Part shown: positions 1-64,000 of the stretch, piece after piece
Position numbering within the stretch: position 1 is the stretch's first letter
Layout of the letters: the number at the start of each line of letters is the position of its first letter
NCBI GenBank assembly: GCA_011389895.1
Contig: JAABTN010000005.1
Span: 1 to 64,000, forward strand
Source: Maritimibacter sp.
Lineage (GTDB): Bacteria; Pseudomonadota; Alphaproteobacteria; Rhodobacterales; Rhodobacteraceae
Direction: 5' to 3'
Length of the DNA stretch: 64,000 bases
Program-made: the position numbers and the translations under genes
The notes under the pieces: model-generated
The model's input: only the letters and a program-made list of their open reading frames with translations
Told to the model about the DNA's origin: nothing
The model's database searches: none

Positions 1-1
1 T

Positions 2-1906
2 GACGACCAGTCGATCTACGGCTGGCGTGGGGCCGAAGTGGGCAACATCCTGCGGTTTGAAAAGGATTTCCCGGGGGCCAAGGTGGTGCGGCTGGAACAG
101 AATTACCGCTCCACGCCCCATATCCTTGCCGCTGCCGCGGGCGTGATCCGGGGCAACGAGGACCGGCTTGGCAAGGAGCTTTGGACCGAGGCCGAGGACG
201 GCGAAAAGGTCCGCCTGATCGGCCATTGGGACGGGGAAGAGGAAGCGCGCTGGATCGGGGACGAGATCGAGGCTCTTTACACAGGGAGCTCGTCACTTGC
301 CAAAAGGCGAGAGAATACTCGCATGGAAATGGCCATCGAAGCGGTCAAGCGCCTAAGTGACAGTGGCGCGTTGTTAGGTTTGAACAGCCGCGAAGAACTC
401 GTCTCTCGTCTTTCGAAACACGATGGTTTTTTGAGTGAAACTCAGAACAAGGCATTACTCTGGGAGCTGACGACTCGCCTTGAAGAAGGCTTGTCCATAG
501 AGCCAGCCATCCTGCGTTTCTACTATGAAGAAATCGCAATCCTCGTGCGCGCCAGCCACCAGATGCGCGCCTTCGAGGACCGGTTCCTGACCATCGGCCT
601 GCCATATCGCGTGATCGGCGGGCCACGCTTTTACGAACGCCTCGAAATTCGCGATGCCATGGCCTATTTCCGGCTCGCGGTCAGCCCGGATGACGCGCTC
701 GCGTTCGAGCGGATCGTGAATACGCCGCGCCGGGGTCTGGGCGATAAGGCGGTGCAGACGATTCAGCGCATGGCGCGGGATTACGATCTGCCGCTGGTCG
801 ATGCGGCGGCCCGCTGTGTTCAAGAGGGCGCGATCAAGGGCAAGGGGGCCAAGGGGCTTTCCGATCTCGTGCAGGACATCTACCGCTGGCACGCGGCGAC
901 GCTTGGTCCTGTGCGCGAGATTTCGGAAGACCCCCCTGCGGCGCAAGAAGCGAACGCAGATGTATTCGAGGACGATTTCCCACCGTTCAAAGACATCGGC
1001 TACGGTCAACCGGACGCGCCGGCAACAACGGTTGTGCGGGGCGAGCCGGAGCTGTCCCATATTGAGCTGGCCGAGATGATCCTGGAGGAGTCCGGCTACA
1101 CCGGGATGTGGCAAAACGACAAGACGCCCGAGGCCCCGGGGCGGCTGGAGAACCTGAAAGAGCTGGTGAAAGCGCTGGAGCAATTCGAAAACCTCCAAGG
1201 GTTTCTCGAACACGTCGCGCTGATCATGGACAATGAAGAAAGCGAGACCGAGGAAAAGGTCACCATCATGACGCTGCACGCCGCCAAGGGGTTGGAATAC
1301 CCCGTGGTGTTCCTGCCGGGGTGGGAAGATGGCCTTTTCCCCTCGCAACGCTCGATGGACGAAAGCGGCCTCAAGGGGTTGGAGGAAGAGCGGCGGCTGG
1401 CCTATGTCGGGATCACCCGGGCGGAAGAGCTTTGCACCATCTCCTTTGCCGCCAATCGCCGGGTCTATGGCCAATGGCAAAGCCAGTTGCCATCGCGATT
1501 CGTCGATGAATTGCCCGAGGAACATGTGGATGTGCTGACCCAGACCGGGCTTTATGGCGGCGGCTACGGCGCGGCGGATGACCAGTTCGGCGCTTCCCCG
1601 TTGGAAGACCGGGCGGCGCGGGCCAATGCCTATAACTCGCCGGGGTGGCGGCGGATGCAAAGCCGGGGGGCCACGCGGTCCATGGCGACGCCGAACGAGG
1701 CGCGGGGGCTGACCATAGATTCCACCGCCCTGTCCGCCTTTTCCCAAGGCGACCGGGTGTTTCACCAGAAATTCGGCTACGGCTATGTCATGGGGATCGA
1801 GGGCGACAAGCTTGATGTCGAATTCGAACATGCCGGGGCGAAGAAAGTCGTGGCGAAATTCATCAAACCCGCCGACCGCGCGGGAGAGGATGACGTTCCG
1901 TTCTGA
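2..1906 (+). CDS. uvrD: ATP-dependent DNA helicase UvrD/PcrA (5' truncated by window edge)
   Basis: Frame open from nt 2: DDQSIYGWRGA, LEQNYRST, AILVRA, TLHAAKGLEYPVVFLPGWE, EERRLAYVGITRA motifs of UvrD-type SF1 helicases. Confidence 0.95.
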   Translation, partial: DDQSIYGWRGAEVGNILRFEKDFPGAKVVRLEQNYRSTPHILAAAAGVIRGNEDRLGKELWTEAEDGEKVRLIGHWDGEEEARWIGDEIEALYTGSSSLAKRRENTRMEMAIEAVKRLSDSGALLGLNSREELVSRLSKHDGFLSETQNKALLWELTTRLEEGLSIEPAILRFYYEEIAILVRASHQMRAFEDRFLTIGLPYRVIGGPRFYERLEIRDAMAYFRLAVSPDDALAFERIVNTPRRGLGDKAVQTIQRMARDYDLPLVDAAARCVQEGAIKGKGAKGLSDLVQDIYRWHAATLGPVREISEDPPAAQEANADVFEDDFPPFKDIGYGQPDAPATTVVRGEPELSHIELAEMILEESGYTGMWQNDKTPEAPGRLENLKELVKALEQFENLQGFLEHVALIMDNEESETEEKVTIMTLHAAKGLEYPVVFLPGWEDGLFPSQRSMDESGLKGLEEERRLAYVGITRAEELCTISFAANRRVYGQWQSQLPSRFVDELPEEHVDVLTQTGLYGGGYGAADDQFGASPLEDRAARANAYNSPGWRRMQSRGATRSMATPNEARGLTIDSTALSAFSQGDRVFHQKFGYGYVMGIEGDKLDVEFEHAGAKKVVAKFIKPADRAGEDDVPF

Positions 1907-2038
1907 TTTTCAGGGTTTGAATGCCGGGGCAGGCGGCTTTTCCCCGCCCCGCTTGCCACCACCCACAGCTCAGGACGCGCGACCAGCGGGCCCGCAAGAC
2001 CGCCCGGTAACAGGGTTTCCCTGACTTCCATCCGCCAA

Positions 2039-2077
2039 AAACAAAAAACGACGACGCTCGGGAGGAGGTGAGCGTCG
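2039..2077 (-). terminator. Rho-independent terminator formed by the last CCUCCUCCC hairpin
   Basis: Minus strand: CGACGCTC-ACCTCCTCCC-GAGCGTCG followed by TCGTTTTTTGTTTTT. Confidence 0.8.
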
Positions 2078-2387
2078 CCGTTCTTTCATGCAACCGGCCT
2101 CAGGGAGGAGGAGAGGCCTTTTGCGTGCGGCCCGGAATGAATTCCGGTGTCTGGTCCTGACCCCCGGGAGGAGGAAGGGGGCGGACAGCAGATGTTCCAG
2201 GGAGGAGGAAAGGAACATCCGATCTCGTGTCTGACGGGCGGCACCCCGGGAGGAGGTGGAGCGCCGCCCTCAGGTTCGGGCCGATCTGGGAGGAGGTAGA
2301 CCGGTCCGCTTCGTGAACCCGGGACGCATCAGGGAGGAGGAGATGCTTGCCGGGTTATCGCGCGCGTCTGGGAGGAGGTAGACGCGC
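2052..2387 (-). ncRNA. CcsR-like (cuckoo RNA) sRNA array: 8 hairpins with CCUCCUCCC loops
   Basis: GGGAGGAGG on + strand at 2060, 2103, 2166, 2200, 2248, 2288, 2332, 2370; each flanked by complementary arms (e.g. CGACGCTC/GAGCGTCG, GATGTTCC/GGAACATC, GCGCGTCT/AGACGCGC); directly downstream of a minus-strand DUF1127 gene, as for CcsR1-4 in Rhodobacter sphaeroides. Confidence 0.88.
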
Positions 2388-2396
2388 CCGAATGGC

Positions 2397-2618
2397 TTAT
2401 TTCTGTTCGCCGTACGCGGCCGCGCGGGCCAGGAACGGAATGTCGGCGCGCGAGATGCCGAGATCGGCAAGATCACGACCATTCAGCGCACGAAGTTCGT
2501 TCAGCGTGGTGTGGTAGACCTTGCGCTGGGCGCGGGCTTCGGAAAGATACTTGAATGCGGCAGACACGCGGTCGAGGAGGCCGTGGTCGTTGGAGCGGAT
2601 ATCAGTTGCGTATGCCAT
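2397..2618 (-). CDS. DUF1127 family small protein (CcaF1-like)
   Basis: MAYATDIRSNDHGLLDRVSAAFKYLSEARAQRKVYHTTLNELRALNGRDLADLGISRADI: RxYRxTxxELxxLxxRxLxDLGIxRxDI signature; AAGAAGAG ribosome site upstream of ATG at 2618. Confidence 0.88.
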   Translation of the reverse strand: MAYATDIRSNDHGLLDRVSAAFKYLSEARAQRKVYHTTLNELRALNGRDLADLGISRADIPFLARAAAYGEQK

Positions 2619-2943
2619 GTCATCATCTCTTCTTGTCTGTGCGCCGAATTCGTCTGCTCGGCGCGTCGTCGTCTTGGGATCATGTCCCGTTCGCTTGAGA
2701 TGAAAATGGGGAATTTGCTGCACCTGCACAATCCCGAGAATGCTCAATGCTGCTATGCAGAAAATGCATACGTGAGACTGACATACTTACTTACGCTAGG
2801 GAAACCCTGCGCGCGCGAGGTTTGCCATAGGTTTCCCCGATGGCGCCGGTCTGCGCCCGAATCCCACGTTTGGCCGGGGTCCGCCCCTTGTGGTTCAGCT
2901 TGAAACGGGCCACCTAGGGAACAACAATATTGGAGGACCCTTG

Positions 2944-4032
2944 ATGAGCCTGAGCCGTGAAAGCGTGATGTCCGTCCTGTCGACCGTGGCGATGCCGGAT
3001 GGCGGCGATCTGGCCTCGCGCGACATGATCCGTGCCTTGACCATTGAAGACGGGGTGGTGAGCTTTGTCATCGAAGCGCCATCGCCTGAAGTGGCGGGGC
3101 AGATCGAGGCACAGCGCAAGGCGGCCGAGGCCGGGGTTGCGGCGCTTGACGGGGTTGAAAAGGTCACGGTGATCCTGACCGCCCATGGCGGCGCGGCGAA
3201 AGCCCCGCCGAAATCCGACCAACCGGCCCCCAGCCTGCGCGTGGGCGGCCACCCGAAGCCGCAGGCCGGGCCCCAGAAAATTGCCGGTGTCGACCGCGTG
3301 ATCGCGGTCGCCTCGGGCAAGGGTGGTGTTGGCAAATCCACGGTGTCCTCGAACCTCGCCGTCGCGCTCGCCGCAGCGGGGCGCAAGGTCGGGCTTCTCG
3401 ATGCCGACATCCTTGGCCCAAGCCAAGCGCTTATGATGGGGGCAACGGAAAAGCCCACATCGGCGGATGGCACCGTGCTCGACCCGATCCCGGCCCATGG
3501 GGTCAAGATCATGTCGGTCGGCTCCATCGTCGACCCCGATCAGGCGGTCGTCTGGCGTGGTCCGATGCTTATGGGCACGGTGCAGCAATTCGCGTTCCAG
3601 GTGAACTGGGGGGAGCTTGACGTGTTGATCGTCGATCTGCCGCCGGGCACGGGCGATGTGCAGCTCACGCTGAGCCAGAAGGTCGAGATGACCGGTGCAT
3701 TGATCGTGTCGACACCCCAGGACGTGGCGCTTCTGGATGCGCACAAGGCCGTGGATATGTTTGCCAAGGTAAGTGTCCCGGTTCTGGGCCTGATCGAGAA
3801 CATGTCGTCCTATATCTGCCCCAACTGCGGGCACGAAGCGCATCTATTCGGTGAGGGCGGCGTGGCCAAGGAGGCCGACCGGATCGGCGCACCGCTTCTG
3901 GCCCAGCTTCCCTTGTCGCTGGACGTGCGGCTCGCCGGTGATGCGGGCACGCCCGTGGCGCTGACCCAAGGCGAGATGGCGCAAGCCTATCGTAGCCTCG
4001 CCGCGGACCTTGTGGCACGCGGGATCGGCTGA
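2944..4032 (+). CDS. mrp: Mrp/NBP35-family ATP-binding protein (Fe-S cluster carrier)
   Basis: VIAVASGKGGVGKSTVSSNLA P-loop, DVLIVDLPPGTGDVQLT, ENMSSYICPNCGHEAHLFGEGG CxxC motif. Confidence 0.93.
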   Translation: MSLSRESVMSVLSTVAMPDGGDLASRDMIRALTIEDGVVSFVIEAPSPEVAGQIEAQRKAAEAGVAALDGVEKVTVILTAHGGAAKAPPKSDQPAPSLRVGGHPKPQAGPQKIAGVDRVIAVASGKGGVGKSTVSSNLAVALAAAGRKVGLLDADILGPSQALMMGATEKPTSADGTVLDPIPAHGVKIMSVGSIVDPDQAVVWRGPMLMGTVQQFAFQVNWGELDVLIVDLPPGTGDVQLTLSQKVEMTGALIVSTPQDVALLDAHKAVDMFAKVSVPVLGLIENMSSYICPNCGHEAHLFGEGGVAKEADRIGAPLLAQLPLSLDVRLAGDAGTPVALTQGEMAQAYRSLAADLVARGIG

Positions 4033-4080
4033 CCCCCGGCACCCCGCGCGCGTCTGGCCAAGGCCGGGGTGCCGCCATCG

Positions 4081-4480
4081 CGGGATTTCATGGGAATGAG
4101 GTGCCCCCGGACGGTCGCTCTGGCCGCCCATGGGAAATCATGGCCCATAGTTTTCCAGTTTGCCCCCATACCCGTATTATTGTTCGAATCTGGCAAGGAA
4201 TCGCATGAATCCTTGATGAGATTCGTGCGAAAAGCCCCCGAGATCTTACGCGACAAAGGCCGGATTCCATGATATTCCCAGTTTTCATGGGAAATCAGGG
4301 GAATTTTTTCAAGAAATTTTATGATACTATATATTGTGTTATGGGGTGCAATATTACGCGATATAGGTTTCTTTGTTCTTGTTTTGATCACCCAACACCT
4401 TGTTCCATTCCCCTGTGCCGATCAACATCTTGGGGTGTTTTTCCCTAAAAAGGTATTGCTTCCCATGAAATCCCATGGCA
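4081..4480. promoter_or_regulatory. Candidate MraZ-binding boxes upstream of mraZ
   Basis: 10-bp-spaced TGGGA-like repeats: CGGGA-N5-TGGGA (4081-4095), TGGCC-N5-TGGGA-N5-TGGCC (4121-4145), TGGGA-N5-GGGGA (4288-4302), minus-strand TGGGA-N5-TGGGA (4461-4475). Confidence 0.55.
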
Positions 4481-4489
4481 ATCATTTAA

Positions 4490-4705
4490 ACACGATGAGG
4501 ACGGGAACAAAGGGGCGCACAAGAACCCCGAAACATCTCCCAAGTCAGGTTTCATACAGGCACCCCGCTTCATCGCTAAAAAAGAGATCCGACGCGCTCG
4601 CGAGCAGACATCCCCCCAGGTGGCGACCGCGATCGGACGAACCCAGAGATGGGACGAGGGCGGCGGATTGGACAGTGGCAGCAGTTCAATCCGTCGTTTT
4701 CGTTT
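4490..4705 (+). ncRNA. UpsM-like sRNA / mraZ 5' leader (5' end approximate)
   Basis: Long non-coding leader upstream of mraZ ending in an intrinsic terminator, the arrangement described for UpsM upstream of the Rhodobacter sphaeroides dcw cluster; no sequence comparison possible here. Confidence 0.5.
4661..4704 (+). terminator. Intrinsic terminator/attenuator within the mraZ leader
   Basis: CGGCGGATTGGAC (4661-4673) pairs with GTTCAATCCGTCG (4684-4696) as a 13-bp stem with 2 G-U pairs, followed by TTTTCGTTT. Confidence 0.75.
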
Positions 4706-4766
4706 CCGGGCCCCGAACCGGGGCAGGCGGTCAATGGACGAGGGACAGTAACGGGAGCCGCACCAA

Positions 4767-5261
4767 GTGGCACAAGTGTTCAGAGGCGACGGGCTCCACA
4801 AGGTGGATGCGAAGGGCAGGGTGTCTATCCCGGCCCTGTTTCGGCGTGTTCTGGAGGCGACCGACCCCGACTGGACCGAAGGGCTTGCCGCCAATTTCGT
4901 GATCGTTTTCGGCGATCACCGCCGCAAATACCTTGAATGTTATTCGATGGAAGCGATCTCGGAGGTCGACGACATCATAAAGTCAAAGCCGCGTGGGTCG
5001 AACGGCCGCAAGGTTCTTGAAAACATGTATTATGGTCAGTCGCTACCCACGAGCGTGGATGACACCGGCCGGATCGTGCTTCCCGCCCGCCTGCGCCAGA
5101 AGATCGGGCTGGATGGCGAAGCCTATTTCATCGCCTCTGGCGACACCTTCCAGATCTGGAACCCGGCCACTTACCAAGAGATCGAGGCCGCGAAGAACGC
5201 CGAATTCCTCGACGGGCTGCCGGACGATTATGATGTCGCGGCGCTTCTGGATGAGGAGTGA
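4767..5261 (+). CDS. mraZ: Transcriptional regulator MraZ
   Basis: [26 protein letters not shown] and [18 protein letters not shown] AbrB-like repeats; first gene of dcw cluster. Confidence 0.95.
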
Positions 5262-6256
5262 GCAGCATGATGGTGGCTGCGGCGACCCAATCGGACCCCC
5301 ATATTCCCGTTTTGCTGCGACCGCTTCTAGAGGCGGTCGCACCTGTTTCCGGCACATGGATTGACGGCACCTTCGGGGCAGGTGGCTATGCCCGAGGGTT
5401 GGCCGAGGCCGGGGCGACCCGCGTCATCGGGATCGACCGCGATCCGATGGCCCATGACATGGCGGAAAACTGGGTCGCCAAGGTGCCGCAGATCGAGCTC
5501 GCGCTGGGCACGTTTTCCGAGATGGATGAGATTGCGAAAGACCCGGTTGACGGCGTCGTGCTTGATCTTGGCGTGTCGTCCATGCAGCTCGATCAGGCCG
5601 AGCGCGGATTTTCGTTTCAGCGCAACGGGCCGCTCGACATGCGGATGAGCCAAGAGGGGCCGACCGCCGCCGATCTGGTCAACGACGCCCCGGAAGAGGA
5701 ACTGGCCGATATCCTCTATCATTACGGCGAAGAGCGCGCTTCGCGCCGCATTGCCCGCGCGATCGTGCGCAATCGCGCTACAGACCGCTACGAAACGACG
5801 GCGCAATTGGCCGCCACCATCGAATCTTGTCTGCCCCGTGCCAAACCGGGCCAGAGCAACCCGGCCACCCGGTCGTTTCAGGCGATCCGCATCGCGGTGA
5901 ACGATGAATTCGGCCAATTGGCCGAAGGGCTTGAGGCTGCCGAGCGCGCCTTGAAACCCGGTGGCAAGCTGGCCGTGGTGACCTTTCATTCGCTCGAAGA
6001 TCGCGTGGTCAAACGGTTCTTGCAACTGGCGGCCTCCACCGGCGGCGGCGGGTCGCGCTATGCTCCGGAGGGTGAAGCCCATGTGCCGCGGTTCGATCTG
6101 ACCCCGCGCCGGGCCATCGGGCCCGAAGAAGATGAGCTTGCGGTGAACCCGCGCGCTCGCTCCGCGCGCTTGCGCGTCGCGACCCGCACCGAGGCCCCGC
6201 CCGAGAAGGTGGACCGTTCCCAACTGGGTCTTCCGGCCCCTGCGTGCCGAGGTTGA
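5258..6256 (+). CDS. rsmH: 16S rRNA (cytosine(1402)-N(4))-methyltransferase RsmH
   Basis: [57 protein letters not shown] start overlaps mraZ stop (alternative ATG 5267). Confidence 0.95.
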
Positions 6257-6259
6257 TGC

Positions 6260-6673
6260 ATGATGCGGCCCCTGTTTTTCATTGTGGCGACCTTGGCGGT
6301 GATGGGGTTGGGATACTGGGCCTATCATGAGAACTACAAAACGCAGGCCTCGCTTGACGAGGTGCGTGATTTGCAGAGCGATATTGGCCGAATGCGGGAA
6401 CGTCTCGCGGTTCTGAAGGCCGAATGGGCCTATCTCAACCGTCCCGACCGGCTGCGCGACCTCGCGCGGCTGAATTATGACCAGCTTGGCCTTTTCCCGC
6501 TCGACCCTGATCAGTTTGGCCGGGTCGATCAGGTCGCCTACCCGGATGAGCCCGCGGGTCTGCCGCTCCCGCGCGCGTCCGATGCGGTGGACGTGCAGGG
6601 CAGGTTGACCGAAATCGAAGACTTGCCCATGCTGGTGGACCAGCTGGCCGGTGATCTGGAGAAGACGGAATGA
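6260..6673 (+). CDS. ftsL: Cell division protein FtsL
   Basis: Small single-TM coiled-coil protein between rsmH and ftsI (YENYKTQASLDEVRDLQSDIGRMRERLAVLKAEWAYLNRPDRL). Confidence 0.85.
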   Translation: MMRPLFFIVATLAVMGLGYWAYHENYKTQASLDEVRDLQSDIGRMRERLAVLKAEWAYLNRPDRLRDLARLNYDQLGLFPLDPDQFGRVDQVAYPDEPAGLPLPRASDAVDVQGRLTEIEDLPMLVDQLAGDLEKTE

Positions 6674-8451
6674 GCCGCGTTCCCCTCAGACCGCTTGCCC
6701 GGATCCTCGATGCGCGCGCCAAGGGCGGCGACCCGGATGCCATCGAACGTGAGAACAAGCAACAGCGGAACGAGGCGATGCGCGACCGGGCGCGGGTTCA
6801 GGCCGAAGGGCGCCTTTTGGTGCTCGCGGTCCTGTTCTTTGTCGCGTTCGGCACCGTCGGGGTGCGCATGGGCATGTTGGCGGGGGCGGAGGTGGCCGAG
6901 CCGCGCGGGCAGACGGCGGGCGCAGAGATCGCCGCGACCCGTGCCGATATCACCGACCGCAACGGTCGGCTTCTGGCCACCAACCTGACGACCCACGCGC
7001 TTTATGCCCAGCCGCCGCTCATGGTGGACCCGGAACGGGCTGCCGCCGAGCTTGTCGAAATCTTTCCCGATCTTGACGCGGACCGTTTGGTCCGTGACTT
7101 TACCGGGTCGCGCAAGTTCCTGTGGATCAAGAAGAAAATTAGCCCGGAACAATTGCAGGACGTGCATGACATCGGCGATCCGGGGCTGTTGTTCGCCCCG
7201 CGCGACATGCGGCTTTATCCCAATGGCGCGGTTGCCTCGCACGTTCTGGGGGGCGCGCGCTTTGGCCAGGAGGGTGTTCACGCCGCCGAGCTTGTGGGCG
7301 TGGCGGGTATCGAGCGCGCCTTTGACGACCGTCTGCGCGATCCGGGGCAGGCGGGCGAGCCGCTGATGCTGACCCTCGATCTGACCGTGCAATCGGCGGT
7401 GGAACATGTGCTTGCGGGCGGGATGCAGTTGATGAACGCCAAGGGCGCTGCTGCGATCTTGATGGAGGTTCACACGGGCGAGGTCGTGGCGCTTGCAAGC
7501 CTTCCCGATTTTGATCCCAACGAACGGCCGAACCCGCCCACCTCGGGCGCGCCCTCGGACAGCCCGCTGTTCAACCGGGCGGTTCAGGGGCTTTATGAGC
7601 TGGGTTCGACATTCAAGGTGTTCACCTCGGCACAGGCGCTTGATCTTGGGCTGGTGGATCCGGCCACGATGGTCGATACCACCGGCCCGATCAAATGGGG
7701 CAAGCACAAGATCAACGATTTCCACGACTATGGGCGCGAATTGTCGGTCACCGATGTGATCGTGAAAAGCTCGAACATCGGGACCGCGCGGCTGGCGCAG
7801 ATGATCGGGACCGAGCGCCAGCGCGCCTTCTTGGAGCAACTCGGGCTGACCAAGCCGACCGGGATCGAGCTGGTCGAAGCCAAGGGGTCGACGCCGCTGT
7901 TGCCGTCGAACTGGTCCGAACTGTCCACGATGACGATTTCCTATGGTCACGGGCTGTCGGCCTCGCCCCTGCATCTCGCCGCGGCCTATGCCACCATCAC
8001 CAATGGCGGCACGAAGGTGACGCCCACGGTGGTGCGCAAGGGACCGGTCGCGCCGGGGCCACGGGTGCTGTCGCCGCAAAGCTCGGCCATCACCCGCGAC
8101 ATGTTGCGCCAAGTCGTCTCGCGCGGCACCGCCTCGTTTGGTGAGGTCGAGGGTTACGCGGTCGGGGGCAAGACCGGCACGGCCGACAAACCGAAGCCGC
8201 GCGGCGGGTATTACGAGGATAAGGTGCTGGCCACCTTCGCCTCGATCTTTCCCGCGCATGATCCGAAATACGTGCTGGTGGTCACGCTGGACGAGCCGGT
8301 CGAGACCACCGGGTCCGAGCCGCGGCGCACCGCAGGCTGGACCGCCGTTCCGGTCGCCGCCGAGATCATCCGCCGTGTCGCCCCGCTTCTTGGCCTGCGA
8401 CCGGAGATTGAACCTGCAGGTCCGATGGGTGTAACACTCACTTCGAACTGA
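6670..8451 (+). CDS. ftsI: Peptidoglycan D,D-transpeptidase FtsI (PBP3)
   Basis: Transpeptidase STFKVF, SSN, KTGT motifs; dcw synteny; ATGA overlap with ftsL. Confidence 0.95.
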   Translation: MSRVPLRPLARILDARAKGGDPDAIERENKQQRNEAMRDRARVQAEGRLLVLAVLFFVAFGTVGVRMGMLAGAEVAEPRGQTAGAEIAATRADITDRNGRLLATNLTTHALYAQPPLMVDPERAAAELVEIFPDLDADRLVRDFTGSRKFLWIKKKISPEQLQDVHDIGDPGLLFAPRDMRLYPNGAVASHVLGGARFGQEGVHAAELVGVAGIERAFDDRLRDPGQAGEPLMLTLDLTVQSAVEHVLAGGMQLMNAKGAAAILMEVHTGEVVALASLPDFDPNERPNPPTSGAPSDSPLFNRAVQGLYELGSTFKVFTSAQALDLGLVDPATMVDTTGPIKWGKHKINDFHDYGRELSVTDVIVKSSNIGTARLAQMIGTERQRAFLEQLGLTKPTGIELVEAKGSTPLLPSNWSELSTMTISYGHGLSASPLHLAAAYATITNGGTKVTPTVVRKGPVAPGPRVLSPQSSAITRDMLRQVVSRGTASFGEVEGYAVGGKTGTADKPKPRGGYYEDKVLATFASIFPAHDPKYVLVVTLDEPVETTGSEPRRTAGWTAVPVAAEIIRRVAPLLGLRPEIEPAGPMGVTLTSN

Positions 8452-8471
8452 GCCGCGACCCCGGGGGGACC

Positions 8472-9959
8472 ATGACCGAGCGAAACGCGACGAAGCTATC
8501 GTCTTTGGGTCTGCGCGCGCGGGCCGGTCAAGATGTTGATATCACGGGAATTTCCGTTGACAGTCGCCTGGTTGAGCCGGGCCATCTTTTTGCCGCCCTG
8601 CCGGGGTCGCGGGTGCACGGGGCCGAGTTTATCCAATTCGCCCTGCGCATGGAGGCCGCCGCGATCCTTACCGACCGCGACGGTGCGCGGATCGCTGCCG
8701 ATGTGCTCGACGGGTCAGACGCCGCGCTGATCGTGGCGCAGGACCCGCGTGCCGCGCTTGCCTCGGCCTGCGCGCTCTGGTTCGGGGCACAGCCCGAGGC
8801 GATGGTCGCGGTGACCGGGACCAACGGCAAAACCTCGGTCGCGAGCTTCACGCGCCAGATCTGGACCGAGCTTGGCCATGTCGCCGCCAACTTGGGCACC
8901 ACCGGTGTCGAAGGCGCCTATACTGCGCCCTCGGTCCACACCACGCCCGAGCCGATCACGCTTCACCGCCTGCTGGCCGACATGGCCCACGCCGGTGTGA
9001 CCCATGCGGCGATGGAGGCATCATCGCACGGGTTGGAGCAACGGCGGCTGGACGGCGTGCATCTTGCCGCCGCCGGGTTCACCAATTTCTCGCAAGATCA
9101 CCTCGACTACCACGAGACCTTCGAAGCCTATTTCAACGCCAAGGCGCGGCTCTTCAACCGGGTGCTGGCCGATGACGGTGTGGCCGTGATCAACGTGGAC
9201 GACCCGCGCGGGCGCGAGTTGGAAGAAATCTGCCTGATGCGCGGGATCGAGGTCATCTCGATCGGGCGGAGCGACGATTGCACCTTGCAACTCAGCTCGC
9301 AACGCTTCCATTCGACCGGGCAACAATTGCGCTTTCTCTACAACGGACGCCCGAACACCGTCCAGATGGAGCTGATCGGGGGGTTTCAGGCCGAGAACGT
9401 GCTGGTTGCCGCCGGGCTGGTCATCGCGGCGGGGGCGGCACCCGACGAGGTGTTCGACGCCTTTGCCGGGCTGACCACAGTGCGTGGCCGGATGCAGCTT
9501 GCCGCGACCCGCACCGGGGGGGCGGCGGTGTTCGTCGATTATGCCCATACGCCCGATGCGCTGGCCACCGCGCTTGAGGCGCTGAGACCGCATGTGATGG
9601 GCAAGATTGTCGTCGTGTTCGGCGCGGGCGGAGATCGTGACACGACCAAGAGACCGCTTATGGGCAAGGCAGCGGCGGATTATGCCGACGTGGTGATCGT
9701 CACCGATGACAACCCGCGCAACGAAGACGCCGCCGCGATCCGCGCACAGGTGATCGAGGGTTGCCCGGACGCCAACGAATATGGTGACCGGGCCGAAGCT
9801 ATCCTGCGTGGCGTCGATCTGCTCGACCCCGGCGATGCGCTCTTGATCGCGGGCAAGGGCCATGAGAGCGGTCAGGTGATCGGCGATGACGTGTTGCCGT
9901 TCGACGATGCCGAACAGGCCTCGGTCGCGGTCGCAGCGCTTGAAGGACGGTTGGCATGA
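8472..9959 (+). CDS. murE: UDP-N-acetylmuramoyl-L-alanyl-D-glutamate--2,6-diaminopimelate ligase
   Basis: VTGTNGKTSVASF, DYAHTPDAL, DNPRNEDAAAI (DNPR, meso-DAP specificity). Confidence 0.95.
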   Translation: MTERNATKLSSLGLRARAGQDVDITGISVDSRLVEPGHLFAALPGSRVHGAEFIQFALRMEAAAILTDRDGARIAADVLDGSDAALIVAQDPRAALASACALWFGAQPEAMVAVTGTNGKTSVASFTRQIWTELGHVAANLGTTGVEGAYTAPSVHTTPEPITLHRLLADMAHAGVTHAAMEASSHGLEQRRLDGVHLAAAGFTNFSQDHLDYHETFEAYFNAKARLFNRVLADDGVAVINVDDPRGRELEEICLMRGIEVISIGRSDDCTLQLSSQRFHSTGQQLRFLYNGRPNTVQMELIGGFQAENVLVAAGLVIAAGAAPDEVFDAFAGLTTVRGRMQLAATRTGGAAVFVDYAHTPDALATALEALRPHVMGKIVVVFGAGGDRDTTKRPLMGKAAADYADVVIVTDDNPRNEDAAAIRAQVIEGCPDANEYGDRAEAILRGVDLLDPGDALLIAGKGHESGQVIGDDVLPFDDAEQASVAVAALEGRLA

Positions 9960-11380
9960 GCCTTTGGACCGCCGCCGAAGCTGCCGCCGCAACGGGTGGA
10001 CAAGCACGCGGCACCTGGTCGGTCGACGGCGTTTCCATCGACACGCGCACCATCGCGGGCGGTGATCTTTTCGTGGCGTTGAAGGCCGCGCGCGACGGGC
10101 ATGATTTCGTGGCCCAAGCGCTTGAGAAAGGCGCGGGGGCCGCGATTGTGTCGCGGGTGCCAGAGGGCGTGCCCGACACGGCGCCGCTTCTGGTCGTGGA
10201 CGATGTGTTGGCCGCGCTCGAACGGCTTGGGGCGGCGGGCCGCGCACGCTGTTCGGCCCGGGTCGTGGCGGTGACCGGGTCGGTCGGCAAGACCTCGACA
10301 AAGGAAATGCTGGCCACGGTTCTGGCCCGCCAAGGGCGCTGCCATGCCGCCGAGGCGAGCTTCAACAACCACTGGGGCGTGCCGCTGACATTGGCGCGCA
10401 TGCCGGTCGAGACCGATTTCGCGGTAATCGAGATCGGGATGAACCACCCCGGAGAAATTTCGCCGCTGGCGAAACTGGCCCGTCCGCATGTGGCGATGAT
10501 CACCACCGTGGCGGCGGTTCACCTTGAAGCCTTTGACGATGTTGAGGGTATCGCGCGCGAAAAGGCCGCGATCTTTGACGGGTTGGAGCCGGCGGGGGTT
10601 GCGCTTTACAACGGCGACATCGAAACCGCCCCGATCTTGCGTGCCGCGGCCGAGACGCGCGCGGGGCGGGTCGAAAGCTTTGGCGCAGGGTCCGATAACA
10701 CCCTTCGGCTCACCCATCTCAACCTCACGGACGAGGCCACGGTGCTTCAGGCACGCGTGCACGGGCAGGACCAATTGGTGCGGTTGTCATCGCCGGGGCG
10801 GCATTTCGCGACCAATGCGCTGGCGGTGCTGGGCGGGGTCTCGGCGCTGGGGGGCGACGTGACGCTCGCGGCCCGCGACCTGTGCCTGTGGCATCCGCCG
10901 ACCGGGCGCGGCACCCGGGAGCGGGTGATGCTGGACACGGTCGAAAACCTTGGCGTGACGCTGATCGACGACGCCTTCAACGCGAACCCCACCTCGATGG
11001 CCGCCGCGCTTGACGTGTTGGTCGCGACCCGGCCCACCGACGGGATCGGGCGGGTTTCGCATGGCCGCCGCGTCGCGGTGCTGGGCGATATGCTTGAACT
11101 GGGGTCCGAGGCGGCGCAGATGCACCGGGAACTTGCCGATCTCACCCCCATGGCCGAGGTCGACCTTGTGCATTGCGTCGGCCCGATGATGCGCGGGTTG
11201 TGGGAAGCGCTTCCGGCGGAAAAACAGGGCCGGTTCTCCGAGAACGCTGATGACTTGGCAGCCCAGGCCCATGACCTGATCGACGCGGGAGACGTGGTCT
11301 TGGTCAAGGGGTCGAAGGGATCACGCGTGTCACGCGTGGTTGACGCGGTGCGAAAACTGGGCCATCGGCAGAACGGCTAG
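9956..11380 (+). CDS. murF: UDP-N-acetylmuramoyl-tripeptide--D-alanyl-D-alanine ligase
   Basis: VTGSVGKTSTKEML, FNNHWGVPLTLARM, DDAFNANPTSM. Confidence 0.95.
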   Translation: MSLWTAAEAAAATGGQARGTWSVDGVSIDTRTIAGGDLFVALKAARDGHDFVAQALEKGAGAAIVSRVPEGVPDTAPLLVVDDVLAALERLGAAGRARCSARVVAVTGSVGKTSTKEMLATVLARQGRCHAAEASFNNHWGVPLTLARMPVETDFAVIEIGMNHPGEISPLAKLARPHVAMITTVAAVHLEAFDDVEGIAREKAAIFDGLEPAGVALYNGDIETAPILRAAAETRAGRVESFGAGSDNTLRLTHLNLTDEATVLQARVHGQDQLVRLSSPGRHFATNALAVLGGVSALGGDVTLAARDLCLWHPPTGRGTRERVMLDTVENLGVTLIDDAFNANPTSMAAALDVLVATRPTDGIGRVSHGRRVAVLGDMLELGSEAAQMHRELADLTPMAEVDLVHCVGPMMRGLWEALPAEKQGRFSENADDLAAQAHDLIDAGDVVLVKGSKGSRVSRVVDAVRKLGHRQNG

Positions 11381-11398
11381 ATACGGGAAACACGAGAC

Positions 11399-12487
11399 AT
11401 GCTCTATTGGTTGGCCGAGCTTTCGGATGGCGGGGACTTTTTCAATCTGTTCCGCTATATCACCTTTCGCGCGGGCGCGGCCTTTCTGACGGCGCTGATC
11501 TTTGGCTTCATCTTCGGCAAGCCCTTGATCAACCTGTTGCGAAAGCGGCAGCGCAATGGCCAGCCGATCCGCGAGGATGGCCCCGAAGGGCATCTTCAAT
11601 CCAAGGCAGGCACGCCGACCATGGGCGGGGCGCTGATCCTTGGCGCGGTCGTGGTGTCGACGCTGCTTTGGGCACGGCTGGACAACGGGTTCGTCTGGGT
11701 CGTGCTTGGCGTGACGCTGAGTTACGGGTTGATCGGGTTCGTGGACGATTACAGCAAGATTGCGAAAAACAACAATTATTCCGGGTTGTCGGGCAAGCTC
11801 CGCCTTGTGCTTGAAGGGCTTATCGCGCTGGCGGCGGCCTATGTGGTGATGCGTCTGCATCCCGAGGGATTGTCGGGCGAGTTGGCTTTCCCGGTTTTCA
11901 AGGATCTTCTGGTCAACCTTGGCTGGTTCTTCCTGCCCTTCGCGGCCTTCGTGATGGTTGGCGCGGCCAATTCGGTGAACCTTACCGATGGGTTGGACGG
12001 GCTTGCGATCATGCCGGTGATGATCGCCGCGACGACCTTGGGCGTCATCGCCTATGCGGTGGGCCGGGTCGATGTGACCGAGTATCTCGATGTGCACTAC
12101 GTGCCGGGCACCGGTGAGCTCTTGATCTTCGTCGCCGGGCTGATCGGCGGCGGTTTGGGGTTTCTATGGTATAACGCACCGCCCGCCGCGGTCTTCATGG
12201 GCGACACCGGGTCGCTGGCCTTGGGCGGCGCGCTCGGGTCTATCGCTGTGGCGATCAAGCACGAGATCGTGTTGGGCATCGTCGGCGGCCTTTTCGTGGT
12301 CGAGGCGCTGTCGGTGATCATCCAGGTGCTTTATTTCAAACGCACCGGCAAGCGGGTGTTTCTCATGGCCCCGATCCATCACCATTTCGAAAAACGCGGC
12401 TGGGCGGAACCGCAGATCGTGATCCGGTTCTGGATCATCTCGCTGGTTCTTGCGCTGATCGGTCTGGCGACGCTGAAACTACGCTAA
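11399..12487 (+). CDS. mraY: Phospho-N-acetylmuramoyl-pentapeptide-transferase
   Basis: [34 protein letters not shown]; multi-TM. Confidence 0.95.
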
Positions 12488-12512
12488 TGTCGTCGTTCAG
12501 AGGGCGACCGGG

Positions 12513-13673
12513 TCAAGCAGACGCGGCGAGGTGAAGCGGCACCGGAGCGGCGCGCGTTTTCTCGTTGCGCGCAACCGGATCGACCAGCGGTTTCACGTTC
12601 TTTCGATGCCTGCGCAAAAGCTCGCGCACCTGGGGTCCGTTCTCGATGATCGGGCGGGCAGGCGGCACCACGCCCATCGTGGCAACCTCGGCCCGCGCGC
12701 GGGCGTCCATCGACGCAATCGGGCCCGTTTCGGGCAATAGGCTTTCGGTCAAGGCACCCTCGGCAAAGACAATCTCGTGGGTGCCAAGATAGAAATGGCA
12801 ATAGGTCACGCGGTCCAGCCGCCCTTCGCGGATGATGCCGGGCATGCCAACGAGCCGCTTCGCAGGCAACAGGATCTCGGGCGTGTCGAACATACGCGCG
12901 ACCACTTTTGACGCGACCAGCACGCGGTGCTGTGGGGATACCACGAGGTCGCGTTCGGGCATTCCGGGCCCAAGGGCGCTGCGGTGGATGCGCACCGGCG
13001 CGCTTTTGCGCACCCGTTTTTCTGTGTCCAGCGGCAAGGTTTCGCTCCGGATCCACCGGATCGGGCGCATCCCGTGGTCCAGCGTGCGCACCAGATCACC
13101 GATCTTCAGCTCTTCGACCGGGCGCGCGCCACCAGCGGTGTCGATCAAGGTTCCGGCGGCGAAACAGATGGTGACGGTATTGTTCTGCTCAAGGTCGATC
13201 TTGACGTCATTGCCCGAGGGATCGTAGTCGAGATTGCGAGTCTGAACGGCGGTGATGTCGGGCAAATCCCCGACGGAATCGTCCACCGCCATGAACCAGC
13301 GCACCGACCCGGGGCCGTTTGGCGTGGCCTGGATAAAGGCAACGTCGCTCCGGTAACCATTGCCAAATAGATCAACGGATGACGCGCCATCGTCGTAGGT
13401 CACCGTGACCGGGTTGAAGCTGTTCGTCGGTGTGACAAGCTCGATCGAGTATTCCATGCCGTCGATGAACAGCCGCCCGTTGTCGGAATCGGCGGTATCA
13501 TTCAGCTCTTCGATGGTGGTTGACGAGTTGTCGCTATCGTCGTCGGTATAGGTTGCGTTGTCGACCAGGCCGATGATGTCACCGCCGCCGCCGGGCGATG
13601 TCGTGTAGGTCGTGAATGCGTTCAGACCCTGCAATTCCACGAGATCGTAGAGCGGCGTATTGTTCGCGCCCAT
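12513..13673 (-). CDS. Hint-domain protein (Hedgehog/intein-like, Hint_2 type)
   Basis: CFAAGTLIDTAGGARPVEELKIGDLVRTLDHGMRPIRWI and VSPQHRVLV motifs after a D/N/T-rich N-terminal region; ATG at 13673 preceded by GGAG. Confidence 0.85.
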   Translation of the reverse strand: MGANNTPLYDLVELQGLNAFTTYTTSPGGGGDIIGLVDNATYTDDDSDNSSTTIEELNDTADSDNGRLFIDGMEYSIELVTPTNSFNPVTVTYDDGASSVDLFGNGYRSDVAFIQATPNGPGSVRWFMAVDDSVGDLPDITAVQTRNLDYDPSGNDVKIDLEQNNTVTICFAAGTLIDTAGGARPVEELKIGDLVRTLDHGMRPIRWIRSETLPLDTEKRVRKSAPVRIHRSALGPGMPERDLVVSPQHRVLVASKVVARMFDTPEILLPAKRLVGMPGIIREGRLDRVTYCHFYLGTHEIVFAEGALTESLLPETGPIASMDARARAEVATMGVVPPARPIIENGPQVRELLRRHRKNVKPLVDPVARNEKTRAAPVPLHLAASA

Positions 13674-13912
13674 GTAAGACTCCGAATGATCTTTTTCGTT
13701 CACGTTACAAGGTGACCGTTTAAAATGTCCAAACGGGGACCGGATTGGGAAATCCTTGTGGCGGAAATGGAAACGCAAACGCGATTTTCGGTCTGCTGGA
13801 GCAGATTGGGAAACCACTGAAAGGCCATTTGACCCCGTGTCAGAGGTGCCATGCCTCTGGTCAATTCCGCCCCCCCGCGCTACCAAACCCCGGAACGACA
13901 AGGAGCATGTCC

Positions 13913-15325
13913 ATGATCCCGGTGCGAGGGTTTGAAGGCGCGAAGGTCGCGGTTCTCGGGCTTGGCCGATCCGGGCTCGCCGCCGCGCGGGCGTTGGAGG
14001 CGGGCGGGGCCGATGTTCTGTGCTGGGACGACGGGGCCGAGGCGCGGGCGCGCGCCGAGGCCGCGGGATGCAAGCTCCATGACCTGACCCGGCGCGAGGC
14101 GTTCGTGGGTGTCGCGGCGCTCTTCACCAGCCCCGGCATCCCCCATCTTTACCCCGAGATGAACCCGCATATCGCGCGCGCCTATGACGAAGGGGTGCCG
14201 GTCGACAACGACATCGGGTTGTTTTTCCAAAGCTTCGGGGCAGGCGATTGGGTCGAATTTGACCAACCGCCCCGGGTTGTCGCGGTCACCGGGTCGAACG
14301 GGAAATCCACCACCTCCGCCTTGATCCATCATGTTCTCACCGAGGCCGGGAAACCGGCGCAATTGGCGGGCAACATCGGGCGCGGGGTTCTGGACATCGA
14401 CCCGCCGCGCGAGGGCGAGATTGTGGTGCTGGAGCTGTCGAGTTACCAGACCGAACTGGCGCGGGCGTTGACCCCGGATGTGGCGGTGTTTACCAACCTG
14501 TCACCCGATCACCTTGAGCGTCACGGGGGTCTGGGCGGCTATTTCGCGGCCAAGAGGCGGCTTTTTGCCGAGGGCGGGCCCGACAGGGCCGTGATCGGCG
14601 TGGATGAGCCCGAGGGGCGGTTTCTGGCCGGTCAGATGGCCGAGGGGCGCGGCGATGACCGCCTGATTCGTATCTCGGTCGATCGGAAACTCGCCGGGCC
14701 GGGATGGTATGTGCATGCGCGCAAGGGCTTCTTGTCCGAGTTTCGCAAGGGGCGGCAGGTCGGCACAATCGACCTGCGCGACATCCGGGGCCTGCCCGGC
14801 ACCCACAACCACCAGAACGCCTGCGCCGCCTATGCCGTCTGTCGCACGCTCGGCCTGTCGCCAAAGGTGATCGAGGCGGGGTTTCACAGCTATCCCGGCT
14901 TGCCGCACCGAAGTCAGGTGGTGGCCGAGGCGAAGGGGGTCACCTACGTCAACGATTCCAAGGCGACCAATGTGGACGCGGCGCTGAAGGCGCTTTTGGC
15001 GTTCAAACGCGTCCGCTGGATCGTCGGGGGGTTGCAGAAGGAAGGCGGTCTGGGCGATCTGGCCGAGGGGCTGAACCATGTCGCCAAGGCCTATGTCATC
15101 GGGCGCGAGGCCGAGGGCTTCGCGCGTGCCTTGGGCGATGTCACGTCCGAGGTCTGCACGGACATGAAAACGGCGGTCGCGCGCGCGATGGCCGAGGCCG
15201 AACCCGGCGATACCGTGCTGCTTGCCCCGGCTGCGGCCTCCTTCGACCAATATGACAATTTCGAACATCGCGGCGATGATTTCATCGTGCATGTGCAGTC
15301 TGAATTGTCGAAAGCGAACAATTGA
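13913..15325 (+). CDS. murD: UDP-N-acetylmuramoylalanine--D-glutamate ligase
   Basis: [50 protein letters not shown] 8 nt before ATG 13913. Confidence 0.93.
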
Positions 15326-16269
15326 GCGATGAAGACCACACAGGCAGTCACCGCGTCGGGCTCGCCATCAGTCTAAAGATCGGGGCGGTGCTGGCCTTTA
15401 CCGTCATGGGCGCGCTGATCAAGGCGACCGGGAGCCGGGTGCCGACCGGCGAAGTGGTGTTCTTCCGCTCGCTCTTCGCGGTGCCGGTGCTGATCGGCTA
15501 CCTCGCCTGGGTCGGTCAGTTGCGCGAAGGCGTGCGCACCGAACGCCCCTTCGGACACCTCTGGCGCGGGGTGATCGGGACCACGGCGATGGGCCTTTTG
15601 TTCACCGCGCTCACGATTTTGCCTTTGCCCGAGGTCACCGCGCTGCAATACGCGACGCCCCTGCTCTTGACGGTGTTCGCCGCCGTCCTGCTGGGCGAAC
15701 GCATCCGGTTGTTTCGCATGTCGGCGGTCCTCTTGGGGCTCGTTGGCGTGATCGTCGTGCTTTATCCAAGGCTCACCACCTTTGGCGACGACATCGGCCG
15801 GGTGCAGGCCATCGGCGCGCTGGTGATGCTGGCGTCTGCGGCGGCCGCCGCGCTGGCCCAAGTGCAGGTGCGGCGGCTTGTGGCATGGGAACGTCCCGCG
15901 ACGGTCGCGCTTTATTTCTCGCTCTCCTCCACCGTCCTCAGCCTTTTGACCCTGCCGTTCGGCTGGGTCTTGCCGGGGGTGGGGGACGGTGCGCTTTTGA
16001 TCCTGTGCGGGCTGGTCGGCGGGGCCGGGCAGGGTATGCTCTCGACCGCCTACCGCTATGCCCCCGCAGGCGTGGTCGCACCCTTCGACTATGTCTCGAT
16101 TTTCTTCGCAACGGCCATCGGGATGTGGTTTTTCAACGAGGTTCCGACCCACACGACGCTCGCCGGCGCCGGGATCGTGATCGCGGCGGGCATCCTGATC
16201 ATCTGGCGGGAGCGGCAATTGGGCATGAACCGCAGCCGTTCCAAACGGGCCAGACACCCCCCGACGTGA
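15322..16269 (+). CDS. DMT (EamA) family transporter
   Basis: 10-TM EamA-like protein with two repeats; TTG start overlaps murD stop. Confidence 0.85.
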
Positions 16270-16375
16270 GCCGGGGGGGCAGGGTGCGAAGGCGCTTTAT
16301 TCGCGCCGGGTTTGCGGTTATGCTTTCCACAGACCCGGAAAACCGGGCGGAATGAGGCAGTTTCAGGCGGTTTAA

Positions 16376-17545
16376 ATGACCGAAATGGTTTATGGCGCGG
16401 TGCCGCAGCCGGGTAAGGATCCGATTCTTCCCCGCTGGTGGCGCACGATCGACAAATGGTCGGTGTCGAGCATCATGTTGCTCTTTGCCGTGGGCATCCT
16501 TCTGGGCCTCGCGGCCAGCCCGCCGCTTGCCGAGCGAAACGGGTTGCATCCGTTCTACTACGTCGAACGCCAGGTGGTCTTTGGCCTGATGGCCTTTGGC
16601 GTGATGTTCGTGATGACCATGATGTCCCCCAAATTGGTACGCCGTCTCAGTGTTTTGGGCTTTCTCGCGGCCTTCGCGGCGATCGCGCTGTTGCCGTGGT
16701 TCGGGACCGACTTCGGCAAGGGCGCGGTACGCTGGTATTCCTTCGGATTCGCAAGCTTCCAGCCGTCCGAGTTTCTCAAGCCGTTCTACGTGGTGGTGGC
16801 CGCCTGGCTCATGGCGGCAAGCTATGACATCCAAGGCCCGCCGGGCAAGACCATGTCGCTGGGCCTCACGCTGGTCATTGTCGGGTATCTCGCCATGCAG
16901 CCCGACTTTGGCCAAGCGGTTCTGGTCCTGTTCGGCTGGGGCGTGATGTTCTTTCTCGCGGGCGCGCATTACGTCTTCATCGTCGGGGTCGCGGCGCTGG
17001 TCGTCGGGGCGGGCTTCATCGCCTACAACAATTCCGAGCACTTCGCGCGCCGGATCGACGGGTTCCTCAACCCCGAGCTCGATCCGACCACGCAGCTTGG
17101 CTATGCCACCAACGCGATCCGCGAGGGCGGGTATTTCGGCGTCGGCGTCGGCGAGGGACAGGTGAAATGGTCGCTGCCCGATGCCCATACCGATTTCATC
17201 ATCGCCGTGGCGGCCGAGGAATATGGCCTCGTGCTGGTCCTTTTGATCTTGGCACTTTATGCCACCATCGTGGTGCGGTCCTTCCTGCGTCTCGTACATG
17301 AGCGCGACACCTTCATTCGCCTTGCGGGCACCGGGCTTGCCGCCATGTTCGGCGTTCAGGCGCTCATCAACATCGGTGTTGCCGTGCGGCTCTTGCCAGC
17401 CAAGGGTATGACGCTACCTTTCGTAAGCTACGGCGGCTCGTCCTTGATCGCCATGGGCCTGTCGCTGGGCATGTTGATCGCTTTCACCCGCACCCGGCCC
17501 CAAGGCAAGTTCGCGGATTATCTGACCCAACGGGGATATCGATGA
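16376..17545 (+). CDS. ftsW: Lipid II polymerase / cell division protein FtsW
   Basis: SEDS family: [34 protein letters not shown]. Confidence 0.95.
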
Positions 17546-18642
17546 CTGACAAGGCACCGCTGGTGGTGATCGCGGCCGGGGGAACGGGCGGGCACATGTT
17601 CCCGGCGCAGGCCCTGTCCGAAGTGCTGCTCGCGCGCGGTTGGCGGGTGAAACTCTCGACCGATGCGCGCGGCGCGCGCTATGCCGGGGGCTTTCCCGAC
17701 GCGGTCGAGATCGAAGAGGTGGCGAGCGCCACCTTTGCCCGGGGCGGGCTATTGGCCAAGCTCGCGGTGCCGCTGCGCGTCGCCGGCGGCGCCATCGGCG
17801 CGATTGCGCGGATGATCATCGACCGGCCCCGCGCGGTCGTGGGGTTTGGCGGCTATCCGTCGATCCCGGCGCTGATCGGCGCGGTGACCCTGCGGGTGCC
17901 GCGCATGATCCATGAGCAAAACGGGGTGCTGGGTCGGGTCAACCGACTTTTTGCCAAGCGGGTCGACCGGCTCGCCTGTGGCACATGGCCGACCCGACCG
18001 ATCCCCGACGGGGTTGCGGCGGTGCACGTGGGCAATCCGGTGCGCGCCGCCGTGTTGGAGCGGGCCGGGGCGGGATACATCGCGCCGGGGGAATACCCGA
18101 TGGACCTTCTGGTCATCGGCGGCTCGCAAGGCGCGCGTGCGCTGTCCGAAACGGTTCCCGAGGCCCTTGCGCTTTTGCCCGACACGCTCAAAACCCACCT
18201 GACCGTCAGCCATCAGGCGCGCGACGAAGACAGCGCGCGGGTCGCCGCTTTTTATGCCGACAATGGCCTGCGCGCCGATGTGCAGCCGTTCTTTGAGGAT
18301 GTGCCGCGCCGGATCGCCGAGAGCCAGTTGGTGATCAGCCGGGCGGGTGCCTCTTCGGTGGCCGACATTTCGGTCATCGGGCGCCCCGCGATCCTGATCC
18401 CCTACCCGCATGCCACGGCGGACCACCAGACCGCGAACGCCCGCGGGCTGGTCGAAGCCGGGGCCGCGATCCTGTTGCCCGAGAGCCAGCTTTCTCCGCA
18501 GGTTCTTGCCGATCAGATCCTCGCGGTCATGGACAATCCGGACGGGGCGTTGCAGATGGCGATCGCCTGCCTGAACGCGGGCAAGCCCGACGCGGCAGTG
18601 ACGCTCGCCGATATGGTCGAGACCCTGGGCCAGCCGGGCTGA
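17542..18642 (+). CDS. murG: UDP-N-acetylglucosamine--MurNAc-pentapeptide pyrophosphoryl-undecaprenol GlcNAc transferase
   Basis: [51 protein letters not shown]. Confidence 0.95.
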
Positions 18643-18694
18643 GACACCGGGGTGACATAACGGGGCGACGGAACGATAGACTGAAGGACAGCGC

Positions 18695-20089
18695 ATGAAT
18701 GCAGCCGCCACGAAACTCCCCACCGAAATGGGGGCGGTCCACTTTGTCGGGATCGGCGGGATCGGGATGTCGGGGATTGCCGAGGTTCTGATCAACCATG
18801 GCTACCGGGTGCAGGGATCGGACCTCAAATCCAGCGCGATCACCGAACGGCTGGCCACTTTGGGCGCCGAGATCTTCATCGGCCAGCGGGCCGAGAACCT
18901 GGACAACGCGGAAGTGCTGGTGATTTCATCGGCGATCAAACCGGGCAACGCCGAGCTTGATGCCGCCCGCATGCGCGGCCTGCCCGTGGTGCGCCGGGCC
19001 GAGATGCTGGCCGAGCTGATGCGTCTCAAATCCAACATCGCGGTGGCGGGCACGCATGGCAAGACAACGACCACGACGCTGGTCGCCGAGCTTCTGGTCT
19101 CCGGCGGTATCGACCCGACCGTGATCAACGGCGGGATCATCCATGCCTATGGCTCGAACGCCCGGATGGGGCAGGGCGAATGGATGGTGGTCGAGGCCGA
19201 TGAAAGCGACGGCACCTTCAACCGCCTGCCCGCGACCATCGCCATCGTGACCAACATCGACCCCGAACATATGGATCACTGGGGCACCGAAGAGGCGCTG
19301 CATCAGGGGTTTTACGATTTCGTCTCGAACATCCCCTTCTACGGCCTCGCGGTATGCTGCACCGATGACCCGGACGTGCAGACGCTGGTCGGCAAGATCT
19401 CGGATCGTCGCGTGGTGACTTTCGGCTTTAACGCGCAGGCCGATGTGCGGGCGATCAACCTGACCTACAAGGCGGGCATCGCGCATTTCGATATCGTGCT
19501 GCCGGACCTGAAGATCGAAGGCTGCACGCTTCCCATGCCGGGCGATCACAACGTCTCGAACGCGCTCGCCGCCGTGGCCGTGGCCCGCCATCTTGGCATG
19601 AAAGGGGATGAGATCCGCACCGCGCTGGCCGCCTTCGGGGGCGTCAATCGCCGCTTCACCCGCGTGGGCGCGTGGAACGGGGTGCCGATCATCGACGACT
19701 ACGGGCACCACCCGGTCGAGATTGCCGCCGTGTTGAAAGCCGCGCGCCAGGCCGTCGAGGGCCGCGTGATCGCGGTGCATCAACCGCACCGCTACACCCG
19801 GCTTCATACCCTGTTCGAAGATTTCTGCACCTGTTTCAACGAGGCCGACGTGGTCGGCATCGCGGAGGTTTACGCGGCGGGCGAAGACCCCATCGAAGGC
19901 GCGACGCAAGCCGACCTGGTGGCGGGGCTGACAGCGCACGGGCATCGTCATGCGAGTGCGGTCGGGTCCGAGGAGGATCTGGTGGCGTTGGTGCGTGAAA
20001 CCGCGCAGCCGGGCGACATCGTGGTCTGTCTCGGGGCCGGCACCATCAGCACCTGGGCCCGGGGTCTCGCCGCGAAGCTGGCGGGCTGA
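18695..20089 (+). CDS. murC: UDP-N-acetylmuramate--L-alanine ligase
   Basis: [45 protein letters not shown]. Confidence 0.95.
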
Positions 20090-20264
20090 AGCCCACCCTC
20101 ACATCCCTTTGCCCAGATGGACAAATACACCAACCGGACCCGCTCGTTGTGTTCCGCCCCCAACTTAACCCCGCGCGCGCCCCTCCGACCACTACCGGCA
20201 AACCCGCCCTTGACCCCATCCCGCCAATCCCCGACCATCCGGCCACGCTCAGGGAGGAGCCGCC

Positions 20265-20717
20265 ATGACCATCACCATGCCCCGCGTGCGGGAATTGTCG
20301 CGGTACGATTTCCCCGATCTCCATGCGCTCCTGTCGGTTCTGAGCCGGGATGACGACGATGTGCCCGAAGGGGCCGAAGGCGAGGCGATCCTTTATGAAA
20401 TCCTCGCCATGCCCGGAACCTCGCTTTTCGGGGCGGAATGCGAGGGCCGGATCGTGGCCACGGCGATGCTGTCGATCCTGCCCAACCTGACCTTCGGGGG
20501 GCGGCCCCTTGCGCGGATCGAGAACGTGGTGACGCTGCCCGAGTATCGCGGGCGCGGCTTTGCCCGGGCGGTCATGGGCGCCGCGGTCGAGCGGGCGAAA
20601 GCCAAGAATTGCGCGGATATTTCGCTTCTGTCGCCCCGGCACCTCGAAGCCGAAGGGTTCTACCGAAAGCTTGGGTTCAAGGACGACACCATCGGGCTGC
20701 ATCTCTCGATCCGCTGA
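20265..20717 (+). CDS. GNAT family N-acetyltransferase
   Basis: RIENVVTLPEYRGRGFARAVMGAAVERAKAKNC acetyl-CoA binding motif; GGGAGGAG ribosome site. Confidence 0.85.
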   Translation: MTITMPRVRELSRYDFPDLHALLSVLSRDDDDVPEGAEGEAILYEILAMPGTSLFGAECEGRIVATAMLSILPNLTFGGRPLARIENVVTLPEYRGRGFARAVMGAAVERAKAKNCADISLLSPRHLEAEGFYRKLGFKDDTIGLHLSIR

Positions 20718-20788
20718 CCCCGCCATGACCCCTTGCCACACCGTTGACCCCGCCCCATGCTGTTCGGGATGATCCAGCAGGCTTTCCC

Positions 20789-21043
20789 ATGACCCCTTCC
20801 GTCGTCGCGCTGTGCATCTGGGTCGTGGCGGGCTCTCTCATCGCTGTCCTGCCGATGCGGTTCCAGATGATCCCCGGTGCGCTCCTGCTGTTATCGGGAC
20901 TTGGCCTCATCGTCTGGATCGGCGTCGAGAACGGCTGGATCTGGAGCGCGATTGCGCTGGCCATCTTCGCATCGCTCTTTCGCCGCCCGCTCATCGCGCT
21001 CTATCGACATACCCGCGCGCAGCGCGGGCCTGGCAGCGACTGA
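20789..21043 (+). CDS. DUF2484-like small membrane protein
   Basis: Short hydrophobic protein between murC and murB, the position of DUF2484 in Rhodobacterales dcw clusters. Confidence 0.7.
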   Translation: MTPSVVALCIWVVAGSLIAVLPMRFQMIPGALLLLSGLGLIVWIGVENGWIWSAIALAIFASLFRRPLIALYRHTRAQRGPGSD

Positions 21044-21062
21044 CCCTCTTTCCGGTCTTCAA

Positions 21063-21097
21063 ATATCCCGGGGAGCGCGAGGGGCAGCGCCCCTCGC
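21063..21097 (-). repeat. Rhodobacterales-type intergenic hairpin + CCCCGGGATATTT element
   Basis: Minus strand: GCGAGGGGC-GCT-GCCCCTCGC then GCTCCCCGGGATATTT. Confidence 0.6.
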
Positions 21098-21164
21098 CCG
21101 TCTCGTCGCGCCCCGCGCGGCGAAACACCTTGCCCCCCGCCGCGCGAAATCCTAACCATCGCGC

Positions 21165-22109
21165 ATGACCTACGACCTTCCGCCCGTGCGGGGCACGCTG
21201 ACCGAGAACCGGGATTTGTCGACGCTCACATGGATGCGCGTGGGCGGTCCGGCGGATTGGCTGTTTCAACCCGCCGACACCGATGATCTGGCAGCGTTCC
21301 TTGCCGCACTCGATCCTGCCGTGCCGGTGTTTCCTATGGGCGTGGGATCGAACCTGATCGTGCGCGATGGCGGGATCCGGGGTGTGGTGATCCGACTGGG
21401 CCGGGGGTTCAACGGGATCGAAATTGAGGGCACTAGGGTGACCGCCGGGGCCGCCGCGCTTGACGCCCATGTCGCGCGCAAGTCGGCCGACGCGGGGCTT
21501 GACCTGACCTTCCTGCGCACCATTCCCGGAAGTATCGGGGGGGCGGTGAAGATGAACGCGGGCTGCTATGGCACCTATGTCGCCGACCGGCTGGTCGAGG
21601 CGCGCGGTGTCGCGCGGGACGGAACGCGGGTCACATTCACGCCCGACAATCTCAACTTCCGCTACCGGCAAAGCGATGTGCCCGACACCGTGGTTCTGAC
21701 CGAGGCGGTGTTCGAGGCCGAGACGGGAGTGCCCGATGCGCTTCAGGCGCAGATGGCAGCACAGATCGCCAAGCGCGATGAAACCCAGCCGACGCGCGAT
21801 CGCACGGCGGGAAGCACCTTTCGCAACCCGGCCGGCTACAGCTCGACCGGGCGCGAAGACGACATCCACGATCTCAAGGCGTGGAAGGTGATCGACGACG
21901 CCGGGATGCGCGGGGCCCGGATCGGGGGCGCGGTGATGAACGAGAAACACTCGAATTTTCTCACCAACGCCGGCGATGCCACCGCCCATGACCTCGAATC
22001 TTTGGGCGAGGCGGTGAGAAAAAAGGTTTACGAAACCAGCGGACTGACCCTAGAATGGGAAATCATGCGCATGGGCGAACCGGGTGGTGGCGAAAGCCCC
22101 GAGAAATAA
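21165..22109 (+). CDS. murB: UDP-N-acetylenolpyruvoylglucosamine reductase
   Basis: [53 protein letters not shown]. Confidence 0.95.
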
Positions 22110-22197
22110 ACCGGGCCAGGCGCAGGACAGGCACAAGAAAAACCGGGAAAATCCGGAACTTGAAAGAACGGTCGCACTCGACCGATAGAGGCAGACA

Positions 22198-23118
22198 GTG
22201 GGCAATGCGAGCAGGCACGCCCCCAAGGTTGCGGTTCTGAAAGGTGGTCCCTCCGCTGAGCGCGAGGTGTCGCTATCATCAGGGCGTGAATGCGCCGAGG
22301 CGCTCCGGGGTGAAGGATACGAGGTGGTCGAGGTCGATGCCGGCCGCGATCTCTGTGCGACGCTCGCCGAAATTGACCCCGATGTCGCCTTCAACGCCCT
22401 GCATGGGCGCTGGGGCGAAGATGGCTGCGTGCAGGGGCTGCTCGAATGGATCGGCCTGCCCTATACCCATTCCGGGGTCTATGCATCTGCGCTGGCGATG
22501 GACAAGGCACGCTCGAAAGCCGTGCTGGCGGCTGCCGGTCTTCCGGTCATGCCCTCGCAACTCGCAGGGCGGGACGAGATCGAGGCGCGCCACGTGTTGG
22601 AGCCGCCTTACGTGGTCAAGCCGTTCAACGAAGGGTCTTCGGTCGGGGTCTATATCGTCACCAAGGGGGCCAACAGCCCGCCAAATCTTGCCGCCGACAT
22701 GCCCGATGTCCTGATGGTCGAGGCCTATGCGCCGGGGCGCGAGCTGACCACCACGGTCATGGGCGACCGCGCACTTGGGGTCACCGAGATTGTCACGGAT
22801 GGCTGGTATGACTACGAAGCGAAATATTCCGAGGGCGGGTCGCGGCACGAGGTGCCCGCCGACATCCCCGCCAGCATTTCCGATGCCTGCCTTGACATGG
22901 CCCTGCGCGCACACAGGGCGCTCGGGTGCCGGGGGGTGAGCCGCACGGATTTCCGCTGGGACGAAGAACGCGGGCTTGCGGGGCTCGTGATCCTTGAACA
23001 GAACACGCAACCCGGCATGACGCCGACCTCGCTGGTGCCGGAACAGGCCGCGCAGGTCGGGATCACCTTCGGGGCGCTGTGCCGCTGGATGGTGGAGGAC
23101 GCCTCGTGCAATCGATGA
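22198..23118 (+). CDS. ddl: D-alanine--D-alanine ligase
   Basis: [49 protein letters not shown] start. Confidence 0.94.
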
Positions 23119-24032
23119 GCCCCGCGTCCCATGCTCGCCCGGAGCCGCCGGTGACACGCAAGCCCGCGAAGGCGCGGCGCGATCCGGCCCCGTCGCGCTG
23201 GGCCTACCGGTTCCATCGCATGTGGTTGACCCCGCTTTATCGCTCGCTCTTGCGGGTCGGTCTGCCCACGTTTTTGATCCTCACCGCCACGGGGTGGTAT
23301 TTCTCGAACCCGACCAATCGCTACGCCATCGCGGAAAAGGTGGCCGAGCTGCGCCAATCCGTGCAAAGCCGCCCGGAATTCACCGTGAAGCTCATGTCGA
23401 TCGACGGCGCGACACCGGTGGTGGACGCGGCGATCCGCGACCTGGTGTCGGTGGATTTCCCGGTGTCGTCCTTCGATCTGGACCTTGAGGCGATCCAGGC
23501 CTCGGTCAGCGGGCTCGATGTGATCCGCGATGTTTCGGTCCGCGTCCGTCCCGGCGGAGTGCTTGAAGTCAAGGTGGCCGAGCGCAAACCGGCCATCATC
23601 TGGCGCGTCGGCGGCAATATCGAGCTTCTGGATCGCACCGGCCACCGCGTCGCCTCGCTGACCGAGCGCAGCGTGCGCGCCGATTTGCCCTTGATCGCCG
23701 GTCGCGGCGCAAACGACGCGGTGTCGGAAGCCTTGGCCATCCTCGACGCGGCCAAGCCGATCTTGCCACATCTGCGCGGCCTCGTGCGGATGGGGGAGCG
23801 GCGTTGGGACGTGGTGCTTGCGCAGGATCAGCGCGTGATGCTTCCCGAACGCGCGCCCGTCGCGGCGCTGGAACAGGTGCTCGCCCTCGATGAGGCGCAG
23901 GAGCTTCTGGCGCGCGACATCACCCATATCGACATGCGGAACCCGCAACGCCCGACGCTCCGCTTGGCACAGCCAGCGGTCGAGGAGCTGAGGCGCATAA
24001 GAAGCCTGGATCGCAAAGGGACCGAAGAATGA
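23115..24032 (+). CDS. ftsQ: Cell division protein FtsQ
   Basis: N-terminal TM segment followed by POTRA/FtsQ-like domain, between ddl and ftsA. Confidence 0.9.
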
Positions 24033-25363
24033 CCGAGCTTTACGAACAGCAGCGCGCCATGCGCGCGATGCGCAAGGCCGCGATGCAACGCGGCGTGATC
24101 GCCATTCTCGATATCGGGACATCGAAGATCGGCTGCCTCGTGCTTCGCTTTGACGGTCAGGACAAGGTCCGTGAAGGCGATGGCATCGGTTCGCTCGCCG
24201 GGCAGTCGGGCTTCCGCGTCATCGGCGCGGCCACGACCCGCTCGCGCGGGGTCCGGTTCGGCGAGATCGACGCGATGCAGGAAACCGAGCGCGCCATTCG
24301 CACCGCCGTTCAGGCGGCGCAGAAAATGGCCAACCTGCGGGTCGATCACGTCATCGCCTCGTTCTCGGGCGCAGGCCCGCGCAGCTACGGCGTTGCGGGC
24401 GAGGTCGAGGTCGAGGGCAGCGCGGTCACGGAAAACGACATCGCCCGCGTCATGGCCTCCTGCGACGTGCCGGATTTCGGCGAGGGGCGCGAAGTGCTGC
24501 ATGCCCAGCCGGTGAATTTCGCGCTCGATCATCGCTCGGGCCTGTCCGATCCAAGGGGGCAGGTGGGCAAACGGCTCGCCGTGGACATGCACCTTCTCAC
24601 GGTGGATTCCGACACCGTGCGCAACGCCGCCTATTGCATCAAGCGCTGTGATCTTGAGCTCGCCGGGCTTGCGTCAAGCAGCTATGCGGCGGGGCTGTCC
24701 AGCCTTGTCGAAGATGAACAGGAGCTTGGCGCGGCCTGCATCGACATGGGCGGCGGGGCGACCGGCGTGTCGATTTTCATGAAGAAACACATGATCTTCG
24801 CCGATGGCGTGCGCCTTGGCGGCGATCACGTCACCTCGGACATCTCAAAGGGCCTTCAGGTGCCGCTTGCGATCGCGGAACGGATCAAGACCTTCTATGG
24901 CGGGGTGGTCGCCACCGGCATGGATGACCGCGAGATGATCGAGATCGGGGGCGACAGCGGTGATTGGGAGAAAGATCGCCGCCGCGTCAGCCGCTCGGAG
25001 CTGATCGGGATCATGCGCCCGCGGGTCGAGGAAATCCTTGAAGAGGTGCGCGCGCGGCTTGATGCGGCGGGATTCGACCACCTGCCCAGTCAGCAGATCG
25101 TGTTGACCGGGGGCGCAAGCCAGATACCCGGTCTCGACGGGCTCGCCCCCCGAATACTCGGCCAACAAGTGCGCATTGGCCGCCCTCTCAGGGTTCAGGG
25201 GTTGCCACAAGCGGCCACAGGTGCTGCATTCGCATCAGCGGTGGGGCTTTCGCTCTTTGCCGCTTGTCCGCAGGACGAGTGGTGGGATTTCGATATTCCG
25301 GCGGAAAGCTACCCGGCAAAGAGCCTGCGGTGGGCGGTGAAGTGGTTCAAGGACAATTGGTAG
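24029..25363 (+). CDS. ftsA: Cell division protein FtsA
   Basis: IAILDIGTSKIGCLV, ACIDMGGGATGVSIF, VLTGGASQIPGL; actin-like ATPase. Confidence 0.95.
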   Translation: MTELYEQQRAMRAMRKAAMQRGVIAILDIGTSKIGCLVLRFDGQDKVREGDGIGSLAGQSGFRVIGAATTRSRGVRFGEIDAMQETERAIRTAVQAAQKMANLRVDHVIASFSGAGPRSYGVAGEVEVEGSAVTENDIARVMASCDVPDFGEGREVLHAQPVNFALDHRSGLSDPRGQVGKRLAVDMHLLTVDSDTVRNAAYCIKRCDLELAGLASSSYAAGLSSLVEDEQELGAACIDMGGGATGVSIFMKKHMIFADGVRLGGDHVTSDISKGLQVPLAIAERIKTFYGGVVATGMDDREMIEIGGDSGDWEKDRRRVSRSELIGIMRPRVEEILEEVRARLDAAGFDHLPSQQIVLTGGASQIPGLDGLAPRILGQQVRIGRPLRVQGLPQAATGAAFASAVGLSLFAACPQDEWWDFDIPAESYPAKSLRWAVKWFKDNW

Positions 25364-25618
25364 CCACCATATCTTGTCGTGCTTGCGAAATCTCGCCGCC
25401 CCATGCGCCAGTTCCCCCTGATTTTGGGGCAAAAATGTGGTTTTTTGCGTGACCTGACGCGGGATCACCGTTAAACTGACGGGAAATAGGCAGAAACCCG
25501 GCTTTGACCGGGGGATCAGCCGGCAAAGACCGGCGACACAGCGGCGAAATCGGGTTACAAATCCGACGAGATACCGGACAATAAGACAGAGAAGTCAAAG
25601 AGACAGGCGGACTAGATC

Positions 25619-27286
25619 ATGACATTGAACCTCACCATGCCCGGCCACGACGACCTGAAACCCCGCATAACAGTGTTCGGCGTCGGTGGCGCCGGTGGAA
25701 ATGCGGTGAACAACATGATCGAAAAGGCGCTGGATGGCGTCGAATTCGTGGTCGCCAACACCGACGCGCAGGCTCTTGCGCAATCCAAGGCACAGCAACG
25801 CATCCAGATGGGTGTGAAAGTCACCGAAGGTCTCGGGGCAGGGGCCCGTGCCTCGGTCGGTGCGGCTGCTGCCGAAGAAAGCATCGAACAGATCGTCGAT
25901 CAGCTCGCCGGGGCGCACATGTGTTTCATCACCGCCGGGATGGGCGGGGGCACCGGCACCGGAGCCGCCCCGATCATCGCGCAGGCCGCCCGCGAATTGG
26001 GCGTTCTGACCGTCGGTGTCGTGACCAAGCCGTTCCAGTTCGAAGGGGCCAAGCGCATGCGCCAGGCCGAGGAAGGCGTGGGCGCGCTGCAAAAGATGGT
26101 CGATACGCTGATCATCATCCCGAACCAGAACCTGTTCCGGCTCGCCAACGAGAAGACGACCTTTACCGAGGCATTCTCGCTTGCCGATGACGTGCTTTAC
26201 CAAGGGGTCAAGGGCGTGACCGATCTCATGGTGCGCCCGGGGCTCATCAATCTCGATTTCGCCGACGTGCGCGCGGTGATGGACGAGATGGGCAAGGCCA
26301 TGATGGGCACCGGCGAAGGCGAAGGCGACGACCGCGCCATCCAGGCGGCGGAAAAAGCCATCGCGAACCCGCTTCTCGACGAAATCAGCCTCAAGGGTGC
26401 GAACGGCGTGCTCATCAACATCACCGGCGGCTGCGATCTTACTTTGTTCGAGCTGGACGAGGCCGCGAACCGGATCCGCGAAGAGGTCGACCCGGATGCC
26501 AACATCATCGTTGGCTCGACGCTCGACCCCGACCTGGAGGGCATGATGCGCGTCTCTGTGGTTGCCACCGGCATCGACGCCTCCGAGGCGCACCTCGACG
26601 TGCCGCTACCGCGCCGGTCGCTGGCCGAACCTCTGCACAGCCCCGCCGAGGTGGAGCAGGCGGTGCACCACGAGGCCCCGACGTTCCAACAGCCGGTTGC
26701 CACGGAACACCCCGCACCCGCCCAGACCGCGGCCCCCGCCCAAGCCTACGAGGCCCCGGTCGAGCCGCAGAAGAGCTTCTTCGAGGAAGAGATCGACCCG
26801 ACCACGGCAGCTGCCGAAGAGCAGGCCGAGAATATCTTCCCGGCCGAGGAAGCGGGCGACGATGTTCCGGCCCCGGCCTTCCAGCCGCAACAACCGCGTG
26901 CCGAAATGCACCCGGAGCCCGCGCCGCAACCGGCCCCGCAGGAACCGGAGGTGGCCAGCTTCGTGGCCCCGAAACCGGCCCAGCCCGGTCAGCCCAGCCC
27001 GGAAGCCATGGCGCGCCTCGAAGCGGCCGTGTCCAAGTCCCGGACTGCCGAACAGCCCGCCCAGTCGGAAATGCACGGCCAACAGGCGGGGCATGATCGC
27101 CCCCGGTTCGGGATCAATTCGCTAATCAACCGCATGACCGGTCAGGGCGAAGGCGGTGCCCCCGGCGCAGAGCGTGCCGAGCCGCAGATGGGCCACCAAC
27201 AACCCGAACAGCGTGAGCAACCTCAGGCCGATCCGGATCAGGAACGGGTCGAAATCCCCGCCTTTCTGCGCCGCCAGGCCAACTGA
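25619..27286 (+). CDS. ftsZ: Cell division protein FtsZ
   Basis: [29 protein letters not shown] tubulin signature; long P/A/Q/E linker; C-terminal [11 protein letters not shown]. Confidence 0.97.
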
Positions 27287-27302
27287 TCCCACGATCCCTC
27301 GG

Positions 27303-27334
27303 CAAAAGGGCCGGCCTTCGGGCCGGCCTTTTTC
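27303..27334 (+). terminator. Rho-independent terminator after ftsZ
   Basis: AAGGGCCGGCC-TTC-GGGCCGGCCTTTTT. Confidence 0.85.
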
Positions 27335-27546
27335 GTTTCCGTCCAGAGATTTGGCGCGCAGGCTTCGCGTGTCACATGAAGCGCGCACAACATTTCGGTG
27401 CGTTCCGGGCGCTTCTTGCCAGATCAGGTGTAATTTGCGTGCCAAAGCCATTTTGCATGGAAAATTTCTGTGGTAGGAAACAGAGCAACGTGGGAAGCGA
27501 GCAGGCTTTCGCGGTGAATCACATGCGACGGGGTGGGCGCGAGTTC

Positions 27547-28464
27547 ATGAAAAACAGGCGGCGCGAATTGATCGGGGGCAGAGCACTCAAGGGTGCGGCC
27601 ATTATCGTCCTGACAGCATCGCTGGCGGCCTGTTCGGGCGGCGGTGGTGGCCTCTTTGGTGGCGGCAATGGCGGCGGCTGGTTCTCGGGCCTGTTCGGAG
27701 ACGACCGCGAAGCCAAGCCGATCGAGGATTACACCGCCGAACAAATCTTTGCCCGTGCCGAATACGATCTTGAGAATGGCAATGAGAAAGAAGCCGCCGA
27801 GCTTTTCGGTGAGGTCGAGCGGGTTTATCCCTATACCGACATCGCCAAGCGCGGGCTGGTCATGCAGGCCTACGCCTACCACAAGGCCGGGGAATACGAA
27901 TTGGCCCGTGCAAGCGCGCAGCGGTTTCTTGATTTCTATCCCGGCGACAAGGAAGCGCCCTATGCGCAATACCTTCTCGCCATCAGCTACTATGACCAGA
28001 TCGAGGATGTGGGCCGCGATCAGGGCCTGACCTTCCAGGCGCTTCAGGCCCTGCGCGACGTGATCGAGCTGTATCCGAACACCGAATATGCGCGCTCCGC
28101 GATCCTGAAATTCGATCTCGCCTACGACCACCTTGCGGCGAAGGAAATGGAGATCGGGCGCTATTACCTCAAGCGCAAACACTACGCTGCATCGACCAAC
28201 CGATTCCGCGTGGTGGTGGAAGAGTTCCAGACAACGACGCAGACGCCCGAGGCCCTGTATCGTTTGATCGAAGCCTACCTTTCGCTCGGCTTGACCGACG
28301 AAGCCCAGACAGCTGGCGCAATTCTCGGCCACAATTTCCAGTCCACCCAATGGTATGAAGACGGCTACGCGCTTCTTGCCAAGAACGGGCTGAAGCCGAC
28401 GCAGAGTGGCAATAACTGGCTCTCCGCGATCTATCGCCAGATGATCAAGGGCGAGTGGCTCTAG
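27547..28464 (+). CDS. bamD: Outer membrane protein assembly factor BamD
   Basis: Lipoprotein signal LTASLAACSGG; TPR-like ARAEYDLENGNEKEAAELFGEVERVYPYTDIA; upstream of recN (start may be 27523). Confidence 0.9.
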   Translation: MKNRRRELIGGRALKGAAIIVLTASLAACSGGGGGLFGGGNGGGWFSGLFGDDREAKPIEDYTAEQIFARAEYDLENGNEKEAAELFGEVERVYPYTDIAKRGLVMQAYAYHKAGEYELARASAQRFLDFYPGDKEAPYAQYLLAISYYDQIEDVGRDQGLTFQALQALRDVIELYPNTEYARSAILKFDLAYDHLAAKEMEIGRYYLKRKHYAASTNRFRVVVEEFQTTTQTPEALYRLIEAYLSLGLTDEAQTAGAILGHNFQSTQWYEDGYALLAKNGLKPTQSGNNWLSAIYRQMIKGEWL

Positions 28465-28477
28465 GCAGAACCACCCC

Positions 28478-30136
28478 ATGCTCGTCAGCCTCGACATCCG
28501 GGACATGTTGATCATCGACCGGCTGGACCTTGATTTCCAGCCGGGGTTGAACGTGTTGACCGGCGAAACCGGCGCGGGGAAATCCATTCTTCTCGACAGT
28601 CTTGGTTTCGTGCTCGGGTGGCGCGGGCGCGCCGATCTGGTGCGCCAAGGCGCCGAGGAGGGCGAGGTTGTGGCGGTGTTCCACCTGCCCAAAGACCACG
28701 CGGCCCGCGCGGTTCTGGACGAGGCGGGCATTCCGGCGGGGGAAGAGTTGATCTTGCGGCGGGTGAACCGGTCGTCGGGGACCAAGTCAGCCTGGATCAA
28801 CGATCGGCGGGCATCGGGCGATGTGCTGCGCGCCCTGTCCGACACGCTGGTCGAGCTTCATGGTCAGCAAGATGACAAGGGGCTGTTGAACCCGCGCATT
28901 CACCGAAAGCTTCTGGACCAGTTCGGCGGGCTTGAACCACAGGTCAGCGCGGTGCGGGCCGCGTGGCGGGCGCTCGCGGCGGCGCGTGAGGCGCGCGAGG
29001 CGGCTGAAGCGAAGCTTGAGACAGCCCGGGCGGAAGAAGATTTCCTGCGCCACGCGGCGGATGAATTGGAAAAGCTCGCGCCGCAACCCGGCGAAGATGC
29101 CGAGCTCGACGCCCGCCGCCGGCTCATGCAGGCCGGGCAGAAGGTGGGCGAAGACGTGGTGCGCGCGGCACAGGCGCTTGGCCCGAACGAGGGGGCCGAG
29201 GGGCGCATGGGCGATGCGCTCCGGTGGCTCGAAGGGGTTTCGGACAAGGCGGGCGATGCGCTTGACCCGGCCATCGAGGCCCTTGGGCGGGCGTTGTCGG
29301 AGCTGGGCGAAGCCAGCGCGGCGGTTGAGAGCGCGCTGGACGCGCTGACCTTCGATCCGGCCGAGCTTGAACACACAGAAGAGCGGTTGTTCGCGATCCG
29401 GGCTGCTGCGCGCAAACATGGGGTTGCACCCGATGACCTTGGCGATTTCGCCACCGATCTACTGGGCCGGCTGGCCGCGCTGGATGCGGGGGCGGGCGAT
29501 ATCGCGGCGCTGAAGGACGCCGAGGATCAAGCCCGTCTCGGCTTTGATACGGCGTCATCGACGCTGAGCGCGGCACGCGGGGCGATGGCGGCAAAACTGG
29601 ATGCGGCCATGGGGGCCGAGCTTGCGCCGCTCAAGATGGAGCGGGCGGTGTTCGTCACCGAGGTGCGTGCGACCGATCCGGGGCCCGAAGGCTGCGACGC
29701 AGTAACCTTTACCGTGGCCACCAACCCCGGCGCGCCATCGGGGCCGTTGAACAAGATTGCCTCGGGCGGGGAACTCAGCCGCTTTCTGCTCGCCCTCAAG
29801 GTCTGTCTGACCAAGGATGCCTCGGGCCTGACCATGATTTTTGACGAGATCGACCGGGGCGTGGGCGGGGCCACGGCGGATGCGGTTGGTCGGCGGCTGA
29901 AGCAATTGGCCGATGAGGGCGGGCAGGTTCTGGTCGTCACCCACAGCCCGCAGGTCGCCGCCCTTGGCGCGCATCATTGGCAGGTGTCGAAACGGGTGGA
30001 TCAGGGCATGACCCTGTCGCGTGTCACCCCGCTTGGCCCCGAAGACCGGATCGACGAGATTGCGCGCATGGTCTCCGGTGACAAGGTCACGGACGAGGCC
30101 CGGGCGGCGGCGCGGTCACTTCTGGGCGTTGTGTGA
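28478..30136 (+). CDS. recN: DNA repair protein RecN
   Basis: MLVSLDIRDMLIIDRLDLDFQPGLNVLTGETGAGKSILLDSLGFVLG; FDEIDRGVGGATADAVG. Confidence 0.95.
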   Translation: MLVSLDIRDMLIIDRLDLDFQPGLNVLTGETGAGKSILLDSLGFVLGWRGRADLVRQGAEEGEVVAVFHLPKDHAARAVLDEAGIPAGEELILRRVNRSSGTKSAWINDRRASGDVLRALSDTLVELHGQQDDKGLLNPRIHRKLLDQFGGLEPQVSAVRAAWRALAAAREAREAAEAKLETARAEEDFLRHAADELEKLAPQPGEDAELDARRRLMQAGQKVGEDVVRAAQALGPNEGAEGRMGDALRWLEGVSDKAGDALDPAIEALGRALSELGEASAAVESALDALTFDPAELEHTEERLFAIRAAARKHGVAPDDLGDFATDLLGRLAALDAGAGDIAALKDAEDQARLGFDTASSTLSAARGAMAAKLDAAMGAELAPLKMERAVFVTEVRATDPGPEGCDAVTFTVATNPGAPSGPLNKIASGGELSRFLLALKVCLTKDASGLTMIFDEIDRGVGGATADAVGRRLKQLADEGGQVLVVTHSPQVAALGAHHWQVSKRVDQGMTLSRVTPLGPEDRIDEIARMVSGDKVTDEARAAARSLLGVV

Positions 30137-30194
30137 AAAGACAGGGTAATCTTTCACCTTTTCCACCTTTTCGCTGCTCAATGTTCGATTAGTT

Positions 30195-30431
30195 CTATTT
30201 CCTTTGTATCCGAATCTCGCGGAGCTTGCGCAGGATGGGGCGCACGTCCATGGCCGCCACCGCCACGCCCAGGGGCAGCATCCAGAAGCCGAAAAAGGGC
30301 AGAAAGCCAAACACGCCGAACGCCATGAGGCAAAGCCCGACCACCAGCCGCAGACCTGGCGGCACATGATCCTGCGTCCATTGCAGCGTCCGGGTCCAGA
30401 TAGCCCGGATCTTGCCGCCTATCCCGGCTGG
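30195..30431 (-). CDS. Small hydrophobic membrane protein (start uncertain)
   Basis: GLRLVVGLCLMAFGVFGFLPFFGFWMLPLGVAVAAMDVRPILRKLREIRIQRK, just downstream of the FAD oxidase; upstream part of the ORF overlaps that gene. Confidence 0.5.
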   Translation of the reverse strand, partial: PAGIGGKIRAIWTRTLQWTQDHVPPGLRLVVGLCLMAFGVFGFLPFFGFWMLPLGVAVAAMDVRPILRKLREIRIQRK

Positions 30432-31795
30432 CGCACCATCTTGCCCGGATTGAGAATGTTGTTCGGATCGAGCGCCGTCTTGATGGCGCCCATCACGTCC
30501 CATGCGTCACCATGTTCAGCCTCCATGTAGGCGAGCTTGCCCATGCCGATGCCGTGCTCGCCGGTCACGGTGCCGCCAAGCCTCAGGGCGCGTTCGCTCA
30601 TGCGGGCGGCAAGAGATTTCGCCACCTCCAGCTCGGCGGGTTGCGAAGGGTCAACCAGCAAGATGGCGTGAAAGTTCCCGTCGCCGACATGCCCAAGGAT
30701 CGGGCCGGGGATGATCGAGGCGGCGATGTCTTCGCGCGTTTCTTCCACCGCTTCGGCGAGGTTCGAGATCGGCACGCAGACATCGGTCACCAACCCGCGC
30801 GCGCCCTTGCGGGCCGCAAGACAGGCCCAATAGGCGTGGTGGCGCATGGTCCAAAGCGCGGTGCGGTCCTCGGTCCGGGTCGCGGTCTCGATCGACTGGG
30901 CGCCGAAATCCTCGACAATCTCGCGAAATCGCGCGGCGTCTTCGGCCACGCCCGCCGTGGTGCCGTGAAATTCGACGAACAGATGCGGGGTCTCGGCCAC
31001 TTTTGCCCCGGAATAGGCGTTGACGGCAGCCACCGCCTCGGCATCCAGAAATTCGATCCGTGCCATCGGCAAGCCGGTCTGGATCACCGCGACCACCGCG
31101 TCCACCGCATCGCTCATGGCCTCGAAGGCGCAGAGCCCGGCAGAAACCGCCTCGGGTTGGCCATGCAGTTTCACGGTGAGTTCGGTGATGATGCCCAGCG
31201 TCCCTTCGGAGCCCAGCATCAGCCCGGTCAGGTCATAGCCCGCCGACGATTTGCGCGCCCGCGTGCCGGTGCGGATTACCCGGCCATCGGCCAGCACCAC
31301 CTCGAGCGCCAGAACATTGTCGCGCATGGTGCCGTAGCGCACCGTGGTCGTGCCCGACGCGCGCGTCGCGGCCATGCCGCCCACCGTGGCATTGGCCCCG
31401 GGGTCCACGGAAAAGAAAAGCCCGGTGGCGCGCAGTTCCGCATTCAATGCCTCGCGGGTCAGCCCCGGCTGGACCACCGCATCCATGTCGCCCGCATGCA
31501 CGGCGAGCATGCGGTTCATGCGCACCATGTCGATGGTCATGCCGCCTTTCACCGCCGATGTATGCCCTTCCAGAGCGGTGCCCGCGCCATAGGCGATCAC
31601 CGGGACGCCGTGCGTGTTGCAGGTTTTCACGATGATCGCGACCTCGTCCGTGGTCTCGGGAAAGGCGACGGCATCGGGCGGGGCGGATGGAAAATGGGTC
31701 TCGGACCCGCCATGCGCGGCCAGATCGGGCTTGGAGCGACTGATCCGATCCCCTAGAACCGGTGCAAGCTCGGTCAGCACAGCGTCGATGGTCAT
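30419..31795 (-). CDS. FAD-binding oxidase (GlcD / D-lactate dehydrogenase family)
   Basis: YGAGTALEGHTSAVKGGMTIDM, DPGANATVGGMAATRASGTTTVRYG, GSEGTLGIITELTVKL, GEHGIGMGKLAYM. Confidence 0.92.
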   Translation of the reverse strand: MTIDAVLTELAPVLGDRISRSKPDLAAHGGSETHFPSAPPDAVAFPETTDEVAIIVKTCNTHGVPVIAYGAGTALEGHTSAVKGGMTIDMVRMNRMLAVHAGDMDAVVQPGLTREALNAELRATGLFFSVDPGANATVGGMAATRASGTTTVRYGTMRDNVLALEVVLADGRVIRTGTRARKSSAGYDLTGLMLGSEGTLGIITELTVKLHGQPEAVSAGLCAFEAMSDAVDAVVAVIQTGLPMARIEFLDAEAVAAVNAYSGAKVAETPHLFVEFHGTTAGVAEDAARFREIVEDFGAQSIETATRTEDRTALWTMRHHAYWACLAARKGARGLVTDVCVPISNLAEAVEETREDIAASIIPGPILGHVGDGNFHAILLVDPSQPAELEVAKSLAARMSERALRLGGTVTGEHGIGMGKLAYMEAEHGDAWDVMGAIKTALDPNNILNPGKMVRQPG

Positions 31796-31873
31796 CCATC
31801 ACTCCCTTGTCGTCACCCCGGGCCACAGTAGTCGGGCGAAGCGGCGGCGAAAAGCCCCGGGATATGGGTCGAA

Positions 31874-33562
31874 ATGAGCGAAGGCTGGAAAGCGGCAATC
31901 AGGGAGCGGATCACCGCTTTCGCGGCCTATCGGCGGCGCGCGTGGCAGCTTTTGCGCGACGAGGGGCCGGACCAGCTTCAATTCTGGGTCATCGCGCTTG
32001 TGATCGGGATCGCCGCCGGGTTCGCGGCGCTGTTTTTCCGCAAGGGCATCTCGGCGTTGCAGGCGTGGCTATACGGCACCGAAGACCCGGCGTTTTTGCA
32101 CAGCCACGCCGAATCCCTGCCTTGGTTCTGGATCCTGATCCTGCCCGCGGTCGGCGGGCTTGTGGTGGGGATCATTCTCAACTGGACGACCCATGACGGG
32201 CGGGTGCGCTCGGTCTCGGACGTGATCGAGGGCGCCGCGCTTTGGGAGGGCCGGGTGGAACGGCGCGCCGGGATTGGCTCGGCGCTTGCGTCCTTCATCA
32301 CGCTGTCGGCGGGGGGGTCGTCAGGGCGCGAAGGGCCGGTGGTCCACATGGCGGCGGTCATGGCGACATGGGTGTCAAACCGGATCAATGCCTCGGGCGT
32401 GGATGCGCGCGACCTGCTGGGCTGCGCGGTGGCGGCGGCGGTTTCGGCCAGCTTCAACGCCCCGATCGCCGGCGCGCTGTTCGCGCTTGAGGTGGTGTTG
32501 CGCCATTTCGCGGTGCATGCCTTTGCCCCCATCGCCATTGCAAGCGTTGCGGGCACGGTGATCAACCGGCTGGAATACGGCGGGCTGACCGAGTTTGCGC
32601 TGCCCCAGATGATGCCGCTCGCTTTCTATCAGGAGCTTCCTGCCTTTCTCCTGCTCGGTGTCGTGTCCGGCGTGGTGGCGGTCGCCCTGATGCGCGCGAT
32701 CTTTCTTGCCGAGGATTGGTCAAGCTGGGTGCAGGGCGCCTTGCGGTTGCCAAGCGTGCTGCGCCCCGCCGTGGCCGGTCTTCTGCTGGGTGCGCTTGCC
32801 ATCGGCTTTCCCCATATCATCGGCGTCGGCTATGAAACCACCTCGCGCGCGCTGACCGGCGAGCTTTTGTTTCACGAGGCGGTGGTCTTCGCGGTGCTCA
32901 AAGTGGTGGCGGCGGCGATCACCATCGGGGGCCGGATGGGAGGTGGCGTGTTCTCGCCCGCGCTCATGGTCGGGGCGCTGACCGGGCTTGCCTTCGGCCT
33001 TGTCGCCACCGCGATCTTCCCCGATGTCTCCGGCACCCAGACGCTTTACGCGCTGGCCGGGATGGGGGCCGTTGCCGCGGCGGTGCTGGGCGCCCCGATA
33101 TCCACCACGCTGATCGTGTTCGAGCTGACCGGCGATTGGCAGACAGGTCTTGCGGTCATGGTGAGCGTCTCGATCTCGACCGCGATTTCTTCGCGCATGG
33201 TCGAGATGTCTTTTTTCCTGCATCAACTCGACCGGCGCGGGGTCAAGCTTGCCTCCGGTCCGCAGGCGTGGATCCTGCGCACGCTGCGTGTGGCGGCGGT
33301 CATGCGCCGGGTCGATGACCCCAAGGCGGCCAGCGAAGAACTCTGTTGGGAGCTGATCGGGACCGGGGTTTACATAGACGGGAACGCGACGTTGGAGGCC
33401 GCTATGCCGATGTTCGAAGAAACCGGGGAGCGGTTCATCCCCGTTGTCACCCTCGCGGGCGAAGGCGAGGCCCCCGAGCTTTGGGGGTCTTTGCACCATG
33501 TCGACGCGCTGAAGGCGTTCAATCGCAAACTCTCCGATACCGCGCGCGAAGAACATACCTGA
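31874..33562 (+). CDS. ClC-type chloride channel/transporter with C-terminal CBS-like region
   Basis: GSSGREGPVVHMAA, GRMGGGVFSPALMVGALTG, AAVLGAPISTTLIVFELTGDW. Confidence 0.92.
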   Translation: MSEGWKAAIRERITAFAAYRRRAWQLLRDEGPDQLQFWVIALVIGIAAGFAALFFRKGISALQAWLYGTEDPAFLHSHAESLPWFWILILPAVGGLVVGIILNWTTHDGRVRSVSDVIEGAALWEGRVERRAGIGSALASFITLSAGGSSGREGPVVHMAAVMATWVSNRINASGVDARDLLGCAVAAAVSASFNAPIAGALFALEVVLRHFAVHAFAPIAIASVAGTVINRLEYGGLTEFALPQMMPLAFYQELPAFLLLGVVSGVVAVALMRAIFLAEDWSSWVQGALRLPSVLRPAVAGLLLGALAIGFPHIIGVGYETTSRALTGELLFHEAVVFAVLKVVAAAITIGGRMGGGVFSPALMVGALTGLAFGLVATAIFPDVSGTQTLYALAGMGAVAAAVLGAPISTTLIVFELTGDWQTGLAVMVSVSISTAISSRMVEMSFFLHQLDRRGVKLASGPQAWILRTLRVAAVMRRVDDPKAASEELCWELIGTGVYIDGNATLEAAMPMFEETGERFIPVVTLAGEGEAPELWGSLHHVDALKAFNRKLSDTAREEHT

Positions 33563-33631
33563 CGGCGCGCGGGTCCGACCCAGAGGACCGGCGGGCCGGA
33601 TGGACCGGGTCTGACCGGGGTCAGGCGGGCC

Positions 33632-33973
33632 CTAAAGCTGCTCGACCGTGACCTTGTCGGGGTAGAAGGCAAGGTGATCCTTGATCGCTGCGACACCGTC
33701 TTTCGGGTTTTCATAGGACCACGCGGCATCGTCGATCACGCCGGATTTCGTGTGGATCGCGTAATAGGTCGCCGCCCCCTTGTAGGGGCAGGTGGTCGAG
33801 GTGCCGGTCTGTTCCAAAAGCGCCATGGCAAAATCGGCGCGCGGGAAATAGATCACCGGGGGGTAGTCGCCTTCGGTCAGCTCCAGCGCGTTCTTGCTTT
33901 CGCCCAGAACGGCCCCACCGGCGCGCACAACCCATTTCCCCGATGCTTTATGGACTTTGATGTGATCGGCCAT
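33632..33973 (-). CDS. DUF427 domain-containing protein
   Basis: VIYFPRADFAMALLEQTGTSTTCPYKGAATYYAIHTKSGVIDDAAWSYENP signature. Confidence 0.88.
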   Translation of the reverse strand: MADHIKVHKASGKWVVRAGGAVLGESKNALELTEGDYPPVIYFPRADFAMALLEQTGTSTTCPYKGAATYYAIHTKSGVIDDAAWSYENPKDGVAAIKDHLAFYPDKVTVEQL

Positions 33974-34083
33974 GTGGTCTTCTCCCTATCTCTGTCTCTC
34001 TCGGTGTTTCGGTCGGTATCTCTGTCATCGTAACGTTCGGTGGCAAAGCCGAACTATATCAGCTTTCGCGCGGCAATGTCGGG

Positions 34084-35883
34084 TCAAAGTGGCGCACAGG
34101 CCTGCGCCAGCCACAGGTGGGCGGGGGCCGAGATGCGGTCGGACAGCTTTCGCAGGCAATCGCGGTGATAGGCGTTGAGCCATTGACGCTCGCCGGTGTC
34201 GAGCATGTCGGTCAGGATCAGGCGGCGGTCAATCGGCACGTAGGTGAGGGTTTCAAACCCAAGAAAATCGCGCGCATCGCCCCCCGAGGCGCGGGGTTCG
34301 CGGCGCACGGTGACAAGGTTCTCGATCCGGATGCCAAAGGCCCCGTCACGGTAGTATCCCGGTTCGTTGGACAGGATCATCCCCGGTTGAAGCGGTTCGT
34401 CCGACAGGCGCGAAATGCGCTGCGGACCTTCGTGGACGGACAAATAGGCCCCGACGCCGTGGCCGGTGCCGTGGTCATAATCCTGCTGGGCGAGCCAGAG
34501 GGGATAGCGCGCCAGCGCGTCGAGATGCGCGCCGGTGACGCCGGTCGGAAACATCGCCCGCGACAGGGCGATCATGCCCTTGAGCACGCGGGTGAACGCC
34601 ATACGTTCTTCATCGCCGACCTCGCCCACGGGCAGGGTGCGGGTAATGTCCGTGGTCCCGTCGATGTATTGCCCACCCGAATCGAGCACCACCAGATCAC
34701 CGGGGGCCAGTGTGCGGTCGGTCGCGCGTGTGACGCGGTAATGGATCACCGCCCCGTTCGGCCCGGAGCCGGAAATGGTGTCGAAGGAAATATCCTTCAA
34801 TTGCCCGGTGGCGCGCCGTTGGTTTTCCAATTCGGTGACAAGGTCGATCTCGGTCAACGCGGTGTGCGGCACTGTCGCGTCGAACCATGTGAGAAACTCG
34901 ACCATCGCCGCCCCGTCGCGCAGGTGGGCGGCCCGGGCCCCGTCAATCTCGGCCTCGGTCTTGCAGGCTTTTGGCAGGATACAGGGATCCCGCCCCCAGG
35001 CGATGTCAGATCCGGCCTCGGACAAAAGGCGCGAGACGGCAACGGGGGCCGAGCCTTTGTCGACGCGCACCGGGCCGCTCAGATCGGCCAGCGCGCCCGC
35101 GAAGGCGTCCCAATGGGACAGCGTGATGTCGGGATCGGGGCCGAGCCCGTCGAATTTCGCAGGGTCCGAGAACAGGTGCAGGTGCCCGTCGTCGCGCAGG
35201 ATCGCAAAGGCCTGGACGATCGGGTTGCGTGGAATATCCGACCCCCGGATGTTCAAAAGCCAGCAGATCGAATCGGGCAGGGTCAGGACCGCCGCCTTCT
35301 GGCCCGCGTCACGCAGGGTGGCGGCGATTTCGGCGCGCTTGGTCTCGTCACCCTTGCCCGCGTGGTCCTTGGGGTAGGCCCACGCTGGTTCGGCGGGCCG
35401 GGCGGGGCGATCGGCCCAGACCCGGTCCACGAGATTGTCCACCGCGACGAGCTCGATGGTTTCGGGCGTCAAAGCCTGTGTCAGCGCCGCGATCTCGCTC
35501 TCGGTGTGCAGCCACGGGTCAAAGCCGACCCGCGCGCCGCCGGGAAGGTTATCGGCCAGCCATGAGCCCGGCTTGGTTTCGGGCCAGTTCACCGGGGTGA
35601 AAGCATCCGTGTCGACCTGCGTGCGCGCTTGGCTGCGGTAGCGGCCATCGACGAACACCCCGGCCTGATCCGCCAAGGCAATGCAAAACCCCGCCGATCC
35701 GGTGAACCCGGTGAGCCAGGCGAGGCGGGCATCGCAATCGGCCACGTATTCGCCTTGATGGGCGTCCGCGCGGGGGACGAGGAACGCATCGAGGTTTTCC
35801 ACCGCCATTTCCGCACGCAGCGCGGCGAGGCGCGCGGCACCTTGGGTCGGGTCCGAAGACGTTTCGAAATCCTGGTACATCAA
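34084..35883 (-). CDS. pepP: Aminopeptidase P family (Xaa-Pro aminopeptidase, M24)
   Basis: [65 protein letters not shown]. Confidence 0.92.
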
Positions 35884-37754
35884 GAGGCTTTCCGCATGCC
35901 CATGACACGGGCGCGGGCACGCGGATCGCTGTCAAACAGGGCCGCGAGTTGTTCGGTCATCGCCCCGGCAAGCTGCTCAACATCCGTGATCGTTACCGCG
36001 CGGTCGTAATAGCGGGTCACGTCATGGCCGATCCCGATGGCGAGAAGCTCGACCATCTTCTTGCGCTCGACCATGGCGATCACGTCGCGCAGGTGCTTTT
36101 CAAGGTAATTCGCCGGGTTCACCGACAAGGTCGAATCGTCCACCGGCGCCCCGTCCGAAATAACCATGAGGATCTTGCGTGCCTCGTAGCGACCGGTCAG
36201 ACGCCGGTGCGCCCATTCCAGCGCCTCACCGTCGATGTTTTCCTTGAGCAACCCCTCTTTCATCATCAGGCCAAGGTTGGTGCGGGTCCGGCGCATCGGC
36301 GCATCGGCGGATTTGTAGACGATATGGCGCAGATCGTTGAGGCGTCCGGGGCCTTGCGGGCGACCGTCGGCCAGCCATTTCTCTCGCGCCTGACCGCCCT
36401 TCCACGCCCGCGTGGTGAAGCCCAGAACCTCGACCTTCACGTCACAGCGTTCCAATGTTCGCGCGAGCACGTCGGCACAGATCGCGGCGATCGAGATCGG
36501 GCGCCCGCGCATCGAGCCGGAATTGTCGAGCAGAAGCGTCACCACGGTGTCGCGAAACTCGGTGTCCTTCTCGACCTTGAACGACAGTGGCGTGGTCGGG
36601 TTGGCCACGACACGGGCCAGCCGCCCTGCATCCAGAATACCCTCTTCGCGGTCAAATTCCCACGAACGGTTCTGCTGCGCCTGCAACCGGCGTTGCAGCT
36701 TGTTGGCCAGCCGACCCACGGCCCCTTTCAAGGGTTCCAGCTGCTGATCCAGATAGGCGCGCAGGCGTTCAAGCTCGGCCGGTTCCGCAAGGTCTTCGGC
36801 CATGATCTCCTCGTCCTGCTCGCCGTGGTAGACAGCATAATTGGGATCGGCTTCCGAGGCCGGCGGCGGGGGCGGCGGGTCAAGCGGGGCATCGGCTTCG
36901 GGCATCTCGGCCTCGTCGCCCATGTCCTCGTCGGCGAGGTCGTCCATCGAAACCTGCGCCTCGGTATCGTCCTGCTGCTGTTCCTGCTCCTGCTCGGGCG
37001 AGGCGCCGCTTTCGTCGTCGTCCTCGGCCTGGTCCTGCCCTTCTTCCTCGTCCTGCTCTTGTTCGTCCTGATCCTCGGCCTCGTCGTCGGTGTCCTCGTC
37101 GTAGTCGGGATCATCGCCCAGCTGGTCGCCGTATCCGAGGTCTTCGATCACCCGGCGCGCAAAGCGGGCAAATTCTGTCTGGTCAGAGAGCTTGTCTTGC
37201 AGGTCGTCAAAGGTGGCCCCGGCTTGGCCTTCGATGAAATCGTTCCACAACTCCAAAACCCGGTCTGCGCCCATCGGCAGATCGCGCCCGGTGGCCGCGT
37301 GGCGCACGAAATATCCGGCCGCTTCCGGCAGGGGGGCGTCGGTCTGTTGGGTGATGCCCGGGTAACCCTTCTTGATCGCGTCCTCGGCGATCTTGTGGTC
37401 GATGTTCGACGCGGTGCCGGGCATGACCCGTGCCCCCATCGCCTCGCACCGCGCGGTCTCCATCGATTCGTAAATCGCGCGCGCCATGTCGCCTTCGGGG
37501 GCAAAGCGGGCATGGGTCGCAGTGTCGTGAAACTTGACCCTGAGGGCGAGCGCGTCTGCGGTCCCGCGTGCCAAGAGCACTTCGTCGCGGGCCATGCGAC
37601 GGGTCACCTGCGGCAAACGCATCGTGTCCCCGGAGGTGCCCGAGGGATCGACCGTGTAGGTCACGTTCAAGGTGGTGGTGTCCGCCAGCACTTTCGTGGC
37701 TTCCGCAAGCGCCTTCTTGAACGGGTCGGCGGGGTTATCAGGGGTCTTTGCCAT
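35880..37754 (-). CDS. cobT: Cobaltochelatase subunit CobT
   Basis: Acidic D/E/Q-rich middle, [23 protein letters not shown] domain. Confidence 0.94.
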
Positions 37755-37924
37755 GGGGGAGTTAAATCACCGGGGCGGGCCGGGGGCAAGCGGTGACGGC
37801 GCGGCGCGGGGCCCTGCCGCGCCTGCACAGATTCTGCGCATCCGTGCGCAGAAGTCCCGGTTGAAGGTCGAAGTGTGCGGGCTCATCTAGGGTGGGACGC
37901 GAAATTTCAACAGGAGACCTCCCC

Positions 37925-38527
37925 ATGACGACCCCCAAGATCGCTCTTATCATCGGTTCGACCCGCGCCGCACGCTGGGCCGACAATCCCGCCAACTGGC
38001 TCTTGGCACAGGCCGAGAAACGCAGTGACCTCGATGTCGAGCTTGTCGATCTGCGTGATTTCGACCTGCCGCTGTTTGACGAGGTTGCCTCGAACCTCTG
38101 GGCGCCCTCGCAAGACCCCAAGGTGCTTGCATGGCAAGAGAAAGTGGCCGAATTCGATGGCTATATCTTCGTCACCCCCGAATATAACCATTCGATCACC
38201 GGGGCGCTGAAGAACGCGCTGGACCAAGCTTACGTGGAATGGGTGCGCAAGCCGATGACTGTCTTTGGCTACGGCTCCATGGGGGCCGTGCGCGCGGTCG
38301 AACACCTGCGCAACATCGCAGTGGAACTGCAGATGGTTCCGGTGCGCGGCGCGCTGCACCTTGGCGGGGCGGATTTCTTCACGGCGCATCCGATTGCCGG
38401 GGGTGCCGGAATCGAAGCGGTCGAAGACAACCTCATCCCGTCCGCCAATGGCATGTTCGATGACCTTGCATGGTGGGTTGCAGCGACGAAGACGGCCCGC
38501 GAAAACGACGCGGCAAAAGCCGCCTGA
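37925..38527 (+). CDS. NADPH-dependent FMN reductase family protein
   Basis: PKIALIIGSTRAARWADNPANWL, VTPEYNHSITGALKNALD flavodoxin-like fold. Confidence 0.9.
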   Translation: MTTPKIALIIGSTRAARWADNPANWLLAQAEKRSDLDVELVDLRDFDLPLFDEVASNLWAPSQDPKVLAWQEKVAEFDGYIFVTPEYNHSITGALKNALDQAYVEWVRKPMTVFGYGSMGAVRAVEHLRNIAVELQMVPVRGALHLGGADFFTAHPIAGGAGIEAVEDNLIPSANGMFDDLAWWVAATKTARENDAAKAA

Positions 38528-38570
38528 GGCGGGCCAGCGGCCCCGGACCATGTTCTGACGGAACCACATC

Positions 38571-38602
38571 TGCGCGCCTCCCATGCGAGGCGCGCATTTT
38601 TG
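38571..38602 (+). terminator. Rho-independent terminator
   Basis: TGCGCGCCTC-CCATGC-GAGGCGCGCATTTTT. Confidence 0.85.
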
Positions 38603-38610
38603 TCAGGGCG

Positions 38611-38994
38611 TCACGACAGTATCAGCGCCCGGCAGGCCCCGATCTGCTCCTCGGCGCGATCGGCGGCCCAGGTCGCATCGCGGGGATCGTCGTTGAACAC
38701 CGCACGGGCCAACAGGCGCGCTTGGGCATGTTTCGCCTCGATCCGGGCGGCTAGCGCGTTCTGCGCGGCGTCCGGGGGCGTCACGGCATCGAGAAGCGTG
38801 ATCATCGCCGCGCGCTCGGCCTCGGTCGCCTCGGGGTCCGCGCCGATGAGCCATTGGTGCTCCATGAGCGCCGAGAGACGCCCGGTGCAATGTGCGAAGG
38901 TCATCGTCAGCTCGCCCAGACCCCCCGCAGCGGCGGGGCCGGTCAACGCAAGCGCGGTGAGCACGCCGCGCGTAAAAGTTCGCACATTGCCCAT
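38611..38994 (-). CDS. Hypothetical secreted protein
   Basis: Signal peptide-like MGNVRTFTRGVLTALALTGPAAAGG; alpha-helical. Confidence 0.65.
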   Translation of the reverse strand: MGNVRTFTRGVLTALALTGPAAAGGLGELTMTFAHCTGRLSALMEHQWLIGADPEATEAERAAMITLLDAVTPPDAAQNALAARIEAKHAQARLLARAVFNDDPRDATWAADRAEEQIGACRALILS

Positions 38995-39090
38995 TTCTTG
39001 GACATTAAAGCCGGAATCCCGTCTGTAAAGTCAGCACATTGGAAACATGACACGGGGGATCGCTTTGCATGGGCCGCGCCCAAACGAAAC

Positions 39091-39112
39091 GGGCCGCCCC
39101 GAAGAGCGGCCC
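39091..39112 (-). terminator. Probable terminator downstream of cobS
   Basis: GGGCCGC-N8-GCGGCCC hairpin with weak T-rich tail on minus strand. Confidence 0.5.
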
Positions 39113-39138
39113 GAGACACGAAACGAGAGGGGGCGGGG

Positions 39139-40128
39139 TTAGCCGAGCGCGACGGTCGCCGCGCTTTCCGGCAGCTCCTCGTCAAAACAGCGCTGGTAGA
39201 ATTCCGCCACCGTCTGACGCTCAAGCTCATCACATTTGTTGAGGAAGGTCAGGCGGAAGGAATAGCCCACATCGCGGAAGATCTCGGCATTCTGGGCCCA
39301 GTTGATCACCGTGCGCGGGCTCATCACCGTCGACAGGTCGCCGTTCATGAAGGCGGTCCGGGTGAGGTCGGCGACCGTCACCATCTGGCTCACGATCTGG
39401 CGGCCCTTCTCGGTGTTGTAATGCGGCGACTTGGCGAGCACGATGTTGGTTTCGGCGTCATGGCTGAGATAATTCAGCGTCGCGACAAGGCTCCAACGGT
39501 CCATCTGCGCCTGGTTGATCTGCTGAACACCGTGATAAAGACCGGTGGTATCGCCAAGACCCACGGTGTTGGCGGTGGCGAACAGGCGGAAGAACGGGTT
39601 CGGCGTCAGGATCTTGTTCTGGTCCAGAAGGGTCAGCTTGCCGTCCGTCTCAAGCACGCGCTGGATCACGAACATGACGTCGGCGCGGCCCGCGTCGTAT
39701 TCGTCGAACACGATGGCGACCGGGTTGCGCAACGCCCAAGGCAGGATACCTTCCTGAAACTCGGTCACCTGCTTGCCATCCTTGAGCTTGATCGCATCCT
39801 TGCCGATCAGGTCGATCCGGCTGATGTGGCTGTCAAGGTTCACCCGCACCGTGGGCCAGTTCAGCCGCGCGGCGATCTGTTCGATATGGGTCGACTTGCC
39901 GGTGCCGTGGTAGCCCTGGATCATCACCCGGCGGTTGTTGCGAAACCCGGCAAGAATGGCGAGCGACGTGTCGGGGTCGAATTTATAGGTGCTGTCGATC
40001 TCCGGCACCCGGTCGCTCCGGTCGGCAAACCCCTTTACCATCATGTTGGTATCAATGCCCAACAGATCCCGAACCGAAACGTCTTCGGTGGGTTTTGCGT
40101 TGATGTCGCTGGTGCCGTCCGCCATCAA
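39139..40128 (-). CDS. cobS: Cobaltochelatase subunit CobS
   Basis: MoxR-like AAA+: [42 protein letters not shown]. Confidence 0.95.
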
Positions 40129-40259
40129 GGTATCCTCAGCCTTCGTTTTATCCGAGGCGCAACATAACGGTTTCGGACGCGAGCGAAAGGGGGGCCGGGC
40201 GGCCTGCTGTGGACAGCCGGTGATTTTCGCCTAGAGTGACGTCAGGTTTGTGAGGGTGC

Positions 40260-40802
40260 ATGGCGACACGTGACGACATCGAGACATGGATCGCGCGCAC
40301 CGCCCTCGGTGATCGCCGCGCGTTCCAGAACCTCTATGATCACACCTCCGCGAAACTCTTCGGGATCGCCCTTCGTGTGTTGAAGGACAGGGCCGAGGCA
40401 GAGGACGCACTTCAGGAGGTGTTCGTCAAGATCTGGCGCGGTGCAAAGAAATATCAGGCCGGGAAAGCCAGCCCGATGACATGGCTTATCACGATCGCGC
40501 GAAACCATTCGATTGATCGTCTGCGGGCGCGCAGGGGCGACCATGACGGCGACGACAAGATCGCCGAAATGCCCGACATGGCCCCCGGGGCCGAGGCCCG
40601 CGTGGTCGCCATGGGCGAGGCGCGGCGGATCGAGGAGTGTTTCGAGACACTCGAAGGACAAAAGGCCGAGGCGGTGCGCCGGGCCTATCTGGATGGTGAG
40701 ACCTATGCGGATCTTGCCGAGCGGTTTTCCGTGCCGCTCAACACGATGAGAACATGGCTGCGACGCAGCCTGATCAAGCTGAGGGAATGTCTGGAGCCAT
40801 GA
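40260..40802 (+). CDS. ECF RNA polymerase sigma factor (SigK-like)
   Basis: AEDALQEVFVKIWRGA, ASPMTWLITIARNHSIDRLR, TYADLAERFSVPLNTMRTWLRRSLIKLREC. Confidence 0.93.
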   Translation: MATRDDIETWIARTALGDRRAFQNLYDHTSAKLFGIALRVLKDRAEAEDALQEVFVKIWRGAKKYQAGKASPMTWLITIARNHSIDRLRARRGDHDGDDKIAEMPDMAPGAEARVVAMGEARRIEECFETLEGQKAEAVRRAYLDGETYADLAERFSVPLNTMRTWLRRSLIKLRECLEP

Positions 40803-41473
40803 GCGACAGCGATGTGCCAGAAGACGACCGCGCCCGAGCCGGCGAATACGTGCTCGGGTTGATGGCGCCGGACGAGGCGGCGGTGTTTGCCGACCGCCTG
40901 TCGCGCGATGCGGCGCTCTCGGCGCTTGTCCTGCGCTGGCAAGAAGACTTCGCGGTGCTGGCCGAAGAGATCGACGAGGTCGCGCCACCCGCCCGCGTGC
41001 GCCGCCGGATCGAGGCACGGTTGTTTGACGACACCCGCACGCCGTGGTGGATCGCCCCCGGTGTAATGGGGCTTCTGGCCGCCACGCTCGCGCTTGTCCT
41101 TGTCCTGTCGCCGATCACCACCGGCGTGCGCCCGCCTGACGAGCCGCTCTACCACGCCGACCTGGCCGGTGACAGCGGCACGCTCATCCTTGCAGCAGGC
41201 TATGACGGGGAAACCGGCGAGCTTTATGTCGAACCCTACCGTGCGCCCGATGCGGGCACGGCACATGAGCTGTGGCTGATCGCGGGCGACGATGCGCCCG
41301 TGTCGCTTGGCCTCCTGCCCGCCGAGGAGCCCGCCCGGCTGGCCATCGCCGCGCCCTTGGCCGAGGCGCTGGAGGGCGGCGTTCTGGCCATTTCGGTCGA
41401 GCCACCGACCGGCTCGCCCACCGGTGCGCCCACGGGCCCGGTGATCGCCACGGGCGAAGTCACGACCCTGTGA
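40799..41473 (+). CDS. RskA-type anti-sigma factor
   Basis: N-terminal anti-sigma region (EYVLGLMAPDEAAVF), single TM, RskA-like periplasmic domain; ATGA overlap with sigma gene. Confidence 0.88.
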   Translation: MSDSDVPEDDRARAGEYVLGLMAPDEAAVFADRLSRDAALSALVLRWQEDFAVLAEEIDEVAPPARVRRRIEARLFDDTRTPWWIAPGVMGLLAATLALVLVLSPITTGVRPPDEPLYHADLAGDSGTLILAAGYDGETGELYVEPYRAPDAGTAHELWLIAGDDAPVSLGLLPAEEPARLAIAAPLAEALEGGVLAISVEPPTGSPTGAPTGPVIATGEVTTL

Positions 41474-41589
41474 TCGGGTTTTCCTGAAAAAAATCCTACT
41501 GCCCTGAAACTCATCCCCGGCGCGCTCCGTGGGTTCAGGTGATCCCGGCCAAAAAGGCTGGGACACACATGAAACCAAGGAGAAACCAC

Positions 41590-42141
41590 ATGCTTCGCAA
41601 GACACTTCTGACCGCAGGTACCGCAGTCGCCCTGACCGCTGGCACGGCTTTCGCCGACAACCCCATGGTGGGTGGCGCTGCAATGTTCGCGGACAAGACC
41701 ATCGTCGAGAACGCCGTGAATTCCGCCGACCACACCACGCTCGTCGCCGCCGTACAGGCCGCCGGGCTTGTCGAAACGCTGTCCGGCCCCGGCCCGTTCA
41801 CCGTGTTTGCGCCGACCAACGCGGCCTTTGAAAACCTCGCCGCCGGCACGGTCGAAGATCTGCTCAAGCCCGAGAACAAGGACGCGCTGACCACGGTTCT
41901 GACCTGTCACGTCGTCGCGGCAGATGCCATGTCGATGGCGATCAAGGGCATGATCGACGATGATGGCGGTATGCACCCGGTCGAAACTGTCGGTGGATGC
42001 ATGCTTCAGGCCAGCTACGAAGGCGACACCGTCATGTTGGAAGACGAACGTGGCCGCGTGGCCGAAGTGACCATCGCGGACGTCGATCAGTCGAACGGCG
42101 TGATCCACGTGATCGATGAGGTGCTCCTGCCGGCGATGTAA
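41590..42141 (+). CDS. Fasciclin (FAS1) domain secreted protein
   Basis: Signal peptide, LVAAVQAAGLVETLSGPGPFTVFAPTNAAFENL, NGVIHVIDEVLLP; AAGGAG before ATG. Confidence 0.93.
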   Translation: MLRKTLLTAGTAVALTAGTAFADNPMVGGAAMFADKTIVENAVNSADHTTLVAAVQAAGLVETLSGPGPFTVFAPTNAAFENLAAGTVEDLLKPENKDALTTVLTCHVVAADAMSMAIKGMIDDDGGMHPVETVGGCMLQASYEGDTVMLEDERGRVAEVTIADVDQSNGVIHVIDEVLLPAM

Positions 42142-42214
42142 GACGCCCGGCGGATCGAGCAGCCGGGCCGGGGCCACATGCGCCCCGGCCCGCGACCGAA
42201 ACAAGGAGGACATC

Positions 42215-42688
42215 ATGCAACGTCGCCATTTCCTGACAACCACGCTCTGCGTCCTGGCCGCCCCGGCCACCCCGGTCTTTGCCGGCAAAGCGGGCGTCAT
42301 CTATGCCGTGACCCGGTCTGAGGAAGAGTGGCGCCAGATGCTGACCGACCTTCAGTTCGAGGTGATGCGCGAAGATGGCACGGAACGCGCCTATACCTCG
42401 CCCCTCCACGACGAAACCCGCGACGGCACCTATGCGTGCCGGGGGTGCGCGCAGGCGGTCTATGCGTCCGAGACCAAGTATGACAGCAAAACCGGCTGGC
42501 CTTCTTTCACGGACAATATTCCCGGCGCGATTGGGACCAAAGCCGACCGGTCGCTTTTCGCCACCCGGACCGAATGCCACTGCGCGCGCTGCGGCTCGCA
42601 CCTGGGCCATATCTTCGATGACGGGCCACCACCCACGGGCAAGCGACACTGCATCAACGGTGTCAGCCTCGTGTTCCGGCCAGCCTGA
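42215..42688 (+). CDS. msrB: Peptide-methionine (R)-S-oxide reductase, predicted exported
   Basis: MQRRHFLTTTLCVLAAPATPVFA signal; GTYACRGCAQAVYASETKYDSKTGWPSFTDNI; CHCARCGSHLGHIFDDGPPPTGKRHCINGVSLVF. Confidence 0.94.
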   Translation: MQRRHFLTTTLCVLAAPATPVFAGKAGVIYAVTRSEEEWRQMLTDLQFEVMREDGTERAYTSPLHDETRDGTYACRGCAQAVYASETKYDSKTGWPSFTDNIPGAIGTKADRSLFATRTECHCARCGSHLGHIFDDGPPPTGKRHCINGVSLVFRPA

Positions 42689-42709
42689 GGGCGCGCGCCC
42701 ACACAGGTA

Positions 42710-43036
42710 TCAGAACGGGTCCGGGCCCCAATGGTCCGGCTCCCAGCGGCGGGCCGATTTGTCTGTCCCGTCCCCCGGTCCGCCGCAGAGCCCCATCCCG
42801 CGCGACAGCGTCGGGGTGGGGTTTGCGTCGCCGAAGGCCCATTGGCCCGGGCGACGCCTCGCCACGGGGTGAGAGACGAATTCTGCACCGGTTTCGATCG
42901 GGGCAGGTCCGGAGGGGGCCGCAACCCAGTCAAGCGGCCCCTCCGGTGCGGTGGATCGACGCGCAAGCCCCCCGGTCCACCGCGATCCCCGCCCTCCATC
43001 AACATCTGGCTTGCCATACGCGCGCCCGGGTGGCAC
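42710..43036 (-). CDS. Hypothetical protein (uncertain)
   Basis: Open frame with balanced composition filling the msrB/EF-hand gap (EGPLDWVAAPSGPAPIETGAEFVSHPVARRRPGQWAFGDANPTPTLSRGMG); GTG start. Confidence 0.4.
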   Translation of the reverse strand: MPPGRAYGKPDVDGGRGSRWTGGLARRSTAPEGPLDWVAAPSGPAPIETGAEFVSHPVARRRPGQWAFGDANPTPTLSRGMGLCGGPGDGTDKSARRWEPDHWGPDPF

Positions 43037-43045
43037 TCGACGCGC

Positions 43046-43642
43046 ATGATCATCTCGGACCTCTCCCGTTTTCCGCGCCTCCCGCGCGTCTTGGGGCTGG
43101 CGCTTTGCCTTGTCGCTCCCGTGGCTTTAGCCGAGACCGGGCGTGATCCGGCCTCTGTGCCCCTGCCCGCCGAGACCCGGCTCAAGCTCAAACTCGGGGC
43201 CGAGGCCGAGATTGCCCGCTACCACGCGGCTTTTGACGCCATGGCCCCGGACGGGGCGCTGTTCCTGCTCGGCCCTAACACGACGCGCGAAATTCAGGCC
43301 GCGGCGGACCGGGCGCGGGTGTTCCTTCTCTACCAGCAATATGATCTCGACGGGGACGGTGCGGTCAGCCGCGAGGAATACGACCGGCATGCGGATGTGA
43401 CTTGGGGCACCGATCTTGAGGACGCCGGACGGACCGTGCTGGAGCAGGAATGGGACCGCGCCGATCTTGACCGCGACGGGGCGATCAGCGCCGAGGAATT
43501 GCGCACCCTCGCGCTCTCGCTTCACCCGGTGCCGCCCGACCGGGCCCCGTCGGAGATAGAGCTTGCGATCCTCGCGATGGATCTTGATGGCGACGGGTTC
43601 GTCTACTGGGACGAGGTCGCGCGCGTGCTTTCGGCCCGCTGA
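43046..43642 (+). CDS. EF-hand domain secreted protein
   Basis: Signal peptide; [39 protein letters not shown] calcium-binding loops. Confidence 0.88.
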   Translation: MIISDLSRFPRLPRVLGLALCLVAPVALAETGRDPASVPLPAETRLKLKLGAEAEIARYHAAFDAMAPDGALFLLGPNTTREIQAAADRARVFLLYQQYDLDGDGAVSREEYDRHADVTWGTDLEDAGRTVLEQEWDRADLDRDGAISAEELRTLALSLHPVPPDRAPSEIELAILAMDLDGDGFVYWDEVARVLSAR

Positions 43643-45267
43643 GGATCGGACCCGCGCCGGATCATCTCTGCCGCGCGTTCGGCGATCATGATCGTCGGCG
43701 CGTTGGTGTTGCCGCCGATCAGGCTGGGCATGACCGAGGCATCGACAACCCGAAGCCCCGTCATACCATGCACCCGCAACGCCGGGTCCACCACCGCCAT
43801 GTCGTCCACCCCCATCTTGCAGGTGCCCACGGGGTGATAGACGGTATCGGCGCGCGCGCGGATGTGACGTTCCCAATCCGCATCGGTCAGCGCACCGTCC
43901 ATCCCGAACAGCTCGCGGTCGCGAAAGCGGTCCATGGCCGGGGCTTCAAGAATGTCGCGGGTCATTTTCGCCCCCGCGATCAGGGTCTCAAGATCCCGCG
44001 GGTCGCTGAGAAAGGCAGGGTCGATCTCGGGCGCGGCGAGCGGATCGGGCGAGGCAAGGCGCACCTCGCCCCGGCTTTTGGGCCGCAGCACGCAGACGTG
44101 GCAGGAATAGCCATGGCCAAGGTGCAGCTTGCGGGCGTGATCTTCGAGCATGGCGATGACGAAATGAAGCTGCACATCGGGCCTGTCCTGTGCGGGGTCG
44201 GACTTCAAAAACCCGCAGGCCTCGGCAAAGGGCGAGGCGATCATGCCGTCACCCGTCTTGCGCCAGGTCATCACATGTTTGGCCAGCGCCACGGTGCCCG
44301 ACAGCCCGATCCCGAAATTGTCCCTGTCCTTAGAACGGTAGGTGAAGATGAAATCAAGGTGGTCTTGAAGGTTCTTGCCGACGCCCGGCAGATCGTGAAC
44401 CGGGGTGATCGCGTGGCGCGCGATTTCGTTTCCGGGGCCGATCCCCGACAGGAGCAAAAGCTGCGGTGAATTGAAGGCCCCGCCGCACAAGATCACCTCG
44501 CGCCGGGCCGCAACGCGGTGGTGTTTGCGCCTCCGGCGATAGGCGACACCGGTTGCGCGGCGCCCCTCGGTGATCACGCGGGTCGCCTGCGCCCCGGTCA
44601 GAATGGTCAGGTTTGCCCGCGTGTCGCGGATCGGACGCAGGTAGGCGGCCGAGGCCGAGCAACGTTCGCCCCTTCGGTCGGGGTCGTGAAACTGCGTCAC
44701 CTGAAAGAACCCGACGCCCTCGTTCTCGCCGGTGTTGAAATCCGCCCGTTCGCGGTGCTGGCACTCGGTCGCGGCCTTAATAAAAGCGTGCGACACTCGG
44801 CGTGGACTGCGTTGGTTCGCGACCTGAAGCGGGCCATCGCCGCCATGTGCATCGTCCGCGCCGTTCTCGTTCGCTTCGGCTTTTTGAAAATACGGCAGAC
44901 AGTCGTCCCAGCCCCAGCCGGTGCATCCCGCGTCCTCCCATGCGTCGTAGTCATTTTTGTGCCCTCGGATATAGAGCATGGCGTTGATCGCGCTCGATCC
45001 GCCCAGCCCGCGTCCGCGCGGCTGGTAACCGCGCCGCCCGTTCAACCCCGGTTGTGGCACGGTCTTGTAGGCCCAGTTCGCGGTCTTGGCGTAGCCCGGC
45101 AGGATCGCGGCGGCCCCCGCAGGCGCGCGCACCAAGACGCCCTCGTTGTCCCCGCCTGCTTCGAGCAGGCACACGGTGATCTCGGGGTCCTCGCTCAGAC
45201 GTGCGGCCAGCGTCGCGCCGGCCGATCCACCGCCGACGATCACGTAATCGAAGCTGCCTTGTGCCAT
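43603..45267 (-). CDS. GMC family oxidoreductase (choline dehydrogenase-like)
   Basis: [39 protein letters not shown]-terminal HPVGTCKMG; 3' end overlaps EF-hand gene. Confidence 0.93.
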
Positions 45268-45315
45268 GACGGTCTCCTCCCGCCTCCAAGTAGAGGTTCG
45301 GGGAGACGCGTCTGT

Positions 45316-46191
45316 CTAGGGTGACGCAGCGGAAATTTTGGTGGGGTTCGGGCCGGGCGGGCCATGCGCGTGGAGGGCGCGAAGCGGGGCGGCGTTGCGC
45401 GTCGCCCAAGCGTCCAAGGGCTCGGGCGCACGCCCCAGCGTTGTTTCAATATCGCCAGATTGGACGGGGTCGGGTTTCAGCCGGGGCAGCGTGTGCAGGA
45501 GCAGCATGACGGCGATAAAGGACCACCGCGCGCCGTTTCGGCGGGCGTGGCGCACATAGGCCGTGACCGACAAAGGTGCATAGCGAAAGTGCGTGCCTGC
45601 GGCTTGGTTCACAACCCTCAGGGCCGCGTCAAAGCCCATGGTCTGCCCCGTTGTGACGCGCAGTGCCTTTGGCTCGCGTTGCGCGGTCAGCGCATGGGCG
45701 GCCATTTCGCCCACGTGCCGGGCCGACACCCAGTCAAGGCCAAGCCGCCCGGCGGGCAGGATGATGCGCCACGACCGGCGAAGCTCTTCCGACAGGGTGG
45801 TGGTCAGGTTTTCCATGAAATAGCCGGGGCGAATGAAGCAATGCGCAAACCCCATATCCCGGTTCACCGCTTCGATCTTGGCATGTGGCAGGTAGGATTT
45901 TCGCTCGGCACCCGCGACCGAGAGAAAGACGATCCGGGTGCTTCGGTCGTAGCGTTCCAACATGGTGCGAAAGGGGGCAGGATCGGCGATATGGGGCGGG
46001 CGCAGAAGAACGATCGCGTCGAACGGTCCGTCCGGGGCGTCGCCCTTTTCGAAATCGACGCGCGCGGCGGGGTCCGTGGCTCTCGATGGATCGCGCCGGC
46101 CGGACATAACCTCGTGGCCTTGGCCGTTGAGAGCGCGCAAGACCTCTTGCCCGACCGTGCCTGTCGCGCCGGTCACCAGGATGCGGCTCAC
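45316..46191 (-). CDS. NAD(P)-binding NmrA/SDR-like protein
   Basis: MSRILVTGATGTVGQEVLRALNGQGHEV. Confidence 0.88.
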   Translation of the reverse strand: MSRILVTGATGTVGQEVLRALNGQGHEVMSGRRDPSRATDPAARVDFEKGDAPDGPFDAIVLLRPPHIADPAPFRTMLERYDRSTRIVFLSVAGAERKSYLPHAKIEAVNRDMGFAHCFIRPGYFMENLTTTLSEELRRSWRIILPAGRLGLDWVSARHVGEMAAHALTAQREPKALRVTTGQTMGFDAALRVVNQAAGTHFRYAPLSVTAYVRHARRNGARWSFIAVMLLLHTLPRLKPDPVQSGDIETTLGRAPEPLDAWATRNAAPLRALHAHGPPGPNPTKISAASP

Positions 46192-46817
46192 CGGAAGCTA
46201 CGGCTTTCCTTGATCTGGTCCCAGGCCCAGACGACCTCTTGCAACTGGTCTTCCTGCGACCGGTCGCCGCCGTTCATGTCGGGATGAAGCACCTTGATCA
46301 ACGCCTTGTAGGCCTTGCGCACCTCGGCCTTGGTCCAGTGGTCCTTGGCATCGAGGATCTCGATTGCGCGGCGTTCCTTCGGGGGCAGGCGGCGAGTCGC
46401 GCCGGTGGTGGATTTGCCCGGGTTCTGCGTCGCGTTGCCGCCCAGAACCTGATGCGGGTCATCCACGCCCAGCCGGGCCCATGCCCGTTCCTCGGCGCTT
46501 TGCTTGAAGTCCTTGGTCTCGCGTTCCCAGACGCGATCTTTCGCGGCCTGTTCGTCCATTTCTTCCTCGGTCGCGCCGTTGAAGAAATTCCACTTCAAAT
46601 TGTATTCGCGGACGTGTTCCTTGCAAAACCACAGGTATTCGTCGAGATGATCGGGGCTCCGGGGCGCGCGGTATTGCCCCTGTTCCTCGCATCCCGGATG
46701 CTCACATATCTTGGTCGAGGTCTCGAACGCCCCCGACATGCCGCGCTTGCCGCGTGGCTTTTTCTTCTTCGAGGCCGACACCGAGATGTCAAAACCGAAA
46801 GGATCGTCTTTGTTCAT
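46188..46817 (-). CDS. DnaJ (J)-domain protein
   Basis: C-terminal J domain AKDHWTKAEVRKAYKALIKVLHPDMNGGDRS with HPD; ATGA coupling to the NmrA gene. Confidence 0.9.
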   Translation of the reverse strand: MNKDDPFGFDISVSASKKKKPRGKRGMSGAFETSTKICEHPGCEEQGQYRAPRSPDHLDEYLWFCKEHVREYNLKWNFFNGATEEEMDEQAAKDRVWERETKDFKQSAEERAWARLGVDDPHQVLGGNATQNPGKSTTGATRRLPPKERRAIEILDAKDHWTKAEVRKAYKALIKVLHPDMNGGDRSQEDQLQEVVWAWDQIKESRSFR

Positions 46818-46937
46818 CGCACCACTCTTCTCGACTCGGACGAGGGAGTTTAGACTTTTTTGGGCGCATGAGAAGGGGGGCGGGGGAAAATTGCCGGTCA
46901 AGATGACTTGTCTGTGACCGATTTGTACGAGGGAAAC

Positions 46938-47195
46938 ATGGCAAAAACAGATGAAATCGAAGCTGCGCTGAGCGGGGCGTTCGCGCCAAGCACGCTTGAG
47001 GTGATCAACGAGAGCGCGCAACATGCCGGGCATGCGGGCGATGACGGGTCGGGCGAAAGCCATTTTCGCGTGCGGATCAAGGCGGCGGCTTTTGCCGGGG
47101 TGTCGCGCATCGACCGGCACCGCATGGTGCACAAGGCGCTGGGGGCCCCGCTGATCGGGGACATTCACGCGCTGGCGCTGGAAATTTCGGACTAG
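46938..47195 (+). CDS. bolA: BolA family protein
   Basis: STLEVINESAQHAGH, ESHFRVRIKAAAFAGVSRIDRHRMVHKAL. Confidence 0.92.
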   Translation: MAKTDEIEAALSGAFAPSTLEVINESAQHAGHAGDDGSGESHFRVRIKAAAFAGVSRIDRHRMVHKALGAPLIGDIHALALEISD

Positions 47196-47213
47196 GCTCT
47201 GAGGAGATTGGCG

Positions 47214-47660
47214 TCAGGCAGAGGCGCGAGGACCCGGCGTCTCATCCTTGGACGTCTCATCCTCTGACGCCTCATCGCTTGATGGGTCTTCGGGCTCTTC
47301 CACCTCGTGGGTGGTGTCTTCGCCCGGATCCTGCGCCGCGTCGGTGTCGTCCGGATCGGGCTCCTCCGCAGGGATCAGGTCTTCGGCCACCTCTTCTTCT
47401 GTGACCAGCATGTCGATCCCCGGGTCGACCGCGCGGCGAAACACCAAAAGGGTCTGAAACGTCGTGGTCTTTGATGTCAGGCCCGCGCGTTCTTCACACG
47501 GCAGGGTGTCGGCGCGCAGGTATTCCCAACCGTCCGCCGCCATGTCGTTCATCGCTTCGCTCACGGCATGGGCAAACCGCGCCTCGGCGCTGCGCAGCCC
47601 CTTGGCCTTCTTGCCCTTTCTGGGTGCCGGGACGACCCGGTATTCAAAACGCTGCATCAA
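47214..47660 (-). CDS. DUF4177-like protein with acidic C-terminal tail
   Basis: RFEYRVVPAPRK...MAADGWEYLRADTLP...TLLVFRR; D/E/S/T-rich tail. Confidence 0.7.
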   Translation of the reverse strand: MMQRFEYRVVPAPRKGKKAKGLRSAEARFAHAVSEAMNDMAADGWEYLRADTLPCEERAGLTSKTTTFQTLLVFRRAVDPGIDMLVTEEEVAEDLIPAEEPDPDDTDAAQDPGEDTTHEVEEPEDPSSDEASEDETSKDETPGPRASA

Positions 47661-47723
47661 TCGCCCCTTGGTGTGAACAGCGCGAAGCTACGCGATTCGT
47701 CCGGGCAAAGCCAAGCGGCGGTG

Positions 47724-48197
47724 TCATTTGCGTTTCAGCCCGATGGCGCGGCCTGCGCGCTCTGGCCACGTGTCGGGTTTATGCGCCTCTGCAAAAGCAG
47801 AGAACCCGCCGAAGATGTCGTCGGGCATCGGGGCCACGCGCGGCCCTGTCATGTCGATGTGCAGCGCCAGCGCCTCGCCCGTCGCCGCCACCCATCCATC
47901 CTCGTGGTGGATTTCCTGAAAGCTGTGGAACCGCTTGGCGTCGTAGTCGAGGATCCAGCTGTGCACCTGCACCTTGGCGCCAAGATGCAATTCGCGCAGG
48001 TAGCAGATATGAAACTCGGCGGTATAGGTCGTGAGCTGCCGGGTCTTGGCATAATCGGCGCCGATCCCGATGAGCGGATAGAATTCATCCGCCGCCTCAT
48101 CGAACAGGACGTTGTAGAAAGCCATGTTCATGTGCCCGTTGTAGTCGATCCAGTCCGGGATGATCTCGCGGGTCGAAGAAATATGCGGCGTGCCCAT
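47724..48197 (-). CDS. Thioesterase (4-hydroxybenzoyl-CoA thioesterase-like)
   Basis: DWIDYNGHMNMAFYNVLFDEAADEF hotdog-fold motif. Confidence 0.88.
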   Translation of the reverse strand: MGTPHISSTREIIPDWIDYNGHMNMAFYNVLFDEAADEFYPLIGIGADYAKTRQLTTYTAEFHICYLRELHLGAKVQVHSWILDYDAKRFHSFQEIHHEDGWVAATGEALALHIDMTGPRVAPMPDDIFGGFSAFAEAHKPDTWPERAGRAIGLKRK

Positions 48198-48447
48198 GGA
48201 TGTGTCCCCCTTGTTCGAATTCAGTTTCCCCCGGCTTACCCTGAAATCGGTGCGAAACACATGGCCGAAACTGCGACGGGGCGCGAAACCCTGCGTCATC
48301 GGGGCAAAGTCTGGCCAAGCCGTTGCACAGGCCCGGCATGCCGCTTCTGGGGGCCAAGTCGCATGTTGAGTTGCGCATTGGGGATCGGTATCATCGTGGG
48401 CGAGCGTGCGTGCAAAACGCGCGTTGGGCTTTGATGCGAGGCATGGC

Positions 48448-49032
48448 ATGATGTGGTCCAGAACGTCCCTTGTCACGGTGCTCATGATCACCGGTGTTGC
48501 GGTGCTGGCGGGATGCGGGCGCAGTCCCGCGCCGATCTACAGTTCAAAGAACGCCGAATGCATGGCGCGGGCGATGTATTTCGAATCCAACCGGTCAAGC
48601 CGGGATGGCATGGTGGCCGTGGGCACCGTGGTGATGAACCGTGTCGCCTCGGAAGATTTCCCCGGCTCCGTCTGTGCTGTCGTCGGGCAAAAGGGGCAAT
48701 TCGCGCCCGGTGTCATGACCAAGGATATGACTGAACCCGCCTCGGTCGCGCGGGTGCGCGAGGCGGCGGGATCGGTGCTGGCGGGCGAACGTCATCCGCA
48801 TGTCGAGAGGGCCCGCTTCTTTCACGCCCAGACCTACCGGGCGGATTACAACAATATGCACTACGTCGCATCAGCGGGCGGAAACGCCTTTTATGAAAAA
48901 CGCAAACCGCATCGGGTGACCCAGCCGACACCGCTTCCCAACCGGGAGGGCGTGACCGGTGGGAACACGGTGATCGCGATGGATGCCCCGCGCGAACGGC
49001 GGGGCCTTCTGCGGCGGCTGTTTGGCAGCTGA
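48448..49032 (+). CDS. Cell wall hydrolase (SleB/Hydrolase_2-like), lipoprotein
   Basis: Lipobox VAVLAGC; CMARAMYFESNRSSRDGMVAVGTVVMNRV. Confidence 0.88.
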   Translation: MMWSRTSLVTVLMITGVAVLAGCGRSPAPIYSSKNAECMARAMYFESNRSSRDGMVAVGTVVMNRVASEDFPGSVCAVVGQKGQFAPGVMTKDMTEPASVARVREAAGSVLAGERHPHVERARFFHAQTYRADYNNMHYVASAGGNAFYEKRKPHRVTQPTPLPNREGVTGGNTVIAMDAPRERRGLLRRLFGS

Positions 49033-49061
49033 TCCATGCGCTTACCGGGTGACCGGGGGCA

Positions 49062-50333
49062 TTACCGGCCTTCGGTCTCGGTATCGAGAATACGGCGCGG
49101 GATGATCAGGACCAGCGCAATCGCCGCGATTTTCAAGGCACAGGGCAGGATGGCATAGCTCAGGTTAAGCGCCTGCAACGCCTCGGCCGTGTTGGCTTCG
49201 CCGGGGCGAAAGCCGTAAAATTGCAAGGTCGGCAATACCACGCCCGCCGCGATGGCAAGCGTGGCTTTCGACGAGAAATTCCACAACCCGAACGCCTGAC
49301 CCGCCTGTAGTCCCGCGCGTTGCAGGTTGGCGGCGAACAGGGCCGAGAGGATCACCATGTCGGCCCCGAGCGCGACGCCCGAGGCAAGACAGATCACCGC
49401 GAAGGGCGCCGTTGCCCCGGCGGGCAGCAGGAAGGCGCCAATGAAGCTCGCAATCGCAACGGTCATCGAAACGGGCAGGACACGGCGTGCGCCGAAGCGT
49501 TGGGTGACCCGGCTCCAGACCGGCGCGCTGGCCCCGGCGGCGACGAAGAAGAGGATGAGAAACGGACCGGCAAACCCCGGCACGCCCAGCCGGTCTTCCA
49601 CGAAGAACAGAAACAGGGTCGAGGTCACGGCCACCGGCAGGTTGTTCACGAAGGCGAGGATCAAAAGCCAGCCCGCGCCAGAGCCGATCAGCCCCGACCA
49701 GTTCAACCGAAGGCTCGCGGGGCTGGCCTTGGACCACAGGGGCCGGGCGATGAGCAGGGCGATGAGCGCCAGAAGAGCGATCGCAACACCGAAAGGGGCA
49801 TATCCATCGCCGCTCGCCGACAGGCCGGACAAAAGCGCCGGGCCCGCCGCCCCCAGCGTCACGCCGATCAGAATGCCCATCTCGCGAACGCCCGCGAGGC
49901 CCAGTTGCTCTCCGGGTTGCGCGGTGGCGGCAAAGGCCGCACTTTGGCCATAAAGCAGGATCGTGCCAAGGCTGTAGCCGGTGAAGGTGACCAGAAGCCC
50001 GGCGGTCAGCCAAAGCGCGGTGGGCCCGAGCGGCTCGATCGCGAAGACGAGGACACATCCGACAGACAGGGCAATGAGTGCCATCCCGGCGAAACGCCCG
50101 ATCCGGTGCGACCAGCGGTCGGTCATCCACCCGAGAAGCGGGTCTTGCAGGAAATCCACCATCCGGATGAGCAAGAGGATGGTCCCGACCTCGGCCAGGG
50201 ACAGGCCAAGGCGGGAGGCCGCGAAGCTTGGCAGATGGATGTAGATCGGGATGCTGGCGGTGGCCAGCGCCATGGCCAGAAAGCCGACACGCCAGTAATC
50301 GTTGCCGAGTGTTGGGGATGCGGTTCGGGCCAA
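49062..50333 (-). CDS. MFS/GPH-type transporter
   Basis: 12-TM; DPLLGWMTDRWSHRIGRF motif. Confidence 0.85.
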   Translation of the reverse strand: MARTASPTLGNDYWRVGFLAMALATASIPIYIHLPSFAASRLGLSLAEVGTILLLIRMVDFLQDPLLGWMTDRWSHRIGRFAGMALIALSVGCVLVFAIEPLGPTALWLTAGLLVTFTGYSLGTILLYGQSAAFAATAQPGEQLGLAGVREMGILIGVTLGAAGPALLSGLSASGDGYAPFGVAIALLALIALLIARPLWSKASPASLRLNWSGLIGSGAGWLLILAFVNNLPVAVTSTLFLFFVEDRLGVPGFAGPFLILFFVAAGASAPVWSRVTQRFGARRVLPVSMTVAIASFIGAFLLPAGATAPFAVICLASGVALGADMVILSALFAANLQRAGLQAGQAFGLWNFSSKATLAIAAGVVLPTLQFYGFRPGEANTAEALQALNLSYAILPCALKIAAIALVLIIPRRILDTETEGR

Positions 50334-50425
50334 GGCAGAAATCTCGTGTTAGGTGAGAGGACTACGCGGGCCGGGCGCGCATGGATCGTTTTTCGCATGC
50401 CAAGCTGAACAGGCGCGTGCCCGTG

Positions 50426-51316
50426 TTAAGGCGCGACGTAATTCTGCCACGGGTGCTGTTCGCGAAACCCCAGCACATCGCGGATTTTCTTGTTTGAAAA
50501 CAAAGCCTCACGTTCGCCAAGGTCGCGGGTAAGCGGCACGCCGGGATAATAACGCGCGAGAAGTTCGGGCGTGGTCAAGGCAACCGAATTGTCATCGTTG
50601 CCCGCATTGAACACCTGAAATCCAAGCCCGTCTTTCTTCAAGCAAAGATCGACGATCTGGCCCAGATCGCGGGCGTCGATGTAGCAAAAAGCATTGCGCA
50701 GGCGCCGGTCCGGGTTATCGAAAAAGGCCGGGAAAAGCTCCTGATACTCATGCGGCTCAATGACATTGCCGATCCTGAGCGCATAGATATCGGCCCCTGT
50801 GCGCAGCGCAAAGGCGCGCGCGGTCGCTTCGTTCGCGACCTTCGACAAGCCGTAGCTGTCCATCGGGTCGATGTCATAGTCTTCGTCAAGCGGCAGGGAT
50901 TTCGGCGCGCGCGGCCCTTCGGCGAAACAGATGCCATAGGTCGTCTCGGACGAGGCGATGATGACCTTTTGGATGCCCAGCTTCACCGCCGCCTCGATCA
51001 CATTGTAGGTGCCGATGGTGTTGACGCGAAAGGTTTCGTTGTCGGGTGCGATCAGGATGCGGGGGATCGCGGCGAAATGGACCACAGCGTCAAACGGCGC
51101 GGGGCCGGTACCGTGTTCCAGATCGCCAAGATTTCCGTGCGAGGTCAAGACGTTGAACATCTGCCCGCTGTCGGTGATGTCGGCGATTATGGTATCCACG
51201 CCGGGATGATCGAGCGGCGTGAGATCGACGTTCACGACCTCGTGCCCCTGATCGAGAAGATAGGGGATGACGTGTCGCCCCGCCTTGCCCGAACCGCCGG
51301 TGAATAAAAGTCGCAT
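50426..51316 (-). CDS. NAD-dependent epimerase/dehydratase
   Basis: MRLLFTGGSGKAGRHVIPYLLDQGHEV; DSYGLSKVANE YxxxK motif. Confidence 0.9.
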   Translation of the reverse strand: MRLLFTGGSGKAGRHVIPYLLDQGHEVVNVDLTPLDHPGVDTIIADITDSGQMFNVLTSHGNLGDLEHGTGPAPFDAVVHFAAIPRILIAPDNETFRVNTIGTYNVIEAAVKLGIQKVIIASSETTYGICFAEGPRAPKSLPLDEDYDIDPMDSYGLSKVANEATARAFALRTGADIYALRIGNVIEPHEYQELFPAFFDNPDRRLRNAFCYIDARDLGQIVDLCLKKDGLGFQVFNAGNDDNSVALTTPELLARYYPGVPLTRDLGEREALFSNKKIRDVLGFREQHPWQNYVAP

Positions 51317-51369
51317 GCGGGTCTCCTCACTTGCTGTGGTTCCCGTGCCGGGTCACCCTGTGCCGGGGA

Positions 51370-52884
51370 TCACTCCGCCAGTTTTTGCGCCACGATTTCG
51401 TTCACCGCCTTCGGGTTCGCCTTGCCGCCTGTGGCCTTCATCACCTGGCCCACGAACCAGCCCGCGAGTTTCGGGTTCTCCCGCGCTTTGGCGACCTGTT
51501 CGGGGTTGGCCGCGATGACCTCGTCCACCGCAGCCTCGATCGCGCCGGTGTCGGTCACCTGTTTCATCCCGCGCTCGTCGACGATCTTCGCCGGGTCGCC
51601 GCCTTCGGTATAGACGATCTCGAACAGGTCCTTGGCGATCTTGCCGGAAATGTCGCCCTTGACGATCAGCGCGATGACCCCGCCGAGTTGTTCGGGCGCG
51701 ACGGGGCTTTCGGTGATGTCTCGGTCGTCTTTCTTCAACCGACCGAACAGTTCATTGATGACCCAGTTCGCCGCGAGCTTTCCGTCACCCGCCGAGGCGA
51801 CCTTTTCAAAGAAATGCGCGCTTTCCACGTCGGCGGTCAGAACGCTTGCGTCATATTCCGACAGGCCGAAGTCACGCACGAAGCGCGCCTTTTTCTCGTC
51901 GGGCAATTCGGGAAGCGCCTTGGCGATATCGTCGATCCATGCCTGCTCGATCTCCAAGGGCAGAAGATCGGGGCAGGGGAAATAGCGGTAATCATGCGCC
52001 TCTTCCTTGGACCGCATTGACCGCGTTTCGTTCTTGTCGGGGTCATAAAGCCGGGTTTCCTGCACCACCTCGCCGCCGTCCTCGACAATGGCGATCTGGC
52101 GGCGGGCTTCAAAGTCGATGGCGGCCTGAATGAATCGCATGGAGTTCATGTTCTTGATCTCGCAGCGCGTGCCCAAGTGGCCGAAATCCTGTGTTTCCAT
52201 GTATTTTTCATACTGGCCGGGACGGCAGACCGACACGTTGACGTCGGCGCGCAGGCTGCCGTTTTGCATGTTGCCGTCGCAGGTGCCCAAGTAACGAAGA
52301 ATCTGGCGCAGTTTGGTGACATAGGCGGCGGCCTCTTCGGGCCCGCGAATGTCGGGGCGCGAAACGATCTCCATCAGCGCGACGCCGGCGCGGTTCAAAT
52401 CCACGAAAGACATGTTGGGGTCCATATCGTGGATCGACTTGCCCGCGTCTTGTTCAAGGTGAATGCGCTCGACGCGCACACGGCGGGCCACGCCCGGCCC
52501 CATGTCGACGATAATTTCGCCTTCGCCGACGATCGGGTGGTAGAGCTGCGAGATTTGGTAGCCCGGCGGCTGGTCCGGGTAGAAATAGTTCTTCCGGTCG
52601 AAGGCGGAAAACGGGTTGATGTGCGCCCTGAGGCCAAGCCCGGTGCGCACCGCCTGTTCGACACAGTAATCGTTGATCACCGGCAGCATGCCCGGCATGG
52701 CGGCGTCCACGAAGGAAACGTTGGAATTGGGTTCCGCGCCGAATTGGGTCGAGGCGCCGGAAAACAGCTTGGCGTTCGAGGAAACCTGGGCATGAACCTC
52801 CATCCCGATGACCAGCTCCCAATCCTCTTTCGCACCGGCGATGACGGTGGGTTTGGGCGTCTCGAAAGCGAGATGGTCGAGCAT
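51370..52884 (-). CDS. gatB: Asp-tRNA(Asn)/Glu-tRNA(Gln) amidotransferase subunit GatB
   Basis: [52 protein letters not shown]. Confidence 0.96.
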
Positions 52885-53080
52885 GGGTCATCCTTTCCAA
52901 GCGGTTCGATCAGCCTTCTAGGACAGGGCCGGGGGGCGTGCAAGGGCCGCCCACGCGGCCATGACCGGGGGATATCAAGCGGAAAACGGCCCATTCCCGC
53001 CCGGTCCGGGCGCGCGATGTTGCTTTTCAAGGCGTGATCCCGTTGATCCGCGCGAGGTAGAACAACGGACGAGAGAGTAC

Positions 53081-53683
53081 ATGCGACTGAAAACAGTTTT
53101 CATGGGAGGAATGATGGCGCTGCTGGTAGGCTGTGCCGATATCGACGCTTCAGAAGTGTTCTCGTCGAAGAGCACCGCGGCTGTCGACACGACCATGCGC
53201 TGGGACGAAACACCCCATGGCGAGGTCTGGACCAAGGCCACCATGGATGCGCTGGACAGTCACGGCACCAATCTGACCTCGATCATTCCGGGTGACATCG
53301 ACACCTGGTGCCCGGGCTACCGCACCCAGAACCTCGAAGGACGCAAGGCGTTCTGGACCGGGCTTTTGTCGACGCTGACCCTGCATGAAAGCACCTATCG
53401 CCAAACCGTCGTGGGCGGGGACGGGCTTTGGTACGGGTTGACCCAGATCCTGCCCTCCACCGCGCGGCTCTACGGCTGTGAAGCGCGTTCGGGGGCGGCG
53501 TTGAAGGATGGGTCGGCGAACCTGTCCTGCGCCGTGCGGATCATGAACACCACCGTTGCGCGCGACGGTGTCGTCAGCGAAGGGATGCGGGGCGTGGCCG
53601 CCGATTGGGGGCCGTTCCACAGCCGCACGAAACGCAATGACATGATGACCTGGATGAACAAGCAACCGTACTGCGAAAGCTGA
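53081..53683 (+). CDS. Transglycosylase SLT-like lipoprotein
   Basis: Lipobox LLVGC; LTLHESTYRQTVVGGDGLWYGLTQILPSTARLYG. Confidence 0.8.
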   Translation: MRLKTVFMGGMMALLVGCADIDASEVFSSKSTAAVDTTMRWDETPHGEVWTKATMDALDSHGTNLTSIIPGDIDTWCPGYRTQNLEGRKAFWTGLLSTLTLHESTYRQTVVGGDGLWYGLTQILPSTARLYGCEARSGAALKDGSANLSCAVRIMNTTVARDGVVSEGMRGVAADWGPFHSRTKRNDMMTWMNKQPYCES

Positions 53684-53703
53684 GGCGCGGGATCGCGGTT
53701 ATC

Positions 53704-53737
53704 AAAGGGGCGCGTCCATCATGACGCGCCCCTTTTT
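53704..53737. terminator. Bidirectional terminator between the SLT lipoprotein gene and pepN
   Basis: AAAGGGGCGCGTC-CATCAT-GACGCGCCCCTTTTT. Confidence 0.9.
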
Positions 53738-53760
53738 CAATTGTGCGGGCCTCTGGCCTG

Positions 53761-56313
53761 TCACGCCGCCCGGATACGGGTCAGCATCTCGGTCGTGTCA
53801 CGGCTCAGGCCCGGGGTCGCGAGGATACGGTCGAGTTCGCCCGTGATCAGATCGCGCCGGTCCGCGTCGTAGCGCGTCCACGTGTCAAACGCCCCCGACA
53901 GGCGCGCGGTGATCTGCGGGTTCAGCGGGTCGAGCTTGATCAACCAGTCGGCCAGAAGCCGGTAGCCGGAGCCATCCTTGCGATGAAAGCTCGCCGGTGT
54001 GCCCGCGAAGGCCCCGAAGACCGACCGGAAGCGGTTCGGGTTGCGCATGGTGAAGGCGGGGTCGGTGACCAGCCGATTGACGGTCTCAACCGCATCCTCG
54101 GGGGCGGCATGGCCGACCTGCAACATGAACCATTTGTCCATCACCAGCGCATCGTCTTTCCACCTTGCCCGGAACGTGGCCAGCGGTGCCTCGGCCCGGC
54201 CCGCGTCGAGCAGGCAGGCCAGCGCACCCAGGGACAGGGTCATGTTGTCGGCACACTCGAACAAGGCCGCCGCGGCCTTGCCCCCATCGAGGCGGGTCAA
54301 GGTCTGGAGCAGGCCAAGATACAGGGCGCGTTTTCCCGATTGCGTGGCATCGGGTTGGAACGGTTCATTGACCTCCATCGCGGCCATGAGGCGGGGCAGG
54401 AGATCGAACAAATGTTCGGCGCGGGCCTGTTTCAACGTCTCGGCCGCCCCGTGGATGGCATCGGGGTCCGGGGTCACCCCGGCATCGAACAGCGTTTGCG
54501 CCATGTCGTCCTCGCCCGGCATCTGGAGCGCAAGCGCGCGGAACGCCGGATCCAGGCTGTCGTTGCGCAGCATCGCGGCCAGCGCATCGAGATACAATGT
54601 CTGCGGTGCGTCTGCGCCGGTGGCGAGACCCGTCAGAACCTCCTTGGCCAGCGACCGCCCGGCCTCCCACCGATTGAAGTCGTCGGTGTCATGGGCGAAG
54701 AGAAACGCCCGCTCTTCGGGCGTGGTGTCGCGGGTCAGGATCACCGGGGCCGAGAAATGGCGCAGGATCGAAGGGGTTGGTTCCGCCGCCAGCCCACCGA
54801 AGCTGAACGATTGTGTTTCCGACGTCATTTCAAGCACTTGGGTTGGCAAAACCTCGTCCCCGTTCGCCCCGATCAGACCAAGCGCGATGGGGATCACGAA
54901 GGGTTCTTTTTTCTCCTGCCCCGGGGTCGGCGGCGTCTGTTGAGTGAAGGTCAGGGTGTAGGTGCCATCGGCAAATTCCGTGTCGACCGACAAGCGTGGG
55001 GTGCCCGCCTGTTTATACCAACGCTTGAATTGGTCCAGATCGCGGCCCGTGGCATCCTGGAACACCGTGAGCCAATCGTCGATGGTGCAGGCCTGCCCAT
55101 CATGACGCGCGAAATACAGGTCCAGCGCTTTGCGGTAGCCGTCGTCCCCGACAAGCGTCTTGAGCATCCGGATGATCTCGGCCCCTTTTTCATAGATCGT
55201 CGCGGTGTAGAAATTGTTGATCTCGACAAAGCTGTCGGGTTGCACCGGATGGGCCAGCGGACCGTTGTCTTCGCGAAACTGGCGACCGCGCAGGGCGATC
55301 ACGTCCGAGATGCGGGCAACCGACGCCGACCGTTCGTCGGCAGTGAAGCTTTGGTCGCGAAAGACCGTCAGCCCCTCTTTCAATGACAGTTGAAACCAGT
55401 CGCGGCAGGTGATGCGGTTGCCGGTCCAGTTGTGGAAGTATTCATGGGCGATGATCGCCTCGATACGTTCGAAATTTGCATCTGTGCTTGTCTCTTTCGA
55501 ACACAAGACCGCCGAGGTGTTGAAAATGTTCAAGCCCTTGTTTTCCATCGCTCCCATGTTGAAATCCGAAACCGCAACGATCTGAAACAGGTCGAGATCG
55601 TATTCACGGCCATAGACCTGCTCGTCCCAAGCCATGGATTTCTTCAACGCCTCCATGCCGAAGGCGGTCTTGCCCTCGTCACCCGGACGCACCCAGAGTT
55701 TCAGCGCGACATCCTTGCCCGACATCGTGGTGAAGCTGTCTTCCCGCGCCACGAGGTCTCCGGCCACAAGGGCGAAGAGATAGGCGGGCTTGGGCCAGGG
55801 ATCGGTCCATTCGCGCCAGCCTTCGCCCGCACCGGTCGGGTTTCCGTTGGACAGCATCACCGGTTCATCGCCCTCGATGCGCACCGTGAAACGGGCCATC
55901 ACGTCGGGGCGATCCGGGTAATAGGTGATCTTGCGAAATCCTTCCGCTTCGCACTGGGTGCAATACATGCCGTTCGACATGTAGAGCCCTTCAAGCGCGG
56001 TGTTGTTCTCGGGGTCAATCTCGACCTCGGCCTCCCAGACAAAGGGCGCGTCGGGTGCGTCCACCTCGATGCCGTGATCGGCGGGGTGCGGGGTCACATC
56101 GCGCCCGTCGATTTTTGCCGAGATCGGGGTCAGACCTTCGCCATGCAGGAAAAACCGGCGCGACGCCGCCTCGGGATTCGGGCGAAACGCGATGCGCGAT
56201 ACCACGCGGGTCGCGGTCGGGTGCAGACGGAAGGTCAGGTGCACCGCCTCGACCAGATAGTCGGGCGGGGTGTAGTCGGACAATTGGATCGGCTGCGGGG
56301 AAGCGTCTTTCAT
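53761..56313 (-). CDS. pepN: Aminopeptidase N
   Basis: GAMENKGLNIFN, HEYFHNWTGNRITCRDWFQLSLKEGLTVFRDQ (HExxH-x18-E). Confidence 0.96.
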   Translation of the reverse strand: MKDASPQPIQLSDYTPPDYLVEAVHLTFRLHPTATRVVSRIAFRPNPEAASRRFFLHGEGLTPISAKIDGRDVTPHPADHGIEVDAPDAPFVWEAEVEIDPENNTALEGLYMSNGMYCTQCEAEGFRKITYYPDRPDVMARFTVRIEGDEPVMLSNGNPTGAGEGWREWTDPWPKPAYLFALVAGDLVAREDSFTTMSGKDVALKLWVRPGDEGKTAFGMEALKKSMAWDEQVYGREYDLDLFQIVAVSDFNMGAMENKGLNIFNTSAVLCSKETSTDANFERIEAIIAHEYFHNWTGNRITCRDWFQLSLKEGLTVFRDQSFTADERSASVARISDVIALRGRQFREDNGPLAHPVQPDSFVEINNFYTATIYEKGAEIIRMLKTLVGDDGYRKALDLYFARHDGQACTIDDWLTVFQDATGRDLDQFKRWYKQAGTPRLSVDTEFADGTYTLTFTQQTPPTPGQEKKEPFVIPIALGLIGANGDEVLPTQVLEMTSETQSFSFGGLAAEPTPSILRHFSAPVILTRDTTPEERAFLFAHDTDDFNRWEAGRSLAKEVLTGLATGADAPQTLYLDALAAMLRNDSLDPAFRALALQMPGEDDMAQTLFDAGVTPDPDAIHGAAETLKQARAEHLFDLLPRLMAAMEVNEPFQPDATQSGKRALYLGLLQTLTRLDGGKAAAALFECADNMTLSLGALACLLDAGRAEAPLATFRARWKDDALVMDKWFMLQVGHAAPEDAVETVNRLVTDPAFTMRNPNRFRSVFGAFAGTPASFHRKDGSGYRLLADWLIKLDPLNPQITARLSGAFDTWTRYDADRRDLITGELDRILATPGLSRDTTEMLTRIRAA

Positions 56314-56429
56314 GGCTCACCTTTTCAGGAGGATGTGAACTTTCGGCGTCTGGCAGACGTTATGTGCGCGAACTGCGGGTCACAAGTGCAGGCCCGCGAG
56401 AAAGTGAACGGGAAAACGGAGGACGCCGC

Positions 56430-56621
56430 ATGTCTGCACCAAGCACGAATATCGAACGCGAATCCCGCCGCCACGCACCATCCCTGATCGGCATCGCGCT
56501 GGCCATGCTGATCGGCGGGGTGATGGGCGCGACCATCACCTTTACCGCGCTCGGCGGAAACCCTGAGGACGCGGTCAACCGGACGGTGATGAACCAGACC
56601 AGCAGCACCTATTCCAACTGA
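56430..56621 (+). CDS. Small single-TM hypothetical protein
   Basis: MSAPSTNIERESRRHAPSLIGIALAMLIGGVMGATITFTALGG; GGAGG-like site upstream. Confidence 0.7.
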   Translation: MSAPSTNIERESRRHAPSLIGIALAMLIGGVMGATITFTALGGNPEDAVNRTVMNQTSSTYSN

Positions 56622-56705
56622 TCCAAGCGGCGCAATACACCGTCAAAGGTTCAGCATCCCCCGGCACGTCCCCCCGTGCCCGGGGAGTTTCAAGAAAGCG
56701 GACGC

Positions 56706-56879
56706 ATGACACGCAAACCCTCCCGAAAAATGCGCAAGACAGGGGATTTGCCGGTCAAAACCTGTGCGGTATGCGCGCGCCCCTTCACATGGCGACGCAA
56801 ATGGGCGCGCGACTGGGACCACGTGCGCTATTGTTCGAAAGCCTGCCGCCGGCGGGGTGCGGGAAACACCGCGCCGTGA
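56706..56879 (+). CDS. DUF2256 domain protein
   Basis: [35 protein letters not shown]-x2-C...C-x3-C zinc-binding-like signature. Confidence 0.88.
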
Positions 56880-56938
56880 CGCCCGCGTGCGGCAGAGACA
56901 TGCGGCACGGATCTGCGTGATTTGCCGGAAGACCGCTT

Positions 56939-56954
56939 GTTTCCGATCGGAAAC
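56939..56954. promoter_or_regulatory. 16-bp perfect palindrome upstream of glcB (candidate operator)
   Basis: GTTTCCGATCGGAAAC. Confidence 0.45.
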
Positions 56955-57003
56955 TTTCCTATGCGGGGCAGGAACCCGTCAGTCGGAAAAAAGCGGAGGC
57001 CCC

Positions 57004-59148
57004 ATGGAGCGTCGTGTCGAAAAATTCGGTTTGAAGATCGCGCCGGAGATCGCGTTGTTTGTCGAAACCCGGGCCTTGCCCAAGACCGGGGTGCGGGCGG
57101 ATGACTTCTGGCGCGGGTTCGCGCAGATCGTTGAAGATTTGACGCCCACCAACCGCGCGCTTCTGGCCAAACGCGACGAGATGCAGGCGCGAATCGACGC
57201 ATGGTATCGCGCGGGTGGGGGTGACATGGCCGCGCAGAAGGCGTTTCTCGAAGAGATCGGATATCTCCTGCCCGAAGGCGCCCCTTTCGAGATCGAGACC
57301 ACCAACGTGGACCCCGAGATCGCCACCATCGCCGGACCGCAACTGGTCGTGCCGGTCACCAACGCCCGCTACGTTTTGAACGCGGCCAACGCGCGCTGGG
57401 GGTCGCTCTACGATGCGCTCTACGGCACCGATGCGCTGGGCGATTTGCCCAAGGGGAAAGGATATGACCCGGACCGGGGCGCGCGGGTGATCGCATGGGC
57501 CAAGGCGCATCTGGATGCCATCGCGCCGCTCGACGGGGCGTCCTGGGCGGATGCGACCGCGCTTTCGGTAAAGGGCGGCGCGCTGTCGCTTCAAACCGCT
57601 GGCGGGGCCACGGCGTTGGCCGACCCGGCGATGTTCGTCGGCTGGTCCACCGACCCCTGTGATCTTCAGGTGATCCTGCGCGTCAACGGGCTTCATATCG
57701 ACATCCGGGTCGATCCGACCACCCAGGTGGGGCAACAGGACGCTGCGGGTGTGTCCGATATCCGGCTTGAGAGCGCGATGTCGGCGATTGTCGATTGCGA
57801 GGATTCGGTGGCCTGTGTCGACGGGGTGGACAAGGCGCTCGCCTATGACAACTGGCTGGGGCTGATGAAAGGCGATCTGCGCGAAGAGGTTACCAAGGGG
57901 GGCGAGACCTTCACAAGGCGTCTCAACCCCGACATCGCCTGCAAAACGCCCGCCGGTGGCGATCTGACGTTGAAGGGCCGCGCGCTTTTGCTCGTGCGCA
58001 ACGTGGGGCACCTGATGACCACGCCCGCGATCCTCGATGCCGATGGCAACGAGGTCTTCGAGGGCCTGATGGACGCGATGATGACGACGCTCGCCGCGAT
58101 GCATGACCTGCCGCGCAAGGCAAACTCGGCGACGGGCAGCGTCTATGTCGTGAAGCCGAAGATGCATGGCCCCGAAGAGGTGCGGTTCGCGGATGAGCTG
58201 TTCACCCGGGTCGAGGCGGTGCTTGGCCTGCCGCGTTATACCGTGAAGCTCGGGATCATGGACGAAGAGCGGCGCACCAGCGCGAACCTCATGGAATGTA
58301 TCCGGGCGGCGAAACACCGGGTGGCCTTCATCAACACCGGCTTTCTCGACCGCACGGGGGATGAAATTCATACCGCCATAGAAGCCGGGCCGATGATCCG
58401 CAAGGGCGAGATGAAGGGCACCGCCTGGATCACGGCCTATGAGGATCGCAACGTGGACATCGGGCTTGCCTGCGGGCTGAAGGGCCGGGCGCAGATCGGC
58501 AAGGGCATGTGGGCCATGCCGGACCAGATGGAGGCGATGCTTCAGGCCAAGGTGGGCCACCCCGAGGCGGGGGCAAGCTGTGCCTGGGTGCCGTCGCCCA
58601 CGGCGGCCACGCTCCACGCCACGCACTACCACCGCGTCGACGTGGCCGGGGTGCAGGACAAGCTTGCTGCAGACGGAGCGCGCGCCACGCTGGACGATCT
58701 TCTGACCGTGCCGCTGGCCGATGGCGTGAACTGGTCCGAAGTGGAAATCCGCGAAGAGATCGAGAACAACGCGCAGGGCATCCTTGGCTACGTGGTGCGC
58801 TGGGTCGAACAGGGCGTGGGGTGCTCGACGGTGCCCAACATCCACGACGTGGGCCTGATGGAAGACCGGGCAACCTGTCGCATATCCTCGCAGGCGCTTG
58901 CCAACTGGCTGCACCACGGGGTGGTCAGCGTGGACGAGGTCATGGCGGCGATGCGCAAGATGGCCCAAGTCGTGGACCGGCAGAACGCGGATGATCCCTT
59001 GTATCAGCCGATGGCGCCGGGGTTCGATACGGTGGCCTTCATGGCGGCCTGCGATCTGGTATTCAAGGGGCGCGAACAGCCGTCGGGCTATACCGAGCCG
59101 GTTCTGCATGCGCGGCGGTCGGAAGCCAAGGCCTTGCGCCGGGGATAA
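57004..59148 (+). CDS. glcB: Malate synthase G
   Basis: [100 protein letters not shown]. Confidence 0.97.
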
Positions 59149-59161
59149 CCCCCGTCGCCGT

Positions 59162-59275
59162 GGGTTTGGGGGCTTCCCCCAAACCCCCTTTCCTCCAGGG
59201 GCTGTCTGCCCCTGGAACCCCGCGATTACCAGGGGGGCTGTCTGCCCCCTAGGACCCCCGAGGATATTTTTGGCA
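59162..59275 (+). repeat. Three tandem intergenic hairpins ending in CCCCCGAGGATATTTTTGG
   Basis: GGGTTTGGGGG-CTT-CCCCCAAACCC (59162-59186); CCAGGGGC-TGTCT-GCCCCTGG (59195-59215); CCAGGGGGGC-TGTCT-GCCCCCTAGG (59229-59253). Confidence 0.75.
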
Positions 59276-59601
59276 CGATGAAGCGAGAGGTGCGGGGCAG
59301 CTTTGCAGACAGAGCGGTCGTTCGCTGTTGGTGCACCTTGGCCTGCCCCGAGAGGCGGCTGTGCGCAGGAAGCGGGCTTTGTAAAGTTTTGGGCTTATCC
59401 TGACAGTGGACCTTCACGCTGAATGCGGCGAGCGGCAGGTCAGAGCCCAAACTGCATCATGCTACGCCTGCCATGAATGGCTGCGTTAACGCTTGAACAG
59501 GACGCTGGAACCAAGCGGGGCTATAGGCTGGGTTCAGATGCCATATTTTGGCCATTTCCGACATTTATTTGAACGCAGCAAGACGACGAAGGAGTGAAGA
59601 G

Positions 59602-60051
59602 ATGGAACAGACCAGCGACGATCGACGAGCGAAATTCGGGCTGATTGGGTTCATGCTGGGTGTTGCGAGTCTCGTCGTTATTCTTGTTCAGATTTCTGCA
59701 CTTTTTGAGCCACAAGAGAAGAGTAGTGGTTCCATGATTGGCGAGATTGCAGCAGACATAAAGCAATCAGCGGCGCGCAAATTGGCCGGGGAGCCAGCAC
59801 CAGAGCCCACTCCTGCGCCCCGTGATTACAGTCAATTCATCACAATTGCCGCGCTCTGTGTGGCAGCTATCGCGGTCGTGCTTGGTGGCATAGGATTATA
59901 TCGAAACGAACCACACCGGCTTTCATATATGGCTGTTGGTTTCGGCGTTTCAGCATTCGTTATGCAGTATGTGCTCTGGTTAGCGATCCTGTTTTGCGGC
60001 GTGGCGTTACTCATCAGTATTCTCGAAAACTTCGAGGGTATTTTCGACTAG
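59602..60051 (+). CDS. Hypothetical multi-TM membrane protein in lower-GC islet
   Basis: Hydrophobic segments (FMLGVASLVVILVQISALF; FITIAALCVAAIAVVLGGIGLY; VLWLAILFCGVALLISIL); AAGGAGTGAAGAG upstream. Confidence 0.75.
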   Translation: MEQTSDDRRAKFGLIGFMLGVASLVVILVQISALFEPQEKSSGSMIGEIAADIKQSAARKLAGEPAPEPTPAPRDYSQFITIAALCVAAIAVVLGGIGLYRNEPHRLSYMAVGFGVSAFVMQYVLWLAILFCGVALLISILENFEGIFD

Positions 60052-60181
60052 ATAAATGCGCATGAGCCGGATGAAAATGTGGGGGTAAGCGATTTGGTGG
60101 ACAGTGCCAAGGTGATGGTTGGGACTTTGGGGCGGATATTGGGGCCGAAGTGAGCCTGACAGCGAGCGGAGCAAACATTGC

Positions 60182-60646
60182 ATGTTGGCACGATACGGGC
60201 TGAAAGCACTCGAATACCTGCTCTACGCTTTAGCGGCGCTGGCGGCTTTCGAACTGTTCCGGATCCAGTCGGAAGATCGGGAGTCGGCAATCACCCTTGC
60301 TGGCGTAATCTTCATCTTGATTGGCTTGGGCGTGCTGGTGCCGCGGATCGTCGCCTATTGGAAATGGCCACGTGTAGCAGCGACGGTGGGTGGCCATCGC
60401 GCAACCTGGGACGGGGAAAAAAGCGCCGCGTTCTCCTACGACTTCGGCGATCAACGCTTTAGTGGTCGCTTGCGGTCAATATACGGCAGCGCCCGGCCGA
60501 CACGGCTGCACGTCTGCGTGAACCCCCGCGCCCCTGCAGTCCGATATCTGGTCTGGTGGACCGTCTGGTGCGTCGGATTGGTGCTTCTGTGCCTTGGCAT
60601 TTTTGTGCTGACGACAGGGATGCATCCTTTCGGCTGGCCTGGATGA
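60182..60646 (+). CDS. DUF3592-like membrane protein
   Basis: TM segments flanking a beta-rich middle (AATVGGHRATWDGEKSAAFSYDFGDQRFSG). Confidence 0.65.
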   Translation: MLARYGLKALEYLLYALAALAAFELFRIQSEDRESAITLAGVIFILIGLGVLVPRIVAYWKWPRVAATVGGHRATWDGEKSAAFSYDFGDQRFSGRLRSIYGSARPTRLHVCVNPRAPAVRYLVWWTVWCVGLVLLCLGIFVLTTGMHPFGWPG

Positions 60647-60655
60647 ATTGGCATT

Positions 60656-60685
60656 CAACCGACATTCCCCCAACCGACATTCCCC
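60656..60685. repeat. Perfect 15-bp tandem duplication
   Basis: CAACCGACATTCCCC x2 (60656-60670, 60671-60685). Confidence 0.9.
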
Positions 60686-60757
60686 AAGTGGCCTGCCGCC
60701 AGACGGGAAGACCGCGTGACAAGGCCGTGCGGTCAAGCATTTCTTAGCTCCGAACCT

Positions 60758-60805
60758 CACTTGGCCTCGCCCAGATGCCCAATTTTGGGTGTTTGAGGCC
60801 AAGTG
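60758..60805. repeat. Nested inverted repeat
   Basis: CACTTGGCCTC (60758-60768) / GAGGCCAAGTG (60795-60805), with inner CCCAA-TT-TTGGG. Confidence 0.85.
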
Positions 60806-61011
60806 GCGGGGTCGTCCTTGGCCTTCTGAGGCGATTTTCAACGCGGCGGACAGACCTGTCCAGCCGGCTTTTGGGGCCGGGAGGCCGCAATGGCCGCGAG
60901 CATGTATTCGGCACGATGAAGGGCGGGGCTCTTTCCGGCTACGTAGTTTTCCGAAGTTGTAGGGCGGGGTTTGCCGGGGCAGGCTGGCCGTCACAACGGG
61001 AGGAGTTTGCC

Positions 61012-62067
61012 ATGTCGATACCAGTAATAACACGGGCCGAGCGCGTGACATCGGCCCGGATCGAGACCCGCGTGCTGTTTGCCGGGCCCGAGGACGGCGT
61101 GCCGGTGGTCTTTGTCCATGGCAACCTGTCGGCGGCGACGTGGTGGGAAGAAACCATGCTACGCCTGCCCGAGGGTTTTCGCGCCATCGCGCCCGATCTG
61201 CGCTCTTATGGCGAAGCCGATCCAGCCGCCAAGGTCGACGCCACGCGGGGCCTGCGGGATCTGTCGGATGATCTCGCGGCCTTGCTTGAGGCGCTGGACA
61301 TCCCGGCTGCCCATTTCGTTGGCCATTCGCTGGGCGGTGCGGTGTTGTGGCAGGTTCTGGCCGATCACGCGAGCCGGGTCTTGTCGCTGACACAGGTCTG
61401 CCCCGGTGCGCCGCAGGGCTTTGGCGCGGTCGGGCCGGACGGTGGCCCGGCCTATCCCGATAACGCGGGCGCAGGGGGCGGGGCGGTGAACCCAGACCTG
61501 ATTGCGCTGATGAAAGCGGGCGACCGGGGGGCGGAGACCCCCAATCACATGGTCAATGTGCTCAACACCTTCGTCTGGAAGCCGCCCTTCGTACCCGAGC
61601 GAATGGAGGCGTTTCTCAGCGCGGCGCTGGCGCAGCATCTGGGCCAGGCGGATTATCCCGGTGACGCGGTGCCCAGCGAAAACTGGCCCGGGGTCGCGCC
61701 CGGAAAAATGGGGCCGATCAACGCCATGGCCCCGATTTACCAAGACGATCCGCTGGCCTTCACCCGGTCGGGCGCGGCGGCCGCGATCCTGTGGTTGCGC
61801 GGCGCGGAGGATCAGGTGGTGGCGGATGGATCGCTTTTCGATATGGGCACCCTCGGCAGTCTCGGAGCGGTCCCCGGATGGCCGGGTGCGGATGTCATGC
61901 CGCCCCAGCCGATGATCACGCAGACCGAGGCCGCCCTTGCCGCCTACGAGGCGCAGGGTGGCACTGTCGAGCGGGTTGTGCTGGACGCCTGCGGCCATAG
62001 CCCTTACCTCGAAAGACCAGAGGCGTTCGACGAGGCGTTCCACGGGTTTCTCGCGCGCCAAGGCTGA
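61012..62067 (+). CDS. Alpha/beta hydrolase
   Basis: VPVVFVHGNLSAATWW, AAHFVGHSLGGAVLW (GHSLG), DACGHSPYLERPEAF. Confidence 0.93.
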   Translation: MSIPVITRAERVTSARIETRVLFAGPEDGVPVVFVHGNLSAATWWEETMLRLPEGFRAIAPDLRSYGEADPAAKVDATRGLRDLSDDLAALLEALDIPAAHFVGHSLGGAVLWQVLADHASRVLSLTQVCPGAPQGFGAVGPDGGPAYPDNAGAGGGAVNPDLIALMKAGDRGAETPNHMVNVLNTFVWKPPFVPERMEAFLSAALAQHLGQADYPGDAVPSENWPGVAPGKMGPINAMAPIYQDDPLAFTRSGAAAAILWLRGAEDQVVADGSLFDMGTLGSLGAVPGWPGADVMPPQPMITQTEAALAAYEAQGGTVERVVLDACGHSPYLERPEAFDEAFHGFLARQG

Positions 62068-62089
62068 TCTGGACCGACAGGAGGACATC

Positions 62090-62518
62090 ATGGCCGATAT
62101 TTCGCTGCGTCGTGCACGCACCATCATTCGCAAGACTTTTGAGAAGGGCACCGAGATGGGGTTGAAACCGCTCTCGGTGGTGGTGGTGGATACCGGCGGT
62201 CACGTGATCGCCTTCGAGCGTTCCGATGGGGCGCCCTCGGGCCGGTTCGACATCGCGTTGGGCAAGGCGCGGGGCTGTGTGCTCATGGGCATGACCGGGA
62301 CGCAACTGCGCGACCGGGCGGAACAACAGGCCTATTTCGTCGCCTCCGCCGGGGCGGCGCTGGGTGGAACCCTTGTCCCGGTGCCCGGTGGCATCCTGGT
62401 GCGCGACGCCAAGGGGCGGCTCCTGGGCGGGGTCGGGGTGACCGGCGACACGTCGGACAACGATCTCGCGGCGGGTGCGGCGGCGATCGAAAGCGTCGGG
62501 CTGGTCCCGAACGGCTGA
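62090..62518 (+). CDS. GlcG/HbpS family heme-binding-like protein
   Basis: MGLKPLSVVVVDTGGHVIAFERSDGAPSGRFDIALGKARG, GGVGVTGDTSDND. Confidence 0.9.
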   Translation: MADISLRRARTIIRKTFEKGTEMGLKPLSVVVVDTGGHVIAFERSDGAPSGRFDIALGKARGCVLMGMTGTQLRDRAEQQAYFVASAGAALGGTLVPVPGGILVRDAKGRLLGGVGVTGDTSDNDLAAGAAAIESVGLVPNG

Positions 62519-62632
62519 CGGACGCGCGACTGTGCACATGTGCAGAAGGGGGCGGACGCCTGCGGTGTTGCGCCCCTTCTCATGCCCGCCCCAAGGGGCT
62601 AGGTTATGACCAAACGCGCCAAAGGACACTGC

Positions 62633-63412
62633 ATGACCCGGCCAAAGATCGGCATAATCGGCAACCCCACCCTGATCGGGGATCATTACCCGGCCCACGC
62701 GGGCGGCACGATGAATTCCCATGCCGTGGCAGAGGTGTCAGGGGGGCTGCCGCTTTTGATCCCCGCCGATCCGCGTCTGGTGAGCGTCGAGGAGCTGATG
62801 GAGACCTGCGATGGTTTTCTTCTGACCGGGGGGCGGCCCAACGTCCATCCCGAGGAATACGGGGAAGCCGCTACCGAGGCGCATGGTGATTTCGACCGCT
62901 GCCGGGATGCCATCACGCTTCCGCTGGTGCGCGCCTGTGTCGAGACCGGGCAACCGTTTCTGGGGGTGTGCCGCGGGTTCCAGGAGGTCAATGTCGCCAT
63001 GGGCGGGACGCTTTACCCCGAGATCCGGGACCTGCCGGGGCGGATGAACCACCGGATGCCCCCCGATGGCACGCTGGACGAGAAATTCGCGATCCGCCAC
63101 GCGGTGACCTTTGCCGAAGGCGGGGCGTTTCACCGGCTGATGGGGGCGCAAAAGGTGATGACCAACACGCTGCACGGGCAGGGGATCAAGACCGCCGGGG
63201 CGCGGATCGTGATCGACGGTCTCGCCGATGACGGCACGCCCGAGGCGATTTATATCGACGGGGCGCCGGGCTTCACGCTCGCCGTGCAGTGGCACCCGGA
63301 ATACAACGCCGCCAATGACCCGGTGTCACGCCCGCTCTTTGCCGCCTTTGGCGACGCCGCGCGGGATTGGGCCGATGGAAAGCGCCCGGCGGCGGCTTTG
63401 AAGGCCGGGTAG
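62633..63412 (+). CDS. Gamma-glutamyl-gamma-aminobutyrate hydrolase family (class I GATase-like)
   Basis: DGFLLTGGRPNVHPEEYGE, PFLGVCRGFQEVNVAMGGTLYPEI, VQWHPEY. Confidence 0.93.
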   Translation: MTRPKIGIIGNPTLIGDHYPAHAGGTMNSHAVAEVSGGLPLLIPADPRLVSVEELMETCDGFLLTGGRPNVHPEEYGEAATEAHGDFDRCRDAITLPLVRACVETGQPFLGVCRGFQEVNVAMGGTLYPEIRDLPGRMNHRMPPDGTLDEKFAIRHAVTFAEGGAFHRLMGAQKVMTNTLHGQGIKTAGARIVIDGLADDGTPEAIYIDGAPGFTLAVQWHPEYNAANDPVSRPLFAAFGDAARDWADGKRPAAALKAG

Positions 63413-63435
63413 GCGTTCGGCACAACGCGGGGCAA

Positions 63436-64000
63436 TCAGGCGGGCACTAGCCGTGCTTCGAATTGCCTGAGCACCCGGCGGGCGGTTGCGCCATAGTCGT
63501 TCGGGTTCACGCGCAGCTCTGGAAACAGGGTGAAAAGCTCTTCGCGCGCCTGCGGGGCGATGGCGGTCAGACCCTCGGCCCCGGGATGGAAGCTCTCCGA
63601 TAATGCGCCGTTGGCCCAGACCACTTCATGTCGGTCAAACAGCATGTGGTAATAGGTCACCTGCGGCACCTCGATCTGTCGCACGCTGGTGCCGTTTTCG
63701 AGGTGCTTGGCGGGCACCATCACTTCGGGCGTGTCGAAATACAGGTTCGCGACCCCGGACCGGTGCAACATCCGGTGTTGGGGCGACACGAAAAGCGGCG
63801 CGTCATTGCCAAAGGCCCCGGCGGCAAAACGGATTGGCGCGATCCGGCCCCGCCCCGGCACCGTGCGTTTGCCGATCCAGCGCATCGGTTGCGGCCCCCG
63901 GTCGCGGGTCAGGACGAAGTCACCCGGATGCAGATCCTGTATCGGGCGCTCACCAAACGGCGTGCGAATGAGCGTGTTATGGGTGAAGCAGATGATGATG
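63436..64000 (-). CDS. Hint-domain protein (5' part beyond window)
   Basis: Open to window edge: IIICFTHNTLIRTPFGERPIQDLHPGDFVLTRDRGPQPMRWIG ... VSPQHRMLHRSGV. Confidence 0.85.
   Translation of the reverse strand, partial: IIICFTHNTLIRTPFGERPIQDLHPGDFVLTRDRGPQPMRWIGKRTVPGRGRIAPIRFAAGAFGNDAPLFVSPQHRMLHRSGVANLYFDTPEVMVPAKHLENGTSVRQIEVPQVTYYHMLFDRHEVVWANGALSESFHPGAEGLTAIAPQAREELFTLFPELRVNPNDYGATARRVLRQFEARLVPA

Follow-up and report, generated by a model that had tools for sequence, protein, structure and literature searches.

The minus strand of the 64-kb stretch of Maritimibacter sp. DNA analyzed here (hereafter, the window) carries a DUF1127 gene followed by eight hairpins with CCUCCUCCC loops. 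This array belongs to an established stress small-RNA family, in which it is unexceptional, and the part worth following is a PhaR-type operator in its promoter, which looks like a binding site of PhaR, a sensor protein for the storage polymer PHB, and would connect these RNAs to cellular carbon reserves. We propose, with a probability of roughly 0.75, that this is a stress-induced antisense-sRNA operon, which would be repressed by PhaR until PHB granules titrate PhaR away.

An operon of a DUF1127 gene, eight hairpins and a terminator

On the minus strand, the order of the elements is promoter, DUF1127 gene, eight CCUCCUCCC hairpins and terminator. The DUF1127 ORF, which the initial annotation had placed ahead of the array, was confirmed at 2397-2618 (-) by a match to PF06568 (38.3 bits; cut-off, 23.3). 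It encodes a CcaF1-like protein of 73 amino acids, whose homologues precede the arrays in relatives, and two further DUF1127 genes are located elsewhere in the genome. The first loop starts about 22 nt past the end of this gene. A DUF1127 gene thus lies directly upstream on the same strand, as in the ccaF1-CcsR (CIN1) operon.

The loop motif GGGAGGAGG was found at precisely the eight starts reported previously (2060, 2103, 2166, 2200, 2248, 2288, 2332 and 2370) and nowhere else in the window, for which 0.92 occurrences were expected and the maximum among 100 shuffles was four. The minus-strand RNA from 2040 to 2400 was folded with an MFE of -169.8 kcal/mol (z = -8.4 versus shuffled sequence). 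As the initial annotation had described, all eight motifs were located in hairpin loops, each on a stem of its own; they were unpaired in the fold, and the array spans 2043-2391 (-). In the fold, hairpins 1 to 7 on the minus strand occupy 2358-2391 (loop 2370-2378), 2316-2356 (loop 2332-2340), 2277-2308 (loop 2288-2296), 2231-2273 (loop 2248-2256), 2189-2221 (loop 2200-2208), 2151-2188 (loop 2166-2174) and 2090-2124 (loop 2103-2111), respectively. The description of stems that differ around an invariant loop was also borne out. Using 511 hairpins from the present locus and related loci, the own arms of the hairpins scored 10.1, versus 6.3 with arms swapped inside a locus, which indicates that the stems are under pairing constraint.

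Two elements had been overlooked. Hairpin 8 (2043-2086 (-), loop 2060-2068) has a stem of 17 pairs followed by UUUUUU and is an intrinsic terminator; the operon therefore ends with a Rho-independent terminator, as the CIN1 operon does. Compensatory stem changes and the U-rich tail of hairpin 8 are visible across the genus. A simple terminator scan, which covered loops of up to 8 nt, did not list this hairpin. The other element is a ninth, motif-less mini-hairpin (2132-2147 (-)), which precedes the last two hairpins. Each of the eight genomes of the genus has such a hairpin at the matching position, and its stem differs in sequence. It is possibly a processing or spacing element.

The array belongs to the cuckoo family

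The initial annotation had assigned the array to a cuckoo-type family on the minus strand, linked it to the DUF1127 gene and suggested a covariance-model search. This search gave a match above the cut-off to Rfam ar14/cuckoo (RF02344; 65.5 bits at 2272-2397 (-); cut-off, 58.8), which spans hairpins 1-3 and lies on the strand of the DUF1127 gene, and all three assignments proved correct. Among Rfam families, ar14 was the only one above its cut-off within the window. The characteristics of the family were also found, with CCUCCUCCC in unpaired hairpin loops on stems that vary yet remain paired. The proposed likeness to the CcsR RNAs of R. sphaeroides held for the layout of a DUF1127 gene and an array, but not for the CcsR1 model (RF02791), which stayed below its cut-off of 65.3 bits (best match, 35.9 bits, E = 4e-6) at each of the several places that it matched. 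In a set of 397 genomes of the same taxonomic family, nearly one per genus, the CcsR1 model matched 329 genomes and reached the cut-off in only 17 of the 397, while at least one adjacent loop pair was present in 302. The ar14 match and this wide occurrence indicate that the locus is a standard cuckoo/CIN1 locus. A second credible cuckoo locus was not found in the genome, in which the other ar14 matches had E values of 0.7 and 5.5.

Two observations concern other parts of the window. In the UvrD/PcrA-like helicase gene, a run of about 80 in-frame codons (281-535 (+)) has a G+C content of 0.50, versus 0.63-0.64 around it; a comparison with 116 named related loci, of which many include the helicase gene, gave no good match to this run. 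A long leader is present at 4033-4766 (+) between an mrp/apbC-like gene and mraZ. Since the mraZ 5' UTR of R. sphaeroides yields the sRNA UpsM (PMC7866481), an UpsM counterpart may lie in this leader.

The promoter carries putative PhaR operators

The promoter lies outside the region that the initial annotation considered, and it stacks an RpoH-like core, a LysR-type box and an exact PhaR-type site, CTGCATAGCAG. The LysR-type box (2754-2770 (-)) is the inverted repeat TATGC-N7-GCATA at an upstream activator position. It contains TGCA-N6-GCAT, which is the LsrB activator site of the S. meliloti cuckoo sRNA NfeR1 (PMC10746234), and had at most one mismatch to ATGCN7GCAT in 58 of the 59 PhaR-encoding loci. 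Operator 1 (2750-2760 (-)) overlaps the right half of this box and equals CTGCNNNGCAG, the reported PhaR site of R. sphaeroides (PMC12542648) and the operator sequence expected in a promoter of the PhaR regulon. Its extended form TTCTGCATAGCAGCATT (2746-2762 (-)) occurs in perfect form only here and before phaP within the genome. Operator 2 (2715-2731 (-)), TTGTGCAGGTGCAGCAA, has the form TGC-N4-GCA, overlaps the -35 element and the spacer, and has no other exact match in the genome. With operator 1 over the activator box and operator 2 over the -35 element, the predicted layout suits repression.

The RpoH-like core (2704-2731 (-)) consists of the -35 element TTGTGC (2726-2731), 14 nt and the -10 element CCCCATTT (2704-2711). 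This core is conserved, with a CCCAT-type element at like spacing in relatives. By analogy to R. sphaeroides, for which an RpoHI/RpoHII promoter of ccaF1 was reported (PMC10253847), an RpoH-type core is plausible, and no sigma-70 promoter was found. The upstream region contains a long block of conserved sequence with, in order, ATGC-N7-GCAT, the overlapping CTGCATAGCAG, TTGTGCAnnTGCAGCA and CCCAT, in which TTGTGCAnnTGCAGCA usually starts 28-29 nt past CTGC.

The putative operators follow phaR

The genome encodes PhaR (PF07879, E = 2.1e-27) in a pha locus with phaZ, phaC, phaP and phaR (L078). In the 3.1-Mb genome, the extended operator TTCTGCNNNGCAGCATT was matched perfectly at exactly two sites, one in the array promoter and the other in the phaP promoter, while the reversed control gave none. 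The phaP promoter has two exact CTGCN3GCAG sites. Among 45 upstream regions, CTGCN3GCAG was exact in 24 and within one mismatch in 42; in the shuffled controls, these values were 0.4% and 10.8%. As a separate observation, the phaZ promoter (L068, G000 C6:38787-38803) carries a version of operator 2 with two mismatches, CTTTGCACTTGCAGCAT, which suggests that the same regulator may act there.

PhaR was found in 383 of the 397 family genomes. Of the 62 PhaR-encoding genomes that were examined, 60 had operator 2 within two mismatches, whereas the four complete PhaR-less genomes (G003, G151, G312 and G365) all lacked it. Fisher's test gave p ~ 2e-5, treating genomes as independent and using 59/61 versus 0/4; the PhaR-encoding G303, with two mismatches, was added later. 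The two exceptions among the PhaR-encoding genomes are G334, which has two exact CTGCN3GCAG sites, and G041, which has none near. Operator decay with phaR loss, as is expected of the PhaR regulon, was thus observed, although G041 encodes PhaR yet is without operator 2. In the locus of G041 (L035), the DUF1127 gene is behind the array terminator, and the region upstream of the array was scored instead. Low-completeness genomes without a detected phaR (G100, G166, G224 and G328) were set aside as likely assembly gaps; operator 1 was kept in all four of them and operator 2 in three.

In the RsmH tree, the four PhaR losses are on separate branches (four changes; 0% of the bootstrap trees with one). 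G365 and G041 are neighbours in this tree, and their arrays are located away from rsmH. The array of G365 is relocated, so that this case may not be a clean co-loss, and the clean co-losses are therefore counted as three (G003, G151 and G312).

A scan of named genomes for the composite operator alone gave at least 117 matches in at least 116 records, and the titles among the matches listed were Rhodobacteraceae or unresolved higher ranks. Among the 117 matches listed, 109 were followed by a DUF1127 gene within 400 nt, two were cut off at the sequence end, and the remaining six were followed immediately by an array, with no DUF1127 gene recognised, which indicates that the operator follows the array even without the protein gene. 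At L130, L194, L207, L216, L223 and L234, the cuckoo array comes directly after the operator and no DUF1127 gene is recognisable; these arrays seem to have lost their protein partner. At a further locus, L153, the composite operator occurs twice at a distance of about 220 bases, which may reflect the duplication of a promoter or of an operon start.

The most serious alternative is a plain CcsR/cuckoo operon under RpoH and a LysR-type factor, in which the TGCA repeats bind that factor or another regulator, not PhaR. Of the elements, the LysR box persists best, with an exact repeat in each of the four complete genomes that lack PhaR; in S. meliloti, LsrB controls NfeR1 through a box of this kind (PMC10746234). 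The conservation of operator 1 may be partly owed to its overlap with the LysR box. In addition, the spacing of operator 2, TGC-N4-GCA, differs from the N3 of the published PhaR sites considered here. However, this alternative accounts neither for the exact match to the phaP operator nor for the pattern of operator 2 loss, which was seen in each of the four complete PhaR-less genomes but hardly anywhere else. We therefore regard it as unlikely, and favor PhaR as the probable ligand of the operators. A link between PhaR and CcsR was not found in the literature searched, in which Reinkensmeier 2015, Billenkamp 2015 and Gruetzner 2021 were covered via citing papers; one of these three may already have noted the promoter motif.

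The size of the array is ordinary

The initial annotation had described the array as expanded and suggested a comparison of copy numbers, and our surveys did not support the expansion. The Rfam consensus of CcsR1 has two CCUCCUCCC loops per 83-nt sRNA, and RS0680a was described with two aSD stem-loops (PMC3927594). From these, CcsR1-4 should carry about eight loops, a number derived from the model, as none of the loci was identified as the R. sphaeroides sequence. Loop counts in the eight genomes of the genus are 8, 8, 8, 8, 8, 8, 12 and 14; eight, found in six of them, is the commonest count in the genus and is unremarkable in the family. Named arrays with enough sequence (n = 80) had a median of six loops, with eight or more in 24, and about 47 of the 397 genomes, counted by eye, had at least seven adjacent pairs on a single strand. 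The longest arrays have 26 loops (L025 in G165, the largest seen) and 20 loops (L385 in G303). The near-identical repetition of a three-hairpin unit in G165 suggests that this array grew recently in tandem. Viral contigs were also scanned by pattern for phage-borne arrays, with at least 119 stretches as the result; no DUF1127 gene was present in the loci checked, and these were treated as chance matches.

The initial annotation had further proposed that the expanded array possibly acts as a multi-copy sponge or a ribosome-binding-site decoy, which would titrate ribosomes or another RNA. Many identical anti-SD loops, reaching 20-26 in some genomes, would suit such a role, for which we found no support: the loop number is ordinary here, and in relatives RNase E cleavage yields discrete sRNAs (PMC10253847, PMC7866481) with specific mRNA targets (PMC10746234, PMC8307010), as in the silencing of ntrB by NfeR1 via antisense pairing of its aSD seeds (PMC10746234). 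A sponge or decoy is thus very improbable. Least credible of all is that the repeats function at the DNA level or are selfish elements, such as REP-like palindromes, with no use as RNA. Tandem expansion in some genomes, as in the near-identical triplets of G165, would suit this view, which is countered by the conserved promoter, terminator and order behind DUF1127, by the single locus in the genome and by the expression of the relatives as RNAs.

A proposed PHB-gated small-RNA operon

Under the PhaR-repressed antisense-sRNA reading that we prefer, the locus would be one minus-strand operon, transcribed by a stress-type RNA polymerase at the RpoH-like core, and a LysR-type activator at 2754-2770 probably helps the transcription. 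The transcript would run through the DUF1127 (CcaF1-like) gene into a 3' tail, in which the last of the eight hairpins is the terminator. The tail would be cut into small RNAs, whose CCUCCUCCC loops may pair with the Shine-Dalgarno regions of target mRNAs for silencing, and the DUF1127 protein may assist the maturation of the small RNAs. According to published work, PhaR acts as a repressor until it is sequestered by PHB granules, and the S. meliloti sRNA gene MmgR is under direct repression by PhaR (AniA), which links PHB to an sRNA (PMC12542648). PhaR on the two operators, overlapping the activator box and the -35 element, would likewise keep the operon repressed while the cell is without PHB; when PHB granules form, PhaR would be titrated and the operon would open, as with the phasin.

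In R. sphaeroides, RNase E releases the CcsR RNAs from the ccaF1 transcript; these RNAs depend on Hfq, have flhR mRNA as a target and also influence pyruvate dehydrogenase (PMC8307010, PMC7866481, PMC10253847). Because they affect C1 metabolism and pyruvate dehydrogenase, the operon may serve as a brake on carbon overflow, and a PHB-gated brake on carbon flow is a reasonable possibility. These RNAs are filed as stress sRNAs touching C1 metabolism and pyruvate dehydrogenase, and a carbon signal is not stated in the literature searched; a PhaR operator, if true, would supply it. It is likely, though slightly less so than the reading of this locus, that the cuckoo/CcsR operon is a direct target of PhaR throughout the Rhodobacteraceae. 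The anti-SD sRNAs would then be gated by the PHB store in concert with a LysR-type regulator and stress sigma factors.

Comparison with known systems

The locus shares with ar14/cuckoo of S. meliloti (NfeR1) the identical CCUCCUCCC loops on variable stems, a three-hairpin model match above the cut-off and the TGCA-N6-GCAT box, which is also in the NfeR1 promoter. NfeR1 is, however, a three-hairpin sRNA gene with a sigma-70 core under NtrC control, whereas here eight hairpins are in one operon with DUF1127, behind an RpoH-like core and predicted PhaR-type operators. The CcsR1-4/ccaF1 operon of R. sphaeroides (RF02791; CIN1) resembles the present locus in the DUF1127 gene followed by the array and in the terminator, and its RpoH-type promoter has a putative counterpart in the RpoH-like core here. 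Its loops are about the same in number (2 x 4, as calculated from the Rfam model), but the hairpins here are spaced more evenly, and their pairing into two-loop sRNAs is not obvious. The phaP promoter of the present genome has the exact extended operator TTCTGCNNNGCAGCATT and two tandem sites, but serves the phasin gene and no cuckoo RNA. MmgR resembles the present locus as an sRNA gene under PhaR, in that predicted PhaR-type operators stand here at an sRNA operon. To our knowledge, MmgR is a different RNA, neither a cuckoo array nor tied to DUF1127. If our reading is true, the link between PhaR and sRNAs known from MmgR would extend to a different RNA family and order.
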